Source: Streptomyces sp. RKAG293 (GTDB lineage Bacteria; Actinomycetota; Actinomycetes; Streptomycetales; Streptomycetaceae). From it: a stretch of DNA of 64,000 bases. Position 1 is the first letter of the stretch. Each line of letters starts with the position of its first letter. Where the stretch lies: NCBI RefSeq assembly GCF_023701745.1, contig NZ_JAJOZB010000001.1, positions 992,001-1,056,000 of the forward strand, read 5' to 3'. The notes under the pieces are model-generated. The model saw only the letters and a list, made by a program, of their open reading frames with translations. It was not told the DNA's origin and searched no databases. A program made the translations under genes and the position numbers. Below, piece by piece: positions 1 through 64,000 of the stretch.

Positions 1-1
1 G

Positions 2-511
2 TACGAGGCGCTGGGCCCCGTCACCGACGTACTGCTCACCCACCGCGACCACGCGGCCCACGGCCGGCGGTACGCCGACCGGTTCGGCGCCCGGCTGTGG
101 ATCCATGAGGGCGACCTCGACGCCTCCCCGGACGCCGATCACGTCATCCGGGGCACGGACCCCGTCGAGATCGCCGAAGGGGTGACCGCGTATCCGCTGC
201 CCGGTCACACCCTGGGGAGCGTGCTGTACCTGGCGGACGAGCGGTACTGCTTCAGCGGCGACAGCTTCTACTGGTCCCGCACCACGGCGGATCTCGAAGT
301 CGCCGAGAGCGTCACCTGGTACTCCATCGAGGCGCTGGCCGCCTCACTGGCCCGCACCGCCGGCCGGCTGCGCTTCGAATGGGTCCTGCCGGGACACGGA
401 GACCGCAAACAGCTCCCCGCCGAGGAGATGGCCCGGCGGCTGCGCGATCTGACCACCCGTACCCAGGCCCTGCGGCCCCGGCCCGTCGACTTCTCCGTCT
501 TCCGCTGGTGA
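2..511 (+). CDS. MBL-fold metallo-hydrolase, C-terminal part
   Basis: The reading frame is open from the window edge, so the N-terminus is missing. It carries a zinc-binding THRDHAAH element near the left edge (the HxHxDH motif with the first His replaced by Arg or shifted), then LPGHTLGS, a FSGDSFY segment and a late PGHGD. These correspond to the successive His/Asp ligands of the metallo-beta-lactamase fold. Such proteins hydrolyse thioesters, lactones or phosphoesters; the substrate cannot be told from this fragment. It ends in TGA at 509-511. It lies on the opposite strand to the lasso locus and shows no sign of belonging to it. Confidence 0.8.
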   Translation, partial: YEALGPVTDVLLTHRDHAAHGRRYADRFGARLWIHEGDLDASPDADHVIRGTDPVEIAEGVTAYPLPGHTLGSVLYLADERYCFSGDSFYWSRTTADLEVAESVTWYSIEALAASLARTAGRLRFEWVLPGHGDRKQLPAEEMARRLRDLTTRTQALRPRPVDFSVFRW

Positions 512-656
512 GTGCCGGACGGCGCCGTCATGGTCGGGGTGTCCGGAGTCACCGTCGGCGTATACCGAAAATTTAGCGGCTTGTCAGTGCCGCCTGACAG
601 GATCAGTGTGCTCGGTCCACGAGCGCTACGGGGGATGTACGGGGGATGGGGACAGC

Positions 657-926
657 ATGACGGAATTCCTATGGCCACGGGGGGCGGACGCGGAGGACAC
701 CGCCGCGTTCGAGGCCTGGCTCGACGCGCGGGGATGGGAGATCGACCCGACCATGTTCATGGCCGGTGTCGGGGGTCCGGCGGTCCAGGTGCGCCGTATC
801 GGCGAGACGTGGCAGGACGGGGACGACGGGATGCTGATCCTGCCCGGCGAGTCCGTCACGTTCGACGCCTGGCGGATGAGCGTCATACGGACGACCGGTA
901 GGGGAATGCTCTGCCGCAGCTCGTAA
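657..926 (+). CDS. Small conserved-type hypothetical protein, 89 aa
   Basis: I do not recognise a family. The ATG at 657 is preferred over an upstream in-frame ATG because it follows a G-rich stretch (GGGGGATGGGG) usable as ribosome binding site, and because third-position G/C is high only from here. The protein is acidic and Trp-rich (begins MTEFLWPRGADAED) with no signal peptide, membrane segment or metal motif. It sits alone between the hydrolase and the convergent lasso genes. Confidence 0.5.
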   Translation: MTEFLWPRGADAEDTAAFEAWLDARGWEIDPTMFMAGVGGPAVQVRRIGETWQDGDDGMLILPGESVTFDAWRMSVIRTTGRGMLCRSS

Positions 927-1094
927 GCCGTGTCGCCCGGCCGTCGCGGGGGACGCGCGGCCGGGCGGATCGGTGTGTTGGGCAGGTCGTCCTCGCCCGG
1001 CTCCTCGGCGGCGAGCTGCCGGTCATCCCCATCATCGGCGCCAGTTCCACCGCCCGTCTCGACCAGGCGTGAGACCCCGTCACACGATGGCGCC

Positions 1095-1120
1095 GCTCCT
1101 GCAGTTGGGACCGCAGGAGC
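1095..1120. terminator. Hairpin between convergent genes
   Basis: GCTCCTGC (1095-1102) and GCAGGAGC (1113-1120) form an 8-bp perfect stem with a 10-nt loop. It lies between the small orphan ending at 926 and the end of the lasso operon at 1152, so it could stop transcription from the lasso side. There is no clear T-tract. Confidence 0.4.
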
Positions 1121-1151
1121 CACCGTGGGACCGAAGGAAGGCTTGTGCCGG

Positions 1152-1865
1152 TCAAAGGGAAAGGACGCGCCGGAAAAGAGCTCTCTCGGAATCGGAGGGG
1201 TGCGTGACGGGAACTCCATCGACCTCGGCCCAGGCATGGAACCGATAGGGATCGTCGACCGTGCCGATGCACCAATCGAGCCGCCGCCCCAGCAGTGCCA
1301 TCGTCACCACGGCGCTCAGGGAGAGTTCGAGGCAGGCGGCCCGTCCGGGGAATCGGCGTGCCACGGCCTCGGCCGCGATCACCGCCCACAGCGCCTGCTC
1401 CTGCGTGGCGGCCGCACGGCACCATCGCTGCCGGGCCCCGACCAACGCGACGGTGAGCCGGAACGGGAGCCGTAGCAGCAGCAGCGCGATGGCGAACGCC
1501 AGCTGGGGAAGCCCCCGATGGGATCGCGACCGTGGTGCCGTCCGTGCGGCCGGGATCTTCTCGGCCGGCTCCCCCGGGCTCCGCCGCTCCCCCGGCTGCC
1601 CGGACACCACCAGCCCGCGCGCGGCCAACCCGGCGGCCAGCTCTTGCGCGTCCGACCGGACTTGGGTGCGCTGCTCCCGTGGGTAGCGGTGTGCCATGGC
1701 GTCGACGGCGGAATCGAAGTCGCCGGTACGCTGCCACTCCTGCCAGAGCGTGTGCGCGGTGGAGTTCAGGGCGTACCACTGCCCCGAGTGTGCGTTCAGC
1801 AGAACGCTGCCGCCGTGCGGGGCGACGCTGTCATGAATGTGCTCGGGGATGTACAGGTCCGGCAT
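1152..1865 (-). CDS. Lasso peptide maturation protein: PqqD-like RRE fused to B2 leader peptidase
   Basis: A 237-aa protein that joins two lasso functions normally split in actinobacteria. Residues 1 to about 88 match the PqqD-like RiPP recognition element that binds the leader peptide (SGQWYALNSTAHTLW, then helices ending near LAARGLV). Residues about 120-237 match the transglutaminase-like B2 protease that cuts off the leader: the likely nucleophile is Cys178 in AACLELSLSAV and the likely base His210 in FHAWAEVDG. The third catalytic acid is not obvious at the usual place, where THP is seen. A Pro/Arg/Ser-rich linker (about 90-118) joins the halves. The ATG at 1865 follows GAGGAGAG. It is the last gene of the operon, 43 nt after the cyclase. 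Confidence 0.85.
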   Translation of the reverse strand: MPDLYIPEHIHDSVAPHGGSVLLNAHSGQWYALNSTAHTLWQEWQRTGDFDSAVDAMAHRYPREQRTQVRSDAQELAAGLAARGLVVSGQPGERRSPGEPAEKIPAARTAPRSRSHRGLPQLAFAIALLLLRLPFRLTVALVGARQRWCRAAATQEQALWAVIAAEAVARRFPGRAACLELSLSAVVTMALLGRRLDWCIGTVDDPYRFHAWAEVDGVPVTHPSDSERALFRRVLSL

Positions 1866-1908
1866 GGGTGCCCTCTCCTCAGGAAGGTGGGTCGGTCCGC
1901 GGGGGGCG

Positions 1909-3810
1909 TCAGTCCAGACCGCGGAGCCACAGTTCGGCACTCAGCAGCCGGTTCAGCGCAGCCAGTGGAGCCCGGATCCCCATCAGCACCCGGTCGAGCG
2001 AGCCGACGACGGCCCGGGGGTCGATGATCCCGAGGTCCGCCAGTCGCGAGCCGGTGAGCACTGATCTGATCTCCTGCGCGTGCAGCCGTGCGCCCTGGTA
2101 GTCCTCAGCCGTGTAGTTCCCCTTGCCGCGCCTCGTCAGCACGGGTTCCGGCACCAGACCGGCCAGCGCGGCTCCGAGCAGTGGTTTCACGGTGCGGGGG
2201 TCGGCCCGGCGGTACGACGGCAGTCCCGTACACGCCCTGACCACGTCGTTGTCGAGGAACGGGGCCTGCGGCCACACAGCGAACCCACGTGCTGTTTCCG
2301 ACAGTTGGTGCTGGACGGTCGCCGCGATACGGAGTTCGGTGAGGGCCGTCCGGTCGCCCACGCCGAGGCCCGGTGTCACCGTCCCGGTCCGTGCGCGGCT
2401 TCTGGCCAGCCCGGCCAGCTCGCCTCGCATGGCCCCGGTCAGCCAGCCGGCCTCGGATCCCGGGTCCGGCCACCACGCGATGGTGTCCAGCCACTGCGGG
2501 ATGCTCTCCGACGGCCGTTCCAGGCGGTCGGCCAGCCGTTCCAGCGCTTCGGCCGGGGAAGTTCGTGACAGGCGCAGCGCGCGGGCGGCCACGGCCGTGG
2601 GCGCTTCGCGGCGGGCTCGCGCCACCTCGCGGCAGTGCCGCAGGAAGGTGCGCGGTCCGCCCTGGCGTGCGAGGTCGGCCAGATGGCCGGCGGCCGGTAC
2701 GAGGAGGGCGTCGCCGCCCTCGCCACCGAGGTGGACCGTGCTGCCCCCTGCGGCGATGCCCGCGAGCCGGAGTCGTAGCCGGGCGCCATGCACTGCGGCT
2801 GCCTCCGGCTCGCCGGCTCCGCGCACCTGATCCAGTCCGTGGTACGTGAGGGTCTTTCGGGAGCCGGGAAGGACGGTCAGCTCCAGCCGCCCGTCGAGCC
2901 GGGCGAACCGCTGGGCGTACTCCAGGTCCCCTGAGGGAGCGTCCGGGTGGTGGTAGACGAAGACGGGGAGCGGCGCCGGCGTCCGGTGTGCGGCGAGGAA
3001 GGCGAGGGAGGTGGAGTCCAGACCGCCGCTGAAATCCGCGGTGAGCCGTTCCCCCAGGTCCACGCGTGCGCCGACCGCGGCCGTCAGCGCTGTCCTCAGC
3101 GCTTCGGCGCTGTCCGCGAGCGACGCGTGGCGGTCCGGGATCAGGGGCTCGTACGTCCACGTCTCCGGGTGTCCTGCGGCGTCGATCCGCAGCGCCTGGC
3201 CACCACCGAGCCGGTGTACACCGTCGAGGACGGACCGCTCCCCGAGCAGGGGTCCTGCGCTGGGGCACAGGATCTGGGCCGCCAGGGTGGCGCGGTCGGG
3301 CCGTACGGGAATGCCCGCCGCCGCTGCCGCGACGGCGGGTTGGGAGCCGAAGCCCACCCGCCCGGGTACGGGGCAGTAGTACAGGGGGAATTGGCCGGCC
3401 AGATCGGTGAACGCGAGGAGTTCGTCGTCCCGCGCCACGACGACGAGGTAGCTGCCGGGCCATCGGGTGAGGGCCTCCCAGCGGTCGCTCTCCACCGCCT
3501 GGACGAGTCCCGCCCTGAGCTGTCGGTCGTCGGCGAAACACTGCCCCATCGTGACGAGGCCCGCCCCCTGGCAGCTCACGACCCGTAACTCGCCCGATCG
3601 CCACGGGCCCCTGGACCACAGGGAGGACAGTCCCGGCCAGATCCTGCTCATCCCGTGCGCCGGGAACCCAGCCGGGAAGTCCGCCGGGAAGTGCCTCGGG
3701 TCGTTCGGCGCGGCGTGCGCGTCCGCTGATTCCGGGACGGGGGCGGGTACGGGGAATGTGCCGGCCACGTACGGCGCACACTGTGCGGGCAAACGGGTCA
3801 GCAGGGTCAT
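1909..3810 (-). CDS. Lasso peptide isopeptide-bond-forming cyclase (asparagine synthetase-like)
   Basis: A 633-aa member of the McjC/LarB group. It adenylates the ring Asp side chain of the cut precursor and joins it to the N-terminal amine of the core. The ATP-pyrophosphatase loop SGGLDST is at about 261-267, with the second-half helices LGGEGGDALL and a late RRGKGNYTAEDY typical of these cyclases. The N-terminal half keeps a glutaminase-like fold (PGSYLVVVARDDE, AGQFPLYY) but has no Cys2, so it should not hydrolyse glutamine, as expected for the family. It follows the precursor gene by 42 nt. The leading 50 residues are Pro/Ala-rich and may be disordered. Confidence 0.92.
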   Translation of the reverse strand: MTLLTRLPAQCAPYVAGTFPVPAPVPESADAHAAPNDPRHFPADFPAGFPAHGMSRIWPGLSSLWSRGPWRSGELRVVSCQGAGLVTMGQCFADDRQLRAGLVQAVESDRWEALTRWPGSYLVVVARDDELLAFTDLAGQFPLYYCPVPGRVGFGSQPAVAAAAAGIPVRPDRATLAAQILCPSAGPLLGERSVLDGVHRLGGGQALRIDAAGHPETWTYEPLIPDRHASLADSAEALRTALTAAVGARVDLGERLTADFSGGLDSTSLAFLAAHRTPAPLPVFVYHHPDAPSGDLEYAQRFARLDGRLELTVLPGSRKTLTYHGLDQVRGAGEPEAAAVHGARLRLRLAGIAAGGSTVHLGGEGGDALLVPAAGHLADLARQGGPRTFLRHCREVARARREAPTAVAARALRLSRTSPAEALERLADRLERPSESIPQWLDTIAWWPDPGSEAGWLTGAMRGELAGLARSRARTGTVTPGLGVGDRTALTELRIAATVQHQLSETARGFAVWPQAPFLDNDVVRACTGLPSYRRADPRTVKPLLGAALAGLVPEPVLTRRGKGNYTAEDYQGARLHAQEIRSVLTGSRLADLGIIDPRAVVGSLDRVLMGIRAPLAALNRLLSAELWLRGLD

Positions 3811-3852
3811 CGCGCGTCCCGGGTCGGAATGTGCTGCGATGTCACCGGAGTC

Positions 3853-4050
3853 CTACCAATAATACTGTGAGTTGGCGTCCGCATTGCCGCTGGAGGAACT
3901 CCCCAGGGTCAGTTCCCGGACATGGCCGAGATCGGCGAGGAGCGGGGCCTCGTAGACCGCCGGCCCGTTGTCCTCCGCTGACCTCGGAGAACCCGGTCCG
4001 CACTGGACACAGAGATCATCGGAACACTCGTTCCGCGAAAGGAAAGACAT
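3853..4050 (-). CDS. Lasso peptide precursor, predicted core GSSSSGNADANSQYYW
   Basis: A 65-aa precursor. The leader (1-49) has the recognition pattern YxxPxLxxxG at Tyr33, Pro36, Leu38, Gly42 and the conserved Thr at the penultimate leader position (Thr48), then Leu49. The predicted core is residues 50-65. Gly50 and Asp58 would close a 9-residue ring, and the 7-residue tail ends in two Tyr and a Trp that can act as steric locks. The architecture (16 residues, Gly1-Asp9, C-terminal YYW) is that of RES-701, but the ring consists only of small polar residues. The leader starts with an unusual segment holding three Cys (Cys9, Cys14, Cys17). The start is set by GGAG seven bases upstream. It is first in the operon, before the cyclase and the B fusion. 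Confidence 0.9.
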   Translation of the reverse strand: MSFLSRNECSDDLCVQCGPGSPRSAEDNGPAVYEAPLLADLGHVRELTLGSSSSGNADANSQYYW

Positions 4051-4136
4051 CAGGTCTCCGCAATGGGTCGGCAGTCATCAGTCGCCGCGTGGCCCCGGAC
4101 CGTTGGACGTCGGGGAACACCGTGCGGCAAGATGAA

Positions 4137-4165
4137 ACTCTACCTGGACTGATGCATCATCAGTT
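4137..4165 (-). promoter_or_regulatory. Candidate lasso operon promoter with overlapping operator
   Basis: Reading on the minus strand, AACTGA (4165-4160) and TAGAGT (4142-4137) are separated by 17 bases, about 90 bases upstream of the precursor ATG. A 7-bp inverted repeat, ACTGATG-CAT-CATCAGT (4148-4164 on the plus strand), fills the spacer, a place where a bound repressor would block RNA polymerase. The -10 is good and the -35 weak; this is by inspection only. Confidence 0.4.
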
Positions 4166-4294
4166 GCCTGATTCCGCCAACGGTCCACGCGCGTTGTCGC
4201 ACATCCAGTCGAGGAGTGCCACGTCAGGAACGGCGCCACCGTCCGTGCCGAATAGGACGGGAAACGGTTCGTATCGCGGGTCGATGACGCGGAC

Positions 4295-4306
4295 TCAATT
4301 AATTGA
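4295..4306. repeat. Perfect 12-bp palindrome TCAATTAATTGA
   Basis: This sequence is strikingly AT-rich for this genome and lies between the ROK regulator and the lasso promoter. Its half-site TCAATT recurs twice upstream of the ROK gene at 5647-5659. The shared half-site suggests one DNA-binding protein, plausibly the ROK regulator, at both ends of its gene. Confidence 0.45.
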
Positions 4307-4356
4307 ACCGACCGGTTGCCGGATTTCCCGTTCCGACTTCAAATCGATCGCGCCCG

Positions 4357-5577
4357 TCAGCTCTCCTCGATCTCCTCGTCCGCGAGGATCGAGTCGAGCC
4401 CGAGGACGAGCGCGCCCAGCGCCTCGGCCCGCTGCTTCAGGGAGCTGAGCCGCAGTTCGAAGCCGGTCGACGGGTCCACGGCGCCCGACAGCGCGAACCG
4501 CTCCAGGGCCTCCCTGCAGGGCTTCAGGACCAGGTCCTTGGCCGCGGCGAGCTGCCCGCCGAGCACGATGACGTCCGGGTTGAAGAGGTTGCAGAGTTGC
4601 GCGAGCGCCCTGCCGAGCAGCCGGCCCGCGTCCTGCAGGGCGCGCACGCACACGGCGTCGTTCGCGTGCGCCTTCGCGATGAGCGCCGCGAGAGAGCCGG
4701 GCAGGTCCGCCGAGTTCCCCAACTGCGACTTCCTGACCTGGTCGATGAGGTACTCGGCGCCGATGATGGTCTCCAGGCAACCGCGCCCGCCGCACTTGCA
4801 GATCACCCCGTGCGGATCCATGGTCAGATGGCCGAGCTCGCCGGCGATACCGCTGCGGCCCCGCAGCAGGTTGCCGCCGACGATCAGGCCGGATCCGATC
4901 CCGGTCGACGCCTTCACATAGACGACGGTCTCCAGGTGTTCGCTCCCGCCGTAGGTCTGCTCCGCGAGAGCGCCGAGGTTGGCGTCATTGTCCATCACCA
5001 CGCGGACCCCGAGCGCCCTGGCCAGCTCCTTCGCCGGGTCGCCGCCCTCGCTCCAGGGAGGCAGCACCGGGGCGGCGAACGTCCCGCTCCGGGGATCGAT
5101 CATCCGGGGCACGGCGATGCCCACGGAGATGATGTCGTCGGACGTGCGGCCCGTCTCGGCCACCGCCTGCTCGATCATCCTCTTGACGAGCGGAATCACG
5201 TGCGCGAGGCCGCGGTTGGCCCCGTCGGTGCTCTGCTGCACCTTGACCCGGTCGTACTGCTCGTCGACCCGCCGGGCGATCACGGTGACGTGGTTGAAGC
5301 CCAGGTCGACGCCCACGGCCACATTGGCCGCGCTCTGCAGACAGACCGGGACTCCGCGGCCGCCCTTTCCCTGGGCGGCCGAGTTGCGCTCCATCCGGAC
5401 GATGCCGTCCTTCTCCAGATCGCGCACGGCGGTGGAGACCGTGGCCTGTGACAGGAGCGTGCGACGCACGATACCCGCCTGCGTATCGGGTTTGATCATG
5501 ATGGCGAGGATGATCCGCTTGCGGTTGCTGTCGCGGTGACTCACGGCGGGACGGAGGTGCGCACGTAAGTCAAGCAT
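4357..5577 (-). CDS. ROK-family transcriptional regulator
   Basis: A 406-aa NagC/XylR-type repressor. An N-terminal winged helix (about 20-65, with LLSQATVSTAVRDLEKDG) is followed by the two-lobed ROK sugar-kinase-like domain: VGVDLG near 89, DNDANLGALAE near 196 and TGIGSGLIVGG near 225. The zinc site is GH (249-250) followed by CKCGGRGCLE (260-269). Members bind a sugar or sugar phosphate and repress uptake or antibiotic genes. No sugar gene is adjacent, so the target may be itself, the orphan upstream, or the lasso operon downstream on the same strand. The ATG at 5577 follows a GGGGGA stretch. Confidence 0.9.
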   Translation of the reverse strand: MLDLRAHLRPAVSHRDSNRKRIILAIMIKPDTQAGIVRRTLLSQATVSTAVRDLEKDGIVRMERNSAAQGKGGRGVPVCLQSAANVAVGVDLGFNHVTVIARRVDEQYDRVKVQQSTDGANRGLAHVIPLVKRMIEQAVAETGRTSDDIISVGIAVPRMIDPRSGTFAAPVLPPWSEGGDPAKELARALGVRVVMDNDANLGALAEQTYGGSEHLETVVYVKASTGIGSGLIVGGNLLRGRSGIAGELGHLTMDPHGVICKCGGRGCLETIIGAEYLIDQVRKSQLGNSADLPGSLAALIAKAHANDAVCVRALQDAGRLLGRALAQLCNLFNPDVIVLGGQLAAAKDLVLKPCREALERFALSGAVDPSTGFELRLSSLKQRAEALGALVLGLDSILADEEIEES

Positions 5578-5911
5578 GAAGTCCCCCGACGACCAGCAGT
5601 GATGATTACAACGAAGTTGAAGGCAATAATAATGTCAGGTGTATCTTCAATTCAATTGATTCACCACATCGGATCCAAGTGTTCCAAAATATCGAACATG
5701 TACACCCGGAAGTCGATCAGCATCTTCCGATCTTGGCCGTAAACCGATCCTCCTTACGGGCGTTCCGGCGGTCCTCCAGCGGAACTCGAGGGGTGGCCCG
5801 GCGCTTCCCGAGACGCATTCCAGTGCCGCGCGAGTCACCGGTGACAGACTTGGACGGCCCGCCTCGCGCGGTCATCCCGCGAGTCCCCCGGCCCCACACC
5901 CAAGGATCTCC
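5578..5911. other. Intergenic region between ROK gene and orphan gene
   Basis: A 334-base divergent spacer with several AT-rich runs. It contains the TCAATT half-sites at 5647-5659 listed separately. The rest shows no convincing open frame in either direction and no strong hairpin. Confidence 0.4.
5647..5659. promoter_or_regulatory. Candidate ROK operator with TCAATT half-sites
   Basis: TCAATT (5647-5652) is immediately followed by the perfect palindrome TCAATTGA (5652-5659). It lies about 70 bases upstream of the ROK start and matches the half-site of the palindrome at 4295-4306. An autoregulatory site is the simplest reading. Confidence 0.45.
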
Positions 5912-6403
5912 GTGCTCGACATGAATGCCCTTCAGCGGGGCGATGTACTGCTCCAGGCCGCCGTCGCGGAAGCCGCTCTCGGCGAGACGGCCACGGCCCG
6001 CGGCAGGGTGGACCTGCTGCTCGAACTCGACGACGACACCCTGTTCACCCTGACCAAGGTCGCGGTGACCTTCCTCATGCGGATCCATCGGGCCGAGGGC
6101 CGAGAATGGACCGCGCTCCCGGACGCCGGGGCCGGCCGGAACGAACCCTCCGCCGCCCGGAGTTACACCATCGGGCTGCTCAACGCCTGGTCCGCCCGTG
6201 AGGGCAACACCGTCACGTCGCTCTTCGCCACCGCCTCCGCCGATCCGCGACGCCGCGAGGAGATCCTCCGCGATCCGTTCGACTTGGCGATCGAGCGGGC
6301 ACTGGAACTGGCCACCAAGCACGTCGGCCCGCACACCCTCGTCCGGCAGTTGTGCAAGTCGATCGCGCGCGAAGACCGCTCGATGGCCCAAGACTGGCCC
6401 TGA
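5912..6403 (+). CDS. Hypothetical protein, 163 aa
   Basis: No family recognised. It is a soluble, mostly helical, acidic protein with a charged central part (LLLELDDDTLFTLTKVAVTFLMRIHRAEG) and no signal or membrane segment. The GTG at 5912 is chosen because AAGGA lies five bases before it; an ATG at 5921 is possible. Codon use is typical of real genes here. It is convergent with the downstream sensor kinase and divergent from the ROK gene, 334 bases away. Confidence 0.6.
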   Translation: MLDMNALQRGDVLLQAAVAEAALGETATARGRVDLLLELDDDTLFTLTKVAVTFLMRIHRAEGREWTALPDAGAGRNEPSAARSYTIGLLNAWSAREGNTVTSLFATASADPRRREEILRDPFDLAIERALELATKHVGPHTLVRQLCKSIAREDRSMAQDWP

Positions 6404-6423
6404 GCCGGCCGCGGGGCCGCACA

Positions 6424-7914
6424 CTACTGCGGCCCCGTATCCCCCTCCAACCCCTCCTGCGCGCCGCCGGCGCCCTCACCGAGCGGCAGGCGCACGGTGA
6501 ACTCGCACCGGCCCGGCAGGCTGCGGGCGGTGACCGTGCCGTCGTGCGCCTCGACCACGGCGGCGACGATGGCCAGGCCCAGGCCCGCGCCGCTGCCCGC
6601 GCCGGGGCGCCGCCGGTCGGCGCGCGCGAAACGTTCGAAGAGCGTCGCGCGCACCGCCTCCGGCACCCCGGGGCCGTTGTCCGCGACTCTCACCTCGACC
6701 GTCCCGTCGCCTGCCGGTACGGTCCGCAGCCGCACCGCGACCTCGGTCCCGTCCGGGGTGTGGATGCGGGCGTTGGCCAGCAGGTTCGCCACCACCTGCT
6801 GCAACCGGTGGGCGTCGCCGGGGACGGTGACGGGCTCCGCCGGCAGATCGAGGACCCATCGGTGACCGGGGCCGGCGGCCCGTGCGTCGTCCACCGCGTC
6901 CAGCACCAGCCGCGTCAGGTCCACCGGTCGGCGCTCCAGCGGCCGGCCGGCGTCCAGCCGGGCGAGCAGCAACAGGTCGTCGACCATCTCGCCCATCCGC
7001 GCGGACTCCGCGGCCACCCGCTCCAGCGACCGCCGTACCTCGGCCGGCACCGGTCCGGGGTGGCGCAGGGCCAGTTCCGCGTGACCGCGCACCGAGGCGA
7101 CGGGGGTACGCAGTTCATGGCTGGCGTCGGCCGCGAACCGGCGCAGCCGTTCCTCGCTCGTGTGCCGCTTGGACAGGGCGTCTCCGACGTGGCCGAGCAT
7201 GAGGTTGAAGGCGGTGGCGACCTGCCCCGCCTCGCTGCGCGGATCCGCGTCCGGGACCCGCAGCGGCAGCGCGACCTCGCCGCTGTCCAGCGGCAGCCGC
7301 GTCACGGCCGTGGCGGTCGCGGCGACCCTGCGCAACGGCCGCAGCGACCAGCGCACCCAGAGCGCTCCGGCCACACCGGTCACCACCAGGGCCCCGCCGA
7401 AGACCGCCGCCTCGACCAGTTCGAGCCGGCGCACGGCCTCCTCGACGCCCCGCAGCGGCAGACCGGTGACGAGTACGTCCTGGTCGTCGCCTGCCACGGC
7501 CCTGACCCGGTAGCCGTGCAGTGCCGACAGCCCGATGTCGTGGGCCCCGCCGTCGACCGGAACGGCCGCCAGTTCCGCCTTGTCTGCCGCGGTCAGCTCC
7601 ACCGTGGTGTCGGTGCCGGAGCGCACCACCGCGGCGTCGGTGACCACTCCGGCGAGCAGCCGGGCGCCGAAGGTGCCGGGCGACTGGCGGCGGGTGTCCG
7701 CGTGGTTGTCCGCGTCCGGTTCGCCGTGTTCCCCCGCGTGCTCCAGGCTCGCCGGGAACTGGCCGCCCGCGTCGCTGAGCTGCTGGTCGAGGCGCTCGGT
7801 GAGAAAGCCCCGCAGCGCGAGCACCGCGGCGACGCCGACGGCCGCGCAGCTGACCGCGAGCAGCACCACCAGCCCGCAGGTCAGCCGGGCGCGCAGGGTG
7901 TGCGGTCCGATCAC
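6424..7914 (-). CDS. Two-component sensor histidine kinase
   Basis: A 496-aa membrane kinase. One TM helix at about 9-33 and another near 155-180 bracket an extracellular sensor region, followed by a HAMP linker, the dimerisation box with phospho-acceptor His (FAADASHELRTPVASVRGH), the N box (VVANLLANARIHTPDG), and ATP-binding motifs DNGPGVPE and GAGLGLAIV. The GTG start overlaps the stop of the response regulator by GTGA, so the two are translationally coupled. The divergent neighbour is the flavin electron-transfer operon, the likely target of the pair. Confidence 0.93.
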   Translation of the reverse strand: MIGPHTLRARLTCGLVVLLAVSCAAVGVAAVLALRGFLTERLDQQLSDAGGQFPASLEHAGEHGEPDADNHADTRRQSPGTFGARLLAGVVTDAAVVRSGTDTTVELTAADKAELAAVPVDGGAHDIGLSALHGYRVRAVAGDDQDVLVTGLPLRGVEEAVRRLELVEAAVFGGALVVTGVAGALWVRWSLRPLRRVAATATAVTRLPLDSGEVALPLRVPDADPRSEAGQVATAFNLMLGHVGDALSKRHTSEERLRRFAADASHELRTPVASVRGHAELALRHPGPVPAEVRRSLERVAAESARMGEMVDDLLLLARLDAGRPLERRPVDLTRLVLDAVDDARAAGPGHRWVLDLPAEPVTVPGDAHRLQQVVANLLANARIHTPDGTEVAVRLRTVPAGDGTVEVRVADNGPGVPEAVRATLFERFARADRRRPGAGSGAGLGLAIVAAVVEAHDGTVTARSLPGRCEFTVRLPLGEGAGGAQEGLEGDTGPQ

Positions 7915-8657
7915 GGGGTGCCCGGCTTGAGGACGTATCCGGCGCCCCGCACGGTGTGGATCATCGGCGGGTGCCCGACGTCGATCTTCTTGCGCAGATA
8001 GCTGATGTAGAGCTCCACGATGTGGGCCCGGCCGCCGAAGTCGTACGACCAGACGTGGTCCAGGATCTGCGCCTTGCTCAGCACCCGGCGGGGGTTGCGC
8101 AGCAGATACCGCAGCAGCTCGAACTCGGTCGGCGACAGTTCGACGTTCCGCCCGTCCCGGGTCACCTCCCGCGCCTCCTCGTCCATGACCAGGTCGCCGA
8201 CGGTCAGCAGGGCCCCGTCGGGCCGCTGCCGGGTCATGCCCGCGCGGCGCAGCAGCCCGCGCAGCCGGGCCAGTACCTCTTCGAGGCTGAACGGTTTGGT
8301 GACGTAGTCGTCGCCGCCCGCGGTGAGGCCGGCGATCCGGTCCTCGACGGCGTCGCGCGCGGTCAGGAAGAGCACACAGATCCCGGGCTGCCGGTCCCGC
8401 AGTCCGCGCAGCACGGAGAGCCCGTCGAAGTCCGGCAGCATGATGTCGAGGACGACGGCGTCCGGCTGGAAGTCCCGGGCCGCGGTGAGCGCCGAGGCAC
8501 CGTCGGCGGCGGTCCGCACCTGCCAGCCCTCGTAGTGCAGGACTCCGGCGAGGACCTCCAGCAGGTCCGGCTCGTCATCCACGACGAGGACCCGGACCGG
8601 GGTGCCGTCCGGGCGGGTGAGGGAGGGCAGCGGGCGTGCCGCGGGTGGGGTGTCCAT
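7911..8657 (-). CDS. OmpR-family response regulator
   Basis: An N-terminal receiver (VLVVDDEPDLLEVL, phospho-acceptor Asp in VVLDIMLPDFDG, Lys in YVTKPFS) is followed by a winged-helix DNA-binding domain (LSPTEFELLRYLL ... HTVRGAGYVLKPG). The ATG at 8657 is preferred; an upstream TTG in frame adds eight residues. It heads the pair with the kinase at 6424-7914. The 11-bp-spaced direct repeat at 8720-8737, just upstream and between it and the divergent operon, is the expected kind of binding site. Confidence 0.94.
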   Translation of the reverse strand: MDTPPAARPLPSLTRPDGTPVRVLVVDDEPDLLEVLAGVLHYEGWQVRTAADGASALTAARDFQPDAVVLDIMLPDFDGLSVLRGLRDRQPGICVLFLTARDAVEDRIAGLTAGGDDYVTKPFSLEEVLARLRGLLRRAGMTRQRPDGALLTVGDLVMDEEAREVTRDGRNVELSPTEFELLRYLLRNPRRVLSKAQILDHVWSYDFGGRAHIVELYISYLRKKIDVGHPPMIHTVRGAGYVLKPGTP

Positions 8658-8719
8658 GGTCCGTCCAGCATGCCGCCCCAACCTCTGCGTTTCCCATGAG
8701 ACCTGCCCCGGGCCGCCGG

Positions 8720-8737
8720 TTCAGAGCTGATTCAGAG
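8720..8737. promoter_or_regulatory. Direct repeat TTCAGAG-N4-TTCAGAG, probable response-regulator box
   Basis: Two identical 7-bp units begin at 8720 and 8731, an 11-bp pitch that puts them on one face of the helix. OmpR-type regulators bind such head-to-tail repeats as dimers. The site is midway between the divergent response regulator and ferric-reductase-like genes. Confidence 0.55.
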
Positions 8738-8781
8738 GTTGCGGCGGCACAGTGGGCCGTCAGCCGACGAAAGGGGACATC

Positions 8782-10164
8782 GTGGCGACGACCTACGGCC
8801 ACCGGGCAGCCCGGCGGGGCTCCGCGCAGCCCGGGCCGCCCGTGCCGCGCGGCCGCCGGTCACCGGCCGGGCCGGTGCTCGCCCTGGCCGCGTCGGGTGC
8901 CGTCGCGGTGCTGGCGCTGTGGTGGCACGACACCGCCGCCGTCGTCGGGCCCGCGGGGTGGCTGATCGGCGCGGGCCGGATCGCCGGCCTCCTCACCGGT
9001 TACGGCTGCGCCGTCCTGGTCGCCCTCATGGCCAGGGTGCCCGCCCTGGAACGCGGCGTGGGGAGCGACCGGGTGGCCCGCTGGCACGCGATGGCCGGGC
9101 GCTACACCGTCTGTCTGCTGCTGGCGCACATCGTCCTGATCATCTGGGGCTACTCGGTGCAGGCCCGCACGAGCATCGTGCGGGAGACCACGACCGTGGT
9201 GCTGGACTATCCGGAGATGCTCAAGGGAACGGCGGGTGCGCTGATCCTCATCGCCGTCGGCGTTCTCTCCGCGCGTGCCGTACGCCGCCGGGTCAGCTAC
9301 GAGACCTGGTACTACCTGCATGTCCTGACCTATCTCGCGCTCTTCCTCGCCTTCGGCCACCAACTCGCCCTGGGCGCCGATTTCGCCGGGAACGCAGCGG
9401 CCCGGAACGCCTGGTACGCGCTGTACCTCGGGGTCGCGACGCTGGTGGTGTGGTTCCGCGTTCTCGTCCCCGTCCGGTTGAACGTCCGGCACCGGCTGCG
9501 GGTCGCGGCCGTCGTGCGCGAGGCGCCCGGCGTCGTCTCCGTGCTGATCCAGGGGCGCCGGCTGGCCGAACTGCGCGCCGAGCCGGGCCAGTTCCTGCGC
9601 TGGCGGTTCCTCACCGGCGGACTGTGGTGGACCTCCAGCCCGTACTCGCTGTCGGCCGCCCCCCGCCAGGACCGGCTGCGCATCACCGTCAAGGCGGCCG
9701 GCGACCACAGCGCGGCGCTGGCCCTGCTCCGGCCCGGCACCCGGGTCTGGGCGGAGGGCCCGTACGGGGCGCTGACCGCCGCCCGCCGGACCCGTTCCAA
9801 GGTGCTGCTGCTCGCGGGCGGTGTGGGTGTCACCCCGCTGCGCGCCCTGTTCGAAACGCTCCCCGCCCGTCCCGGCGAGCTGACCCTGCTGTACCGGGCC
9901 CGCACACCGGGGGACCTGGCCCTGCGGTCGGAGCTGGAGTCGATAGCCCAGTCCCGCGGAGCCCGGCTGTACTACGCCGTCAACGCGGCGGACTGCACCC
10001 GCGCCGCCATCACGGCCACCGGCCTGCGGACGATACTGCCCGACATCGCACAGCACGACGTGTACCTGTGCGGGCCGGACGGCATGGCGCGGGAATCGTA
10101 CGACGCACTGCGCGCGGCCGGTGTGCCCGCCGGCCGCATCCACCACGAATCCTTCGAGCTGTGA
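8782..10164 (+). CDS. Ferric-reductase-like membrane flavocytochrome/oxidoreductase
   Basis: A protein of about 460 aa with an N-terminal membrane part of some six helices, including histidines suited to haem (RYTVCLLLAHIVLIIWG, YYLHVLTYLALFLAFGHQ). A cytoplasmic FAD/NAD(P)H module follows, with the flavin motif WWTSSPYSLSAAP, the nucleotide glycine loop LLLAGGVGVTPLRALFE, and YLCGPDGM near the end. It should pass electrons from NAD(P)H across the membrane. The GTG at 8782 follows AAAGGGG; an earlier in-frame GTG at 8752 lacks one. It is the first gene of an operon with an FMN-binding protein and ApbE, which suggests electrons go to the covalently flavinylated partner. Confidence 0.88.
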   Translation: MATTYGHRAARRGSAQPGPPVPRGRRSPAGPVLALAASGAVAVLALWWHDTAAVVGPAGWLIGAGRIAGLLTGYGCAVLVALMARVPALERGVGSDRVARWHAMAGRYTVCLLLAHIVLIIWGYSVQARTSIVRETTTVVLDYPEMLKGTAGALILIAVGVLSARAVRRRVSYETWYYLHVLTYLALFLAFGHQLALGADFAGNAAARNAWYALYLGVATLVVWFRVLVPVRLNVRHRLRVAAVVREAPGVVSVLIQGRRLAELRAEPGQFLRWRFLTGGLWWTSSPYSLSAAPRQDRLRITVKAAGDHSAALALLRPGTRVWAEGPYGALTAARRTRSKVLLLAGGVGVTPLRALFETLPARPGELTLLYRARTPGDLALRSELESIAQSRGARLYYAVNAADCTRAAITATGLRTILPDIAQHDVYLCGPDGMARESYDALRAAGVPAGRIHHESFEL

Positions 10165-10169
10165 GCGCC

Positions 10170-10673
10170 ATGAGAACTCATCCCCTGCGCCGCATCGTGC
10201 TGAGCGCGGCGGCGACCGTGACCGGAGTCGTCCTCCTGCTGTCCCTGAAACCGCACGCGCAACAGCAGTCGGTGGCGCAGCAGAACACGAACTCCGGATC
10301 CTCCTCCCCCACTGCGGCAGGGTCCGACCCGTCGGCTTCGGCTGGTTCGGCTGGTTCGGCTGGTTCGGCTGGTTCGGCTGGTTCGGCGTCCGGCGGGGTC
10401 AGGACCGTGGACGGGGACACCATCCAGACGCGGTTCGGACCGGTGCAGGTGCGGATCACCCTGACCGGCGCGAAGATCACCGCGGTCTCCGTGCTCCAGG
10501 TGCCCGACGAGAACGGCCGGGACCAGGAGATCGCTGAATTCTCCATTCCACAACTCACCCAGGAGGCCCTCGACGCCCAGAGCGCGGGCATCGACACCGT
10601 CTCCGGCGCGACGTACACCAGCGAGGGGTACATCCGCTCCCTGCAGAGCGCACTGGACAGGTCCGGTGGCTGA
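10170..10673 (+). CDS. FMN-binding domain protein, covalently flavinylated
   Basis: A 167-aa extracytoplasmic protein: an N-terminal membrane anchor (about 8-26), a low-complexity Gly-Ser-Ala linker (about 55-76) and an FMN-binding domain (about 80-165). The sequence DTVSGAT (142-148) fits the flavinylation motif DxxSGAT, with Thr148 as the probable attachment site for FMN. The next gene, ApbE, overlaps it and is the enzyme that makes this bond. It starts six bases after the oxidoreductase stop. The linker is encoded by a 9-bp tandem repeat. Confidence 0.9.
   Translation: MRTHPLRRIVLSAAATVTGVVLLLSLKPHAQQQSVAQQNTNSGSSSPTAAGSDPSASAGSAGSAGSAGSAGSASGGVRTVDGDTIQTRFGPVQVRITLTGAKITAVSVLQVPDENGRDQEIAEFSIPQLTQEALDAQSAGIDTVSGATYTSEGYIRSLQSALDRSGG
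10344..10388 (+). repeat. 9-bp tandem repeat GGTTCGGCT, five units
   Basis: Four perfect units and a fifth with one change at its last base encode Gly-Ser-Ala repeats in the FMN-binding protein. Such in-frame repeats can gain or lose units by slippage and so vary the length of the tether. Confidence 0.9.
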
Positions 10674-11457
10674 CGCCCCGGAGCGGCTGCGGCACGTGGA
10701 GCACGTGATGGGCACCGTGTTCTCGTTCGACGTCCGTGGTGACAGCGGTCCGCGCACCCGTACCGCGCTGGCCGCGGCCACGGTCTGGCTGCACCACGTG
10801 GACGAGGAGTTCTCGCCCTACCGGCCCGGCAGCCAGCTCAGCCGGCTGGCCCGCGGCGAGCTCGCCCCCGACGACTGCTCGCCGGAGGTACGGGAGGTGC
10901 TGCGGCTGTGTGCGGACGCCGAGCGGCGCAGCGGCGGCTGGTTCAGCGCCCGGTACGCGGGAGGGCTCGATCCGACCGGTCTCGTCAAGGGGTGGGCCGT
11001 GGAGCGGGCGGCGGCGATGCTGCGCTCAGCGGGCGCGCCCGCCGTCTGCGTCAACGGCGGCGGCGATGTGCAGTTGCACGGCGGTCCCTGGCGGGTGGGG
11101 GTGGCGGACCCGCTGCGGCCCGGTGCCGTCGTGACCGTCGTCGAGGCCCGGCACACGCTGGCCGTGGCCACCTCAGGCCCCGCCGAACGCGGTTGCCACA
11201 TCCTGGACCCGCACACCGGCGCACCCCCGGCCGACGCCCTCGCCTCGGTCACGGTGCTCGCCCGCGGCCTGACCGACGCCGACGCCTGGGCCACCGCCGC
11301 CTGCGCGATGGGCGCGGACCGGGCCCGCGGGTGGCTGGAGGAGCTGCCGGGAGCGGAGGCGTTCGCGGTCACTTCCGACGGTGGTACCTGGCAGACCCGC
11401 GGCTTCGCCCGGAGCCGCCTCGGCGAAACGGGAGCCGCTTCGGGGCGGACCGGCTGA
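10666..11457 (+). CDS. apbE: FAD:protein FMN transferase (ApbE)
   Basis: A 263-aa ApbE family enzyme that moves FMN from FAD to a Thr of a target protein, using Mg2+. Family features seen are MGTVFSFDV near the start, DPTGLVKGWAVERA, VNGGGDVQLHG, and DADAWATAACAMG, which holds the metal-binding acidic residues. No signal peptide is visible. The GTG start overlaps the stop of the FMN-binding protein gene by eight bases, so both are made together. Together with the membrane oxidoreductase it forms an actinobacterial flavin-based transmembrane electron-transfer unit. Confidence 0.93.
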   Translation: MADAPERLRHVEHVMGTVFSFDVRGDSGPRTRTALAAATVWLHHVDEEFSPYRPGSQLSRLARGELAPDDCSPEVREVLRLCADAERRSGGWFSARYAGGLDPTGLVKGWAVERAAAMLRSAGAPAVCVNGGGDVQLHGGPWRVGVADPLRPGAVVTVVEARHTLAVATSGPAERGCHILDPHTGAPPADALASVTVLARGLTDADAWATAACAMGADRARGWLEELPGAEAFAVTSDGGTWQTRGFARSRLGETGAASGRTG

Positions 11458-11833
11458 CCGGCCGACCCGGCCTCGGGACCCACCGGACGGGGCCCGTCAG
11501 GTGCAGATGCATCTCACTCTGTGGCAGCGGGGACAGACGACACGTCTCCTGACGTCAACGGCCGGCTCCGGTTCCATAACGCGCTCCTGACTCTCCAGCG
11601 CCGCCACGGCTGTGCCCGGCAGGCTCGTTGTGCTCACTCCTTCAGACGCTTGAGCCGCGTTCTGGGTTCGCTTTTGACGCAACTTCGTGACAGCGCTTGC
11701 TCTCCAGGCCGCCGTACGCCCGCTCTTGGGAGTCCTCGTCCGAGTTGTACCCCCACTCAGGTTTCGCACAGCGTGGTCCCGGTGGCCGTCGGCCGACTCA
11801 CGACGGCCACCGTCCGTGCCCGGAACCCTTCCT
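11458..11833. other. Intergenic region with hairpin, no convincing gene
   Basis: A 376-base convergent spacer. It holds the strong hairpin at 11780-11812. A minus-strand frame (11497-11862) ends in a Cys-rich CPRCHRVRCICT, but it overlaps the upstream gene, has poor third-position bias and no clear start, so I do not call it. Confidence 0.4.
11780..11812. terminator. Strong hairpin after the TolB-like gene
   Basis: CGGTGGCCGTCG (11780-11791) and CGACGGCCACCG (11801-11812) form a perfect 12-bp stem with a 9-nt loop, 22 bases beyond the stop of the minus-strand propeller gene. This is a typical GC-rich actinomycete terminator without a T-run. Confidence 0.6.
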
Positions 11834-12835
11834 TCAGCGACTTGGTGACGCTGCGTCGACAATCAGTTCACGGGGCCGGCCCGTCCCGTCGGACGGGACG
11901 GCCCAGACGTCGGAGCCCCCCTTGCCCCGGGATCTGGCGTACATGACGGTGTGCTCGTCGAACCACGCGGCCTGGTCGTCGACACTCGCCGGCTCGGCGA
12001 GCGGGGTCTCCCGCATCGTCGCCAGGTCGAGCACGTAGAGCCGCCAGGGCCGCGCCGCGTCGGAGGAGACCCGCTTCTTGAACACCACCCGGGTGCCGTC
12101 CGGCGACAGGGAAGGGCACTCGGCGTTCTCACGCAGTGTGTGCGCCTCCCACTTCCCGTAGTCGCCCTGGACGAGGTACGTCTTCCCCTTCGTCGTCACG
12201 GTCGCGTAGAAGCGGTTGTCGTCCGCCGCGAAGGTCACCCCCCAGAAGTTGACGTCGGACGCCCGGTAGCGGCGGCCGTCGATGAACAACGGGATGTCCT
12301 CGATGTTCAGCACCGCGTAGCCGGTCCGGGTGTCGAGGATTCCGGTCCAGGTGGAGAAGCCGCCCCGGTTGTAGGAGTCCCCCTGGACGAACACCGTCCA
12401 GGAGACCATCCGCCCGCTGGGCGAGACCCGGGCGCGGTTGGGGATGCCCGACAGCTTCACCCGGCGGACCTCGCGCAGTTGACGGTCGACGATCAGCGCG
12501 TACGTCCTGGGGACGGCGCCGGTGCTGGTGACGAGGCAGACGCCGGTGCCCGCCGCGCTGTAGAAGCGCTCGCAGCCCAGCCCGCTGACCGTACGGGGAG
12601 CGCCGGCGCCGCCGGCCGGCACGGCCGCGATGTTGCCGTGGCCGGCCCCGGGAGCGGTGTCCCGGAACAGCAGTTGGCCGGGGCGGACGGTGTCGATCGG
12701 CTCGCCGTGGAAGGCGGGGACCGCCTCGCGCCGCGCCGCGTGGACGCTGTAGCCGACCCCGAGCCCGCCCAGCACCAGCAGGGCGACCACCGGTGCGAGC
12801 AGCCGGAAGCGGGCGTGCTGCCGGAAAGCGGTCAT
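11834..12835 (-). CDS. TolB-like beta-propeller protein, membrane-anchored
   Basis: A 333-aa protein with an uncleaved signal or TM helix at about 11-32 (LLAPVVALLVLGGLGVGYSV), then repeated blades of TolB/WD40-like type: RVSPSGRMVSWTVF, CPSLSPDGTRVVFKK, AAWFDEHTVMYARS and DVWAVPSDGTG. It probably binds proteins or ligands at the outer face of the membrane; no enzyme motif is seen. The start ATG overlaps the stop of the MFS gene by ATGA, so it is co-translated with the transporter and may work with it or with the secreted PhoX-type enzyme upstream. Confidence 0.75.
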   Translation of the reverse strand: MTAFRQHARFRLLAPVVALLVLGGLGVGYSVHAARREAVPAFHGEPIDTVRPGQLLFRDTAPGAGHGNIAAVPAGGAGAPRTVSGLGCERFYSAAGTGVCLVTSTGAVPRTYALIVDRQLREVRRVKLSGIPNRARVSPSGRMVSWTVFVQGDSYNRGGFSTWTGILDTRTGYAVLNIEDIPLFIDGRRYRASDVNFWGVTFAADDNRFYATVTTKGKTYLVQGDYGKWEAHTLRENAECPSLSPDGTRVVFKKRVSSDAARPWRLYVLDLATMRETPLAEPASVDDQAAWFDEHTVMYARSRGKGGSDVWAVPSDGTGRPRELIVDAASPSR

Positions 12836-14145
12836 GAGATCGTCTCCTCGTCGTACGACCGGGCGTCGGGTTCGCGGACGCCCTCTGTGTCCGCGCCACC
12901 TGCCGGGAAGCCGAACCTGGCCACCAGGAGGCACACCGCCAGCCCGGCCGCCATCACCGCGAGCCCGGTGCGCGGACCCCATGCCGTCCAGGCCGCGCCG
13001 AGGATGATCGAGGACACCACCCGGGCACCCGCCTGGCCGGTCTGCAGCAGGGCCATCCCGCTGGTCCGCAGCCCGGCGGGCAGCAGCGGGCCGGCCGCGG
13101 CCATCAGCACGCCGTCGGTCGCGGCGTAGAACACCCCGTGCAGCAGGAGCGCCGGGATGAGGACCAACAGTCCGCCGACGGGTCCGAGGAGCATCGCGTA
13201 CGCGCCGAGCAGCGCCACATGGCCGCCCAGGAACATCCGGAACCTGCCGGTACGGTCCGCCATGCGGCCCAGCGGCACGGCGAGCAGGAGGTAGGCGCCG
13301 GTGGTGCCGAGCGGCAGCAGCGGGAAGTACTCCGGGGCGATCCCCAACCGCCTTTGCAGCAGCAGGTAGATGAAGGAGTCGCTGACCGTGACGAGGCCCA
13401 GTGCGGCGGTCAGGACGCAGGTGCGGCGGAACGCGGCCGCGCGCAGCAGTCCGAACGCGGCGCGCAGCGCGGGCTCCCGCCGGTCCGGGGATGGATCCTG
13501 CCGGTCCCGGACCAGCGAGACGAGCAGCACCACACCGAGCGCGGCGACGCAGAAGCTGACGACGAACACCGCGTCGTAGGCGGTGCCGGTCGCGGCGAGG
13601 ACCGCGAAGGCCGCGAGCGGTCCGATGAAGGCGCCGACGGTGTCCATCGCCCGGTGCACGCCGAAGGCGAGTCCGAGGGTCTGCGGTGGCGTACTGAGGG
13701 AGATGAGCGCGTCCCGCGGGGCGGTGCGCAGGCCCTTGCCTGCCCGGTCGGCGGCCACCACCCCGCCGAGGGCGCCCACCGAGGTCCCCGCGGCCAGCAG
13801 GCCGAGTTTGCACACCGCCGACAGCCCGTAGCCGATCCCGGCGACCAGTTTGCGGCGCTGGCGGCGGTCGGCGAGATGGCCGCCGACCAGCCGTACGAGG
13901 ACGGTCGCGCCGGTGTACAGGCTGTCGAACATGCCGAACGCGAGCGGGCTCAGGCCCAGTTGGAGCACCAGGTAGAGCGGGAGTACCGCGCTGACCATCT
14001 CCGAGGAGACATCGGTGACCATGCTGACGGCGCCGAGTGCGACCACGTTGGCGGGGACCGTACGCAGCAGCCCGGCCCGGCGCCCCGGGCGCAGGCCCGG
14101 GGCGCCGTCGGCGGCACTGGTGCTGCTGCTCGCCGAGATGTACAT
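12832..14145 (-). CDS. MFS transporter
   Basis: A 437-aa protein with about 12 hydrophobic segments. The family signature is visible as GGHLADRRQRRKLVAG after TM2 and again as LGRMADRTGRFRMFLG in the second half. It resembles the general exporter group within the superfamily; the substrate is unknown. It begins three bases after the PhoX-like gene ends and overlaps the propeller gene by ATGA, so the three form one operon. Confidence 0.87.
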   Translation of the reverse strand: MYISASSSTSAADGAPGLRPGRRAGLLRTVPANVVALGAVSMVTDVSSEMVSAVLPLYLVLQLGLSPLAFGMFDSLYTGATVLVRLVGGHLADRRQRRKLVAGIGYGLSAVCKLGLLAAGTSVGALGGVVAADRAGKGLRTAPRDALISLSTPPQTLGLAFGVHRAMDTVGAFIGPLAAFAVLAATGTAYDAVFVVSFCVAALGVVLLVSLVRDRQDPSPDRREPALRAAFGLLRAAAFRRTCVLTAALGLVTVSDSFIYLLLQRRLGIAPEYFPLLPLGTTGAYLLLAVPLGRMADRTGRFRMFLGGHVALLGAYAMLLGPVGGLLVLIPALLLHGVFYAATDGVLMAAAGPLLPAGLRTSGMALLQTGQAGARVVSSIILGAAWTAWGPRTGLAVMAAGLAVCLLVARFGFPAGGADTEGVREPDARSYDEETIS

Positions 14146-14148
14146 CGG

Positions 14149-15564
14149 CTACTTCCACCCGCTGATGTCGAGCAGTACGCCGTAGCCGGTGACGTTGTAC
14201 TGGACGATCACGTACAGATGGCGCCCGGTCGCGTCGAAGACGCCCCCGGTGAAGGAGCCCATCGGATCGTTGACGGTCGCCACCCGGATACAGCCGTCGC
14301 TCTGCAGGTCGGGGTCGGACCCGTCCGGCAGACAGCTCCACAGGTCGTTGCCGTGGAAGCCCTGCAGATCGCTCTCGGTGTCACCGTCCTCGTGCACGAT
14401 CCAGGTGCCGCGGCCGGGCCGGAAGGCCATGTTGTCGGGCATGTTGACCGCCGGGCTGCCCGGGACGAACAACTGGACCTGCGGGATGGCCGCGTTGGTG
14501 GTGGCGGCGGCCACCGTCCCGTCGGTCAGGCACACCGACTCGCCCCAGTTCTGCGCCTCGTCCTCGTTTCCCGTCTCGTTGACGCAGGCACGGACCTGCC
14601 CCGCGGCGAGCGCGGTTCCGTCCAGGTCCATGTCCTCCGGCCGGTACAGGCCGGTCAGATGGAGCGCGGCGGTGGCCCCGGTCAGGTCGGGGTCGGTGCG
14701 GTCGGGGACGGGGATCCAGGCGCCCTGGCCGGTCTGGGTGCCCTGGCCGTAGTCCCGGCCGCCTTCGTACCGGCCCAGCCGGAGCCCGTAGACCCGGCCG
14801 GACGCGAACGGCGAGTCGCTCAGCCGGTGGATGGGGCCGGCGCCCGCCGCCCGCGGCTTGTCCGGCACGAACTTGAACAGCGCGCCGCCGGGTGCGCCCT
14901 TGTCGGGACGGTTCTCGTCGGCGTAGTAGAGCAGGCCGTTGGGCAGCACCGAGATGCCCTCGTAGGACATCCGGCCGACGCCGGGCCGGACGGTGAGGTT
15001 CGCCGCGCCGGTGCCGCCGCTGAAGCGGCCGGTGGACCGGTCGAGCGTCACTCCGGTGGTGTGCAGCGGGTCGATCAGCTCGTACAGCCGGCCGCCCTCG
15101 GGGCCGCCACCGGTCTCCTCACCGATGACGATCGTTCCCCAGGCGGTGCGCCGCACGGGGTCGCAGCTCTCGGTGCCGGTCAGGATGGTCTGGGACCTGC
15201 CGGTCGCGAGCTCCGTGCGCAGCAGCCCCGGCTTGTCCGGGTCGCTCTCGTTGCAGCTGATGAGCCAGCGCGGGTCGGAGTCGCTGGGCCACAGGGCGCC
15301 CTGATCGGTTGTCAGCGGCAGCCGGGCGTTGACCACTCGTGTGTGCAGGCTCTTGGCGAGGGTGACCAGTCGCTCCGGGTGGGCGAGTGCCTCCGCCTTG
15401 CTGATCGCCCGGGTCGACGAGTGCGCCAGGTCACCGGTGACGCCGTGCGGATTGCCGCGGTCGGCGGCTTCGGCCCGGCCGGGCACGGAACCGGCGAACA
15501 TCGCGCCGGCTCCGGCCGCCAGGGCCACCATGGCGGCGGTGAGCACCGTCAGGTGTCGTTTCAC
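14149..15564 (-). CDS. Secreted PhoX-like phosphatase (DUF839 type)
   Basis: A 471-aa protein with a signal peptide (MKRHLTVLTAAMVALAAGAG..., likely cut near AEA-ADR) and no twin-arginine. The mature part has features of the PhoX/DUF839 beta-propeller phosphatases: YEGISVLPNGLLYYADEN, RPEDMDLDG, the late MPDNMAFRPGRGTWIVHEDG and a C-terminal segment GSFTGGVFDATGRHLYV. PhoX enzymes release phosphate from esters using Ca2+ and Fe3+. It is the first gene of the operon with the MFS and propeller proteins, and its neighbour upstream is another secreted metallophosphatase, which suggests a phosphate-scavenging role. Confidence 0.78.
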   Translation of the reverse strand: MKRHLTVLTAAMVALAAGAGAMFAGSVPGRAEAADRGNPHGVTGDLAHSSTRAISKAEALAHPERLVTLAKSLHTRVVNARLPLTTDQGALWPSDSDPRWLISCNESDPDKPGLLRTELATGRSQTILTGTESCDPVRRTAWGTIVIGEETGGGPEGGRLYELIDPLHTTGVTLDRSTGRFSGGTGAANLTVRPGVGRMSYEGISVLPNGLLYYADENRPDKGAPGGALFKFVPDKPRAAGAGPIHRLSDSPFASGRVYGLRLGRYEGGRDYGQGTQTGQGAWIPVPDRTDPDLTGATAALHLTGLYRPEDMDLDGTALAAGQVRACVNETGNEDEAQNWGESVCLTDGTVAAATTNAAIPQVQLFVPGSPAVNMPDNMAFRPGRGTWIVHEDGDTESDLQGFHGNDLWSCLPDGSDPDLQSDGCIRVATVNDPMGSFTGGVFDATGRHLYVIVQYNVTGYGVLLDISGWK

Positions 15565-15625
15565 GTGGTGTCTCCTTGTTCCACGGCATGCGCCGCGAGT
15601 TGAGCGTGAGCGTGGGTCGGTAGCG

Positions 15626-15682
15626 GGTGACGGGAGGTGTCAGTAGTGGGTGACGGAACGTGTCAGTGGCAGGTGACGGGAC
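15626..15682. repeat. 23-bp direct repeat over the end of the metallophosphatase gene
   Basis: GGTGACGG-type units start at 15626, 15649 and 15672, exactly 23 bases apart. The third lies inside the 3' end of the metallophosphatase gene, and the other two repeat that tail including the stop codon (in minus-strand sense, GTCACC followed by a TGA). This looks like a slippage duplication of a gene end. Confidence 0.7.
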
Positions 15683-17252
15683 CGAAGGTGTCGAGCACCG
15701 AGCCGTTGTCGCGGATCAGCTGCCCGGTGTACGTGGTCGGGGTGAGGGTCAGCTTCAGGACGGCCTTGACGTCGGTGATCCGCTTCTGGCTGTTCGGCTG
15801 TGCGCTCTCGAAGCCGTAGCTGTCGGCGCCGCCGGTGCCCACGATCAGTTCCCGTACCCCCGCCGAGTCGGCGCCGCCCGTCGCGTTCTGCGGGGCGAAG
15901 CGCTCGTAGAGGTGGTCGTGGCCGTTCAGGATCAGGTCGGCGCCGTGGGCGCGCAGGATCTGCCAGACCGGCTTGCTGACCATGTCGGCCTGCGGCCCGG
16001 AGCTGTACAGCGGCCGGTGCCAGTACGCGGCGACGCAGCCGTTGGTGTTCTTGGTGAGGTCCGCCTCCAGCCACTTGCCCTGCGCGGAGGTCGCGGACAT
16101 GGAGATCTCGGTGTCGAGCGCGACGAAGTGCCAGCCGCCCCGGTCCCAGCTGTAGTAGGTCTTGCCGTCGGGGGTGGCACGGCTGCCGAAGTACCCCTTG
16201 TAGCCGGCCGCCGGGGTGCTGTCGTCGTACTCGTGGTTGCCGGTCGACGGATGGGTCTTGTTGAGGAACCGGCCCCAGGTCGTCCCGTAGTACTTCTTGA
16301 AGTCGCTGAGGCTGCCGGTGTCGTACTGGTTGTCGCCGAGGGTGAGTACCTCGTCGGGGTTGATGGCCTCGACGCGCTTGGCGGTGTTCTCCGCCCCGCA
16401 GTTGTTGCCCGCGGCGCAGCCGGGATCGGCGATGTCACCGGCGGCGACGACCGTGAACGACGTGGTGCTCTGACCGGGCGTGCCGGTCACCGGAGCGCTC
16501 GCGGCGGAGACGTTGCCCGCCGCGTCCACGGCTTTGACGGTGTAGGTGTAGGCCGTCCCCTGGGTGCGGCCGGTGTCGGTGTACGTGGTGCCGGTCGCGG
16601 TCGCGACGACCGCGCCGTCCCGTGCCACCTGGTAGCCGGTGACACCGACGTCGTCGGTGGACGCGTCCCAGGCGAGGGAGACGGAGGTGGCGGTCGTGCC
16701 GGTGACGCGCGGGTTCCCGGGCGCGGTGGGCGCGGTGGTGTCCGGGCCGCCGGCCGGGCCGTACACCTCGAACTCCTTGAGGGAGTAACCGTATGCGGTG
16801 CCGCGGGCGGTGCCGTACACGCGGATGTAGCGGCCGGCGGTGGCGGCCGGCAGGGTCACCTCGTCGATGCCGCCGTCACCGGTGGTCGTCGAGTACGCCT
16901 TGGTCCAGGCGGAGCCGTCGGGCGAGACCTCGACGCGGTAGGCCTTGCCGTAGGCGGCCTCCCAGTCGAGGTGCACGCGGGTGAGGGTGTGGGAGGCGCC
17001 GAGGTCGACGCGGATCCACTGCGGGTCGAGGCCCTCCTCGCTGGCCCAGCGGGTGGCGGTGTCGCCGTCCACCGCCTTGGCCGCGTTGAGGGACGAACTC
17101 TCGTCGGACGACGAGAGGGCCGGCCTGCCGCGGGACAGCAGCACGTCGCCGGCCGCGAATCCGGACGACGACGCCGACAGGGTGATGAGCAGGGCGAGGG
17201 CCGCCACCAGGCCGTACAGACGGCGATGGCGGGCGGGCAGGAGCAGGGACAC
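15663..17252 (-). CDS. Secreted metallophosphatase with F5/8-type and fibronectin III domains
   Basis: A 529-aa exported protein. A signal peptide (about 1-33, LLVAALALLITLSA type) is followed by an F5/8 type C or CBM32-like domain (about 40-165, VDGDTATRWASEEG ... YIRVYGTARG), a fibronectin type III domain (about 170-260), and a calcineurin-like phosphoesterase domain with metal motifs AAGDIADPG, LGDNQYD, TGNHEYD and NGHDHLYER. The GTG at 17252 is preferred because GGAGG lies five bases before it; an upstream ATG at 17297 would spoil the signal peptide. It is probably attached to polysaccharide while hydrolysing phosphoesters. Confidence 0.92.
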   Translation of the reverse strand: MSLLLPARHRRLYGLVAALALLITLSASSSGFAAGDVLLSRGRPALSSSDESSSLNAAKAVDGDTATRWASEEGLDPQWIRVDLGASHTLTRVHLDWEAAYGKAYRVEVSPDGSAWTKAYSTTTGDGGIDEVTLPAATAGRYIRVYGTARGTAYGYSLKEFEVYGPAGGPDTTAPTAPGNPRVTGTTATSVSLAWDASTDDVGVTGYQVARDGAVVATATGTTYTDTGRTQGTAYTYTVKAVDAAGNVSAASAPVTGTPGQSTTSFTVVAAGDIADPGCAAGNNCGAENTAKRVEAINPDEVLTLGDNQYDTGSLSDFKKYYGTTWGRFLNKTHPSTGNHEYDDSTPAAGYKGYFGSRATPDGKTYYSWDRGGWHFVALDTEISMSATSAQGKWLEADLTKNTNGCVAAYWHRPLYSSGPQADMVSKPVWQILRAHGADLILNGHDHLYERFAPQNATGGADSAGVRELIVGTGGADSYGFESAQPNSQKRITDVKAVLKLTLTPTTYTGQLIRDNGSVLDTFGPVTCH

Positions 17253-17556
17253 GACTGCCTCCGGGCGTGGGAGATCGATCGCGGAGCCCGGCTGCACCGG
17301 GACATCGCGAGGCCCACGGCCGGGGCAGATCTCTCACTGAGCGCGTCACATCCGGGGATGCCGCGCCAAGCCGCGTGCAGCGAGCGTGGCAAAGGTCCAG
17401 GTGGCCGTCAATAGAAGTTAGTAAAGTTTCCTAACTTGTAATTCCGAGCAACTCTCCGTTCACTCCCCTCACATCGACTCCGCGGGCGGATCGACCTTCA
17501 CAAGCCCTGACGGCGCCTGAGAAACTGGGCGCCGACACCTGAGGAGAGTCCGATCC
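17253..17556. other. Divergent region between metallophosphatase and cas3-like gene
   Basis: A 304-base divergent promoter region. Its notable element is the AT-rich inverted repeat at 17415-17437. Nothing gene-like was found. Confidence 0.4.
17415..17437. promoter_or_regulatory. Inverted repeat AAGTTAG-N9-CTAACTT
   Basis: The 7-bp arms are perfect and the spacer TAAAGTTTC is also AT-rich, in sharp contrast to the surroundings. The site is about 160 bases upstream of the secreted metallophosphatase start and 120 upstream of the helicase start. It is probably an operator or promoter core for one of them. Confidence 0.5.
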
Positions 17557-20493
17557 ATGCTGGAACTCGAACTGGAACCGGGCGACTTCACCGCCTTCTG
17601 CCGCGAGATTCACGGGTACGAGCCCTTTCCGTGGCAGACGGCTCTGGTGGACCGGGTGGTGAAGGACGGCTGGCCGCGGGCCGTCACGGTGCCGACCGGG
17701 CTCGGCAAGACCTGTGTCCTCGATGTCGCGGTGTTCACCGCCGCCTTGGAACGCGGCCGGACCGGAGCCGAGGTGCGCCCTTCGCGGGCACCGCTGCGGA
17801 TCTTCTACGTCGTGGACCGGCGGTTGGTCTCCGACGAGGCGTACGACCACGCGGTGCGGCTCGCCCGGACGCTGCGGTCCGCGCTGTCGGATCCGTACGC
17901 CGACCGGCCGACAACCCCGATCGCACCGACACCACCGACGGTTCCGGTGGGCACGGTCACCGGTCGCGTCGCGCGGGCGCTGTGGCGCGAGGGCGACACC
18001 GATGTGCTGGAGGCGACCCGGATGCGGGGCGGGGTGACCTGGTCGCCGAACTGGCTGGAGCGCCCCGACCGGCTCGCCGTCGCCGTCGGTACGGTCGACC
18101 AGGTGGGCAGCCGCCTGCTCTTCCGCGGCTCCGGCACCGGCACCCGGCGCCGGTCGATCGACGCCGCCCTCACCGGCACCGACTCACTGATCGTCATCGA
18201 CGAGGCGCACGGGGCCGAGGAGTTCGCGGCCGGCGTCCGCGCCGCCTTCGCGCTGGACGGGACGCCCGAGGCCCTGCGCCCCGTCCTGGTGACCATGTCG
18301 GCGGTCACCGGGCGCGGGAGCGCCGACGCGCACGGCATCACCGGTGACGACGAGCACCATCCGGTGGCGGGCCCGCGGCTGCGGTCGGCCAAGCGGCTGT
18401 ACCCCGTCGGGGTCGGCACGGACGCGGCGGGCCCGGATCAGTCGATGGCGGCTTCACTCGCCGCGTGGGCGCGGCAGTTGGCCGCCGACGGCGAGGTCGT
18501 CGGAGTCGTCTGCAACACGCTCGGGCGGGCCCGCGCCGTCCTGGAGCTGCTGCCCGGCGAGAAGGTGCTGCTGACCGGGCGGAGCCGCGCCCTGGACCGG
18601 GAGTACCTGCGGGGCCGCTGGTACGACCGGACGAAGGCCGGCGACGAGCCCCGCCACGGCGGCCCGTTCCATGTAGTGACCACACAGACCGTCGAGGTCG
18701 GCACCGACCTCGACTTCGACGCGCTGGTCACCGAAGCGGCCCCGCTCCCGGCCCTGGTCCAGCGGCTGGGCCGGCTCAACCGCGCCGGGCGGCGCACCGA
18801 CGCCCGCGCGGTCGTGCTCCGCGGTACGGCGGACGTGCCCCTGGCCCAGAGCGACGCGAGCGACGCCACCTGGCGTCTGAGCGACGCGAGCGACGCCACC
18901 TGGCGTCTGCTGGCCGGGCTCTGCCCGCCGGTCGTGACCGGCCCCGGCGAGACCCCCGAGCTGACCGGCCCCGGGCTGGCCGTCTCCCCCGCCGCGCTGC
19001 GCCGGCTGACGGCCGGCCTCGACGCCACGGCGTGGCAGGCGATGCGCGGATCCCCGCCGGCCAGAACCCCCGTGCAAGCGGCGGCGCTTGACGCCTGGGT
19101 GCGTACGGAACCGGCACCCGACGTGGACGAGCCGGTGGCCCCATATCTGCACGGCATCCGCGCGGACGCCCGTCCCGTCGTCAGCGTCGCGTGGCGGACC
19201 CGCGAGGCGGGCCGGACCGCTGAGGAGTGGCGCGACTCGGTGAACCTGTTCCCGCCCGCCGCCGAGGAGAGCATCGAACTGCCGCTGCACGCCGTACGGC
19301 GATGGCTGACCGGTACCCCGAACGCCGCCGCGATCTCCGACGACGACGCTTTTCCCGGGCCGGGCGAGGGGCCCTCGGACGGACCGCCGGACGGCGGGTC
19401 CGGGGTGGAGGTCCTCCGGTACCGGTTCGACGCGGCCACCGCGATCGTCACGCCCGACGCCATCGAAGCCGACGATCTCATCGTCCTGCCGACGGGTTTC
19501 GGAGGGTGCGACGCGTACGGCTGGAACCCCGATGCCACGGATCCGGTCATCGACATCGCGGACCTGGTGGGCGGCGGGGACGAGCGGGCCGCCGTCCGGA
19601 TCGGCCCGGCCCTGGCCACCGCCGTGCGCGTCTGCGACCCCGCGCTCGCCTCCCGGGTGGACCGGCTGATCGCCGACATCGCCGCAGACACCGCGCCCTT
19701 CACCGCCGAGCAGGAGGCCCGCTACCGCGACCGTTTCGCCGAACTGGCCGGCAGCGCGGCCGACGACGTCCCGCACCTCAGGGTGTTCAGCGCCCTGGCC
19801 CGCGGAGGACGTCTCCTCACCGTCAACGGCCTCCGGTTGTTCGTCGCCGGCCAGGCCGTCCTCAACGGGCCCTCCACGGCCGGTCTGCCGCAGACCCTCG
19901 CCGAACACCAGGCCGAAGTGTCCACGGCCGCCGGGCTCTACGCCCGCAATCTTCACCTGGACGGCCGTACGATCGCCGCCGTCGCCCTCGCGGCCGCCCT
20001 GCACGACGAGGGCAAGCGGGACCCGCGCTTCCAGACGATGCTGCACGGCGGGGACGAGGACGCCGCCCTCGCCGCACCGGAGCCGCTCGCCAAGTCCGGT
20101 ACGGACCCGGCCGACCGGGCCGGGTCCGGGAAGGCCCGGCGGGCCTCCGGCTATCCGCAGGGAATGCGGCACGAAGCGCTCTCGGCCCGCATCGCCGCAC
20201 TGCACACGGCCGGCCGCGACGACCTCGACACCGACCTGGTCATCCATCTGGTCGCGTCCCACCACGGGTTCGCCCGGCCGCTGCTGCCGCCGGTCGCCGA
20301 CCCGGACCCCCGGCTGCTCCGGCTGACCATCGCCGGTCAGGAGGTCGCCCTGGGCACCGCCGAGACCGTGGACCGGGCCGGGCCCGCCCGGTTCGAGGCC
20401 CTCAACCGCAGATACGGGCGCTGGGGGCTGGCCCGGCTGGAGGCGCTGGTCCGGCTCGCCGACGTCTACTGCTCCATCCAGCGGGAGATCTGA
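17557..20493 (+). CDS. cas3: Orphan CRISPR-associated helicase/nuclease Cas3, type I-G (I-U)-like
   Basis: A 978-aa protein laid out as in type I-G Cas3, helicase first and HD nuclease last. Helicase motifs are PTGLGKT (Walker A, about 47-53), IDEAHGAEE (motif II) and QRLGRLNRAGR (motif VI). The C-terminal HD domain has HQAEVSTAAGLYAR, ALHDEGKRDPRFQTML, a His in MRHEALSARIA and SHHGFARP. In CRISPR immunity it unwinds and degrades DNA marked by Cascade. No cas5, cas7, cas8, adaptation gene or repeat array is in the window, so it is orphan here. A 30-bp exact tandem duplication at 18850-18909 adds ten residues between the helicase and the rest. GAGGAGAG precedes the ATG. Confidence 0.82.
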   Translation: MLELELEPGDFTAFCREIHGYEPFPWQTALVDRVVKDGWPRAVTVPTGLGKTCVLDVAVFTAALERGRTGAEVRPSRAPLRIFYVVDRRLVSDEAYDHAVRLARTLRSALSDPYADRPTTPIAPTPPTVPVGTVTGRVARALWREGDTDVLEATRMRGGVTWSPNWLERPDRLAVAVGTVDQVGSRLLFRGSGTGTRRRSIDAALTGTDSLIVIDEAHGAEEFAAGVRAAFALDGTPEALRPVLVTMSAVTGRGSADAHGITGDDEHHPVAGPRLRSAKRLYPVGVGTDAAGPDQSMAASLAAWARQLAADGEVVGVVCNTLGRARAVLELLPGEKVLLTGRSRALDREYLRGRWYDRTKAGDEPRHGGPFHVVTTQTVEVGTDLDFDALVTEAAPLPALVQRLGRLNRAGRRTDARAVVLRGTADVPLAQSDASDATWRLSDASDATWRLLAGLCPPVVTGPGETPELTGPGLAVSPAALRRLTAGLDATAWQAMRGSPPARTPVQAAALDAWVRTEPAPDVDEPVAPYLHGIRADARPVVSVAWRTREAGRTAEEWRDSVNLFPPAAEESIELPLHAVRRWLTGTPNAAAISDDDAFPGPGEGPSDGPPDGGSGVEVLRYRFDAATAIVTPDAIEADDLIVLPTGFGGCDAYGWNPDATDPVIDIADLVGGGDERAAVRIGPALATAVRVCDPALASRVDRLIADIAADTAPFTAEQEARYRDRFAELAGSAADDVPHLRVFSALARGGRLLTVNGLRLFVAGQAVLNGPSTAGLPQTLAEHQAEVSTAAGLYARNLHLDGRTIAAVALAAALHDEGKRDPRFQTMLHGGDEDAALAAPEPLAKSGTDPADRAGSGKARRASGYPQGMRHEALSARIAALHTAGRDDLDTDLVIHLVASHHGFARPLLPPVADPDPRLLRLTIAGQEVALGTAETVDRAGPARFEALNRRYGRWGLARLEALVRLADVYCSIQREI
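18850..18909 (+). repeat. 30-bp exact tandem duplication inside the cas3-like gene
   Basis: The unit at 18850-18879 is repeated without change at 18880-18909. It is in frame and doubles the decapeptide SDASDATWRL just after the last helicase motif. The perfect identity points to a recent event. Confidence 0.95.
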
Positions 20494-20499
20494 CGGACC

Positions 20500-20916
20500 C
20501 TAGAACAGCTTCTGGCCGGTGGGCCGCCACCGTTCTCCGAACGGTTCGGCCAGCCCGTCCTGGGCCAGCACCTTGAGGTGCTTGAGGACGGTCCGCGACT
20601 GGTAGCCGACTGCGGTGCACAGCTCCTCGACCGTGATACCGCCGTCCCCGGCGGACCGCACCTCCTCCCAGGTACGCGCCGCATGATGACCGAGGCCGCC
20701 GTCCGCCACCGGTTCCGAGGCTCTGGGTGCGTCCGGCTTCGCAGCCTTCGCAGGCTGCGCGGACGTCTCTGGTGTGCGCGTTGCGCCCTGCTCCTCTTCG
20801 GGGACCACCCGTCCGGCGGCCGGGGTCCGGGGCGCGGCCGGCGGCCGCGCGGGTCCGGCCGGACGGGGGTTGCGGTTGACCGTCCGGTGCCTACGGCCTT
20901 TTTGGTGCTTGCTCAT
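20500..20916 (-). CDS. Winged-helix protein with long disordered basic N-terminus
   Basis: A 138-aa protein. Residues 1 to about 75 are rich in Pro, Ala, Arg and Lys and look disordered. Residues about 80-138 look like a small winged helix (TWEEVRSAGDGGITVEELCTAVGYQSRTVLKHLKVLAQDGLAE). It could bind DNA or be a MarR/ArsR-like regulator without a ligand domain. It ends six bases from the end of the convergent cas3-like gene. No stronger functional hint. Confidence 0.6.
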   Translation of the reverse strand: MSKHQKGRRHRTVNRNPRPAGPARPPAAPRTPAAGRVVPEEEQGATRTPETSAQPAKAAKPDAPRASEPVADGGLGHHAARTWEEVRSAGDGGITVEELCTAVGYQSRTVLKHLKVLAQDGLAEPFGERWRPTGQKLF

Positions 20917-21130
20917 CGTGTCGTCCTGTTCTGAGGGATACCACTGGCGTGGAAATGTGGTGTGTGCCTCTCACCTCAGGAAACGATCACAACGACAGCA
21001 GGTCACCCCCGGCATCACCCGTTACCAGGCCCCTGCGCACCACGCCATGACGACACTCGGTAACAGCTCGGCTACTTTGCCACGGGTGCCTGACGGGTCG
21101 TCTGCCGGCCGTCCGCGACCCGTTCCCGTG

Positions 21131-22030
21131 TCAGGCGGGGGCGTGGCCGTGGGCGGCGGCCCATTGGTGGGTGAGGTCGGCGAACGCGCGGGCTGCGGCG
21201 GTCTCGTAGGCGGTCTCACGGCGCAGCAGGCTGACCGTTCGGGCGGGCAGTGGCGGTGCCAGGGCGACGGGGTGCAGATGGGGGTGGTCGCGGGTGATGG
21301 CGTCGGGCAGCACGGTGGCCAGCGGTGTGTGCTGGACGATCTCGGTGAGCGCGTTGACGGAGTCCGCCTCCATGGCGATGTGCGGCTGTACCTGGTGCGC
21401 GGCGAGATGCGCGTCGATATGGCCGCGGGTCACGAAGCCGCTGGTGAGCAGTGCGAGAGGGTGCCCGTGCAGGGCCCGCACCGGCAACGGCCGCTTCCGG
21501 GCCGCATAGGGGTGGCCGGTGCCGACGACGAGGCTCAGGGTCTCGGTGAAGAGCGCGGTGCCCGCGATGCCCGGCAGGTGCGGGCCGCTGAAGCCGATGC
21601 CCAGGTCCAGCTCGTCGGCCAGCAGCCGGGCCTCGATGCGGTCCTGTGCGTCCTCCCGGACGTCCAGGGTGATGCCGGGGTGGCGGGTGTAGAAGTCCCC
21701 GGTCAGCGGGCCGGCGAGGTAGGCGGTGAAGGTCGGGGTCATTGCCAGCCGCAGGGTTCCGGACGAGAGGTCCTGGACGTCCAGGACAGCGCGTTCCGCG
21801 GCGGCCAGGTCGCGCAGGGCGCGGCGGGCGTAGTGGACGTAGGTCCGGCCGGCGTCGGTCAGCCGGACGGTGCGCCCGGTCCGGTCCAGCAGCTGCACCT
21901 TCAAGGAGCGTTCCAGCTGCTTGATCTGCTGGGAGAGCGTCGGCTGGGAGATGTGCAGGGCCTCGGCCGCGCGGGTGAAGTTCGCGTGTTCCGCGACGGC
22001 GAGCAGATAGCGCAGGTGCCGTAGTTCCAA
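21131..22030 (-). CDS. cynR: LysR-type regulator of the cyanate operon (CynR-like)
   Basis: A 299-aa LysR protein. Its start matches CynR closely: [22 protein letters not shown]... with helix-turn-helix [19 protein letters not shown]. The rest is a periplasmic-binding-like effector domain ([30 protein letters not shown]). The TTG at 22030 is chosen because it gives the canonical N-terminus and follows GGGGG; an upstream TTG at 22060 would extend it by ten residues. It is divergent from carbonic anhydrase and cyanase genes, whose products it should activate when cyanate is present. The predicted binding site is at 22051-22070. Confidence 0.88.
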
Positions 22031-22050
22031 GGCCGCGCCCCCAGCTATAG

Positions 22051-22070
22051 ATGACAGCAATCGATGTCAT
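22051..22070. promoter_or_regulatory. Candidate CynR binding site ATGACA-N8-TGTCAT
   Basis: Perfect 6-bp inverted arms with an 8-bp centre, containing the T-N11-A spacing used by LysR-type regulators. It lies in the divergent region between cynR and the carbonic anhydrase gene, about 20 bases before the cynR start, as expected for an autoregulated divergent pair. Confidence 0.55.
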
Positions 22071-22158
22071 GACTTCCACGTCTTGGACACTATAGGCACA
22101 GGTCACGCAGGGTGGAGCACGTCGGCCTCCGCCGACACCCTCACTGAAGGGAGTGACC

Positions 22159-22794
22159 ATGCGCGACATCGCCGAGGGAGTCCAGCGCTTCCAGCGGGAC
22201 GTCTTCCCCGCCCGGGCGGCGCTCTTCGAGCACCTCGCCGCCACCCACCGGCCGACCGCCCTGTTCATCGGGTGTTCCGACGCCAGGGTGGTCCCCGAGC
22301 TGATCACCCAGCGCGAGCCGGGCGAGCTGTTCGTCATCAGGACCGCCGGCAACCTCGTCCCCGCCCACGCCGCCGGCGCGGACGGTGTGGCGGCCAGCAT
22401 CGAGTACGCCATCGGTGTCCTGGGCGTCAGCGACATCATCGTCTGTGGTCATTCCGCCTGCGGCGCGATGACCGCGCTCGCCGAGGGCCGGGACCTGACC
22501 GCACTGCCCGCCATCGCCGACTGGCTGCGGCACGCCGACGTCTCCCCGGCCGGCACCGACCTGGCGGGCAACGCCCCGTCCGGCACCGCCCCGGCGGACG
22601 GCGGGGACGCGGTCGCGGCCCTGATCCGCGACAACGTCCTGACGCAGCTCGCGCATCTCGCCACCCATCCCAGCGTCGCCCGCGCACTGGACCGGCACAC
22701 GGTCACCCTGCACGGCTGGGTCTACGACATCGGCACCGGCGCCGTCGAGGAACTCGACTCGGCGAGCGGCCGCTTCACCGCACTCGCCGGCTGA
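22159..22794 (+). CDS. cynT: Beta-class carbonic anhydrase
   Basis: A 211-aa zinc enzyme that interconverts CO2 and bicarbonate. Zinc ligands are Cys39 (IGCSDARV), His98 and Cys101 ([10 protein letters not shown]), with the Asp41-Arg43 dyad in place. In cyanate operons it recycles CO2 to bicarbonate, the co-substrate of cyanase. The ATG at 22159 follows AAGGGAG; an in-frame GTG two codons earlier overlaps that site. The next gene is cyanase, 50 bases downstream. Confidence 0.95.
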
Positions 22795-22844
22795 CGACCA
22801 CGTCGGCCGGCCGTCACACCCCCACCCCCTGGAAGGAACCTCCC

Positions 22845-23315
22845 ATGATGCACGCCCAGTTCGACCCGCAGGCCCGCGAGCGGCTCGCGATCCAGGTCGT
22901 CGACGCCAAGATGCGCAAGGACCTCAGCTGGCAGGAGCTGGCCGATGTCACCGGCCTGTCGGTGGCCTTCGTGACGGCCGCGCTGCTCGGCCAGCATCCG
23001 CTGCCCGCCGACGCCTCCGACGCCGTCACCGGGCTCCTCGGCCTGGACGAGGACGCCGCCCTGCTGCTGCGGACGATCCCCTCGCGCGGTTCCGCCCCGA
23101 ACGGCGTCCCCACCGATCCGACGATCTACCGCTTCCACGAGATGCTGCAGGTCTACGGCACCACGCTGAAGGCGCTGATCCACGAGCAGTTCGGCGACGG
23201 CATCATCAGCGCGATCAACTTCCGGCTCGATGTGCGGAAGGTCGAGGACCCCGACGGCGGCTCCCGGGCCGTCATCACCCTCGACGGCAAGTACCTGCCG
23301 ACGAAGCCCTTCTGA
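22845..23315 (+). CDS. cynS: Cyanate hydratase (cyanase)
   Basis: A 156-aa enzyme that converts cyanate and bicarbonate to ammonia and CO2. The catalytic residues fall at exactly the Escherichia coli positions: Arg96 and Glu99 (YRFHEML) and Ser122 (GIISAINF). The N-terminal helix-turn-helix-like domain ([23 protein letters not shown]) is as in the family, and the protein should form a decamer. GGAAGGAACC precedes two adjacent ATG codons. It is the last gene of the operon. Confidence 0.97.
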
Positions 23316-23379
23316 GCCCGCCCCCGCCGGGCGGCCCGGGGCGCCGACGACGACCAGCGCCGCTGAGAACCCGACTCAG

Positions 23380-23400
23380 GTCAGGGTTCGGAACCCTGAC
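23380..23400. terminator. Bidirectional terminator between cynS and the cupin gene
   Basis: GTCAGGGTTC (23380-23389) and GAACCCTGAC (23391-23400) form a perfect 10-bp inverted repeat around one base. It ends four bases before the stop of the convergent cupin gene. Confidence 0.6.
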
Positions 23401-23404
23401 GGCG

Positions 23405-23779
23405 TCAGCCGGACACCCGGGCGGAGTCGCTCTCCTCCACCGCCTTGTAACCGGCGACCGAGGGCCAGCGGACGGTCAGCACGACCGACTCCTCCTCCGC
23501 GTACCAGGAGTGGTCGACGCCCCGGCCCCACACGACGTAGTCACCCTGCTCGGCGAGGAGCACGCTCCGCCCGGGGAGCTCCACCCGGAAGCGGCCCTTG
23601 ATGAGGACCAGCAGAGCGGTACGCTCCTCCGCGGTCACCCAGACCGCCCGCTCGTCACCCGGCGGGTGGACGCCCCACTTGATCTCGACGTCCTCGCTGT
23701 GCCGGGGGTCGGACCCGTCCTTGAAGTGACCGAGCAACCAGCCCCGGTCCAGTGCGGCGTCGACGCCCGCATTGCCCAC
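23405..23779 (-). CDS. Cupin-fold signal-peptidase-like hypothetical protein
   Basis: A 124-aa soluble protein with a small beta-barrel pattern: IKWGVHPPGDERAVWVTAEERTALLVLIKGRFRVELPGRSV, then DYVVWGRGVDHSW and a final VLTVRWPS strand. This resembles cupins of unknown function found widely in actinomycetes. The usual metal-binding histidines are mostly absent; one His lies in the GVHPPG loop and one in GVDHSW. The GTG start at 23779 has no clear ribosome binding site, so the N-terminus is uncertain. Confidence 0.6.
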   Translation of the reverse strand: MGNAGVDAALDRGWLLGHFKDGSDPRHSEDVEIKWGVHPPGDERAVWVTAEERTALLVLIKGRFRVELPGRSVLLAEQGDYVVWGRGVDHSWYAEEESVVLTVRWPSVAGYKAVEESDSARVSG

Positions 23780-23931
23780 TTACACGCTGTCGTTCATGAT
23801 TCCCGACGGTAGCAGCCGGCCGTTTCCGGCGCGGACGGGGCCCTTGCGGGGGTTTACGCCGAACCGGTCGATGTCCCCGGCGTTCGGTCTGACGGAGCGT
23901 AGCGGGGCGACGGCGGGGATAGGGAGTGGTC

Positions 23932-24468
23932 ATGCGCACTCTGACGACACTCGCCCTCACATCCGCTCTCGCCCTCACCGCGGCCCCGGCCGCACTCGCC
24001 GAATCCGCGGCCCCCGGCGCACCCGCCGCACCTGCCGCATCCGCCAAGGTGCGTGCGTGCTCGCCGGGGGACCTCTCCTTCACCGTCCGCATGCTGCCGC
24101 CCATCGCGAGTGCGGTGGCGCTCGTGAGTGTGAAGAACCAGAGCGCGAGCAGATGCACCGTCAACCGCTTCCCGACCGTGACGTTCGGGGGCCTCGACGG
24201 AGAGGCCCGCACCGTCCCGGACTCGGCCGACGGCCCGCGGGTCGTCCAGGCGCGCCAGCACCAGTTCGCGGCGCTCAGGACCGATGACCGCAGTGCCCCG
24301 GCCCGGTACGCCCCGACGCTCACGGTCGCCGCCGACCCCGCGCACAGCGGGCTCACCTTCACGGCGGCCGGGATCGGCGCCCCGACCCCGGGCATCACGG
24401 TCTACGACCCGGTCACCACCCTGTGGCACGACACCCAGGACGAAGCGCTGGCGGCCCTCGGAAACTGA
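23932..24468 (+). CDS. Secreted DUF4232-type protein
   Basis: A 178-aa exported protein with a signal peptide (MRTLTTLALTSALALTAAPA...) and an Ala/Pro-rich spacer up to about 38. A beta-sandwich domain like DUF4232 follows, with paired Cys in VRACSPGDLSF and SRCTVNRFPTVTFGG and the conserved ALRTDD and YDPVTT segments. No enzymatic motif is present. AGGGAG precedes the ATG by six bases. It stands alone between the divergent cupin gene and a small membrane protein gene. Confidence 0.75.
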   Translation: MRTLTTLALTSALALTAAPAALAESAAPGAPAAPAASAKVRACSPGDLSFTVRMLPPIASAVALVSVKNQSASRCTVNRFPTVTFGGLDGEARTVPDSADGPRVVQARQHQFAALRTDDRSAPARYAPTLTVAADPAHSGLTFTAAGIGAPTPGITVYDPVTTLWHDTQDEALAALGN

Positions 24469-24549
24469 TGCGGTCGGCCCGCCGGTGACGATCCGGTTGC
24501 GGTGCCGGGGGGCGCGTTTCCGGTCCCCGGGCGAATCGTTGGCGTGGGT

Positions 24550-24762
24550 ATGCATCACGTGGAGAAGCAGGACAGGACCCCGCTCGTCGTCCGGTGGCTC
24601 AGCACCTACGGACCGGACGGCACGGTGGACGGGGGTTCATGGGGCGGCCGGGTCGATGAACCCCTGCCGCGGGTGGATCCGGCCCGGCGGGCGCGCGGGG
24701 TGATGGTCGGCTTCGCGGTCGTCACGATCGCGGCGGCGGTCGCGTCGGTGCTCATCGGCTGA
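24550..24762 (+). CDS. Small single-pass membrane protein, 70 aa
   Basis: No family recognised. The N-terminal part is polar (MHHVEKQDRTPLVVRWLSTY) and residues about 50-69 form one TM helix (VMVGFAVVTIAAAVASVLIG) ending at the C-terminus, a tail-anchored layout. The ATG at 24550 has only a weak ribosome binding site; the frame is also open upstream to 24502. Confidence 0.5.
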   Translation: MHHVEKQDRTPLVVRWLSTYGPDGTVDGGSWGGRVDEPLPRVDPARRARGVMVGFAVVTIAAAVASVLIG

Positions 24763-24967
24763 GCACGACGTGACCGTCCGCGGGAAGGAAGGAACGCCCG
24801 GTTGTTCCCGCGGTGGTTTTACCTTCCAGCACACAGCGCACTATTCCGGGAAACGCATTGACGGCCTCGCAAATGACTTGAAGAAATCTTAAGGCCACTC
24901 CCCATAAACCCGTGCAATACTCCCGGTGTAGAATCGATCCGATATCCGGTTGGCGGTCGCGGATTAG

Positions 24968-27436
24968 GTGGGAGCCGTGCAGGATCCCTTGTTCCACGTT
25001 GCCCTCGACCAGCTCCCCGAGTCCCAGGATTCGGGCTACGTCGTCGTCGACGCGCACGGCATGGTGGTGAGCTGGAACCGCGGCGCCGAGCAGCTGCTCG
25101 GCCGTGGCGCCGACGAGCTCGGCGGGCTGCGGGCGGCCGACCTGCTCCACACCCCGTCGGACGCCGCCCGGATCGCGGCGCGTTGCACGGCCGAGCCGGA
25201 GACATCCCTGGGGCGGACGATGCTGCGCCGCGAGGACGGCGGTCCGGTGGCCGTCATGCTGTGGGCCCATCGCCTCACCCCGATCGCCGGCGAGCGGTAC
25301 TGGCTGCTGCGCGGGACCGACGCCGAAGCGGTGAACCAGGAGGATCTGGGCCGCGCCCTCCTGCAGGGCCTGTTCACCGAGTCACCGTTCGTCATCGACG
25401 TCTTCGACACCGATCTGCGCTTCCTGGCGCACAACCGGACGCAGCGTTTCCGTCCGGGGCAGTCCATCGGCCGCACCATGCGGGAGGTCACACCGCTGAG
25501 CCATGTGGACATAGACGCGCTGGAGGCCCGTCAGCGGCATGTGCTCGCCACCGGTGAGGCGCTGATCGCGACCGAGGTGCACGGCCGTTCCGCCGACGAC
25601 CCGGAACAGAACCGGGTCTGGTCGGAGACCATCATGCCGCTGCGCGGTCGCAGCGGAGAGGTGGTCGGGCTGGCGCACGCGGTGGCCAATGTGACCGAAC
25701 GCGCCCGTGCGCGGGAGCGGCTGGCCCTGGTCAACGCCGCGAGTGTGAGCATCGGCAGCACCCTGGACGTCCTGACGACCGCGCAGGAACTGACCGACGC
25801 CCTGGTCCCCCGGCTCGCCGACTACGCCTACGTCAATCTGCTGGAGCCGGTGTTCGGCGGTGAGGAGCCGCCGGCCGGCCCGCCGGCCGGGACCGTGCCG
25901 CTGCGCCGGGCCGCGACGTCGTCCATCCCCGAGGGGCCGGCGGGGCCGGTGATCGCGCGGGGCGAGATCGACACGTTCACCTCGGGACCCGGGCCGTTGA
26001 TGCCGCGGATCCTGGCCGGCGGTGAGCCGCTGCTGCTCACGGGTGAGGAACTGATCGCCGAGATCACCCCGATCGATCCACGCCGGGCCGCGATGATCCG
26101 CGAGACCGGGGTGCACTCGCTGCTCATGGTGCCGATGTCCGCGCGGGGCGCGGTGCTCGGCGCCGCGGTCTTCACCCGTTTCAAGCACCCGGAGCCGTTC
26201 GAGCGGGACGACATCCTGCTGGCCCAGGAGGTCGTGGCGCGCGCCGCCGTGTGCATCGACAACGCGAGCCGGTACACCCGCGAGCGCACGACGGCGCTGG
26301 CCCTGCAGCGCAGTCTGCTGCCGCAGCGGCTGCCGGTGCTCGGGAGCGCGGAGACGCTGGGCCGGTATCTGCCGGAGCGGGGCCGCGCGGAACTGGGCGG
26401 TGCCTGGTTCGACGTGATTCCGCTGTCGGGCGCCCGGGTGGCGTTCGTCGTCGGTGACGTGGGCTCGCACGGACTGCACGCGGCGGTCACCGTGGGGCGG
26501 CTGCGCACCGCGGTGCGGACGCTCGCCGATCTGGACCTGTCGCCCGAGGAGTTGCTGACCCGGCTCGACGACCACGTCCACCGGTCCTCTGACGAGGGCG
26601 GCGACCAGGACGAGGACGCCGCGCAGGGTGACGGTCTCGCGCAGGGCGCGGCCGGGACGATGTGCCTGTACGCGGTCTTCGACCCGGTCTCGCGCCGGTG
26701 CGCCATGGCGCGGGCCGCGCATCCGGACCATCCGCCGCCCGCACTGCTCTCCGCGGACGGCCGGGTCGGCTTCCCCGATCTGCCCGGCGGCCCTCCGCTG
26801 GGCCTGGGCACCGACCCGTTCGAGACCGGCGAGGTGACGCTGACCGACGGGGACGTGCTGGTGCTGTACACCGGCCGGCGGACGGCGGCCGGGGACGGAC
26901 CCGCCACCCGGGACCGGGAGGAGTTCCGCACGGCGCTGTCCGATCCGCCGCTGCCGGTGCCCCCCGGGCTCGGCGACCTCTGCGAGGCGGTGAAGCAGCG
27001 GCTGGCACCCGGCGGCGACGCCGCGCTGCTGATGGCGCGGGTGCGCGGGCTGCGTCCGGACCGTCATGTCACGTGGGAGCTGGAGGCCACGCCCGAGGTG
27101 GTGGGCCGGGCGCGCGCCCTGGTGGCCGCGAAGCTGGCCGCGTGGGGGCTGGAGGAGCTCGGGTTCAGCACCGAGCTGATCGTCAGCGAACTGGTCACCA
27201 ACGCCATCCGGTACGGCAATCCGCCGATCCGGCTGCGGCTGATCCGCGACCGCAGCCTCATCTGTGAGGTCTCCGACGGCAGCAGCACGTCACCGCATGT
27301 GCGGCGGGCCCTGGAAACGGACGAGGGCGGGCGCGGGCTGTACCTGGTCGCCCAGGTCGCCCGGATCTGGGGCACCCGCTACGACGCGCGCGGCAAGACC
27401 ATCTGGGCCGAGCAGCCGCTCCCCGCCGGCCCGTAG
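24968..27436 (+). CDS. PAS-GAF-SpoIIE-HATPase regulator with degenerate phosphatase site
   Basis: An 822-aa soluble protein: two PAS-like domains (about 15-120 and 125-240), GAF (about 255-430), SpoIIE/PPM phosphatase (about 440-690) and a C-terminal RsbW-like HATPase (about 700-820, with ELVTNAIRYGNPP and GGRGLYLVAQ). Such proteins control anti-sigma partners by dephosphorylation and kinase activity. In the phosphatase domain the usual GGDWYD is GGAWFD (Ala479) and the usual YTDG is YTGR (Gly636); both lost Asp are metal ligands in active members. Asp497 in VVGDVGSHG is kept. It may be inactive or regulatory. The start could be GTG 24968 or GTG 24977. Confidence 0.85.
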   Translation: MGAVQDPLFHVALDQLPESQDSGYVVVDAHGMVVSWNRGAEQLLGRGADELGGLRAADLLHTPSDAARIAARCTAEPETSLGRTMLRREDGGPVAVMLWAHRLTPIAGERYWLLRGTDAEAVNQEDLGRALLQGLFTESPFVIDVFDTDLRFLAHNRTQRFRPGQSIGRTMREVTPLSHVDIDALEARQRHVLATGEALIATEVHGRSADDPEQNRVWSETIMPLRGRSGEVVGLAHAVANVTERARARERLALVNAASVSIGSTLDVLTTAQELTDALVPRLADYAYVNLLEPVFGGEEPPAGPPAGTVPLRRAATSSIPEGPAGPVIARGEIDTFTSGPGPLMPRILAGGEPLLLTGEELIAEITPIDPRRAAMIRETGVHSLLMVPMSARGAVLGAAVFTRFKHPEPFERDDILLAQEVVARAAVCIDNASRYTRERTTALALQRSLLPQRLPVLGSAETLGRYLPERGRAELGGAWFDVIPLSGARVAFVVGDVGSHGLHAAVTVGRLRTAVRTLADLDLSPEELLTRLDDHVHRSSDEGGDQDEDAAQGDGLAQGAAGTMCLYAVFDPVSRRCAMARAAHPDHPPPALLSADGRVGFPDLPGGPPLGLGTDPFETGEVTLTDGDVLVLYTGRRTAAGDGPATRDREEFRTALSDPPLPVPPGLGDLCEAVKQRLAPGGDAALLMARVRGLRPDRHVTWELEATPEVVGRARALVAAKLAAWGLEELGFSTELIVSELVTNAIRYGNPPIRLRLIRDRSLICEVSDGSSTSPHVRRALETDEGGRGLYLVAQVARIWGTRYDARGKTIWAEQPLPAGP

Positions 27437-27520
27437 ACCGTGGACCGTGGACCCGGACGCGACGGCCAGGCCCGGCGGGCGAGCCCTGCCGGGGAAACGG
27501 ACGGGCCCTGACGGGTGACG

Positions 27521-28948
27521 TCACGACGTGGTCCACCAGCGGGTCCGGGAGCCCCTGGAGGCGGCGTTGCGGCGGCGGCGTTTGCTGCGGCCGCCGCTGC
27601 CCTGGGCCGCGGCGAGTCCGAAGGTCACCTCGATGTGTGCGCCGCCCAGCCGGCCCCGGGAGATGTCCACCGCTCCGCGTGTCACGGCGGCCGCCCGGTG
27701 GGCGATGTCCAGTCCGAGGCCGGTGGAGACCGTACTGACCCCGCGGGCCACGGCGCCGCCCGGGTCCGGGATGCCGGGACCGGCGTCCTCGACCACGAGC
27801 GCCACGCTCTGTGCGCCGCGCTCCAGGCGCACCGCGAACGCGGTGCCGGGTGCCGTGTGCCGGAACACATTGCCGACCAGGGCGTCGAAAACGGCCGCGA
27901 GGTCGTCCTCGGGCAGGTCGATCAGCGCCTCTTCGAGCGTGATGTCCACGTGGAACGGCCGGTGTTGCTGCTCGGCCAGAACGGCCCAGAAGGCCGCTTT
28001 GCGACGGATCACCGAGGCCGCCGCGCAGCTCTCCGCGGGCGAGCCCGAGACGGGCGACCGGCCGGGGGCGGCGGCTCCCGAGAGCGGCCGCAGGCCCCAT
28101 CCCATCGGGCCCACGGCGAGGGGTGTGCGGGCCGCGGTGATGATGGAGTGCAGTTCGGCGTCGAGGTGGTGGATCGCGGCGGCGATCCGTTCCGCGTCGG
28201 CGGTCGGCCCCATCCGGTCGGCGGTCAGACGCAGTGCGGTCAGCGGTGTCCGCAGCCGGTGCGAGAGGTCCGCGACGAGCTCACGCTCGACGGCGAGCAG
28301 CTCCAGCATGCGGTCGGCCATCGCGTTGAAGGCCAGCCCCGCCTCGTACAGCTCGGGCGGTCCCATCGGGTCCACCCGGACGTTGAGGTCGCCGCGGCCC
28401 AGGGCGTGGGTGGCCCGCGACAGATTGTGCGAGGAGCGCACCACGCGGGCGGCGAGCCGGTCCGCGACGAGGGTGGAGCCGGCCACCAGGGCCACCGCGA
28501 GCAGCGCGATGGCTCCCCAGGAGGCGGCCACGCCCCGGTTGAGCCGGTCCGACGGAACGAACTCCTCGATCACCGCCACCCGCCCGGGACCCAGGACGAC
28601 CGGCTGGAGGTAGACCCAGCCGCCCGGCCGGTTCTGGGCGATGGCCTCGCCGTCGCGGGCGGCCCGCCGCAGCAGGGCGGCGGGCGCGTGCGTCGGTCCG
28701 ACGACCTGTCCGGCCGGCAGGTGGACGCTCAGGTCCTCGCCGGGGGCCAGCACGGAGATGGCCTGGCGCAGGTCGGGGATGTCGTCGGTCAGGGCCAGCA
28801 CCGGAGCGAGGGCGGCGGCCTGCTGCTCCGCGGCGGTGATCGCCTGGTTGCGGGCCTCCGAACGCACCAGCAGGGCGAGGGGTATCAGGAAGGACAGGGC
28901 CACCATGGAGGTGACCGCCAGTGCCACCCCTGCCAGGGTGCGTCTCAC
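27521..28948 (-). CDS. Two-component sensor histidine kinase
   Basis: A 475-aa membrane kinase: TM1 about 7-29, an extracellular loop of about 110 residues, TM2 about 145-166, HAMP, then the phospho-acceptor box VADLSHRLRTPLTALRL, an N box VFDALVGNVFRHTAPG, DAGPGIPD and TGLGLDIAHRAA. The C-terminus ends in a basic tail (GGRSKRRRRNAASRG). The GTG start overlaps the response-regulator stop by GTGA. It is convergent with the SpoIIE-type gene. Confidence 0.92.
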   Translation of the reverse strand: MRRTLAGVALAVTSMVALSFLIPLALLVRSEARNQAITAAEQQAAALAPVLALTDDIPDLRQAISVLAPGEDLSVHLPAGQVVGPTHAPAALLRRAARDGEAIAQNRPGGWVYLQPVVLGPGRVAVIEEFVPSDRLNRGVAASWGAIALLAVALVAGSTLVADRLAARVVRSSHNLSRATHALGRGDLNVRVDPMGPPELYEAGLAFNAMADRMLELLAVERELVADLSHRLRTPLTALRLTADRMGPTADAERIAAAIHHLDAELHSIITAARTPLAVGPMGWGLRPLSGAAAPGRSPVSGSPAESCAAASVIRRKAAFWAVLAEQQHRPFHVDITLEEALIDLPEDDLAAVFDALVGNVFRHTAPGTAFAVRLERGAQSVALVVEDAGPGIPDPGGAVARGVSTVSTGLGLDIAHRAAAVTRGAVDISRGRLGGAHIEVTFGLAAAQGSGGRSKRRRRNAASRGSRTRWWTTS

Positions 28949-29661
28949 GGTGGCGTCACCAGCTTGATGCCGACACCGCGCACCGTGTGCAGGTACCGCG
29001 GACGTATCGCCCGTTCACCGAGTTTGCGGCGCAGTGCGGACAGATGCACATCGATCGTCGCATCGTCGACATACGACTCGCGCCACACCTCGGTGAGGAT
29101 CTTGCGCTTGGAGACGACGCAGCCGGCGTTGCCTGCCAGGTAGGCGAGAAGATCGAACTCACGCCGGGTGAGATGCAGTTCCCGGCCGCCGAGATGCGCG
29201 GTGCGGGCCATCGCGTCCACCCGCAGCTCACCGACGACCATCGGGCCCTGCGTCGCGGTCGGGCCCTCGTGCAGGCCTCCGGGAACGGAGGCGACGGCCC
29301 GGCCGACGCGTCGCAGTACCGCGGTCAGCCGGGCGGTCAACTGTCCGCTGGAGAAGGGCTTGACGAGATAGTCGTCGGCGCCCGCGTTCAGCAGCCGGAC
29401 GATCTCGGCGTCGTCGTCCCTGGCGGTGACCACGAGCACCGGCACCTGGGAGATGCCACGGATCATGCGCAGCGCGTCACTTCCGTCCAGATCCGGCAGT
29501 CCCAGGTCCAGGATGACGGCGTCGAGGGGCCCTTGTGTCACCTCTCTCAGTCCGCTGAATCCATCGGCGGCACTGCGCACCACATGGCCGTCACCGGTCA
29601 GGATCTCGATCAGTGCCGCGCGTATGGCGGGGTCGTCTTCCACGACAAGGACGCTGGCCAT
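28945..29661 (-). CDS. OmpR-family response regulator
   Basis: A 238-aa regulator: receiver with acidic pair (VVEDDPAIR), phospho-acceptor in VILDLGLPDLDG, YLVKPFSSG, and a winged helix (LTRREFDLLAYLA ... LHTVRGVGIKLV). The ATG at 29661 gives the canonical MASVLVVEDD start; an earlier codon three residues up is possible. It is paired with the kinase at 27521-28948 and divergent, by only 35 bases, from a gene for an anchored secreted protein. Confidence 0.94.
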   Translation of the reverse strand: MASVLVVEDDPAIRAALIEILTGDGHVVRSAADGFSGLREVTQGPLDAVILDLGLPDLDGSDALRMIRGISQVPVLVVTARDDDAEIVRLLNAGADDYLVKPFSSGQLTARLTAVLRRVGRAVASVPGGLHEGPTATQGPMVVGELRVDAMARTAHLGGRELHLTRREFDLLAYLAGNAGCVVSKRKILTEVWRESYVDDATIDVHLSALRRKLGERAIRPRYLHTVRGVGIKLVTPP

Positions 29662-29696
29662 GCGGCACACCGTAACGGATCAGCCATGATGGTGCC

Positions 29697-30245
29697 GTGC
29701 CCCGTCCGCTGCGCTACCTCATGATCTGGCTGTGCTGCACGGCTCTGACCGTGACCGCCGCCTTCCTGGCCGTGCGCTTTGTGGTGCATTCCACCGCTCC
29801 CCTGCCGCCGACCGCGCATGCGCTGCCGACGGTCTTCAGCACGCCGTCCCCCACGCCTGGCCTGCTCATCCCCGCCACTTCGGCGCCGAGCACCCCGCTC
29901 ACCCCCACCCCCCGCAAGACCCCGACGGCGACGCCGTCCACCAAGGCACCCACCACGCGCCCTCCGACGACGGCCCCGGTGAACGGGCACAACGCGTCGA
30001 GCACCTGCCGCGGCGGTGTGGGGGTGCACAGCATGCAGTCGGTGGGCGGCCGGGTGACGTTCAACATGGGCGCCGACGCCATCTGTCTGGTCTCCGCGGT
30101 GCCGTCGCCGGGCTTCACCACGAGCACGGTCCAGGACGCACCGGACACCCTGACCGTGACCTTCTCCAGTGCGACCCACCGCTCGGAGACCACGGGGACC
30201 ATCCACCCGCAGCCGCAGGCGGCCACCCGCGAAGTCTCCTGGTAG
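29697..30245 (+). CDS. Membrane-anchored extracytoplasmic protein with Thr/Pro stalk
   Basis: A 182-aa protein: an N-terminal TM helix (about 7-28, YLMIWLCCTALTVTAAFLAV), a long Thr/Pro/Ala-rich stalk (about 35-95) and a small C-terminal beta domain with two Cys (SSTCRGGVGV and GADAICLVSAV) that may form a disulfide. It is unknown in function, and could be the outer sensor partner or target of the divergent two-component pair. GTG start at 29697, with little leader sequence. Confidence 0.6.
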   Translation: MPRPLRYLMIWLCCTALTVTAAFLAVRFVVHSTAPLPPTAHALPTVFSTPSPTPGLLIPATSAPSTPLTPTPRKTPTATPSTKAPTTRPPTTAPVNGHNASSTCRGGVGVHSMQSVGGRVTFNMGADAICLVSAVPSPGFTTSTVQDAPDTLTVTFSSATHRSETTGTIHPQPQAATREVSW

Positions 30246-30304
30246 CCGCGGACGGTTGCTTCGCGGCGGCTCCGGCCGCCCGGAACCGAGCGGAACCTGT
30301 GGGC

Positions 30305-30326
30305 AACCTTAGGAGACTCTAAGGTT
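30305..30326. promoter_or_regulatory. Inverted repeat AACCTTAG-N6-CTAAGGTT
   Basis: The 8-bp arms are perfect and the site lies just upstream of the predicted -35 of the CAP-domain gene (13 bases before it), an activator position. One of the three nearby response regulators is a candidate binder. Confidence 0.55.
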
Positions 30327-30338
30327 CCCGTCGCGGTG

Positions 30339-30367
30339 TGTGACATGGGCCGGAAAGCGCCTAGGTT
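30339..30367 (+). promoter_or_regulatory. Candidate promoter of the CAP-domain gene
   Basis: TGTGAC (30339-30344) and TAGGTT (30362-30367) with a 17-base spacer, giving a leader of about 110 bases before the ATG at 30485. The -35 departs from consensus, in keeping with activation from the inverted repeat just upstream. Confidence 0.45.
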
Positions 30368-30484
30368 CGATCTCGCCCGGTCACTCAGCAGCACCCCTCC
30401 GACCGGTCGTGACACATCCGGCGCGGGGCATCCCCCTGTGCTCCGCGCCGGCCCCCACCTCCGATCCCCCGAGGTCTTCCACAC

Positions 30485-31282
30485 ATGAGCTCGCACCGCC
30501 GCGCCGATCTGCCCAGCGCCCCCTCGCCGCAGCACCGCGCATCGCGGCAGCCCCGGCTGCGCAAAGCCGTCCTGGGCGCGGCCGTCATCGCCGCGCTGGG
30601 CGGCGGGACGGCCTTCGCCTGCATAGGCGGCGGCTCCGGCCACACCTCAGGACAGCCCACCGCTGCGACCCCCACCGCAGCGGTGGGCACACACAAGCCG
30701 CCGACCGGCACCCCGCCCACGTCTCCCGTGACGCACCCCGCCCGGCCGACGGCGAAGCCGACCCCCACGCCCCCGCGGCACACCACCCCGCCCCGGCCCG
30801 CGCCGACCCCGAAGAAGCCCGCCCCCACCACCTCCGCCCCGTCGACCCCGCCGGTCTCCGGCGACGCGGTGCAGCAGGTGCTGGCCAAGGTCAACCAGGC
30901 CAGGGCCGGCCAGGGGCTGCCCGCGTACAAGCTCCTCGAAGGGCTGAACCGCAGTGCGGCAGCGCACAACAAGGTGATGTCCGCCGGCTGCGGGCTGTCC
31001 CACCAGTGCCCCGGCGAGCCCGCGTTCGGCGACCGCGAGCGGGCGCAGGGCGTGGAGTGGATGTCGGCGGGAGAGAACATCGGCGAGGGCGGACCGGTCG
31101 CGAACACCGAGCAGGCCATCGCCAAGATGGCGCTCGGGCTCACCCAGAGCATGCTCGACGAGCGACCGCCGGACGACGGCCACCGCCGCAACATGCTGAG
31201 CTCCTCGTTCACCCATATCGGTATCGCGGTATTCCGGGACAGTTCAGGAACTGTCTGGCTCACCCAGGACTTCTCCAACTGA
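30485..31282 (+). CDS. Secreted CAP (SCP/PR1) domain protein
   Basis: A 265-aa exported protein: an N-terminal hydrophobic segment (about 27-47), a Pro/Thr-rich linker (about 55-122) and a CAP domain (about 125-265) with VNQARAGQGLPAYK, RSAAAHNKVMSAGCGLSHQCPGE, SAGENIGEG, HRRNMLSSSFTHIGI and the final VWLTQDFSN. The cavity residues His/Glu/His of the family are visible. CAP proteins are stable extracellular proteins with varied lipid-binding or unknown roles. It is preceded by its own promoter and followed by a strong terminator. Confidence 0.9.
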   Translation: MSSHRRADLPSAPSPQHRASRQPRLRKAVLGAAVIAALGGGTAFACIGGGSGHTSGQPTAATPTAAVGTHKPPTGTPPTSPVTHPARPTAKPTPTPPRHTTPPRPAPTPKKPAPTTSAPSTPPVSGDAVQQVLAKVNQARAGQGLPAYKLLEGLNRSAAAHNKVMSAGCGLSHQCPGEPAFGDRERAQGVEWMSAGENIGEGGPVANTEQAIAKMALGLTQSMLDERPPDDGHRRNMLSSSFTHIGIAVFRDSSGTVWLTQDFSN

Positions 31283-31372
31283 GCTTTCCGCACCATGCTC
31301 CGCAATGGGGAAGACGACGTATCGGCGGATATGCGCCGTCGCGCGCACGCCTCCCCGTCGCGGCGGAACCGC

Positions 31373-31404
31373 ACAGCGACCGCTGCCCTGGCAGCGGTCG
31401 CTGT
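31373..31404. terminator. Terminator after the CAP-domain gene
   Basis: ACAGCGACCGCTGCC (31373-31387) pairs perfectly over 15 bp with 31390-31404, leaving two central bases. It lies 90 bases after the CAP gene stop. Confidence 0.7.
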
Positions 31405-31491
31405 CGCGGCTTTCCGGTGTTCCGGCGACCGCGAACAATTCAGCGGCCGACCCTGACAACTTCCTAAAATGTGTCGGCGAAACTGACCGGC

Positions 31492-31812
31492 ATGATGAGC
31501 GCACTGAAGCGATCGACAGCCGCCCGGCCGCGGATGCGGCGGTCCGCCGCACTGGTCACCCTCACGTTCGCGGTCCTGTCCGTGGTGACCGGTTGCGTCG
31601 GTGGCGAAGCGGGCGGCGTGCGGGAGTCACGGGTGGTCCTGGCACCCGACACGGCTGACGCGGCTGATGTACCCGACACCGCTGCCGTACCGGGAGCGGC
31701 TGACGCAGCCGGCGCACCCGCCCGTTCAGTGAGCGCGGCGACGGTCACGAGAGCGGTCGCGCCCGAAACGGCGGCGTGGGACGGCGGCGTCGCCAGGTAC
31801 CCGTCCCGCTGA
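31492..31812 (+). CDS. Small lipoprotein
   Basis: A protein of about 106 aa: a basic N-terminus (MMSALKRSTAARPRMRRS), a hydrophobic stretch and a lipobox ending VVTGC, so it should be lipid-anchored after signal peptidase II cutting. The mature part is rich in Ala, Asp and Val with no family match. Its last 87 bases overlap the 3' end of the convergent sensor kinase gene. Two adjacent ATG codons (31492, 31495) can serve as start. Confidence 0.6.
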   Translation: MMSALKRSTAARPRMRRSAALVTLTFAVLSVVTGCVGGEAGGVRESRVVLAPDTADAADVPDTAAVPGAADAAGAPARSVSAATVTRAVAPETAAWDGGVARYPSR

Positions 31813-33651
31813 CGCCGGACCGCCGGCCACTCCGTCCGCTGCTTCCATGACAGGGTGCGAGGGCAGTCGCAGAGTGAAGACGGTGGACTCGCCGGGAACG
31901 CTGCGCGCGGTCACGGTGCCGCCATGGGCCTGCGCGAGCTGGCGGACGATGGCCAGCCCCAGTCCGCTGCCGCCGGTGCGGCGGCTGCGGGACTTCTCCA
32001 CCCGCCAGAAGCGGTCGAAGATGTTGGCCAGGTCCGCCGGCGCGATCCCCGAACCGGTGTCGGTGACGTCGATGGTGACCATCTCGCCGGTCCGGTGGGC
32101 GTGCAGGGAGACGCTCCCGCCGGCCGGGGTGTGCCGCAGCGCGTTGGAGACCAGGTTGCCGAGGGCCTGGCGCAGCCGGACGGGGTCGGCGCTCAGCTGC
32201 GGATCCCCCTCCACGGAGCCGGCGATGCTCACCCCGGCGACCTGTGCGTGGGCGCGGTTCGCGTCGGTGACCTGCTGCAGGAGGTCGCCCAGCCGCACCG
32301 GTTCGGGGTGCAGCCGCAGGGTGCCGGCATCGGCGGACGCGAGGTCCTGCAGGTCGTCGATGATGTGCTGCAGGAGCAGCGCCTCGTCGTGGAGCGACGA
32401 CAGCAGCCGCTGGTCGGGCACGACGATGCCGTCCTTGGCGACCTCCAGCCAGCCGCGGATGTTGGTCAGCGGGGTCCGCAGTTCATGGGCGATGTCACTG
32501 ACCATGGCCTTGCGCTGGGTCTCGGTGCGTTCCCGGCGTTCGGACAGGTCGTTGAAGGCCGCGGCGAGGAATCCGGTCTCGTCGCTGGTGGTGACCGGGA
32601 CGCGGGTGTGCCGTTCTATGGGCTCCTGCGCGGCGTCGGTCAGGGCGCGCAGCGGCCGGACCAGCCGGGTGGCGATCAGGGCCGTCACGATGACGGTGAG
32701 GAGCAGCACGAGTCCGGTCACGCCGGCGATGCGGGTGGTGTTGGCCCGGGACAGGTCGAAGCGCGGCCGGCCGGCGCCGGCGCCGGTGTCGCTGACGAAG
32801 AGCTGGGCGGCCGGGGCGACGAAGGTGCGCAGTTGCTCCCGGCGGCTGGCGTCGATGCAGTCCTGCAGCACCTGGTAGTCCGACGGTTCCTTGAAGCCCT
32901 TGCCCCAGGTGAAGTCGGACGACAGGGTCACATATCCCGCGACGGTGGATCCCTGGCGGGCCAGACAGGCGTTCACCAGGGTGTCGAGTCCGGTCAGGGC
33001 GCGCTGTTCGGTGGCGGTGGGCCGGCTCAGCCCCGCCAGACCGCAGTCGTCGTAGGCGTATTCGTCGAGCTTCGTCTGGCCGTCGCGGGACACCTGCACG
33101 GTGGGCCGGCCGCTGGGGCTGTCGGCCACCTTCCCCACCCACCCCTCGTCGCGCAGACACGTCAGCACCTTGCCGGCGAACTGCGTCAGCAGCGCGTGCT
33201 CGGCGGCGGGCAGCCGGTACGGGCCGACGGCGCGCGGATCGATCCGGGACACCGGCTGCGTTCCGCTCTGCCCCTGGAGCGGGGTGTCGGTCCGCAGGGC
33301 GTCGATGACGGCGAAGGCCCGCGGCGGCAGTTCAGGGCCCTTCGGCGCGGAATCGGCGAGCACATGGCGGTCCTGGTCGGTGAGCGCGACGCGGCGGCCG
33401 GTCGCCCGGGCCAGCCGGTCGATCGTCGGCTGGACGCCGTCCCATGCCCGGTGCCCGGCGGCGTAGCCGGTCAGCGTGTCGTGGATCATCGCGTCGTCGG
33501 ACAGTATCTGGCCCTGCTCCTGCTGGATGGCCCGGGTGGTGGTCTGCACCGCGAGCCACGCGGTGGCGACGATCGAGCAGACGGCGATCAGCATCGAGGT
33601 GACCAGCAGCCGGGCCAGCAGGCTCTTGCGCAGCGGAACGTTACGGGGCAC
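31726..33651 (-). CDS. Two-component sensor histidine kinase, large sensor region
   Basis: A 641-aa membrane kinase: TM1 about 12-33, a large extracellular sensor region (about 34-305) with several Cys (KVLTCLRDEGW, YDDCGLAG, VNACLARQG, LQDCIDASRR) that may form disulfides, TM2 about 308-330, HAMP, phospho-acceptor box VSDIAHELRTPLTNIRG, N box LVSNALRHTPAGG, and DTGSGIAP and GGSGLGLAIVRQL. The end (about 610-641) is Arg-rich and lies across the 3' end of the lipoprotein gene. The GTG start overlaps the response-regulator stop by 11 bases. Confidence 0.9.
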   Translation of the reverse strand: MPRNVPLRKSLLARLLVTSMLIAVCSIVATAWLAVQTTTRAIQQEQGQILSDDAMIHDTLTGYAAGHRAWDGVQPTIDRLARATGRRVALTDQDRHVLADSAPKGPELPPRAFAVIDALRTDTPLQGQSGTQPVSRIDPRAVGPYRLPAAEHALLTQFAGKVLTCLRDEGWVGKVADSPSGRPTVQVSRDGQTKLDEYAYDDCGLAGLSRPTATEQRALTGLDTLVNACLARQGSTVAGYVTLSSDFTWGKGFKEPSDYQVLQDCIDASRREQLRTFVAPAAQLFVSDTGAGAGRPRFDLSRANTTRIAGVTGLVLLLTVIVTALIATRLVRPLRALTDAAQEPIERHTRVPVTTSDETGFLAAAFNDLSERRERTETQRKAMVSDIAHELRTPLTNIRGWLEVAKDGIVVPDQRLLSSLHDEALLLQHIIDDLQDLASADAGTLRLHPEPVRLGDLLQQVTDANRAHAQVAGVSIAGSVEGDPQLSADPVRLRQALGNLVSNALRHTPAGGSVSLHAHRTGEMVTIDVTDTGSGIAPADLANIFDRFWRVEKSRSRRTGGSGLGLAIVRQLAQAHGGTVTARSVPGESTVFTLRLPSHPVMEAADGVAGGPASAGRVPGDAAVPRRRFGRDRSRDRRRAH

Positions 33652-34339
33652 GGCGGCCGCCGGTGAGTTTGTATCCGACGCCGAACACGGTCACCAGGCG
33701 CACCGGCTTGCGCGGGTCGATCTCGATCTTCTTGCGCAGGTTGAGGATGTGGACGTCGATGGCGCGCTCGGAGATGGCGCGCTCGTACCCCCGGACGCAC
33801 TCCAGCAGCTGACCGCGGGTGAAGACCCGGTCCGGTTCGGCCGCCAGCGCCAGCAGGATCTCGAACTCCCCCGGTGTGCAGACCACCGGCTCCCCCGCGC
33901 AGCTCACCGCCCGCCGGGCGGGGTCCACCGCCAGGGTGTCGACCCAGAGCACTCCGTCGGCTGCCACCGGGGGCCGCTGGACGCGTCGCAGCAGGGCGTG
34001 GATGCGGGCCATCAGCTCCCGGGGGCTGTAGGGCTTGGTCATGTAGTCGTCCGCGCCCAGCTCCAGGCCGAGCAGCAGATCGTCCTCGTGCGAGCGGGCG
34101 GTGAGCATCAGCACCGGCAGATCGCTGCCGGGCCGGAGGATTCTGCACACGCCCAGGCCGTCGATCTCCGGCAGCATCCAGTCCAGGACGAGCAGGTCGG
34201 GCCGGCTGCGCAGCACCTCGTCGACGGCGGACCGGCCGTCATGGACGACGGTCGCGGTGTGGCCGTGCGCCTCCACGCACCGGCGTACCAGCTCCGCCTG
34301 CATTTCGTCGTCTTCCGCGACCAGAATATGTGCGCACAC
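33641..34339 (-). CDS. OmpR-family response regulator
   Basis: A receiver (ILVAEDDEMQAELV, phospho-acceptor in LLVLDWMLPEIDG, YMTKPYSPREL) joined to a winged helix (CTPGEFEILLALAA ... VTVFGVGYKLTGG). The canonical N-terminus MCAHILVAEDD starts at GTG 34339, but a ribosome binding site is only one base away, so a start further up (ATG 34414 or codon 34420) remains possible. It is coupled to the Cys-rich sensor kinase downstream. Its upstream neighbour on the same strand is a methyltransferase gene. Confidence 0.88.
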   Translation of the reverse strand: MCAHILVAEDDEMQAELVRRCVEAHGHTATVVHDGRSAVDEVLRSRPDLLVLDWMLPEIDGLGVCRILRPGSDLPVLMLTARSHEDDLLLGLELGADDYMTKPYSPRELMARIHALLRRVQRPPVAADGVLWVDTLAVDPARRAVSCAGEPVVCTPGEFEILLALAAEPDRVFTRGQLLECVRGYERAISERAIDVHILNLRKKIEIDPRKPVRLVTVFGVGYKLTGGRRAP

Positions 34340-34447
34340 CCCTGGGATGTTAAGCGCACTGGTGTTCAGGAAAGTCGCCGTGAGATGTTTCCCGCATCCT
34401 GACACTTTCCTCATATCCACCGGCGAGGATTCGCCGTTCGGACGTGC

Positions 34448-35173
34448 TCAGGTACGCCGGGCCACCACCAGCCGGCAGTGCGGGCTGCCGTCCGGTCGGC
34501 GGCCGAACTCCTCCAGCGGCAGCAGTTCCACGGTGAACCCGGACCGGAGCAGATCGTCCCGCACTCCCCGCAGCGGGAAGGTCCGGTAGTACATGACGAA
34601 CGGCGGACGCCACAGGGCGTTGCGCACCCGCATGACCGCGTCGAAGCCGTACAGCGCCCAGTACAGCGGGGAGCGGACCGGCAGCGGCGCGCCGAGCGGG
34701 AAGGCGAACACCCCGCCGGGCCGCAACGAGCGGTGGATCCCGGCGAACAGACCCGGCCGCTCGGCGGGCAGGAAGTGCCCGAACGCCCCGAAGCTCACGG
34801 CCAGATCGAACACCGCCGTGAACGGCAGCGCCCGCACGTCCGCCCGCACCCAGTCCACCGCGGGCTTGCCCTCCGCCGGGACGGCCGCCGCGGCGGCGGC
34901 CAGCATCCCGGTGCTGAAGTCGACTCCGGTGACGCGCTCCTCGCACAGCTCCCGCAGCACCCCGACCCCGGCGCCCGTGCCGCAGCAGACGTCGAGCCCC
35001 GTCCCGAACGGCCCGAGCGGGCGCAGCGCGCCGGTGACCGCGTCCAGGAAGCGGTCGGGGGTGCGGAAGGGGGTGTGGTCGAACTTCGGCGCCAGCAGGT
35101 CGTAGCCGCGCTCGATCGACGAGAGCGCCTGCACGGTCAGTTCGCGGAACGTGGGTCCTTCGGAGGTGAACAC
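34448..35173 (-). CDS. Class I SAM-dependent methyltransferase
   Basis: A 241-aa soluble methyltransferase: motif I LDVCCGTGAGVGVL (about 60-73), post-I VTGVDFSTGM, motif II VRADVRALPFTAVFDLAVSFGAFGHF and motif III HRSLRPGGVFAFPLG. The substrate is unknown; the fold fits small-molecule enzymes. GTG start at 35173. It may be co-transcribed with the downstream response regulator, about 110 bases away. Confidence 0.88.
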   Translation of the reverse strand: MFTSEGPTFRELTVQALSSIERGYDLLAPKFDHTPFRTPDRFLDAVTGALRPLGPFGTGLDVCCGTGAGVGVLRELCEERVTGVDFSTGMLAAAAAAVPAEGKPAVDWVRADVRALPFTAVFDLAVSFGAFGHFLPAERPGLFAGIHRSLRPGGVFAFPLGAPLPVRSPLYWALYGFDAVMRVRNALWRPPFVMYYRTFPLRGVRDDLLRSGFTVELLPLEEFGRRPDGSPHCRLVVARRT

Positions 35174-35224
35174 CGCCCCCAGCGTAGTCAGCCGCGCTCC
35201 CCCGGGCCCGGCCCGCGAGCCGGC

Positions 35225-36529
35225 TCAGGCGGTCCGTTCACCGGGTTCCGGGGCGGGGCCGGGGCGATCGCGCGGGATCAGGGTCGGGTTGACGTTGTCG
35301 AGCACCGTGTCGCGGTCGACGACGACGCGGGCCACGTCGTTCCGGCTCGGCACCTCGTACATCACGTTGAGCAGGACCTCTTCGAGGATCGTGCGGGCCG
35401 CCCGGGCGCCGGTGCGGCGCAGCAGGGCCTGCTCCGCGACGGCGGCGACGGCGTCCTCGGTGAACTCGAGCTCGACGCCGTCGAGCTCGAAGAGCTTCTG
35501 GTACTGCTTGATGAGCGCGTTGCGGGGCTCGGTCAGGATCCGTGTCAGCGCCGCCACGTCCAGCGGCTGCACGGTCGACACCATGGGCAGCCGGCCGACG
35601 ATCTCCGGAATGAGCCCGAACTGCACCAGGTCCGCGGGCATGACGTCGGCGAAGGCGTCCTCGGCCCGCTTCCGCCGCTCCTCCGTGCTGCGCACCTCGG
35701 CGCCGAATCCGATGCCCGAGCGGCTGGCGCGCTGTTCGATGATCCGCTCCAGCCCGGCGAAGGCGCCCCCGACGATGAACAGCACATTGCTCGTGTCGAA
35801 CGGGATGAACTCCTGGCGGGGCTGCTTGCGGCCGCCCTGCGGCGGGACGCTCGCGGTCGTGCCCTCCAGCAGCTTCAGCAGCGCCTGCTGGACGCCCTCG
35901 CCGGAGACGTCCCGGGTGATCGACGGCCCGTCGCTCTTCCGGGCGATCTTGTCGATCTCATCGATGTAGATGATGCCGCGCTCGGCCTTGCGGACGTCCT
36001 GGTCGGCGGCCTGGATCAGCTTGAGCAGGATGTTCTCGACGTCCTCCCCGACGTAACCGGCCTCGGTGAGGGCGGTGGCGTCCGCGATCGCGAACGGGAC
36101 GTCGAGCATCCGGGCCAGCGTCTGGACGAGATACGTCTTGCCGCAGCCGGTCGGGCCTATCAGCAGGATGTTGGACTTGCCGAGCTCGACGGGCTCGTCC
36201 TTCGCACCGCGCTGCCCGGTCCCGCCGGTCCGCGGACGGACCCGCTTGTAGTGGTTGTAGACCGCCACCGACAGCGCCTTCTTGGCGCTCTCCTGCCCGA
36301 TGACGTAGCTGTCGAGGAACGTGTGGATCTCGCGCGGTGTCGGCAGCTCGAGCGAGCCGGCCTCGGGGGGCGCGCCGGTCTCCTCCACGATGAGTTCATT
36401 GCAGAGCTCGACGCACTCGTCGCAGATGCAGATGTCGGCAGGTCCCGCGATGAGCTTGCCGACCTGCTTCTGGGTCTTCCCGCAGAACGTACATTTCAGC
36501 AGGTCACCGCCATCACCGATGCGTGCCAC
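35225..36529 (-). CDS. clpX: ATP-dependent Clp protease ATP-binding subunit ClpX
   Basis: A 434-aa AAA+ unfoldase that feeds substrates to ClpP. The N-terminal zinc domain has Cys13, Cys16, Cys36 and Cys39 ([16 protein letters not shown]). The Walker A is [10 protein letters not shown], the Walker [12 protein letters not shown], and sensor and box VII regions are present ([14 protein letters not shown]). The GTG at 36529 gives the usual [13 protein letters not shown] start and follows GAGGAGA; the longer open frame upstream is promoter. No clpP is adjacent, so it is probably a paralogue of the main clpX. A TetR gene is divergent. Confidence 0.93.
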
Positions 36530-36622
36530 GCGGAAATGTCTCCTCAAACGGTTGTGCCGGTCGAACGGCCCTGGAGGCGAGGACTCGGGAGTCGGGACGG
36601 CCACTCGAATGCTGTGACCATA

Positions 36623-36656
36623 TGACGTCACCATTTGAATGGTCAAGGTATCTTGA
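36623..36656. promoter_or_regulatory. Cluster of three palindromes between clpX and a TetR gene
   Basis: TGACGTCA (36623-36630, perfect), ACCATT-TG-AATGGT (36630-36643) and TCAAG-GTAT-CTTGA (36643-36656) follow one another in an AT-rich stretch. The TetR protein encoded just downstream is the likely binder of at least one. Confidence 0.5.
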
Positions 36657-36702
36657 GCCGCTACGGACGCAACGCGGAAGCGCGAAGGCAAGAGTGAGGG
36701 CG

Positions 36703-37815
36703 ATGGGCCGGCCCAGCAGGGTGGAGCTGCAGGAGCGCAACCGCGCCAAGGTACTGACCGCGGCCCGGGGCGAGTTCGCCGAGCACGGTTTCCGGGACGC
36801 CAAGGTGGACCGGATCGCCGGGCGCGCCGGTCTGACCCGTGGCGCCGTCTACTCCAACTTCCCCAGCAAGCGCGCGCTGTACTTCTCGGTCCTGGCCGCC
36901 CTCGCAGAACGCGCCCCAGGACCGCCGCACCCCGAGCCCGGGCACACCGCCCCCGAGGCGCTCGGCGCGTTCGCCCGCGCCTGGGTCGCGCGCCTCCCGC
37001 TCGCGGACACCGACGAGCCGCACGGCCCGGCCCGGCTCGGGATGTACCTGATGCCCGAGATCCTCGCCGAGGAGCGGATCCGGCGGCCGTTCGCCCAGCT
37101 GATGAAACTGGACGCGCTGCTGCTCGGGCTGGCGCTGGAGGGCCTCCGGCCGCCGGGAGCGCCGGCCGGCAGTCTGGTGCGGGTCGCGGAAGCCGTCCTG
37201 ACGACCCTGCACGGCGCCGGCCAGATGGCCGCGGCCGCGCCCGGTTTCGTCGAACCGTTCAACGTCGTCAGTGCCTGCGCACAGCTGGCGGGCCTCGATC
37301 TCAACGGCTGGTGGCCACCGCCGCACGTGATCACCCAGGCGTGGCCGACCGACGAGCCGTGGTCCCCGCCGCCCACCGTCGACGCGGTGCACGGCGGACC
37401 CGCGCGGCTCACGGACGACGGAGTGGTGGCGATCCTGGGGCTGCACCGGCTCGAGGCGGTGGAGGAGGCGGTGCGGGCGGCGCCGCCCGGCGCGACGGTC
37501 ACCGCGGTCCTGGTCACCGGGGACCCCGACGAGTTGGCACCGCTGGCGCGGCTGGCCGTCGCGGACCTCTGCGGCTGCCTGCGCCAGGCCTTTCCGCCGT
37601 CGGCCTGGCCGCGCCTCCAGGTGGTCTTCGACGAGTCGGGCGCCCTCGCCGCGGCGGCCGGCGTGCCCGCCGTCAGCGATGGAACCGAGGTCGCCGTCCG
37701 CATCCGGGCGAACCGGATCACGGCCCGCGCCGACGGCCGCGGCGCCTGCCACGCGACCGCGTCGGCCCCGGATCCCCCACTACCTTCGGCGCGGTCGAAA
37801 GAGGACGTGGAATGA
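36703..37815 (+). CDS. TetR-family regulator with extra C-terminal domain
   Basis: A 370-aa protein, much longer than the usual 190-220. The N-terminal HTH is clear ([53 protein letters not shown]). A ligand-type helical domain follows to about 215. The last 110 residues ([17 protein letters not shown] ... [20 protein letters not shown] ... ARADGRGA) alternate strands and helices in a way that recalls the thioredoxin/peroxiredoxin fold without its Cys. The ATG at 36703 follows GAGGG. It overlaps the DinB gene by ATGA and is divergent from clpX. Confidence 0.82.
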
Positions 37816-38318
37816 CCACCGAACGCATAGGCCCGCCCGCGGTCGCGGATGAGCGCGAGATGCTGCGCGCCTTCCTCGACTACCACCGCGCCACGCTCGC
37901 CATGAAGTGCGACGGACTCTCGGACGAGGAGCTGCGCCGGCAGTCGATGCCGCCCTCCACGCTCTCCCTGCTCGGCCTGGTGCGGCACATGGCCGAGGTG
38001 GAGCGCGCGTGGTTCCGCCGGATCATCAACGGGGAGGACATCGCGCTCGTCTGGTCGGACGAGCGCGACTTCCAGGTCGCGTACGACGCGAGCTCCGCCA
38101 CCCGGACGGAGGCGTTCGACGCCTGGCAGGCGGAGGTCGAGCACTCACGCCGGATCGAGCGGGAGGCGCCGTCCCTCGATGTGACCGTCCACGAGCCCAA
38201 GGGCGACGAACAGGTCTCGCTCCGGCTGGTGATGCTGCACATGATGCACGAATACGCCCGGCACAACGGCCATGCCGACCTCCTGCGGGAGGGTGTCGAC
38301 GGGACCGTCGGGGCCTGA
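37812..38318 (+). CDS. DinB-family (DUF664) protein
   Basis: A 168-aa four-helix-bundle protein of the DinB superfamily. Metal-binding histidines are seen in LVRHMAEVERAWFRR and in LMHMMHEYARHNGHADLLRE-type sequence near the end. Members are metal-dependent thiol transferases or of unknown function. It is translationally coupled to the TetR gene through ATGA, so its level should follow that regulator. Confidence 0.88.
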   Translation: MTTERIGPPAVADEREMLRAFLDYHRATLAMKCDGLSDEELRRQSMPPSTLSLLGLVRHMAEVERAWFRRIINGEDIALVWSDERDFQVAYDASSATRTEAFDAWQAEVEHSRRIEREAPSLDVTVHEPKGDEQVSLRLVMLHMMHEYARHNGHADLLREGVDGTVGA

Positions 38319-38361
38319 GACCGCGGGTGGCCCGGACTCCGGGGGCGTGCTGTCGGCACGG

Positions 38362-38802
38362 TCACGGACGTCCGGGCGCGAAGCGGCGCACATAGCGGCG
38401 TTGCCAGGGCGTTTCCACGGCGTGGGCGTCGTAGTGCCGGCGGACGTAGGCGACCGCCTCGCCGGGCGGGACTCCGTCAAGGACGGCGAGGCACGCCAGG
38501 GCGGTGCCGGTGCGTCCGCGGCCGCCGCCGCAGGCGAGCTCGACGCGTTCGCCGCCGGCCCGGGCCAGCGCCTCGGCGAGGACGGACCGGGCCTCCGCGT
38601 CGTCGCCCGGCAGCCGGAAGTCCGGCCAGCGCAGCCAGCGTGCTTCCCACGGCACCTCGGGCGGCCGCTTGCCGAGCAGATGGACCGCGAAGTCGGGTAC
38701 CGGTCCGGCCGGCAGCGGCCGGCGCAGGGCACGACCGCGCACCAGGCGTCCGGAGGGAAGCCGGAGAACGCCGGCGTCGGTGGTGCTCCAGGCGTTCGTC
38801 AT
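38362..38802 (-). CDS. Protein-tyrosine-phosphatase-like protein
   Basis: A 146-aa protein with the CX5R phosphate-binding loop CGGGRGR at 91-97 followed by TGTALACLAVL, and a possible general acid in the WPDFRLPGDD loop near 60. The usual His before the Cys is Ala here (ELACGGG). The start at ATG 38802 leads into MTNAWSTTDAGVLRLP. It is convergent with dinB and divergent from the DHFR-like gene. Confidence 0.8.
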   Translation of the reverse strand: MTNAWSTTDAGVLRLPSGRLVRGRALRRPLPAGPVPDFAVHLLGKRPPEVPWEARWLRWPDFRLPGDDAEARSVLAEALARAGGERVELACGGGRGRTGTALACLAVLDGVPPGEAVAYVRRHYDAHAVETPWQRRYVRRFAPGRP

Positions 38803-38932
38803 CCGCTCACCGTAGCCACGGCTCCGCACCGGGTGCCGGGATTTTCCTTGAGGCAGCGATGAGTTCGGATCTTCGCCGGCGTCCATCCCCATGAGACGCG
38901 CCGCACGGAGCGACAACGAAGGAAGTAACGCC

Positions 38933-39490
38933 ATGCGAAAGATCATCAACGCCACCTATGTGACGCTCGACGGCGACATGTCGAACATGCAGGACTGGCA
39001 CATGGATTTCTTCGGTGCGGAAGCCACCAAGGCCGCCCACGCCCAGCTGTTCGGCAGCGACGCCCTGATCATGGGGCGCAAGACCTACGACGGGTTCGCG
39101 CCGGCGTGGTCCTCGCGTGCGGGAGCCGATGAGTTCGCCGACCGTATCAACGGCATCCGGAAGCACGTCGTGTCGTCCACGCTGAAGGACCCCGGCTGGG
39201 AGAACACCAGCGTGATCAGTGGTGACGTGGTCGCCGAGGTGCGGAAGCTCAAGGAGGAGCCGGGCGGGAACATCCTGCAGTACGGCTTCGGCTCGGTGAC
39301 CCGGCTGCTGCTGGAGAACGGCCTGCTGGACGAGTTCCGGGTGTGGCTCCACCCCGTCCTGTCCGGCAAGGCCACCTCCGAGCAACTGCTGTACCGCGAC
39401 GCGCTGCAGACCCGGTTCACCCTGAACGGCACCGAGGTGCACAGCACCGGGATGATCATCCTCAGCTACCTTCCGGTGCGCCCGGCGTAG
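38933..39490 (+). CDS. Dihydrofolate reductase-like (RibD C-terminal) protein
   Basis: A 185-aa NADPH-binding fold protein: the N-terminal MRKIINATYVTLDGDMSNMQDWHMDFFG, the ALIMGRKTYDGFAPAW helix, ISGDVVAEVRKLKEE and LQYGFGSVTRLLLENGLLDEFRVWLHPVLSG. This YyaP/YwjB-like group is common in actinomycetes; the substrates are unknown. The ATG at 38933 follows GGAAG. It is monocistronic and convergent with the efflux pump gene. Confidence 0.9.
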   Translation: MRKIINATYVTLDGDMSNMQDWHMDFFGAEATKAAHAQLFGSDALIMGRKTYDGFAPAWSSRAGADEFADRINGIRKHVVSSTLKDPGWENTSVISGDVVAEVRKLKEEPGGNILQYGFGSVTRLLLENGLLDEFRVWLHPVLSGKATSEQLLYRDALQTRFTLNGTEVHSTGMIILSYLPVRPA

Positions 39491-39540
39491 TGCCCCCGAG
39501 GGGGCGGGGCACCACGACCACGGTCGGTCTCGGCGGCCTC

Positions 39541-41103
39541 CTACGCACCGAGGGCGGCTCCGGACTGTTCCAGCACCGGTCCGGACACCGGGGACACCGG
39601 GTCGGGCCGGGAGCGCAGCAGGAGGAAGACGGCCACGGCGGTGACGGCCATGACCACCGCCCCGCAGCGGACCGCGAGATGGAGGGCGTCCACGAAGGAC
39701 GCGTCCATCGTGCGGTGCAGTGCCGGGGGCAGCCCCGAGCCGCGGACGAGTCCGCCCGCGCCGTCGCCCGTGACCGAGGCGACGATGTCGTGGCGTGCCC
39801 GCGGCGGAGTGCCTGCGGACTCCAGACGGTGCGTCAGGCCGGAGGCCAGCCGGCTGGTCAGCACCGCGCCCAGGACGGCAACGCCGACGACACCGCCGAG
39901 TTCGCGGACGGTGTTGAGCGCCGCGGACGCCATGCCCGCGGCGGACGGCGCGACGCGGCGCAGTACCGCGATGGAGGCGGGGGCGAAGCTCAGCCCCATG
40001 CCGAAGCCCATCAGCGGCAGCACCCAGAGGTACTGCGGGTACCGGGCGCCGGATCCGTACAGGGAGAGCCCGGCGAGCGCCACCGCACACAGCGTCAGAC
40101 CGGCGACGAGGGGTGGCCGGACCCCGTACCGCAGGGCGAGTCTGCCGGACAGCGGTGACGCGATCATGATCATGGCGGTGCACGGCAGCGCCGCGACGCC
40201 TGAGCCGGTGGGCGCCCAGCCCAGCACGTTCTGCATGTACAGCGGCAGGAAGAACATGACGCCGAACATGCCGAAGCTGACCGTGAACGCGGCCAGCGCC
40301 GCCCCGGCCAGGACCCGGTCCGCGAAGAACCGCAGATCCATCATGGGGTCGGCGGTCCGCAGTTCCACGACGCCGAACAGCAGCAGTGCCACCGCCCCGG
40401 CCGCGGCGGCGCCCAGTGTGACCGGGTCGGTCCAGCCGCGGCTCGGCCCCTCGACGAGGGCGTAGACGAGTCCGCCCAGTCCGACGGCGGCGAGCAGTTG
40501 TCCCGGCAGGTCGAGCCGCGCGGTGCGGGTGAAGTACTCGGGCAGTACGCGGCTGCCCAGGAGCAGTGCGGCCCCGCCGATGGGGACGTTGATCCAGAAG
40601 ACACTGGCCCAGCCGAAGGCGTCGACCATCGGGCCGCCGATGACCGGACCCAGGGCGAGACCGATGGCGGAGATGCCGGACCACAGGCCGATGGCGCGGG
40701 CGCGTTCCCGTTCGTCCTCGAAGGTGTGCCGCAGGATCGAGAGGCTGCCCGGGGTGAGCAGCGCGGCGCCCAGTCCCTGCGTCATGCGCGCCGCGATGAG
40801 CAGTCCGGTGGTGCCGGAAAGTGCGGCGAACGCCGAGCCGGCGGTGAACAGGGCGAGGCCGGCGAGGTAGGTCCGCCGCCGCCCGTAGCGGTCGCCGAGG
40901 GTGCCGCCGGTGAGCAGCAGGGCGGCGAAGACGAGGCTGTAGCCCTCCACGACCCATTGCAGACCGCTCACCCCGGCATGGAGTTCCTGTCCGATCCGGG
41001 GCAGGGCGGTGTTCACCACGACGTTGTCGAGCATGGCCATGAACATCGTGGCGCACAGGGTGGCGAGCACCAGGTACTTGTGTCGGGAGCTGAGCTCCGC
41101 CAT
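39541..41103 (-). CDS. DHA2-family MFS multidrug efflux transporter
   Basis: A 520-aa exporter with about 14 membrane segments. Signature motifs are LDNVVVNTALPRIGQEL in TM1, GGTLGDRYGRRRTYLAG after TM2 and SGISAIGLALGPVIGGPMVDAFGWASVFWINVPIG, the motif C of drug/H+ antiporters. It is divergent from a TetR gene, and three identical-spaced operators cover its promoter, so it is almost surely repressed by that TetR and induced by its drug substrate. Confidence 0.93.
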   Translation of the reverse strand: MAELSSRHKYLVLATLCATMFMAMLDNVVVNTALPRIGQELHAGVSGLQWVVEGYSLVFAALLLTGGTLGDRYGRRRTYLAGLALFTAGSAFAALSGTTGLLIAARMTQGLGAALLTPGSLSILRHTFEDERERARAIGLWSGISAIGLALGPVIGGPMVDAFGWASVFWINVPIGGAALLLGSRVLPEYFTRTARLDLPGQLLAAVGLGGLVYALVEGPSRGWTDPVTLGAAAAGAVALLLFGVVELRTADPMMDLRFFADRVLAGAALAAFTVSFGMFGVMFFLPLYMQNVLGWAPTGSGVAALPCTAMIMIASPLSGRLALRYGVRPPLVAGLTLCAVALAGLSLYGSGARYPQYLWVLPLMGFGMGLSFAPASIAVLRRVAPSAAGMASAALNTVRELGGVVGVAVLGAVLTSRLASGLTHRLESAGTPPRARHDIVASVTGDGAGGLVRGSGLPPALHRTMDASFVDALHLAVRCGAVVMAVTAVAVFLLLRSRPDPVSPVSGPVLEQSGAALGA

Positions 41104-41111
41104 GGGGTCCC

Positions 41112-41164
41112 CTAACAGTGTTAGTCGATCTCTAACACCGTTAGATTGCCCCTAACGGTGTTAG
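41112..41164. promoter_or_regulatory. Three phased TetR operators CTAAC-N3-GTTAG
   Basis: Inverted repeats CTAACAGTGTTAG (41112-41124), CTAACACCGTTAG (41132-41144) and CTAACGGTGTTAG (41152-41164) begin exactly 20 bp apart, two helical turns. They lie between the divergent exporter and TetR starts. The identical outer pentamers and strict phasing indicate cooperative binding of three dimers on one DNA face. Confidence 0.85.
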
Positions 41165-41220
41165 ATGGCAAGTGGATATCCGCGCTATCGGCGGTATCGG
41201 CGGACACGAGGAGTCGACCG

Positions 41221-41919
41221 ATGAGGACAGACCGCGCGAAGGCGCCCGGCCAGCAGCCGCCGCTCACCCAGGAAGCGCTGGTGGGGGCCGCCCTGCTGGT
41301 GCTGGAGCGGGACGGCCTCGACGCCCTCTCCATGCGCAGGGTGGCGGCCGAACTCGGCGTGCAGGCACCCTCGCTCTACTGGCACGTCCGCAACAAGGAG
41401 CAGCTGCTGGACCTGCTGGCCGACGCCCTGGTGGCCGACGCCGAGCCCCCGCCGCGGGAGGGCGACTGGCGCGAGCAGCTGCGCGCGTACTGCCATCTGC
41501 ACCGCCGGCACCTGCTCGGCAAACGCGACGCCGCCAGAGTCGTCGCCGGACGCTTCAACCTCGGCCCGAGCCTCCTCGTCATCCTGGAGGACCAGCTGGA
41601 CCGGCTCCGGGAGGCCGGATTCCCCGCTGCGGAAGCCGCCCTGACCAGCTATCTGCTCGGCAACTACGTGGCGGGCTTCGTGCTCCAGGAGCAGTCCCCC
41701 CTCTCGGCCGCCGAGGCCGTCGGGCAGGCCACCAGGACCGAGGTCGTCAACGCCGCCCGCGACCACCTCCAGCAGCTCCCCGCCGACCGGTTCCCCAACC
41801 TGGTGGCCCTCGCCGCGGAGCTGTCGGAGCCGAACATGGAAGACCGTTTCGCCTTCGGACTGGAACGCATCCTCGACGGGCTGGCCACGCTGCTGGAGCC
41901 GGAGCCCGGCACGCGGTGA
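41221..41919 (+). CDS. TetR-family repressor of the adjacent efflux pump
   Basis: A 232-aa TetR protein of the class with a TetR_C-type ligand domain. The N-terminal HTH is ALLVLERDGLDALSMRRVAAELGVQAPSLYWHVRNKEQLLDLLADAL. The ATG at 41221 is preferred over an in-frame start 75 bases up that would lie on an operator. It is divergent from the DHA2 transporter with three operators between, the standard arrangement for a drug-responsive repressor. An inverted repeat (ACGGTCC-GCC-GGACCGT, 41939-41955) after its end may stop transcription. Confidence 0.93.
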   Translation: MRTDRAKAPGQQPPLTQEALVGAALLVLERDGLDALSMRRVAAELGVQAPSLYWHVRNKEQLLDLLADALVADAEPPPREGDWREQLRAYCHLHRRHLLGKRDAARVVAGRFNLGPSLLVILEDQLDRLREAGFPAAEAALTSYLLGNYVAGFVLQEQSPLSAAEAVGQATRTEVVNAARDHLQQLPADRFPNLVALAAELSEPNMEDRFAFGLERILDGLATLLEPEPGTR

Positions 41920-42115
41920 CGACGGCGGAAGGCGCCGTACGGTCCGCCGGACCGTGCGCGCCTCCCCCGGTCCGGCGGTCCCGGGGTCGGCCGTTCGGCT
42001 CAATACGGCGTGTTGCCGGGCGCGGGGCCGCGCGCCCTGTGCGCACAGTGGCATCCGCGCATCAGGACGGCGCGACCACGCGGCCGACACCGCAGGCGTG
42101 AAAGGCAGACCCGCC

Positions 42116-43645
42116 ATGTCCTTGCGTGCGGACACCTCCGACCCCGTTCCCTCCCTCGACCACATGCCCGAGATCGGCGTCGTGGCCGCGGAGGAATCCG
42201 GGCCAGGGGCCGGCCCGGACGACATCTGGGGGATGCCGGTCGCCGAGGGCGGCGAACTGCCCGCCGACGTGGGACTGACCCCGGCCGCGGCCGGGGCGGC
42301 CGGTTTCACCGGGCGCGTCGGACAGACGCTGGTGTGCGCGCACGCTCAGGGCACGCCGGTGGTGCTCTACGGCATCGGCGACCCGCAGACCGCCGACCCC
42401 GCCTCGCTGCGCGACGCGGCGGCCGCGTTCGCCCTGGCCGCCGGGCGCTCCGCGCGGCTGACGCTGCTCACCCCGGTCGGCGCGGGCGTGGACAGCCTGG
42501 TCGCGGCGCAGGCACTGGTCGAGGGCACGCTGCTGGCCCGCTACGCCTTCGAGCCGCTCAAGAGCGACACCGGGACCGTCCCCGTCCGGAGCCTGACCCT
42601 CGTGGTGCCCGCGCACGACACCGACGCCGCCGACCGCGGGGCGCGGCGCGGCGGGCTCCTGGCGAAGGCCACCCTGCTGGCCAGGGATCTGGCCAACTCC
42701 CCGCCGAACCTGCTCACCGCCACCCGGCTGGCCGACTGCGCGACGCGCGTCGGCGCCCTGAGCGGTCTGGACGTCGAGGTCTTCGACCAGGACGCACTGC
42801 GGGAGTTGGGCTGCGGCGGGCTGCTGGGGGTCAACGCGGGCAGCACGGAACCGGCCCGCATGATCAAGCTGACCTATCGGCCCCCCGCCGCCGGCCCCGA
42901 GGTGCCCCGGCTGGCGCTGGTCGGCAAGGGCATCACGTACGACTCGGGCGGCATCAGCCTCAAGCCCGCCGACGCGGTGCACGCCACGATGAAGAACGAC
43001 ATGTCCGGTGCCGGAGCGATCCTGGCGGCCATGTCGGTGCTGTCCGCACTGCACTGCCCCACCTTCGTGACCGGCTATCTGATGTGCACGGACAACATGC
43101 CCTCGGGGTCCGCGACCAAGCTCGGCGATGTGCTCACCCTGCGCGGCGGTACGACCGTCGAGGTGCTGAACACCGACGCCGAGGGACGGCTGGTGATGGC
43201 GGACGCCCTCGTCCTGGCCACCGAGGAGCCCACCGACGCCGTCGTCGACATCGCCACCCTCACCGGCGCGAGCCTGCGGGCGCTCGGCCCGCAGATCGCC
43301 GCGGTGTTCGGCAACGCGCAACCGCTGGTGGACCAGGTGCTGGAAGCGGCCCGGCGCACCGACGAGCCCGTCTGGCAGCTGCCCCTGGCCCGGCGATACC
43401 GCGGTGAACTGGACTCGGACGTCGCCGACCTCAAGAACATCGGCGGGCCCAACGGCGGGGCGATCCACGCTGCCCTGTTCCTCGAGGAGTTCGTCGCCGG
43501 GCGCGCCTGGGCGCACATCGACATCGCCGGCACGGCCCAGAACGACACCGCCTCGTCCTGGCGTCCCCGGGGCTGCACGGGCTTCGGCGCCCGACTGCTG
43601 ACCGAACTCGCACTCGGCTTCACCCGGGAACCCGAAGACTCCTAG
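42116..43645 (+). CDS. pepA: Leucyl aminopeptidase (M17)
   Basis: A 509-aa cytoplasmic dizinc aminopeptidase that removes N-terminal residues. The metal and catalytic motifs are VGKGITYDSGGISLKP, MKNDMSGAGAIL and the family signature NTDAEGRLVMADAL. The C-terminal IGGPNGGAIHAALFLEEFV is also typical. The ATG at 42116 follows AAAGG. It stands alone, followed by a hairpin and by the promoter of the next unit. Confidence 0.95.
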   Translation: MSLRADTSDPVPSLDHMPEIGVVAAEESGPGAGPDDIWGMPVAEGGELPADVGLTPAAAGAAGFTGRVGQTLVCAHAQGTPVVLYGIGDPQTADPASLRDAAAAFALAAGRSARLTLLTPVGAGVDSLVAAQALVEGTLLARYAFEPLKSDTGTVPVRSLTLVVPAHDTDAADRGARRGGLLAKATLLARDLANSPPNLLTATRLADCATRVGALSGLDVEVFDQDALRELGCGGLLGVNAGSTEPARMIKLTYRPPAAGPEVPRLALVGKGITYDSGGISLKPADAVHATMKNDMSGAGAILAAMSVLSALHCPTFVTGYLMCTDNMPSGSATKLGDVLTLRGGTTVEVLNTDAEGRLVMADALVLATEEPTDAVVDIATLTGASLRALGPQIAAVFGNAQPLVDQVLEAARRTDEPVWQLPLARRYRGELDSDVADLKNIGGPNGGAIHAALFLEEFVAGRAWAHIDIAGTAQNDTASSWRPRGCTGFGARLLTELALGFTREPEDS

Positions 43646-43662
43646 GCCCTGTCTTCACAGTG

Positions 43663-43680
43663 GCCCCCTGCCCGGCGGGG
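43663..43680. terminator. Short GC-rich hairpin after pepA
   Basis: A run of C (CCCCCTGCCC) pairs with GGCGGGGG about twenty bases after the pepA stop. It lies immediately before the next promoter and is a plausible terminator. Confidence 0.35.
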
Positions 43681-43686
43681 GTCTCA

Positions 43687-43716
43687 TTGACACGCTCCGC
43701 TCGGCGTGCCTAGCTT
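43687..43716 (+). promoter_or_regulatory. Sigma-70-like promoter of the leader peptide-GNAT unit
   Basis: TTGACA (43687-43692) and TAGCTT (43711-43716) with an 18-base spacer, a good match to the vegetative consensus. Transcription would begin near 43723, about 40 bases before the leader peptide start. Confidence 0.6.
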
Positions 43717-43760
43717 ACGGCCGGAGCCCCTCCGGCGGACGCGAGGCCCGCACGGGCAGA

Positions 43761-43889
43761 ATGACGATGGTGAACGGTATGTACGCAGGTCCGGGGATGG
43801 CCGCGTGGCGACGCCACGGCCGGGCCTCGGCGTTCCTGCGACGGCACATCGATCTGCAGCGGGTCAGCAGCGCCCTCTGTCGCGGCTGA
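43761..43889 (+). CDS. HIDLQR-type leader peptide, 42 aa, upstream of GNAT
   Basis: A short ORF ending RRHIDLQRVSSALCRG. The HIDLxR...S.LC ending is that of the actinomycete leader peptides found before sulfur-metabolism operons, thought to sense cysteine supply by ribosome stalling at the terminal Cys codon. Several in-frame starts exist (43761, 43767, 43779, 43797). It is 42 codons long, like the second such peptide at 45845. Its downstream gene is an acetyltransferase, not a known sulfur gene. Confidence 0.72.
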   Translation: MTMVNGMYAGPGMAAWRRHGRASAFLRRHIDLQRVSSALCRG

Positions 43890-43970
43890 ACTCCGGGCTG
43901 ACGACCGTCCCGCGAACCGCCCCGTAGCCGCAGAAGCAGCACCGTGCCAGAACGGAGAGTCCCCACCACC

Positions 43971-44717
43971 ATGCCCACAGGTCTCCATCCCCCGCACCCC
44001 TCGGATCAGGACGCGGCCGCGCCGCCGCACGTCCTGGACAACCCGGCATGGGCCGCACTGACGGGCCCGCACCGCCACCTCGCCGAGATCCGCGGGGCCG
44101 CCGCCCGCTATCAGTCCGACGTGTCGCCGTTCGTGGCGCTCGCCGACGCCGAGGATCCACGCGGCTGGAAGGACCTGGCCGAACTGATGGAGCCGGGCCT
44201 CACCATCGCCGTCACGGGAACCGTGGCCGTCCCCGAGGACTGGGAGACCATCGACTCCGGCTATGGAGTGCAACTCGTCGACACCGCGCTGCGCGCCGAG
44301 GCCGAGCCGGAGGCGGTGCGGCTGGGCCCCGCCGACGTTCCGGAGATGCTGGATCTCGTCGCCCGCACCCAGCCGGGCCCGTTCCTGCCCCGCACCATCG
44401 AACTCGGTGCCTACTACGGGGTCCGCCGGGACGGCCGGCTCGTCGCGATGGCCGGGGAGCGGCTGCGGGTCCCCGGCTGGACGGAGATCAGCGCCGTGTG
44501 CACCGACCCGGACCATCGCGGGTCCGGGCTGGCGACGCGGCTGATCCGCCACGCCGCCGCCGGTATCCGCGAGCGGGGGGACACCCCGTTCCTGCATGCG
44601 GCGGAGTCCAACACCGGCGCCGTCCGGCTGTACGAGTCGATCGGCTTCACCCTGCGCCGCAGAACGCTCTTCACCTTCGTCCGGGTCCCGGACAGCGCGC
44701 AACGCCGCCCCGAGTGA
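43971..44717 (+). CDS. GNAT-family N-acetyltransferase
   Basis: A 248-aa protein. The C-terminal half is a GNAT fold with the acetyl-CoA loop CTDPDHRGSGLATRLIRHAA and the final HAAESNTGAVRLYESIGFTLRRR. The N-terminal 120 residues (ALTGPHRHLAEIRGAAARYQ...) form an added domain seen in FR47-like actinomycete acetyltransferases. The ATG at 43971 follows GGAGA. It is preceded by a cysteine-ended leader peptide, which suggests control by cysteine or sulfur status; the acceptor substrate is unknown. Confidence 0.88.
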   Translation: MPTGLHPPHPSDQDAAAPPHVLDNPAWAALTGPHRHLAEIRGAAARYQSDVSPFVALADAEDPRGWKDLAELMEPGLTIAVTGTVAVPEDWETIDSGYGVQLVDTALRAEAEPEAVRLGPADVPEMLDLVARTQPGPFLPRTIELGAYYGVRRDGRLVAMAGERLRVPGWTEISAVCTDPDHRGSGLATRLIRHAAAGIRERGDTPFLHAAESNTGAVRLYESIGFTLRRRTLFTFVRVPDSAQRRPE

Positions 44718-44821
44718 CCGCCGGGTCAGGGCTCCAGCAGCGTGGTGCAAGTGCTTGTCTTGTCCTGTCCGGCTCGTCCCCCGGCCCTCTCCAGCTCCTC
44801 GACCAGAAGTGTGAGATACCG

Positions 44822-45742
44822 ATGCCCAAGGCCTATGTGTTCTCCCGGTTCGGCGGTCCCGAGACCGAGTCCTTCGCCGACGTGCCCCGGCCGGTGCCCG
44901 GCGCCGGCCAACTCCTGGTGGCGGTACGGGCCGCCGGGGTCAATCCGGTCGACTGGAAGCGCCGGACGGGATACGTCCAGGCCAACGCGCCGGCCGTGGA
45001 GCTGCCCGCGGTGCTGGGCGGTGAGGTCTCCGGTGTGGTGGAGCAGGTGGGCGACGGCGTCGAGGGGTACGCGGTCGGGGACGCCGTGTTCGGCAATCCC
45101 CTCACCGGCGGGTATGCCGAGTACACGCTGCTGCCGGTGGCCAGCACCTCGCACAAGCCCGCTGGGGTGTCCTGGGCCGACGCCGCGACGCTGCCCGTCG
45201 CCGTGGCGACCGCGTACGACGGTCTGCAGCAGCTCGATCTGCCGGCCGGCTCGACGCTCCTGATCAACGGTGTCGGCGGCGGAGTGGGCAGCGCCGCCGC
45301 GCAGATCGCCACCCACCGGGGTCTGCGGGTGGTCGGCACCGCGAGCGCGGCGAAGAAGGAGTTCGTCGAGTCCCTCGGGGTCGTGCACGTCGCGTCGGGA
45401 TCCGGCGTGGCGGACCGGGTGCGCGCGGCGGCGCCCGAAGGCGTCGACGCGGTCTTCGACCTGGTCGGCGGCGCGTCCCTGGAGGAGGTCGCCGCGCTCC
45501 TGGCGGACCCCGCGGCGCTGATCAGCGGTCCCGACAAGGTGAACGTCGTCAAGCTCGGCGGGTCGACGGTGGCGAGGAAGCGGAACACCGAAGTGCTGCA
45601 CGCCGTGGCGGAGTTGGTCGCCGAGGGAGCCCTCGACCCGTTCGTGACCCGGACCTTCCCCTTCGAGCAGGCCGGCCAGGCGCTGCGCGCCGTGGAGGAG
45701 GGCCACACCCGGGGCAAGGTCGTGATCGAGGTCTCGCGGTAG
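44822..45742 (+). CDS. NADP-dependent zinc-independent oxidoreductase (quinone reductase-like)
   Basis: A 306-aa medium-chain dehydrogenase of the quinone oxidoreductase group: MPKAYVFSRFGGPE, AAGVNPVDWKRRTGY, the nucleotide loop INGVGGGVGSAAAQIATHRG and FDLVGGASLEEVAALL. The catalytic zinc ligands of alcohol dehydrogenases are absent. The C-terminal EQAGQALRAVEEGHTRGKVVIEV is typical. It stands between the GNAT gene and the second leader peptide, and may serve the latter operon's redox chemistry or be separate. Confidence 0.9.
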   Translation: MPKAYVFSRFGGPETESFADVPRPVPGAGQLLVAVRAAGVNPVDWKRRTGYVQANAPAVELPAVLGGEVSGVVEQVGDGVEGYAVGDAVFGNPLTGGYAEYTLLPVASTSHKPAGVSWADAATLPVAVATAYDGLQQLDLPAGSTLLINGVGGGVGSAAAQIATHRGLRVVGTASAAKKEFVESLGVVHVASGSGVADRVRAAAPEGVDAVFDLVGGASLEEVAALLADPAALISGPDKVNVVKLGGSTVARKRNTEVLHAVAELVAEGALDPFVTRTFPFEQAGQALRAVEEGHTRGKVVIEVSR

Positions 45743-45844
45743 ACCGGGGCGGGGCGGCCGGCGGGCATTGCGCCGGGCAATACCCGCGGGATAGCGTCGA
45801 TATGAGGTGACGAGGCCACCGGCCGTTCGAACCGGAGAGGGGTG

Positions 45845-45973
45845 ATGACGATGCGGACAGCACCCGGTCGCGTCGTCGTCGGCACTCTCGACCCCCGCGG
45901 GCCCGTCGTCCATCTCTACGGACGGCAGCACATCGATCTGCAACGGATCGCCGGCTCCCTCTGTTGTCCCTGA
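45845..45973 (+). CDS. HIDLQR-type leader peptide, 42 aa, upstream of the monooxygenase operon
   Basis: A short ORF after a strong GGAGAGGGG site, starting MTMRTAPGRVVV and ending GRQHIDLQRIAGSLCCP with two adjacent Cys codons (TGTTGT) just before the stop. This is the pattern of cysteine-responsive leader peptides. It lies 75 bases before three flavin-dependent monooxygenase genes. Near-identical DNA occurs in the leader at 43761-43889. It is predicted to attenuate the operon when cysteine is plentiful. Confidence 0.82.
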   Translation: MTMRTAPGRVVVGTLDPRGPVVHLYGRQHIDLQRIAGSLCCP

Positions 45974-46047
45974 TCTGACTCCCTGCTGACGCTCGCGCCC
46001 CCGGGGCGGCGCGTCCTCATCCGGTCGATCAGGAAGGCAACCACGCC

Positions 46048-47313
46048 ATGTCCGCATCCCTGAACCCGTTGCATCTCGCCGTAGCGCTCGACGACGCCGG
46101 CTGGCACCCCGCCGCCTGGCGGGAGCCGGGGGCCCGCCCCCGGGACCTGCTCACCGCCGGCTACTGGGCCGACGCCGTCGCCGAGGCCGAGCGCGGGCTG
46201 CTGGACTTCGTGACGTTCGAGGACTCCCTCGCCCTCCAGTCCGCCGGCCGCACCGGTCCTGACGACCGCACCGACCAGGTGCGCGGCCGGCTGGACGCGG
46301 TTCTCGTCGCGGCCCGGGTCGCCCCGCTGACCACGCACATCGGGCTGGTACCGACCGCGGTCGCCACCCACACCGAGCCGTTCCACCTCTCGAAGGCGAT
46401 AGCCACCCTCGACTACGTCAGCTCCGGCCGCGCCGGACTACGGGTCCGGGTGTCGGCCCGGCCCGACGAGGCGGCGCACTTCGGGCGCCGTTCCTTCCCG
46501 CCGTTCGGCGCCGCGGAGCCGGGTGGGCCGCACGTGCCGGACCTGGTGACCGAGTTGTACGACGAGGCGGCCGACTACGTCGAGGTGGTGCGCCGGCTGT
46601 GGGACAGCTGGGAGGACGACGCGGAGATCCGGGAGGTGGCCACCGGCCGGTTCATCGACCGGAACAAGCTGCACTACGCCGACTTCCACGGCCGGCACTT
46701 CAGCGTGAAGGGCCCCTCGATCACCCCGCGCCCGCCGCAGGGGCAGCCCGTCGTGACCGCCCTCGCCGACTCGGCCGTGCCGTACCGGCTGGTGGCCCGT
46801 GCGGCGGACGTCGGCTACGTCACCGCGCACGACGCCGACGAGGCCCGCACGGTCGTCGCCGCGGTCCGCGCCGAGCAGGAGGCCGCGGGACGGAACGACG
46901 ACACCGTGCACGTCTTCGGCGACCTGGTGGTCTTCCTCGACGAGCGGCCCGGGGTCGCACGGACGCGCCGGGACCGGCTCGACGCCCTGGCGGGTGAGAC
47001 CTGGACGAGCGACGCCGAGGTGTTCACCGGAACGCCGTCGCAACTGGCCGATCTGCTCCTGGAACGGCGGCGGGCCGGACTCACCGGCTTCCGGCTGCGC
47101 CCCGCCACCATCGGCCGCGACCTGCCGGCGATCACGCGCGGTCTGGTGCCCGAGCTCCAGGCCCGCGGCGCCTTCCGCCGTTCCTACGAGGCCCGGACGC
47201 TGCGCGGGCTGCTCGGCCTCCCGCGCCCCGCCAACCGCTATGCCACCGCCGCTACCGCCGTTACCGCCGCCACTGCCGGCATCACCGGTGCCGCCGGCAC
47301 CGTCGGCGCCTGA
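46048..47313 (+). CDS. LLM-class flavin-dependent monooxygenase (first of three)
   Basis: A 421-aa bacterial-luciferase-like TIM barrel of the NtaA/SnaA/DszA type: FVTFEDSLALQS, ATHTEPFHLSKAIATLDYVSSGRAGLRV and KGPSITPRPPQGQPVV. Such enzymes use FMNH2 and O2 to oxidise small S- or N-compounds. The C-terminal 30 residues are low-complexity Ala/Thr/Gly. It is the first structural gene after the cysteine leader peptide, 22 bases before the second monooxygenase. Confidence 0.88.
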   Translation: MSASLNPLHLAVALDDAGWHPAAWREPGARPRDLLTAGYWADAVAEAERGLLDFVTFEDSLALQSAGRTGPDDRTDQVRGRLDAVLVAARVAPLTTHIGLVPTAVATHTEPFHLSKAIATLDYVSSGRAGLRVRVSARPDEAAHFGRRSFPPFGAAEPGGPHVPDLVTELYDEAADYVEVVRRLWDSWEDDAEIREVATGRFIDRNKLHYADFHGRHFSVKGPSITPRPPQGQPVVTALADSAVPYRLVARAADVGYVTAHDADEARTVVAAVRAEQEAAGRNDDTVHVFGDLVVFLDERPGVARTRRDRLDALAGETWTSDAEVFTGTPSQLADLLLERRRAGLTGFRLRPATIGRDLPAITRGLVPELQARGAFRRSYEARTLRGLLGLPRPANRYATAATAVTAATAGITGAAGTVGA

Positions 47314-47334
47314 GCCGGAGGGATCCGACCGACC

Positions 47335-48729
47335 ATGAGCAAGCCCCTCAAGCAGATCCATCTCGCGGCGCATTTCCCCGGCGTCAACAACACCACCGTG
47401 TGGAGCGACCCGGAGGTCGGCAGCCACATCGAGTTCAGCTCGTTCGCGCACTTCGCCCGTACCGCGGAGCGGGCCAGGTTCGACTTCCTGTTCCTCGCCG
47501 AGGGCCTGCGGCTGCGCGAACAGGGCGGCGAGATCTACGACCTCGATGTCGTGGGCCGCCCCGACACGTTCACCGTGCTCGCCGCACTCGCCGCGGTGAC
47601 CGAGCGGATCGGCCTGACCGGCACGATCAACTCCACGTTCAACGAGCCCTACGAGGTCGCCCGCCAGTTCGCCAGCCTCGACCACCTCTCCGGCGGCCGC
47701 GCGGCCTGGAACGTCGTCACCTCCTGGGACGCCTTCACCGGCGAGAACTTCCGGCGCGGCGGCTTTCTCGCGCAGGACGACCGCTACTCACGCGCCGAGC
47801 AGTTCCTGCGCACCTCATGGGAGCTGTTCGACTCCTGGCAGGACGACGAGATCGTCGCCGACACGGAGTCCGGCCGGTTCCTCCGCGATCCCCGGGCGGG
47901 CGAATTCCACCACCGCGACCAGCACTTCGACATCGCCGGCCGGTTCAACGTCCCCCGCAGCCCGCAGGGCCGCCCCGTCATCTTCCAGGCGGGCGACTCC
48001 GAGGAGGGACGCGAGTTCGCGGCGGCCACCGCCGACGCGATCTTCAGCCGGCACAGCACCCTCGACGCCGGCCGGGCGTTCTACACCGACGTCAAGGACC
48101 GACTCGCGCGCCATCAGCGCACCCGCGACGAGCTGCTGATCCTGCCCGCCGCGACGTTCGTGCTCGGTGACACCGACGCCGAGGCACGCGACCGCGCGCA
48201 CGACGTCCGCAGGGCGCAGGTCAGCGGGCAGACCGCGATCAAGTACCTGGAACAGCTGTGGAACCGCGACCTGTCGGGCTACGACCCGGACGGTCCGCTG
48301 CCCGAGATCGACCCCGACCCGGGCGAACACACGGTCGCGCGGGGCCGGGCCAGCGTGCGGATGTTCCGCGATCCGCTGGCCACCGCGAAGGAATGGCGGC
48401 AGAAGGCGGAGGCCGGCGGGCTGTCGATCCGCGAACTCGTGATCGAGACCACCGGCCGCCAGACCTTCGTCGGCTCCCCGTCGACCGTCGCGACCACCAT
48501 CAATGACTTCGTCCAGGCCGACGCGAGCGACGGCTTCATCCTCGTCCCGCACGTCACCCCGGGCGGACTCGACGCGTTCGCCGACACGGTCGTCCCCCTG
48601 CTCCAGGAGCGGGGCGTCTTCCGGCACGACTACGAGGGCAGCACACTCCGCGACCACCTCGGCCTGGACCGGCCACCGGCCAGGAACAGCACCCGGAGCA
48701 ACGACAGTACGAAGAAGGCGGCGTCGTGA
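47335..48729 (+). CDS. LLM-class flavin-dependent monooxygenase (second; NtaA/SnaA/DszA type)
   Basis: A 464-aa luciferase-like enzyme with classic family segments: [23 protein letters not shown], the [32 protein letters not shown] region and [22 protein letters not shown]. It is closest in layout to nitrilotriacetate and dibenzothiophene-sulfone monooxygenases. It overlaps the third monooxygenase by GTGA, so the two are coupled. The FMN reductase that must feed it is not in this operon. Confidence 0.92.
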
Positions 48730-50006
48730 CGGAACTTCCTTCGGATCGCGCTCAACGCGGCACCTCCCAGGCCCCGTCCGCGGACCCCTCCCCCGGCGCC
48801 TCCCCCGAACTCCGTCCGGGGGGACCCCCAGCGGCGCCCTCCGTACCGCTGTCCGTCCTCGACCTGGCGCCCATCAGCTCCGGTTCCACCGCGGCCCAGG
48901 CACTGCGGAACACCGTCGACCTGGCGCAGCGCGCCGAGGCCGCCGGATATCACCGCTACTGGCTGGCCGAACACCACCTCACCACCGGTGTCGCCGGGGT
49001 GTCACCGGCCCTGCTGATCCAGCTCGTCGCGGCCGCGACCGAGCGGATCCGGGTCGGCGCCGGCGCGGTCCAGCTGGGCCACCGCACCCCGCTGTCGGTG
49101 GTGGAGGAGTTCGGGCTGCTCGACGCCCTGCACCCGGGCCGGATCGACCTCGGCCTGGGCCGCTCGGGTTTTCGCAAGCCCGGCGCCTCCGCGCCCGCAC
49201 CCGCACCGGGCCCGGCCGCCGCGACGCCGCCCGCCGGGCCCCGCCACACCCCCGAGGGGCTGCTGATCCCCGCGCCCTATGACATCAGCCGGCTCATCGG
49301 CTCCCCGCTGCTCGCCCGCTACACCGAGCTCGTCCAGTTCCCGGGCGCCGAACTCCCCGACTACCGCGACCAGGTGGAACAGATCCTGGCGCTGGTGCGC
49401 GGCGACTACCTCACCGAGGGCGGTCTCGAGGCCCATGCCGTTCCCGGTGAGGGAGCCGATCTGCAGGTGTGGATCCTGGGCAGCAGCGCCGGGGCGAGCG
49501 CCCGCGCCGCCGGCGCGCTCGGGCTGCCCTTCGCGGCGAACTACCACGTCAGCCCGGCCGCGGTACTGGAGGCCGTGGCCGCCTACCGCGAGGCGTTCAA
49601 GCCCTCGACGGTGCTGGACCGTCCCCATGTCCTGGTCTCCGCCGACGTGGTGGTGGCCGAGGACGACGACAGCGCGCGCCGGCTCGCGGCCCCGTACGCC
49701 CTGTGGGTGCACAGCATCCGCTCGGGCCGGGGCGCGATCCCGTTCCCCACCCCGGAGGAGGCCGCCGGGCACGTGTGGACCGAGGAGCAGCGTGCCCTCG
49801 TCGACGACCGGGTGCGGACCCAGTTCACCGGCTCGCCGCAGACGGTCGTCGAGCGGCTGCGGGTCCTGCAACGGGCCACCGGAGCCGACGAGTTGCTCGT
49901 CACCACCATCACCCACGACCACCAGGACCGGATCCGCTCCTTCGACCTGCTGGCGCACGCCTGGCAGGACGTGGTCAGCGGCAAGCTCGACGAGGTCGTC
50001 GTCTAG
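48726..50006 (+). CDS. LLM-class flavin-dependent monooxygenase (third; luciferase-like)
   Basis: A 426-aa protein of the alkanal-monooxygenase-like group: [86 protein letters not shown], and a late [12 protein letters not shown]. The first 35 residues are Pro/Ser-rich. A Pro/Ala-rich insert after SGF breaks the barrel near 160. The GTG start overlaps the previous stop. It oxidises an unknown small substrate. Confidence 0.9.
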
Positions 50007-50280
50007 CGCCGCGCCGGGCGCGGCGACATGGAGGGGTCAGGGCCGACGGGTCGTGGCCCCTCGTGGCTGTGCTGCCTATGAGCTGCGGTCACAGGATGAT
50101 CGCCTGTCTGGCTGGCCGTTGCGCGGCGGCCCACGATGGTGGGGCCGGACGGCCCCGACCCCGCCGGAGCCGCACCCCGCCGTCCCGCCCCGTCCCTGCC
50201 CCGCCGCGCCGCAGCGCGCCGCGGGAGCCGGTCCGGGTTCCCCTGGCTCCGGATCCCCGCTCGAAAAGGCTGTGATTCCC

Positions 50281-51555
50281 TTGAGCCGCACTTCCGGCGC
50301 ACCCGCTGAGCCGGCCGCCGCGCCCGAGACCTACGACTGGCTGCGCTATGCCGGCGTGTTCGTGCTGCTGTTCCTGTTCGGGACCGAGACGTTCCTGGTC
50401 TCCCCGCTGCTTCCGACCATCGCGGGGGACATCGGCGTCAGCGAGACGGCCGCCGCCTCCAGCGTCACCGCCTACGTACTCGTCTACGCCGTCTGCGCGC
50501 CGTTCCTCGGCCTGCTCAGCGACCGGATCGGGCGACGGCAGACGCTGCTCGCCGGCACCGCGCTGTTCATCGTGTCCAACGCCGCCGCCGCGCTCTCGAC
50601 CGGGCTGGCACCGCTGGTGCTCTCCCGGGCGGTCGCGGGGCTGGCGGCGGCCGCGGCGGGGCCCGCGATCTGGGCGCACATCGCCGAGACGGCCCCTGAC
50701 CGCTTCCGGGGCCGGGCGCTCGGGCTGGGCATGGCGCTGTTCTCCTGCGGGCAGGTCGTCGGAGTGCCGCTGGGCAGTGCGCTGGCCGGGATCGCCGGAT
50801 GGCGTTCGGCCTTCGTGGCGCTGGCGATCGGCACCGCGGCGGCGCTGCCGCTGCTCCTGCGCCAGGTCGCGGCGACCCCGCGCCCGGCAGCGGCGATCGG
50901 CGCGGTCAGGGCCGTACTGGCCGGCTGGACGGACCCCGCACTGCGCAGGGCCCTGCTGGTCAACACCGTCTTCCACGCGGCCAACCTCGGGGCGTACACC
51001 TTCCTCGGGGCCCTGCTGGTCCACCGGTTCGATCTCTCCGTGGCTCAACTCGGCCTGGTCGGGATCCTGGTCGGCGCGGGCAGTGTGACCGGCTCGCTCG
51101 CCGCCGGGCGCCTCGGTGACCGGGCGCGGGCGGCCGGCCGGTCCCATCTGCCGCTGCTCGGGCTGTGGGGCGTGTTGCTCGCCGTGGGGGTCGCCCTCTC
51201 CGCCGGCGGTCCCGGTCTGATCGCGGCGCTCGTCGGGGTGACGGTGTGGTTCGTGGCCAGCGGCGGCTTCGTGACCGATCAGCAGACCCTGGCGGGCACG
51301 GTCGCGCCGGAGCTGCGCGCCACCTCCAGCGCCTGGCTGACCTCGACGATGTACGCCGGAACGGGCGTGGGGGCCTGGGCCGTCGGAGCCTTCGGGGACG
51401 TTTCGACCGGCACGCTGGTCATCGGAGTGGGTCTCGCGCTGCTCGGCGCGCTGGGAGGTCTGGCGGTCAGTCACGGCCTGCGCACGCCGTCGGACCCCGG
51501 TCAGGCTTCCGGTCGCCGGTCGGACGGCGTCGAGGAGGCCGCCGAGAGCGTCTGA
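50281..51555 (+). CDS. MFS transporter linked to the monooxygenase operon
   Basis: A 424-aa permease with 12 hydrophobic segments: VFVLLFLFGTETFLVSPLLPTIA, motif A as GLLSDRIGRRQTLLAG, and GRALGLGMALFSCGQVVGVPLGSALAGIAGWR. It resembles the sugar/drug arabinose-efflux-like group. The TTG at 50281 sits eleven bases after AAAAGG; a GTG at 50272 is alternative and overlaps the stop of a small upstream ORF. It is probably the last gene of the sulfur-compound operon, exporting or importing its substrate, and is followed by a strong palindromic terminator. Confidence 0.87.
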   Translation: MSRTSGAPAEPAAAPETYDWLRYAGVFVLLFLFGTETFLVSPLLPTIAGDIGVSETAAASSVTAYVLVYAVCAPFLGLLSDRIGRRQTLLAGTALFIVSNAAAALSTGLAPLVLSRAVAGLAAAAAGPAIWAHIAETAPDRFRGRALGLGMALFSCGQVVGVPLGSALAGIAGWRSAFVALAIGTAAALPLLLRQVAATPRPAAAIGAVRAVLAGWTDPALRRALLVNTVFHAANLGAYTFLGALLVHRFDLSVAQLGLVGILVGAGSVTGSLAAGRLGDRARAAGRSHLPLLGLWGVLLAVGVALSAGGPGLIAALVGVTVWFVASGGFVTDQQTLAGTVAPELRATSSAWLTSTMYAGTGVGAWAVGAFGDVSTGTLVIGVGLALLGALGGLAVSHGLRTPSDPGQASGRRSDGVEEAAESV

Positions 51556-51566
51556 CGTGGGCAGCG

Positions 51567-51602
51567 AAGTGGGGGGAAGGGCCGCGGCCCTTCCCCCCAC
51601 TT
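51567..51602. terminator. 36-bp perfect palindrome, bidirectional terminator
   Basis: The 17-base arm starting AAGTGGGGGGAAGGG (51567-51583) and its exact complement (51586-51602) are joined by a GC dinucleotide, making a perfect palindrome. It lies between the ends of the convergent MFS and XRE genes, so it can stop transcription from both sides. Confidence 0.85.
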
Positions 51603-51612
51603 CCTTGTCGTC

Positions 51613-52485
51613 TCAGCCGGCGTGTCGTTCGGGCAGTCCGGTGACCGCACGCAGCGGACGCTCGGTCAGCGCCGTCATGCGGGAGTGGTCCTCGGCGGTG
51701 CGCGGGGTGAAGAGCAGCACGAGCGCCGAGGGGTCGTCCACCGGATGGAAGGAGGACAGCGCCAGCTCGATCCGGCCGATGCCCGGTGGTTCGACGACGA
51801 CGGTACGCGTGGTCAGCTCCGCCACCGAGTGGCAGCCCCACCAGTGGCGCAACTGCGGGGCGTCCTCGTCCAGGTGGCGGTAGACCTCCCCGGTCCTGGG
51901 GTCGGAGAGGGACGTGCCGGCCTGGGCGCGGAAGTGCTGGAAGACGTTCATCGCCAGCGGCTCCCAGTCGTGCAGCACGGTGCGCAGCTGGCGGCCCGCG
52001 ACCATCAGCCACATCAGGTTGCGGCGGTCGGCGGGCACCGCCTCCGGAGCGCCCCACAGCGCGCTCCACGCGGTGTTCCATCCGAGCAGGTCGAAGTGCC
52101 GGTCCAGCAGTACGGCCGGGCTGGTGGGCCAGGAGTCCAGCACCGGCTGCACGGTAGACGCGAGGTTCCCCGAACCGTCCAGGTCCAGCGGACCGGTCGG
52201 TTCGTGGTGCCCGGCCAGCCGCATGGCGTGCCGCAGCCCCGCCGGATCCAGCCGCAGGGCCCGGGCGACCGCCTCCAGCACCTGCCGGGAGGCGGTCACC
52301 CGGCCCTGTTCCAGCCAGGTGTACCAGGCCAGTCCCACTCCGGACAGCGACGCGACCTCCTCACGCCGCAGCCCCGGTGTGCGGCGCCGGGAGCTGGCGG
52401 TCAGTCCCACGTCGGACGGCTGGAGCAGTTCGCGGTGGGCTCGCAGGAAGGCGCCGAGTTCCTGGCTGGGGAGGGGGGTGGACAT
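51613..52485 (-). CDS. XRE-family regulator with MmyB-like ligand domain
   Basis: A 290-aa regulator common in actinomycetes. The HTH (about 8-75) includes RRRTPGLRREEVASLSGVGLAWYTWLEQGR. The C-terminal MmyB-like PAS-type domain (about 110-285) includes PAVLLDRHFDLLGWNTAWSALWG and GRIELALSSFHPVDDPSALVLLFTP. It may bind a fatty acid or other hydrophobic ligand. It follows the biosynthetic operon on the same strand after 52 bases and may regulate or be co-transcribed with it. Confidence 0.92.
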   Translation of the reverse strand: MSTPLPSQELGAFLRAHRELLQPSDVGLTASSRRRTPGLRREEVASLSGVGLAWYTWLEQGRVTASRQVLEAVARALRLDPAGLRHAMRLAGHHEPTGPLDLDGSGNLASTVQPVLDSWPTSPAVLLDRHFDLLGWNTAWSALWGAPEAVPADRRNLMWLMVAGRQLRTVLHDWEPLAMNVFQHFRAQAGTSLSDPRTGEVYRHLDEDAPQLRHWWGCHSVAELTTRTVVVEPPGIGRIELALSSFHPVDDPSALVLLFTPRTAEDHSRMTALTERPLRAVTGLPERHAG

Positions 52486-52537
52486 CGGAGGTGACTCCTC
52501 GGCCGGCGGGGTCGGTTCGGTGCTTCCAGACTAGGCG

Positions 52538-53401
52538 TCAATCACGTGGCTGGAGTTTCCACAGTCGTACGGGCATGTTGCTGACCCAGCCGCGTTCACC
52601 CTGCCGTCGCCAGGCGGCCTCGCCGACCGCCCGGAAGAACTCCGCACGTTGCGCGGGCGGGACGAGGCGGCTGTAGTAGTCGCCGAAGGTGGCGGCGTGG
52701 AAGTGGCCGTACTGGCCCGCGTCCTCGATGTGCACCACGGCGTCCCGGTCGAGGACCGACTCGACCCGGAAGTGACGTTCCAGGAGCCCGGCCAGGTCCT
52801 CGATCGTCCGGGTGCGGGTGGCGATGGGCAGCACCGCGCCGCCCGCGTCCCCCTCCCCCGCGGCGAACACCCCGGGTACGGCGTCCCGTTCGGCGCCCAG
52901 GGCCACCAGGGCGTCGCGGACGATGTCGTCCTCACCGCCGAGGCCGTGCTCGTCCCGCGCCGGATGGTAGGTCGTCAGCAGGAAGTGCCCGCCGGGGGCG
53001 AGGTGGTCGCGTACCCAGGCCAGGATGCGGTCCTCGTCGGGGTACAGCCAGTGCAGAACCGACGTCATGGTGACCACGTCCGGCCGGTACTCCAGCGGGG
53101 CGGGCACGGTCAGATCGGCCTGGTGCAGCGCGACCCGGTCGCCGTACGGGCGCAGCCGTCCGGCCGCCTCGGCGATGCGGTGCTCGGACCGTTCCAGGCC
53201 GACCGCCAGCCACAGTGACGGGTGGCGGTCGAGGGCGGAGCGCAGCAGCTGGCCGATGCCGCTGCCGAGGTCGAGCAGCACTTCGGGCGCGCCCGGCACC
53301 TGGTCGAGCACCCAGTCACGGTCGTGGACCTGCCGGAGCCTGCTGGCGTCCGCGTAGCCGGACAGCGTCCGGGCCTGGATCTCGACGGCTGACGCGGTCA
53401 C
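52538..53401 (-). CDS. Class I SAM-dependent methyltransferase of the biosynthetic operon
   Basis: A 287-aa enzyme: motif I VLLDLGSGIGQLLRSAL (about 41-57), GLERSEHRIAEAA, DVVTMTSVLHWLYPDEDRIL and HLAPGGHFLLTTYHP. It resembles small-molecule O- or N-methyltransferases. The GTG start overlaps the stop of the monooxygenase gene by GTGA. It is the fifth gene of an operon in which every junction overlaps, so it likely methylates the product of the hydroxylase or amidotransferase steps. Confidence 0.88.
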   Translation of the reverse strand: MTASAVEIQARTLSGYADASRLRQVHDRDWVLDQVPGAPEVLLDLGSGIGQLLRSALDRHPSLWLAVGLERSEHRIAEAAGRLRPYGDRVALHQADLTVPAPLEYRPDVVTMTSVLHWLYPDEDRILAWVRDHLAPGGHFLLTTYHPARDEHGLGGEDDIVRDALVALGAERDAVPGVFAAGEGDAGGAVLPIATRTRTIEDLAGLLERHFRVESVLDRDAVVHIEDAGQYGHFHAATFGDYYSRLVPPAQRAEFFRAVGEAAWRRQGERGWVSNMPVRLWKLQPRD

Positions 53402-54879
53402 GACTGGACCTCCGGGGAAGTGGTGGGTTCGGCGATGAGCCGCTGCAGCCGCTCGCGCACACTGCTCTGGTCGTAGCGCCGGTACAGGTTGATGCGGTTG
53501 CGGGCCAGGTCTCCCCGGTGGACGAACTCGTAGAGGTCCTGGCGCTGGCCGAAGCCGTCACCGGTCAGTTCCCAGGCGAGCCGGAACAGCCGGGACTTGT
53601 GTTCGGCGTCGATGCCGCGCCCGCGCATGTAGCGGTCGAGGTGCGGCCGGAGCCGTGGGTTGGCCAGATCGTTCGCCGTCGGCTGCATCAGCAGCCCGGA
53701 GGCGCCGATGCCGCGCACGATGTCGACCGCCTTGCCGGCCACTTCGGCGGACCACACCCGGCTGGCCGCGGTGTCCCCGGGCGCCAGCAGACCGCTGTCG
53801 GTGACGGTGGCACGGGCTTCGGCGGCGTCCAGGAAGTACTCGGTGAGTTCGGCGTAGCCGGCCAGCGTTCCCAGGTCCTCCTGGATGTTCCGGAAGCCGT
53901 CCACACCGATGCTCTCGGCCACGAGGGTCGCGGTGGCCAGCAGGGTGCGCAGCCGCTCGCGGTAGCGGACGTGGCCGATGTAGGCGCTCCAGGCGTTGAT
54001 CCGGCCCAGTCCGGTCCTGGCCAGTTCGCTCTCGCGCAGCAGGAAGACCCGGTCCCACGGCACCAGGACGTCGTCGAAGAACAGCATGGCGTCCTGCTCG
54101 TCGAAGCGGGCGCCGAGCGGATGGGCGTGTCCCCACGGGCTGCTGCCGAGGGGTTCGCGGCACAGGGTCACCAGGCCGGGTGTGTTCAGCGGCAGGGCGA
54201 ACCAGACGACGAACTGCTCACCGCGGCGCTGGGCGAACGACGCCGACAGGTAGACCAGCACCTCGTGCGCCAGCGGGGCCAGGGTGGTCAGCTGCTTGGC
54301 GCCGCGGACGACGATGCCCCGCTCGTTCTCCGACAGCACGCGCAGCGCGAGATCGGGATCGTCCACCGGGTCGGCGGACCGGTCGATCTGCGGGTCGCCC
54401 AGCGCGTGCGAGAGCACCAGGTCGTTGCGGGAGGTGTGGTGGTACCAGGCCTCGGCGTTGGTGCCGAATCCGGTGCGCGCCTTCTCCAGCTGGTGGCGGA
54501 AGTCGTAGAGGCCGACCGCGATGGAGGCCATGAAGGCGGGCGAGCGCCCGTGCTGGCCGAGGGATTCGGCGTGCCAGAACTCGGCGCTGCGCCGCTGCAC
54601 GCGCAGTTCCTCCAGGGTGCGCGGCGGCTGGTAGGCGCGGGCCAGGCGCTGCCCGGTGGCCGGGTCCTGCCAGGTGAGCAGGTCCTGGTGGTCGGGATGG
54701 TGCTGGAGGTCGAGCAGCCGGCCGATCTCGTCGGCGGCGGGCTTGAACGCCGGATGGCCGGCCGGGTCGCCGATGCGCTTCCCGTCGAGGTACAGCTCAC
54801 GGCCGTCGTCGAGTTCGGCCCGGTACCGGTCGGCGGTGAGCAGGCCCCGTCCGGTGTCGGTGGTGTCCAGCAGGGTCAT
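53398..54879 (-). CDS. HpaB-family FADH2-dependent monooxygenase
   Basis: A 493-aa enzyme of the 4-hydroxyphenylacetate 3-monooxygenase family: SIAVGLYDFRHQLEKA, YHHTSRNDLVLSHALGDPQIDRS, LFFDDVLVPWDRVFLL, GYAELTEYFLDAAEA and QPTANDLANPRLRPHLDRYM. Such two-component enzymes use FADH2 to hydroxylate phenols or, in some natural-product pathways, amines. The flavin reductase is the overlapping gene upstream (ATGA). In this context it would be a tailoring enzyme on an aromatic or amino acid-derived substrate. Confidence 0.92.
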   Translation of the reverse strand: MTLLDTTDTGRGLLTADRYRAELDDGRELYLDGKRIGDPAGHPAFKPAADEIGRLLDLQHHPDHQDLLTWQDPATGQRLARAYQPPRTLEELRVQRRSAEFWHAESLGQHGRSPAFMASIAVGLYDFRHQLEKARTGFGTNAEAWYHHTSRNDLVLSHALGDPQIDRSADPVDDPDLALRVLSENERGIVVRGAKQLTTLAPLAHEVLVYLSASFAQRRGEQFVVWFALPLNTPGLVTLCREPLGSSPWGHAHPLGARFDEQDAMLFFDDVLVPWDRVFLLRESELARTGLGRINAWSAYIGHVRYRERLRTLLATATLVAESIGVDGFRNIQEDLGTLAGYAELTEYFLDAAEARATVTDSGLLAPGDTAASRVWSAEVAGKAVDIVRGIGASGLLMQPTANDLANPRLRPHLDRYMRGRGIDAEHKSRLFRLAWELTGDGFGQRQDLYEFVHRGDLARNRINLYRRYDQSSVRERLQRLIAEPTTSPEVQS

Positions 54880-55451
54880 GCGTGCACTCCAGTCGGGGTG
54901 ATCGGTTGGCGGTCGAGGGAGCGGTACCGTCCGTCGTGGTAGAGCAGCGGCTCACCGTCACCGGTGTCCGCGGCGACGGCCTGCCCGACGAGGATCGCGT
55001 GGTCGCCGCCGGGCAGGACGCTGTGCAGCCGGCAGTCGAACCAGGCCAGGCAGTGCTCCAGGACGGGCGCGCCGGTGAGCTCCGCCCGCATCGGCGCGGT
55101 GGTGAAGAATCCGAGTGCGCGGCCGGCGCCCGGGGCGGCGAACCGCTGGGCGATGTGCTCCTGTTCCCGGCTCAGCGCGCTCACGGCGAACCGGCCGCTG
55201 CCGCGGACGGCGTCGACCAGCGGGCTTCGCCGGTCCACCGCGACGCTGACCAGCAGGGGTTCCAGGGACAGCGGGCACAGCGAGGAGACGGTCTTGGCGA
55301 AGACCTCCTCGCCCCATTGCGTGGTCACGACGCCGACCCCGGTGGTCCAGTGCCGGGCCGCGGCGCGGAAGGCGTCCGCTCCGAGGGCCGGTTCGGTTCG
55401 CGGGCGGCCGGACGGGGCCTGCGCGCGGGCGGCGGGACTCGTGGGGCTCAT
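54876..55451 (-). CDS. NAD(P)H:flavin oxidoreductase (HpaC-like)
   Basis: A 191-aa flavin reductase fold: FRAAARHWTTGVGVVTTQWGEE, SLCPLSLEPLLVSVAVDRRSP, GRFAVSALSREQEHIAQRF, CLAWFDCRLHSVLPGGDHAILVGQ. It supplies reduced flavin to the HpaB-type monooxygenase next to it. The N-terminal 30 residues are Ala/Pro-rich and disordered. It overlaps the asparagine synthetase upstream and the monooxygenase downstream by four bases each, so all three are made in step. Confidence 0.93.
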   Translation of the reverse strand: MSPTSPAARAQAPSGRPRTEPALGADAFRAAARHWTTGVGVVTTQWGEEVFAKTVSSLCPLSLEPLLVSVAVDRRSPLVDAVRGSGRFAVSALSREQEHIAQRFAAPGAGRALGFFTTAPMRAELTGAPVLEHCLAWFDCRLHSVLPGGDHAILVGQAVAADTGDGEPLLYHDGRYRSLDRQPITPTGVHA

Positions 55452-57277
55452 CGCAGCCCCACGCGGTAGGCCCGCAGCCATTCGTCGACCTGGATCAGGT
55501 GGTCGAGGCCGCCGATCGGGTTGGGAGCCGTTCGCGGGCTGGGCAGTGGACGTCCTTCGGCGAGCGCACGGCGCACCACGTCCCGGTCGACCAGGTCGAA
55601 GACGGGAGCCTGCGGATCGGCGAGCAGTTCGTGCGCGCGGGCGGTGAGCACCTCGCTGTAGCGGACCGCGGGGGTCGACGGGTAGCCGCTCTTCGGCCGG
55701 TCCGTCACCTGGGGTGGCAGCAGGTCGCGGACGGCGTCGCGGAGCAGCCCCTTGGAGCGCCCGCCGGGGGACTTGAGGTCCCAGGGCACGTTCCACAGGT
55801 ACTCCACCAGCCGGTGGTCGCAGAACGGCACCCGCACCTCCAGGCCCACCGACATGCTCACCCGGTCCACGCGGTCCAGCAGCGGCGGGAGCCAGCGGGT
55901 CAGCGCCAGATGGAAGACCTCCCGCAGCCGCCGGTCCGGTCCGGTCTCGCCGTCCAGCCGGGGCACTTCGGCCAGCGACCGCCGGTACGCCTCGGCGGTG
56001 TACTCGTCGGGGCGGACCTCGGCGCGGACCTCGGGGCGCAGCAGTGCGGCCGGGGTGGTGCGGCCGTGCAGCCAGGGGAAGGTGTCGGCGGCGAGTGCCT
56101 GCGCGTCGTGGAAGTAGGGGTAGCCGCCGAAGATCTCGTCGGCGGCCTCCCCGGAGAGCGCCACCGTGGAGTGCCGCCGTACCTCGCGGAACAGCAGGTG
56201 CAGCGAGGCGTCCATCTCCCCCCAGCCGGGCCGGTCCCGGGCGCGCAGGACGGCGTCACGGGCAGCGAGCATGTCGTCGTCGGGGACCACGACGGAGGTG
56301 TGCCGGGTGCCGATGTGCTCGGCGGCGGCCTGGACGTACGGGGCGTCCAGGGTGGTGCGCCAGGCGTCCGGGGTGCGTTCCGCGCTGCCGGGGAAGTCCA
56401 CCGAGAAGCTGGTGACCTTGCCCTGGCCGGCGCGCTCGCGGGCGCTCGCGGCCAGCGCGGTGATGGCGCTGGAGTCCACCCCTCCCGACAGCAGGGTGCA
56501 CAGCGGGACGTCGCTGAGCAGCTGGCGCTCGACGCTGTCGGCGAGGAGCGCGCGGACGGTCTCCCGGGTGGTCGCCGGGTCGTCGGTGTGCGGCTGTGAC
56601 TCCAGCGCCCAGTAGGACGACTGCTGGGTCACCGACCTGCCGACCGTCACCACGGTGCCGGGGCGCACTTCGTGCAGACCGCGGAAGAGTCCGTGGCCCG
56701 CCGTCGGCGCGGCCGGGAGGGCGAAGAGTTCGGCGATGCCCTCGGCGTCCAGTTCGGGCCGGAAGAGCGGGTTGGCCAGGACGGCCTTGGGCTCGGAGCC
56801 GAACAGCACACCGCTGCGGTGGGCGTGCCAGTACAGCGGCTTGATCCCCAGGTGGTCCCGGACCAGCAGCAGTTCCTCGCGGCGGGTGTCCCACAGCGCG
56901 TACGCGAAGATGCCGTTGAACCTGCGGGGTGCCTGGTCACCCCACTGCACGTGGGCCCGCAGTACGACCTCGGTGTCCGACGCGGTGCGGAACTCGTGCC
57001 CGAGGGATCGCAGTTCGGCGCGCACCTCGCGGTAGTTGTAGAGCTCGCCGTTGTAGCTGAGCACGGCGCGCGGAAGGGGGAGGTCCCGCAGCGGCTGCAC
57101 ACCGCCGTCGAGGTCGATGACCGAGAGCCTGCGGTGCCCGAGTGCGGCGTACTTGGAGAGCCAGACACCGTCGGCGTCCGGTCCCCGGCACGCCAGGGTC
57201 TCGGTCATGGCCCGCACGGTCCGTTCCCTGGTGCGCAGGTCGGTCTCCCAGTCGACCCATCCGGTGATCCCGCACAT
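55448..57277 (-). CDS. Asparagine synthetase (glutamine-hydrolysing), biosynthetic type
   Basis: A 609-aa class B amidotransferase. Cys2 (MCGITG) is the glutaminase nucleophile, with RGPDADGVWL, SYNGELYNY and SDTEVVL of the N-terminal domain. The synthetase domain has SGGVDSS (264-270), ALSGEAADEIFGGYPY and VPFCDHRLVEYLWNVPWDLKSPGG. In primary metabolism it makes Asn; in gene clusters such enzymes form amides on unusual carboxylates. The ATG at 57277 shares one base with the stop of the gene before (TGATG). This operon placement argues for a specialised acceptor. Confidence 0.93.
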   Translation of the reverse strand: MCGITGWVDWETDLRTRERTVRAMTETLACRGPDADGVWLSKYAALGHRRLSVIDLDGGVQPLRDLPLPRAVLSYNGELYNYREVRAELRSLGHEFRTASDTEVVLRAHVQWGDQAPRRFNGIFAYALWDTRREELLLVRDHLGIKPLYWHAHRSGVLFGSEPKAVLANPLFRPELDAEGIAELFALPAAPTAGHGLFRGLHEVRPGTVVTVGRSVTQQSSYWALESQPHTDDPATTRETVRALLADSVERQLLSDVPLCTLLSGGVDSSAITALAASARERAGQGKVTSFSVDFPGSAERTPDAWRTTLDAPYVQAAAEHIGTRHTSVVVPDDDMLAARDAVLRARDRPGWGEMDASLHLLFREVRRHSTVALSGEAADEIFGGYPYFHDAQALAADTFPWLHGRTTPAALLRPEVRAEVRPDEYTAEAYRRSLAEVPRLDGETGPDRRLREVFHLALTRWLPPLLDRVDRVSMSVGLEVRVPFCDHRLVEYLWNVPWDLKSPGGRSKGLLRDAVRDLLPPQVTDRPKSGYPSTPAVRYSEVLTARAHELLADPQAPVFDLVDRDVVRRALAEGRPLPSPRTAPNPIGGLDHLIQVDEWLRAYRVGLR

Positions 57278-58128
57278 CACGCCTCCCGCGGGGTGACGGG
57301 GAGGGTGGTGTCGCCGGCCGGGGCGTCGGCCTCCCAGCGGCAGCCGTGCCCGGTGGGTCCGCTGCGCAGCCGGTGCGCGGGACGGTAGCCCTTGGCGCGG
57401 ATGTTGGCGGACAGCGCCTCGGTGCAGTAGGTGCACGGTGAGGCGAGCGTGAGGCGCACTCCGCTGCGCCGGGCCCTCTCGCGGTAGTCCCAGATCGCGC
57501 AGTGGGTGATGGTCAGCGCCGCATGGTCGGGGCCTTCGGGTGCGTCGGAGTCGAACTCGTAGTCGGAACCGTAGAGTTCGGCCTGCCGGGCGATGCGGTG
57601 GATCGGGTCGGCGGCGCCCCGCCCGTGGTCGGGCTCGACGGTGCGGTGCACCTCGGCGTTGGCGCCGGCCCATCCGGCGAGCGCTTCCTCGCCGTACCGG
57701 GTGACGAGGAATCGCTCCATCAGTGCCTGGCCGCGGAAGAACACCCGTTGCCAGGACGCCGAGTCGGCGTCCCGCGCAGCGGGCAGATCGGCGAAGAGTT
57801 CGGCCTGCAGCGCGAACCAGTCGGTCAGATGGAGATGATCGCCCCGCGTCACCAGGAACGAGGTGAGGCCGGCCTCTGCCTCGTGCAGGCGCTGGCGCCA
57901 CAGGGCCGAGCGCTCGTCCTCGGGCATCGACCGGTACGCGGGCCGGTACGGGGCCGGGTAGGGGAGGTCGTACGGGCCGCCGGCCGCCGGGAGCGTGCTG
58001 CCGTCCCCGGAGCGCGGCTCCCCCAGTACCGCGGTGCGCGGTCCGGGGACGGTTCCGGCGCCCGCGCCGCGTGGAGTGGGTTCCTGGGGTCCGGTCCGTG
58101 CGATGGCTGCCTCGGGCACATCGCTCAT
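57277..58128 (-). CDS. ATC-hydrolase-like protein, first gene of the biosynthetic operon
   Basis: A 283-aa protein. The C-terminal half (about 160-270) resembles the 2-amino-thiazoline-4-carboxylate hydrolase family: DPIHRIARQAELYGSDYEFD, a Cys in LTITHCAIWDYRERARRSG, a Cys pair in SPCTYCTEALS and a late GPTGHGCRWEAD. The first 70 residues are Pro/Gly/Ala-rich and probably disordered. Family members hydrolyse a thiazoline or serve unknown cluster steps; the match is by eye and modest. AAGGAGA precedes the ATG. It heads five overlapping genes. Confidence 0.55.
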   Translation of the reverse strand: MSDVPEAAIARTGPQEPTPRGAGAGTVPGPRTAVLGEPRSGDGSTLPAAGGPYDLPYPAPYRPAYRSMPEDERSALWRQRLHEAEAGLTSFLVTRGDHLHLTDWFALQAELFADLPAARDADSASWQRVFFRGQALMERFLVTRYGEEALAGWAGANAEVHRTVEPDHGRGAADPIHRIARQAELYGSDYEFDSDAPEGPDHAALTITHCAIWDYRERARRSGVRLTLASPCTYCTEALSANIRAKGYRPAHRLRSGPTGHGCRWEADAPAGDTTLPVTPREA

Positions 58129-58462
58129 CAGGGTCTCCTTCTACAGGTTCTACGGGGACGGGTCGTGCGGGACCCGGGACCCCGGGCTGTGCGGCCGTCA
58201 CGGGTCGGGGGATGAGGACCCGGGATGCGGACCTGGGGTGCGGGTCGCGGCGGTCTCGGTCCTCGGCAACGCTACGGAGCGGCACCCCGTGGCCAGAAGC
58301 CCCGAACGGAGCGGGCCGGGGCGACCTACGGAGCCCCCGTCTGCTCCTAAGGTCGCCCCGCCGTTGCCGGGCCCGGACATGCCGACGGCGGGCACCCCGC
58401 ACAGGTGCCCGCCGTCGACGGCGCCGCGGCCGCCGCTCCCGCGCCGGAGCGGCAGCCCGCCC
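58129..58462. other. Promoter region of the biosynthetic operon
   Basis: A 334-base gap between the LuxR gene and the operon on the same strand. It holds the 11-bp inverted repeat at 58317-58360. No other gene or strong hairpin was identified. Confidence 0.4.
58317..58360. promoter_or_regulatory. Inverted repeat CGGGGCGACCT-N22-AGGTCGCCCCG
   Basis: The 11-bp arms are perfect, about 33 bp centre to centre (three helical turns), and lie about 190 bases upstream of the biosynthetic operon. The pair could be an operator for the LuxR regulator, or a terminator or attenuator for its transcript. Confidence 0.5.
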
Positions 58463-59389
58463 TCAGCCGGCCAGACCGTGCCGGTGGGCGTAGAGCGCCG
58501 CACGCAGCCGGTCGGACTGGCCGATCTTGCGCATCGCCTGGGTCAGATGCTTCTTGACGGTGGCCTCGGCCAGCGCGAGCTCGCGCCCGATCTCGGCATT
58601 GCCCAGGCCCCGGGCCAGCTGGGAGAGCACGTCGCGCTCCCGGTCCGTCAGTCCGCAGTGCTGCGGCGGTGACTCCGCGGCGTGCCCGGCCAGACTGGCC
58701 AGGTGCACCCGGGCCGACGGCGGGGCGGGCAGGAAGACCGCGCCGCCCGCGGCGGCGGTCGCCACGGCGCTGATGATGCGGTCCTCCGGCAGGTCCAGCG
58801 GGAAGCAGCCGTTCGCCCCGGTCAGCAGCATCCGGCTGGCCTCCGCCGTGCTCTCCGCCCGGCGCAGCAGCAGCACCCGTGCGTCGGGTGCGCCGTCGGG
58901 GCCGCGCAGTTCGACCACGGCGGCGAGGTCGTCGGCGAGTGTCGCGCCGCCGCCCAGCAGGATGACGTCGGGCTGCACCCGTCGCACCCCCTCCACGGCG
59001 CGCAGCGGGTCACCGGTGCTGCTGCCCACCACGGTCATCCCCGGCACGCTGGCCAGGACGCTGCGCAGTCCGGCGCTGGCCACCGGGTGCCGCTCCACCA
59101 GGAACACCCGGGTGGTGTCCGAGGCCCGGTCCGCGGCCACGGTGCACAGCGGATGCCCGCAGGAGCAGGACGGTTCGGCTGCGGGACGGCGGACCGGACC
59201 GCCGCCGGCGGAGAACGCGTCCGGCTCCGCCAGCAGTTGGTGCCCCGCGATGAGGTCCAGCGGATTGTCGATCTCGATGTGCAGCGCGTCCGTCGTGGCC
59301 GGCCGGGCCGGGACGGACGGGCCCCGCCGCCCGGACTGCCGCCGGTTGCGTCCGGAGCACGGGTCGGCGAGCTCGGTCAGCGTTCCCAT
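58463..59389 (-). CDS. LuxR-family regulator with degenerate receiver
   Basis: A 308-aa NarL-like protein. The C-terminal LuxR HTH (about 240-305) has LTDRERDVLSQLARGLGNAEIGRELALAEATVKKHLTQAMRKI. The middle (about 93-215) has a receiver fold, but the phospho-acceptor Asp is Gly (PDVILLGGGATL) and the acidic pair is reduced (VFLVERHP), so it cannot be phosphorylated normally. The N-terminal 90 residues carry a Cys-rich segment (SCSCGHPLC). It may respond to a ligand rather than a kinase. GGAGG precedes the ATG. It is the upstream neighbour of the biosynthetic operon and its likely regulator. Confidence 0.88.
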   Translation of the reverse strand: MGTLTELADPCSGRNRRQSGRRGPSVPARPATTDALHIEIDNPLDLIAGHQLLAEPDAFSAGGGPVRRPAAEPSCSCGHPLCTVAADRASDTTRVFLVERHPVASAGLRSVLASVPGMTVVGSSTGDPLRAVEGVRRVQPDVILLGGGATLADDLAAVVELRGPDGAPDARVLLLRRAESTAEASRMLLTGANGCFPLDLPEDRIISAVATAAAGGAVFLPAPPSARVHLASLAGHAAESPPQHCGLTDRERDVLSQLARGLGNAEIGRELALAEATVKKHLTQAMRKIGQSDRLRAALYAHRHGLAG

Positions 59390-60029
59390 CGGGAACCTCC
59401 GGACCGGAGCGGCAGGTTGACGGTTCGGGCGGGCCGTCCGGCCCGGCCGGCTGGTCGACGGGTCAGGTCACGGATGTCGTGCGGCATGGCGGTGCGGTCC
59501 CCTCGGAGGTGACGGAGCCGGTCCCTGGCGGGACGACGCGGCGATAGGACGCGGGTTCCGCCCTGCTCCATGACGGTTCCGAGGTCCCGGAACGTCACTG
59601 ACGGATCATCAGAGGGGCGGCTGTCCGCTGCGGGAGGAGGGGCGCTGCCGGGCAGCCGGAGGCTGGGCGGTCAGCGCCGGGCGCCGGGGCGACATGTCTC
59701 GTCGAAGCACCTGCGGTGCCACGAGCCGCAGATGCCGACCAACGTGAAGTCGGTGCGCCGGATAGCCATGCGCGCAGGGTAATTCCGTACGCGAGTACGG
59801 GTCAAGGTCGGTCCACGACCGGCGCTGCGGGGCAGCGCGCTGATCCGCACCCCGGATCCCATGACCACAGGTAACAGCATGAACGCCTGGCTGGCTGCCG
59901 GCCGGCCGGCTGAGCCACCTTCTTCCCATCGGCCGGAGTGACCGGCCCTGGAAGGACCACGCTCATGCCAGCCCCTGCCCGCCTCCCCGTCGCCCGGCCG
60001 CCGGGCGCCCCGCTCCGGCCGGTGCCCGC
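59390..60029. other. Divergent region between LuxR and ABC importer genes
   Basis: About 640 bases holding the predicted leaderless mini-ORF on the minus strand (59671-59769), its promoter, and a 22-codon mini-ORF on the plus strand (59965-60033). Between 59390 and 59670 only weak frames are seen. Confidence 0.4.
59671..59769 (-). CDS. Possible leaderless 32-aa Cys-containing peptide
   Basis: A short ORF starting MAIRRTDFTLVGICGSW with three Cys (14, 21, 26). Third-position G/C is high (28 of 31 codons). On the minus strand, TTGACC (59805-59800) and TACCCT, 18 bases apart, end six bases before the ATG, so transcription would start on the A of the ATG: a leaderless gene. It lies 280 bases upstream of the LuxR gene on the same strand. 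It could be a regulatory leader or a free peptide. Confidence 0.45.
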   Translation of the reverse strand: MAIRRTDFTLVGICGSWHRRCFDETCRPGARR

Positions 60030-60033
60030 ATGA
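59965..60033 (+). CDS. 22-codon mini-ORF coupled to the ABC permease
   Basis: It starts at ATG 59965 after GGAAGGA and stops at TGA 60031-60033, overlapping the permease ATG at 60030 by ATGA. The permease itself has no ribosome binding site, so translation of the importer appears to depend on this mini-ORF. The peptide (MPAPARLPVARPPGAP...) is Pro/Ala-rich and likely has no function of its own. Confidence 0.5.
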   Translation: MPAPARLPVARPPGAPLRPVPA

Positions 60034-60980
60034 GACGGTTCCTGATCCGGCGGCTGCTGCTCGCGGTGCCCACGCTCGTCGGTGTGACGCTCGTGGTCTT
60101 CGCCACCGTGGCCCTGGTACCCGGCGACCCGGTCAGCGCGTTCCTGGGCCCGGGGGCTCCGCCGCAGGCGCGCCAGGAGCTGACCGACCGTCTCGGTCTG
60201 GACCGGCCGCTGCCCGTGCAATACACCGACTGGCTGACGCACGCCCTGCACGGCGACCTCGGCACGTCCATCGCCGGCCAGCGCCCCGTCGACCAACTGC
60301 TGTTGCCGGCGCTGGGCCAGACCCTGATCCTGTCGGCCGCGGCGTTCACGCTGGTCCTCATCGGCGGAACCCTGCTCGGCGCCATCGGTGCCCTGCGGCC
60401 CCGCGGGCCGCTCGGCAGGGTGTCGGGCGCGCTGAGCACCCTGTCGGTGTCCGCCCCGCAGTACTCGGTGGCGCTGCTGCTGATCGCCGTCTTCGCGGTG
60501 CGGCTGCGCTGGCTGCCGGCCGGCGGTACGCATGACGTCTTCGGCGACGGCGGACTGCCGGACCTGCTGCGCCATCTGATCCTGCCCGCCGTGGCGGCCG
60601 CCCTGGTTCCGCTGGGGCTCACCGCCAAGGTGTTCCGGGCCGCACTCGGTTCGGTCCTCGCGGGCGATCTCGCCGACAGCCTGCGGGCCCGCGGGCTGAG
60701 CCGTACGGCGGTGCTGCGGCACTGCGTGCACAACGCCTCCCCCGCGCTGCTCACCATCGGCGGCCTCCAACTGGCCTATCTGCTGGAGGGCGTGGTCTTC
60801 GTGGAGACCCTCTTCGCCTGGCCCGGTCTCGGGCACCTGCTCTACGACGCACTCACCGCACGTGACCTGCCCCTCATCCAGGGCGGCGTCCTGGTGGTCG
60901 CGGTGGCCTTCGTCGGCGTCAACATCCTGGTCGACACGGCCCACGCCTGGATCGACCCGCGCGTCCGGAGCCCCCGATGA
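60030..60980 (+). CDS. ABC transporter permease, DppB-type
   Basis: A 316-aa inner-membrane permease of the peptide/nickel importer family. It begins MRRFLIRRLLLAVPTLVGVTLVVF (TM1), has five to six membrane segments, and carries the EAA loop ADSLRARGLSRTAVLRHCVHNA that contacts the ATPase. It is first of five genes (permease, permease, ATPase, ATPase, binding protein), each junction except the last overlapping by ATGA. The substrate may be a peptide, nickel or another small ligand. The divergent biosynthetic cluster could be its partner, but this is inference. Confidence 0.93.
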   Translation: MRRFLIRRLLLAVPTLVGVTLVVFATVALVPGDPVSAFLGPGAPPQARQELTDRLGLDRPLPVQYTDWLTHALHGDLGTSIAGQRPVDQLLLPALGQTLILSAAAFTLVLIGGTLLGAIGALRPRGPLGRVSGALSTLSVSAPQYSVALLLIAVFAVRLRWLPAGGTHDVFGDGGLPDLLRHLILPAVAAALVPLGLTAKVFRAALGSVLAGDLADSLRARGLSRTAVLRHCVHNASPALLTIGGLQLAYLLEGVVFVETLFAWPGLGHLLYDALTARDLPLIQGGVLVVAVAFVGVNILVDTAHAWIDPRVRSPR

Positions 60981-61876
60981 CCGTGCTCCGCACCGATACC
61001 TCCGCCCGAGAGCGACTCCCCTTCCGAGCCCTGTGGGCCGCCACACTGGGACGTGACGCCGGGCTGCTGCTGCCCGCCGCGCTCGCCGCACTGCTGCTCC
61101 TGCTGGCCGTCGCCGCACCGCTGATCGCCCCGTACGACCCGGTCGCCGGATCACTGCAGGTGCGCCTGCTCGACCCCGGTAGTCCCGGTCATCTCCTGGG
61201 GACCGACGGGCAGGGCCGCGACGTGCTCAGCCGGCTGATCTGGGCCGCCCGCCCCTCCCTGATCGGCGGGTTCGTCCCGGTGGCGATCGCCGCGACGGCC
61301 GGCACCGCGCTGGGCATCGCCGCCGGGCTCGGCGGCCGGGTCACCGAACAGGCACTGCTGCGGTCGCTCGACGTGCTGTACGCGTTCCCGGGAATCCTGC
61401 TGGCGATGACCATCGCCACCCTGATGCCGGCGGGCCTGGGCGCGACCGTGCTCTCGCTGTCGGTGGTGCTCACTCCGGCGGTGGCCCGGGTCGCCCATAC
61501 CGAGGTGGCGCGGATCCGCACCGCCGAATACCTGGAGGCGGCCAGGGTCAGCGGCGCCGGACGCACCCTCGTCGCCGTCCGCCAGGTCCTGCCGGTCGTC
61601 GCGCCGGTGATCCTGGCCTACGCCTCGTCCCTGATCGGGCTGTCCGTGGTGTACGCGGCCGGGCTCTCGTTCCTCGGACTCGGCGTTCCGCCGCCCACCG
61701 CCGAATGGGGAGCGATGCTCGACGACCTGCGCCCCAGTCTGCTCACCCACCCCGGCGTCGCCGTCCTTCCCGCCCTCACCATCCTCATCGTCTCGGTGGT
61801 CTTCAACACCCTCGGCGAGGCGCTGCGGCGCCGCATCGGCGATCCGAGTGACCTCGCACCGGAGACGGTCCGATGA
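60977..61876 (+). CDS. ABC transporter permease, DppC-type
   Basis: A 299-aa permease paired with the DppB-type protein. The N-terminal TM (LLLPAALAALLLLLAVAAPLIAPYDP) is followed by LLGTDGQGRDVLSRLIWAARPSLIGG and an EAA loop IRTAEYLEAARVSGAGRTLVAVRQVLP, then WGAMLDDLRPSLLTHPG typical of DppC. It overlaps both neighbours by ATGA. Confidence 0.94.
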   Translation: MTVLRTDTSARERLPFRALWAATLGRDAGLLLPAALAALLLLLAVAAPLIAPYDPVAGSLQVRLLDPGSPGHLLGTDGQGRDVLSRLIWAARPSLIGGFVPVAIAATAGTALGIAAGLGGRVTEQALLRSLDVLYAFPGILLAMTIATLMPAGLGATVLSLSVVLTPAVARVAHTEVARIRTAEYLEAARVSGAGRTLVAVRQVLPVVAPVILAYASSLIGLSVVYAAGLSFLGLGVPPPTAEWGAMLDDLRPSLLTHPGVAVLPALTILIVSVVFNTLGEALRRRIGDPSDLAPETVR

Positions 61877-62691
61877 CCCCGCACGCGCCGCGGGCGACCG
61901 GCCGACCCGCGCTGCTCGTCGAGGAGTTGTCCGTCGACTACCCGGGCCGCGACGCCCCCGTCCATGCCGTCGACGCCGTGTCGCTCTCCGTCGAGCCGGG
62001 CGGCGCCCTGGTGCTGCTCGGTGAGTCGGGCAGCGGCAAGACCACGCTCGCCAGGACCGTGGTCGGACTGCCCGGCCGCAACGCCCGGGTCACCGGCCGG
62101 ATCCGACTCGGCGCGACCGACCTGCGCGCTCTGACCGAGCGGGAGTTCTCCCGGGTGCGGGGCAGCCGGATCGGCTATGTGCCGCAGGATCCCACCGGTT
62201 CGCTCGACCCGTTGCGCCGCATCGGTCCGCAGATCACCGAAGTCCTGCGCCGGCACCAGGTGGTCACCACCCGCCGCGCGGCCCGGGAGGCCGTACCCGG
62301 ACTGCTGACCACGGCGGGAGTCCCGGAACCGGAGCGCATCGCGCGCAGCTTCCCGCATGAACTCTCCGGCGGGCTGCGCCAGCGTGCGGCGATCGCCCTC
62401 GCGGTCGCCTGCGAGCCCGAGCTGCTGATCGCCGATGAGCCGACCACGGCGCTCGACGCGCTGGTCCGATCGCAGATCCTGGATCTGTTCAGCGGTCTGC
62501 GCAGCCGGCACGGCATCGCGGTACTTCTCGTCACCCATGACCTCGCGGTGGCCCGCCGGGTGGGCGGACAGGTGGCGGTGATGCGCGCCGGACGCATCGT
62601 CGAGTCGGGCCCGTCCGACCAGGTGCTCTCCCGGCCGGCGCACCACTTCACCGCGGAGCTCGTCGCGGCCCGGGCGGGGGCACGCCGATGA
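61873..62691 (+). CDS. ABC transporter ATP-binding protein, DppD-type
   Basis: A 272-aa ATPase: Walker A LGESGSGKTTLARTVVGL, Q loop YVPQDPTGSLDPL, signature LSGGLRQRAAIALAVA, Walker B ELLIADEPTTALDALV and the switch His in LLVTHDLAVARRVG. The C-terminal HHFTAELVAARAG is shorter than in DppD of Escherichia coli, lacking its Cys-rich end. Confidence 0.95.
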   Translation: MTPHAPRATGRPALLVEELSVDYPGRDAPVHAVDAVSLSVEPGGALVLLGESGSGKTTLARTVVGLPGRNARVTGRIRLGATDLRALTEREFSRVRGSRIGYVPQDPTGSLDPLRRIGPQITEVLRRHQVVTTRRAAREAVPGLLTTAGVPEPERIARSFPHELSGGLRQRAAIALAVACEPELLIADEPTTALDALVRSQILDLFSGLRSRHGIAVLLVTHDLAVARRVGGQVAVMRAGRIVESGPSDQVLSRPAHHFTAELVAARAGARR

Positions 62692-63485
62692 GCGTCAGCG
62701 CGGGGACCGGCGGCGAGAACACTCCCCTGCTCCACCTCACCGACGTCACCAAGCGGTATCCGGGCGGGCGGCTCGCGCTGGGAGGAGTCAGCCTGGGCGT
62801 CGGGCGCGGCGAGACGGTCGGCCTGGTCGGCGAGTCCGGTTCGGGCAAGTCCACCCTCGCCCGGCTGGCGCTGGGGCTGCTCGCCCCTGATACCGGTTCG
62901 GTCCGCTTCGCCGGACACGACCCCTACCGGCTCCGCGGCCGGAGCGCACGGGCCGTACGCGGACGGCTGCAGTTCGTTCCGCAGAATCCCGGCGGCTCGC
63001 TCAACCCCGGTCTGCGGGCCGGGGAGGCGGTGGCGTTCCCGCTGGGCCTGCACGGCGTCCCGCGACGGGACCGGCCGCAGGCGGTGGCCGCGCTCTTCCA
63101 GCGGGTCGGACTCGACCCCGGACTGGCCCGGCGCTACCCGCGCGAACTGTCCGGCGGGCAGTTGCAGCGAGTGGCCATCGCACGCGCCCTGGCTCCCGGC
63201 CCGGAGCTGCTGGTCTGTGACGAACCCACCTCCGCTCTGGACCGCACCGTCCAGGCACAGGTCCTGGACCTGCTGGTGGAGCTCCAGGACACCACCGGTA
63301 TCGGGTGTCTGTTCATCTCCCACGATCTCGCGGTCGTCCGGCACCTGGCCGACCGGGTGCTGGTCCTGCGGCACGGACAGGTGGTGGAGGAGGGGCCGGT
63401 CGCCGACATGTGGCGGGCACCCCGCCATCCCTACACCCGCGCCCTGCTCGCCGCCGCCGGCGACGAACCGGCCGATCTCCCCTGA
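62688..63485 (+). CDS. ABC transporter ATP-binding protein, DppF-type
   Basis: A 265-aa ATPase: Walker A VGESGSGKSTLARLALGLL, Q loop FVPQNPGGSLNPG, signature LSGGQLQRVAIARALA, Walker B ELLVCDEPTSALDRTV and the switch His in LFISHDLAVVRHLAD. It forms the heterodimeric motor with the DppD-type protein. It overlaps the previous gene by ATGA. Confidence 0.95.
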   Translation: MSVSAGTGGENTPLLHLTDVTKRYPGGRLALGGVSLGVGRGETVGLVGESGSGKSTLARLALGLLAPDTGSVRFAGHDPYRLRGRSARAVRGRLQFVPQNPGGSLNPGLRAGEAVAFPLGLHGVPRRDRPQAVAALFQRVGLDPGLARRYPRELSGGQLQRVAIARALAPGPELLVCDEPTSALDRTVQAQVLDLLVELQDTTGIGCLFISHDLAVVRHLADRVLVLRHGQVVEEGPVADMWRAPRHPYTRALLAAAGDEPADLP

Positions 63486-63563
63486 CCGTTCGGGCCGCCC
63501 CCGCCCCATCCACTTCTTCGTACCCGTCGACACCGGCATCTCCACCGACCCCGAGGACTCACG

Positions 63564-64000
63564 ATGACGCACCACCACGCCACGCCACGCTTCCGGCGCA
63601 GAACCGGGGCCCTGCTGACCGCGGGACTGCTGCTCGCGGCCGCCGGCTGCGGATCGGCGGCCACCACGACGGGTTCGGACGGTCCGGGTGCCTCCGACAC
63701 CAACGGCCGGGGCGGCACCCTGGTCATCGGCGCGACCGGCAAGCTGCCCAACCCCGACACCGTCATCGGCGGTGCCGGATTCGAGGGCAAGCGCCTGGTC
63801 AGCTTCCAGTTGTACGAGGGGCTGACCCGCTACGACCTGTCCAGGACCGACGCGCCCCCGGAGATCACCGGCGCGCTCGCGGAGTCCTGGAAGGTCGCCG
63901 CCGACGCCAGAACCTGGACCTTCACCCTGCGCAAGGGCGTGAAGTTCCAGGACGGCACCCCCTTCGACGCCGACTCGGTCGTCTTCAACCTCGACCGCTA
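63564..64000 (+). CDS. Peptide/nickel-type ABC substrate-binding lipoprotein, N-terminal part
   Basis: Begins [20 protein letters not shown] with a lipobox ending LLAAAGC, so it is an anchored binding protein. The mature part opens with [17 protein letters not shown], then [54 protein letters not shown], the standard start of family 5 (SBP_bac_5) proteins. It runs off the window. It lies 78 bases after the last ATPase gene and completes the importer. Confidence 0.94.

What the first reader, a model, noticed from the sequence alone, without database searches (positions are those of the whole stretch)
3853..4050. New RES-701-like lasso peptide with an all-small-polar ring
The core GSSSSGNADANSQYYW has a predicted Gly1-Asp9 ring and a 7-residue tail ending YYW, the architecture of RES-701, but the ring has four consecutive Ser and no bulky residue. 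If only the macrolactam forms, the monoisotopic neutral mass computed from the residues is 1674.655 (protonated 1675.662). The leader also carries three Cys in an extra N-terminal segment. I know of no described lasso peptide with this core.
Basis: partly seen in the sequence, partly recalled or inferred. Interest (0 to 1): 0.85.

Follow-up and report, generated by a model that had tools for sequence, protein, structure and literature searches.

The report
Conserved lasso peptide with sugar-type regulator
The window encodes a predicted lasso peptide (a small knotted peptide) that belongs to a conserved family of four-gene units with a sugar-sensor-type regulator; its ring sequence was already printed as a prediction in 2019.

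Summary
In detail: a 65-residue lasso precursor lies at 3853-4050 (-), with cyclase C and a fused B1-B2 protein; core and mass are as stated. 'RES-701-like' holds only for length, ring size and the YYW end: the cyclase is of albusnodin/ikarugamycin type, and B is fused where that of RES-701 is split. Novelty is overstated: the identical core occurs in Streptomyces fildesensis INACH3013, and the ring GSSSSGNAD was printed in 2019 (PMC6522549) as an unknown lassopeptide. What I did not find in print is the family: 11 loci in four Streptomycetaceae genera share ROK regulator-A-C-B; no other gene recurs in more than three of seven lineages. The core is the best-conserved part (79% mean identity; cyclase 50%). 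The ROK gene has a conserved promoter element (9 of 11 loci, weak in two) and a TTA (bldA) codon within 11 codons of its start in 9 of 11, against 0 of 20 other ROK genes of this genome. Twenty other cyclases of the superfamily lack an adjacent ROK gene. Best reading: a class II lasso peptide under local, sugar-type, developmentally timed control. Topology, production, ligand and target are untested.

The parts
3853..4050 (-). Precursor gene A (65 aa; leader 3904-4050, predicted core 3856-3903)
   Evidence: NF033521 29.4 bits, cut-off 19; leader motif and core kept in 11 loci
1909..3810 (-). C, macrolactam cyclase (633 aa), SGGLDS loop
   Evidence: NF033561 318 bits, cut-off 300; PF00733 97.3 bits; SGGxDS in 11 of 11 loci
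1152..1865 (-). Fused B1-B2 (PqqD domain + transglutaminase-like protease; 237 aa from ATG 1865, a GTG start at 1940 is possible)
   Evidence: PF05402 42.1 bits, PF13471 51.7 bits, NF033537 69.4 bits; GAGGAGAGG before the ATG
4357..5577 (-). ROK-family regulator (406 aa; winged helix, sugar/zinc site kept, phosphate loop changed; TTA as codon 4, 5566-5568)
   Evidence: PF00480 193 bits, MarR_2 35.4 bits; alignment of 11; TTA
5636..5655 (-). Conserved promoter element of the ROK gene, candidate operator; only exact match of its pattern in the genome
4295..4306 (.). Perfect palindrome TCAATTAATTGA between ROK and A; candidate second site, seen here and in S. fildesensis
   Evidence: not confirmed across the family

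Best explanation
A four-gene lasso peptide unit, ROK-A-C-B. Inferred from homology: the PqqD half of B holds the leader (YEAPLLADLGHVRELTL), the protease half cuts before Gly1, and C activates Asp9 and closes the Gly1-Asp9 lactam round the tail, giving a class II lasso of 1674.65 Da with tail ANSQYYW and the last aromatic residues as plug. Shown by comparison: the unit is kept in a monophyletic cyclase clade with the ROK gene directly upstream on the same strand. Inferred: the ROK protein is a local, self-controlling, sugar-type regulator acting at the conserved element before its own gene and so governing the lasso genes behind it; the TTA codon makes its synthesis depend on the bldA tRNA and so on development. 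The nearly fixed core points to one conserved target rather than a diversifying weapon. No exporter lies beside this unit; some relatives have an ABC exporter near theirs.
For: Family and domain hits. ROK, A, C and B in the window and the 9 other pieces compared, and in L056 with only the first half of B in view. ROK beside C in 9 of 9 clade loci and 0 of 20 others within 1.5 kb; with wider flanks 10 of 10 against 1 of 20, a distant ROK (27-30% identity) about 2.9 kb away. Clade one side of a branch with 100/99 support (30 rows, G397 not included). B one frame in 9 of 9 other loci with both halves in view. Core 79.2% mean identity, ROK 54.9%, C 49.7% over seven representatives. Element: 35 of 85 columns agree in at least 5 of 7 loci, 8-11 at four shifted positions; one exact match in the own genome. 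TTA within 11 codons of the ROK start in 9 of 11 loci, as codon 4, 8 or 11; 0 of 81 other ORFs of the loci in their first 15 codons, 0 of 20 other ROK genes of this genome near a start. Sugar-site Asn-Asp, Glu, His and zinc Cys kept in 11 of 11 ROK proteins.
Against: No expression, mass or binding data. A second element before gene A is not established: leave-one-out p 0.003-0.405 over 10 loci. Two loci (L049, L050) lack the TTA codon and do not match the element by score (p 0.226, 0.189). The element alignment was anchored by eye on GAAG, the shifted controls were not; ROK starts were chosen by me from the conserved MLDLR/MADIR-type N-terminus. Core conservation is not unique: two sister clades have cores more alike than their cyclases (69.6 against 60.9%, 89.6 against 77.8%). 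The 11 loci share descent, so they are not independent events.
Confidence: 0.65

Rival explanations
1. An ordinary cryptic class II lasso antibiotic; the ROK gene travels with it by shared descent and does not control it.
For: No binding data; second element before A not established; 306 bp between ROK stop and A start in the window. Four relatives have an ABC exporter within about 6 kb, as secreted antibiotics often do.
Against: Between lineages the flanks differ while ROK stays upstream on the same strand; its promoter element and start-proximal TTA codon are kept in most loci.
Confidence: 0.25
2. A true RES-701 relative, acting like RES-701 on its receptor.
For: 16 residues, D9, YYW end; gene order A-C-B as in res.
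Against: 5 of 16 identical; fused B and 65-aa precursor; nearest kin have a core family of their own.
Confidence: 0.06
3. The unit makes a different product or none: another cut site, an unthreaded branched ring, or a silent cluster.
For: Topology cannot be read from sequence; the ring lacks bulky residues; S. caniferus made no RES-701-3/-4 under the conditions tried (PMC7280977).
Against: Conservation of leader, core and enzymes.
Confidence: 0.1

Closest known systems
Predicted lassopeptide of Streptomyces fildesensis So13.3 (PMC6522549, 2019; passages seen)
   Same: Same ring GSSSSGNAD; the paper notes TTA codons near starts of regulatory and biosynthetic genes, an aldo/keto reductase (one lies near the unit in INACH3013 too) and an 'ArsR family' regulator, perhaps this ROK gene (my guess).
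   Different: Reported as one unknown cluster; tail, family, ROK gene and conservation are not in the passages seen. No compound isolated there.
Albusnodin/ikarugamycin-type lasso clusters (NF033561)
   Same: Cyclase above the NF033561 cut-off.
   Different: Precursor below the albusnodin cut-off (13 against 30 bits); a locus with an albusnodin-like core (L036; likeness recalled) lies far off in the tree.
RES-701-3/-4 (PMC7280977; abstract and two sections read)
   Same: 16-residue core, C-terminal YYW, acidic ring residue, C before B.
   Different: Split B1/B2, 44-aa precursor, resE/F/D, bulky ring and tail (core compared is RES-701-1).
RokB of S. coelicolor (PMC4856308; passages seen)
   Same: Streptomyces ROK regulator that binds its own promoter and a secondary-metabolite promoter, one site an inverted repeat with TTC/GAA halves.
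   Different: Not tied to a lasso cluster in the passages seen; different site.

Membership tests
Lasso peptide (class II) | Precursor with lasso leader motif, Gly1 and an acidic residue at 7-9, no Cys in the core | tested here: met
   NF033521 29.4 bits (cut-off 19); G1, D9
Lasso peptide (class II) | PqqD-type B1, transglutaminase-like B2 and Asn-synthetase-like C together | tested here: met
   SGGxDS in C of 11 of 11 loci; B2 Cys/His motif seen in 4 of 11 with my strict pattern
Lasso peptide (class II) | Threaded topology, one water lost | not testable with these tools
   needs MS/MS or NMR
RES-701 | RES-701 core | tested here: not met
   5 of 16 identical to RES-701-1
RES-701 | Split B1/B2 and 44-aa precursor | tested here: not met
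   fused B, 65 aa against PMC7280977
RES-701 | resD (ABC) and resF (APC) transporters nearby | tested here: not met
   no ABC hit in L007 or the first 20 kb of the window; no APC family among the flanking ORFs scanned; the paper says two RES-701 clusters lack both genes
RES-701 | resE | not tested
   no ResE sequence available
RES-701 | Cyclase of the ResC lineage | not tested
   RES-701 core patterns gave 0 copies in 392 genomes, so no ResC to compare
Albusnodin/ikarugamycin-type cyclase | NF033561 above cut-off | tested here: met
   318 against 300 bits
Albusnodin peptide | NF033525 precursor | tested here: not met
   13 against 30 bits
ROK repressor (NagC/Mlc type) | N-terminal winged helix plus ROK domain with sugar/zinc site | tested here: met
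ROK repressor (NagC/Mlc type) | Binds sugar and operator | not testable with these tools
   conserved element only

The most novel reading that the evidence does not exclude
A lasso peptide used as a conserved developmental or nutritional signal in Streptomycetaceae: a ROK sensor, itself timed by bldA, gates a peptide whose core is nearly frozen because it must fit one conserved partner, possibly in the producer or its kin (even the ROK protein itself).
Probability: 0.2. Interest if true: 0.75.

Novelty: new variant of a known kind. Interest (0 to 1): 0.5.

Why it matters
Lasso clusters are often silent and their triggers unknown. This family brings its own candidate switch (a sugar-type ROK regulator with a conserved promoter element and a bldA codon), so induction becomes testable in 11 genomes. 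A core kept nearly fixed across four genera suggests a conserved target. A search of the library for 'lasso peptide' with 'ROK family' gave one genome data paper, seen in the listing only; 'lasso peptide' with 'TTA codon' gave six, of which only PMC6522549 was opened.

Tried and rejected
RES-701 kinship: pattern searches in 392 genomes of genus g9 gave no RES-701 core; the first pattern had Ala7 and so would miss RES-701-3, whose Ser7 I recall from no call; the second, wider pattern covers both. A wider regulon of the element: none in the own genome; the two further hits have 3 mismatches and are as many as in the reversed-pattern control. A second element before A: not established. Members outside the family: in a draw of 396 genomes from the phylum the only two hits were the window and G079 (20 candidates scored per genome, so weak members may be missed). 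Own genus: 35 genomes, the family precursor in 2 (window, G007 = S. fildesensis contig); two further weak hits at E 0.006-0.007, of which L011 is another lasso precursor (the L025 type) and L012 was not looked at. Genus g5: 2 of 4 genomes. Plasmids: 16 records with cyclases, best identity 34.2%, none of this clade. Named relatives: the one genome-contig scan gave S. fildesensis only. Selection on the core: its 48 bases are identical in S. fildesensis, too few to test. Fused B as a clade mark: one of 20 outsiders also looks fused (L063, weak B1 hit), three look split (L059, L060, L075), 16 could not be placed. The large 2017 lasso survey is not in the library, so its precursor tables were not checked. 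First statement withdrawn on checking: my ORF filter hid genes (B in several loci, an ABC exporter in L046), so I repeated the neighbour comparison without it; an ABC exporter turned up near 4 of 11 loci. A first TTA control on other ROK genes read the wrong frame in several loci and was replaced.

Full report
What is there. On the minus strand the window carries, in order, a ROK-family regulator (4357-5577), a lasso precursor (3853-4050), a cyclase (1909-3810) and a fused B1-B2 protein (1152-1865 from its ATG). The precursor reaches the NCBIfam lasso leader model, the cyclase the albusnodin/ikarugamycin macrolactam cyclase model (318 bits, cut-off 300), and B has a PqqD and a transglutaminase-like domain. 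No exporter lies in the unit; two ABC exporters of relatives find no match in the 12 kb before the window or its first 20 kb. The nearest transporter seen is an MFS protein at 12832-14145.

Already seen. The identical core is encoded in Streptomyces fildesensis INACH3013 (L013). The 2019 genome paper on S. fildesensis So13.3 (PMC6522549; passages seen) prints the ring GSSSSGNAD as the putative macrolactam of an unknown lassopeptide and notes TTA codons near the starts of its genes. A text search for the full core gave no paper, and one for six core fragments gave only that paper. So the ring is in print as a prediction; I found no isolated compound.

A family. A search with the cyclase in 297 family genomes found 39 with a match at 1e-40 (4 candidates scored per genome, so a lower bound). 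The ten best, window and S. fildesensis included, have cores of one type (the core of L020/L048, with Ala for Thr at -2, was missed by the first pattern and found). A core-end pattern in 392 genomes of genus g9 matched two, one of them new, G397. That makes 11 loci, four genera, seven distinct cores: GSSSSGNADANSQYYW, GSSSSGSADANSQYYW, GSSSSGTADANSHYYW, GSSPNGNADANAQYYW, GSSPSGNADANAQYYW, GSAASGKADANSQFYW, GSAASGRADANSQFYW. Invariant in nine rows are G1, S2, G6, A8, D9, A10, N11, Y15 and W16. Over seven representatives the core averages 79.2% identity, the leader motif 63.9%, ROK 54.9%, the cyclase 49.7%, the twenty residues before the leader motif 35.5%. Against S. fildesensis, A has 1 nonsynonymous and 6 synonymous changes, C 69.5 and 77.5.

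The unit. ROK, A, C and B are found in the window and in the nine pieces L043-L051, and in L056 with only the first half of B in view. Outside the unit, a comparison of all open frames of 110 codons or more in seven lineages found no gene in more than three. That one is an ABC exporter, in 4 of 11 loci: 89 bp before ROK in L044, 1.8 kb before it in L056, 3.0 kb after B in L046, and 5.8 kb after B on the other strand in L043. Two more genes recur in two lineages each, and one search also shows a 33% match of a ferric-reductase-type gene between the window and L049. The window and S. fildesensis, being close kin, share much of their flanks, and L049 and L050 share a gene at 73.5%. ROK lies beside C in 9 of 9 clade loci and in none of 20 other loci of the superfamily within 1.5 kb; with wider flanks one of the 20 (L074) shows a ROK gene at 27-30% identity about 2.9 kb off. 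The clade has 100/99 support among 30 cyclases. B is one reading frame in the window and in 9 of 9 other loci with both halves in view. The own genome holds 21 ROK genes.

Regulation. The ROK proteins keep the sugar-site Asn-Asp, Glu and His and three zinc Cys in 11 of 11, with a phosphate loop such as DLGFN or HLGFN where the glucokinase 2qm1 has DLGGT. Before the ROK gene lies a conserved block, roughly TCGAAG and then, 22 bases on, TTCAATTYGAAGAT, clear in 9 of 11 loci; 35 of 85 columns agree in at least 5 of 7 representatives, against 8-11 at four shifted positions. The alignment was anchored by eye; the shifts were not. Scored leave-one-out with near relatives removed, the element is found before ROK at p 0.003-0.013 in 8 of 10 loci and not in L049 and L050 (L051 not scored). 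Its pattern has one exact match in the genome. Before gene A a second copy is not established (p 0.003-0.405), though the window and S. fildesensis have the palindrome TCAATTAATTGA there, unique in the own genome as GGTTCAATTAATTGAG. S. coelicolor RokB binds two sites in its own promoter region (PMC4856308, passages).

TTA codons. The ROK gene has TTA as codon 4, 8 or 11 in 9 of 11 loci; L049 and L050 have none. Controls: of 81 other ORFs of these loci 5 have a TTA anywhere, none in the first 15 codons and one in the first 75; these ORFs passed a GC3 filter and start at the first possible codon, which favours a low count. Of the 20 other ROK genes of this genome 2 have a TTA in the open frame, both before the first start codon, and none within 14 codons after a start (two frames cut at the 5' end of the piece). 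PMC6522549 states that 2-3% of Streptomyces genes have TTA and that bldA is the tRNA that reads it efficiently. Placement at three different codons argues for kept translational control.

Reading. I take it as a class II lasso unit with a built-in switch. Shown: gene content, clade, conservation, element, TTA codons. Inferred: cleavage, ring, threading, sugar sensing, direction of control, export and target. The RES-701 comparison rests on passages of two papers and on 5 of 16 matching residues; PMC7280977 writes Asp-8 for the ring residue in its discussion, while the table sequence puts Asp at 9. Without a RES-701 cyclase I cannot exclude a distant common origin. Two sister clades with conserved cores of their own warn that a fixed core is common in this superfamily and is not by itself proof of a signal role.

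Noticed in passing
L025, L026, L028 and L031, L033, L035 (upstream of C): Two sister clades of the cyclase superfamily have conserved cores of their own, G[ST]xxFDTAD[DE]TQY... and GSGGFNNPD[SH]TMY[FWY]QG; not searched for in print.
   Followed up: partly
L044 4370-6265, L056, L046 3216-5066, L043 94-1794: ABC exporters (ABC_membrane + ABC_tran in L044 and L043) lie near the lasso unit in 4 of 11 loci at four different positions; those of L044, L056 and L046 are 82-97% alike.
   Followed up: partly
L008 5916-8489 (-), own genome near 4.322 Mb: An 857-aa asparagine-synthase-domain protein with a long Gly/Ser/Tyr-rich stretch, the best other match of the lasso cyclase in this genome.
   Followed up: partly
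window 6424-11457: A sensor kinase/response regulator pair beside a ferric-reductase-like protein and an ApbE protein.
   Followed up: partly
window 1-511 and L051 709-2644: A weak Lactamase_B-type gene ends at window 511; in S. fildesensis only its residues 70-195 match, and an aldo/keto reductase lies between it and B.
   Followed up: partly
L048, leader of A: The leader Thr at -2, kept in the other ten loci, is Ala here.
   Followed up: no
L007 2889-3578 (-) and 4664-5746 (+): An alkylmercury-lyase-domain (MerB) protein and a GH19 chitinase with a carbohydrate-binding module lie 7-9 kb before the window's start.
   Followed up: no
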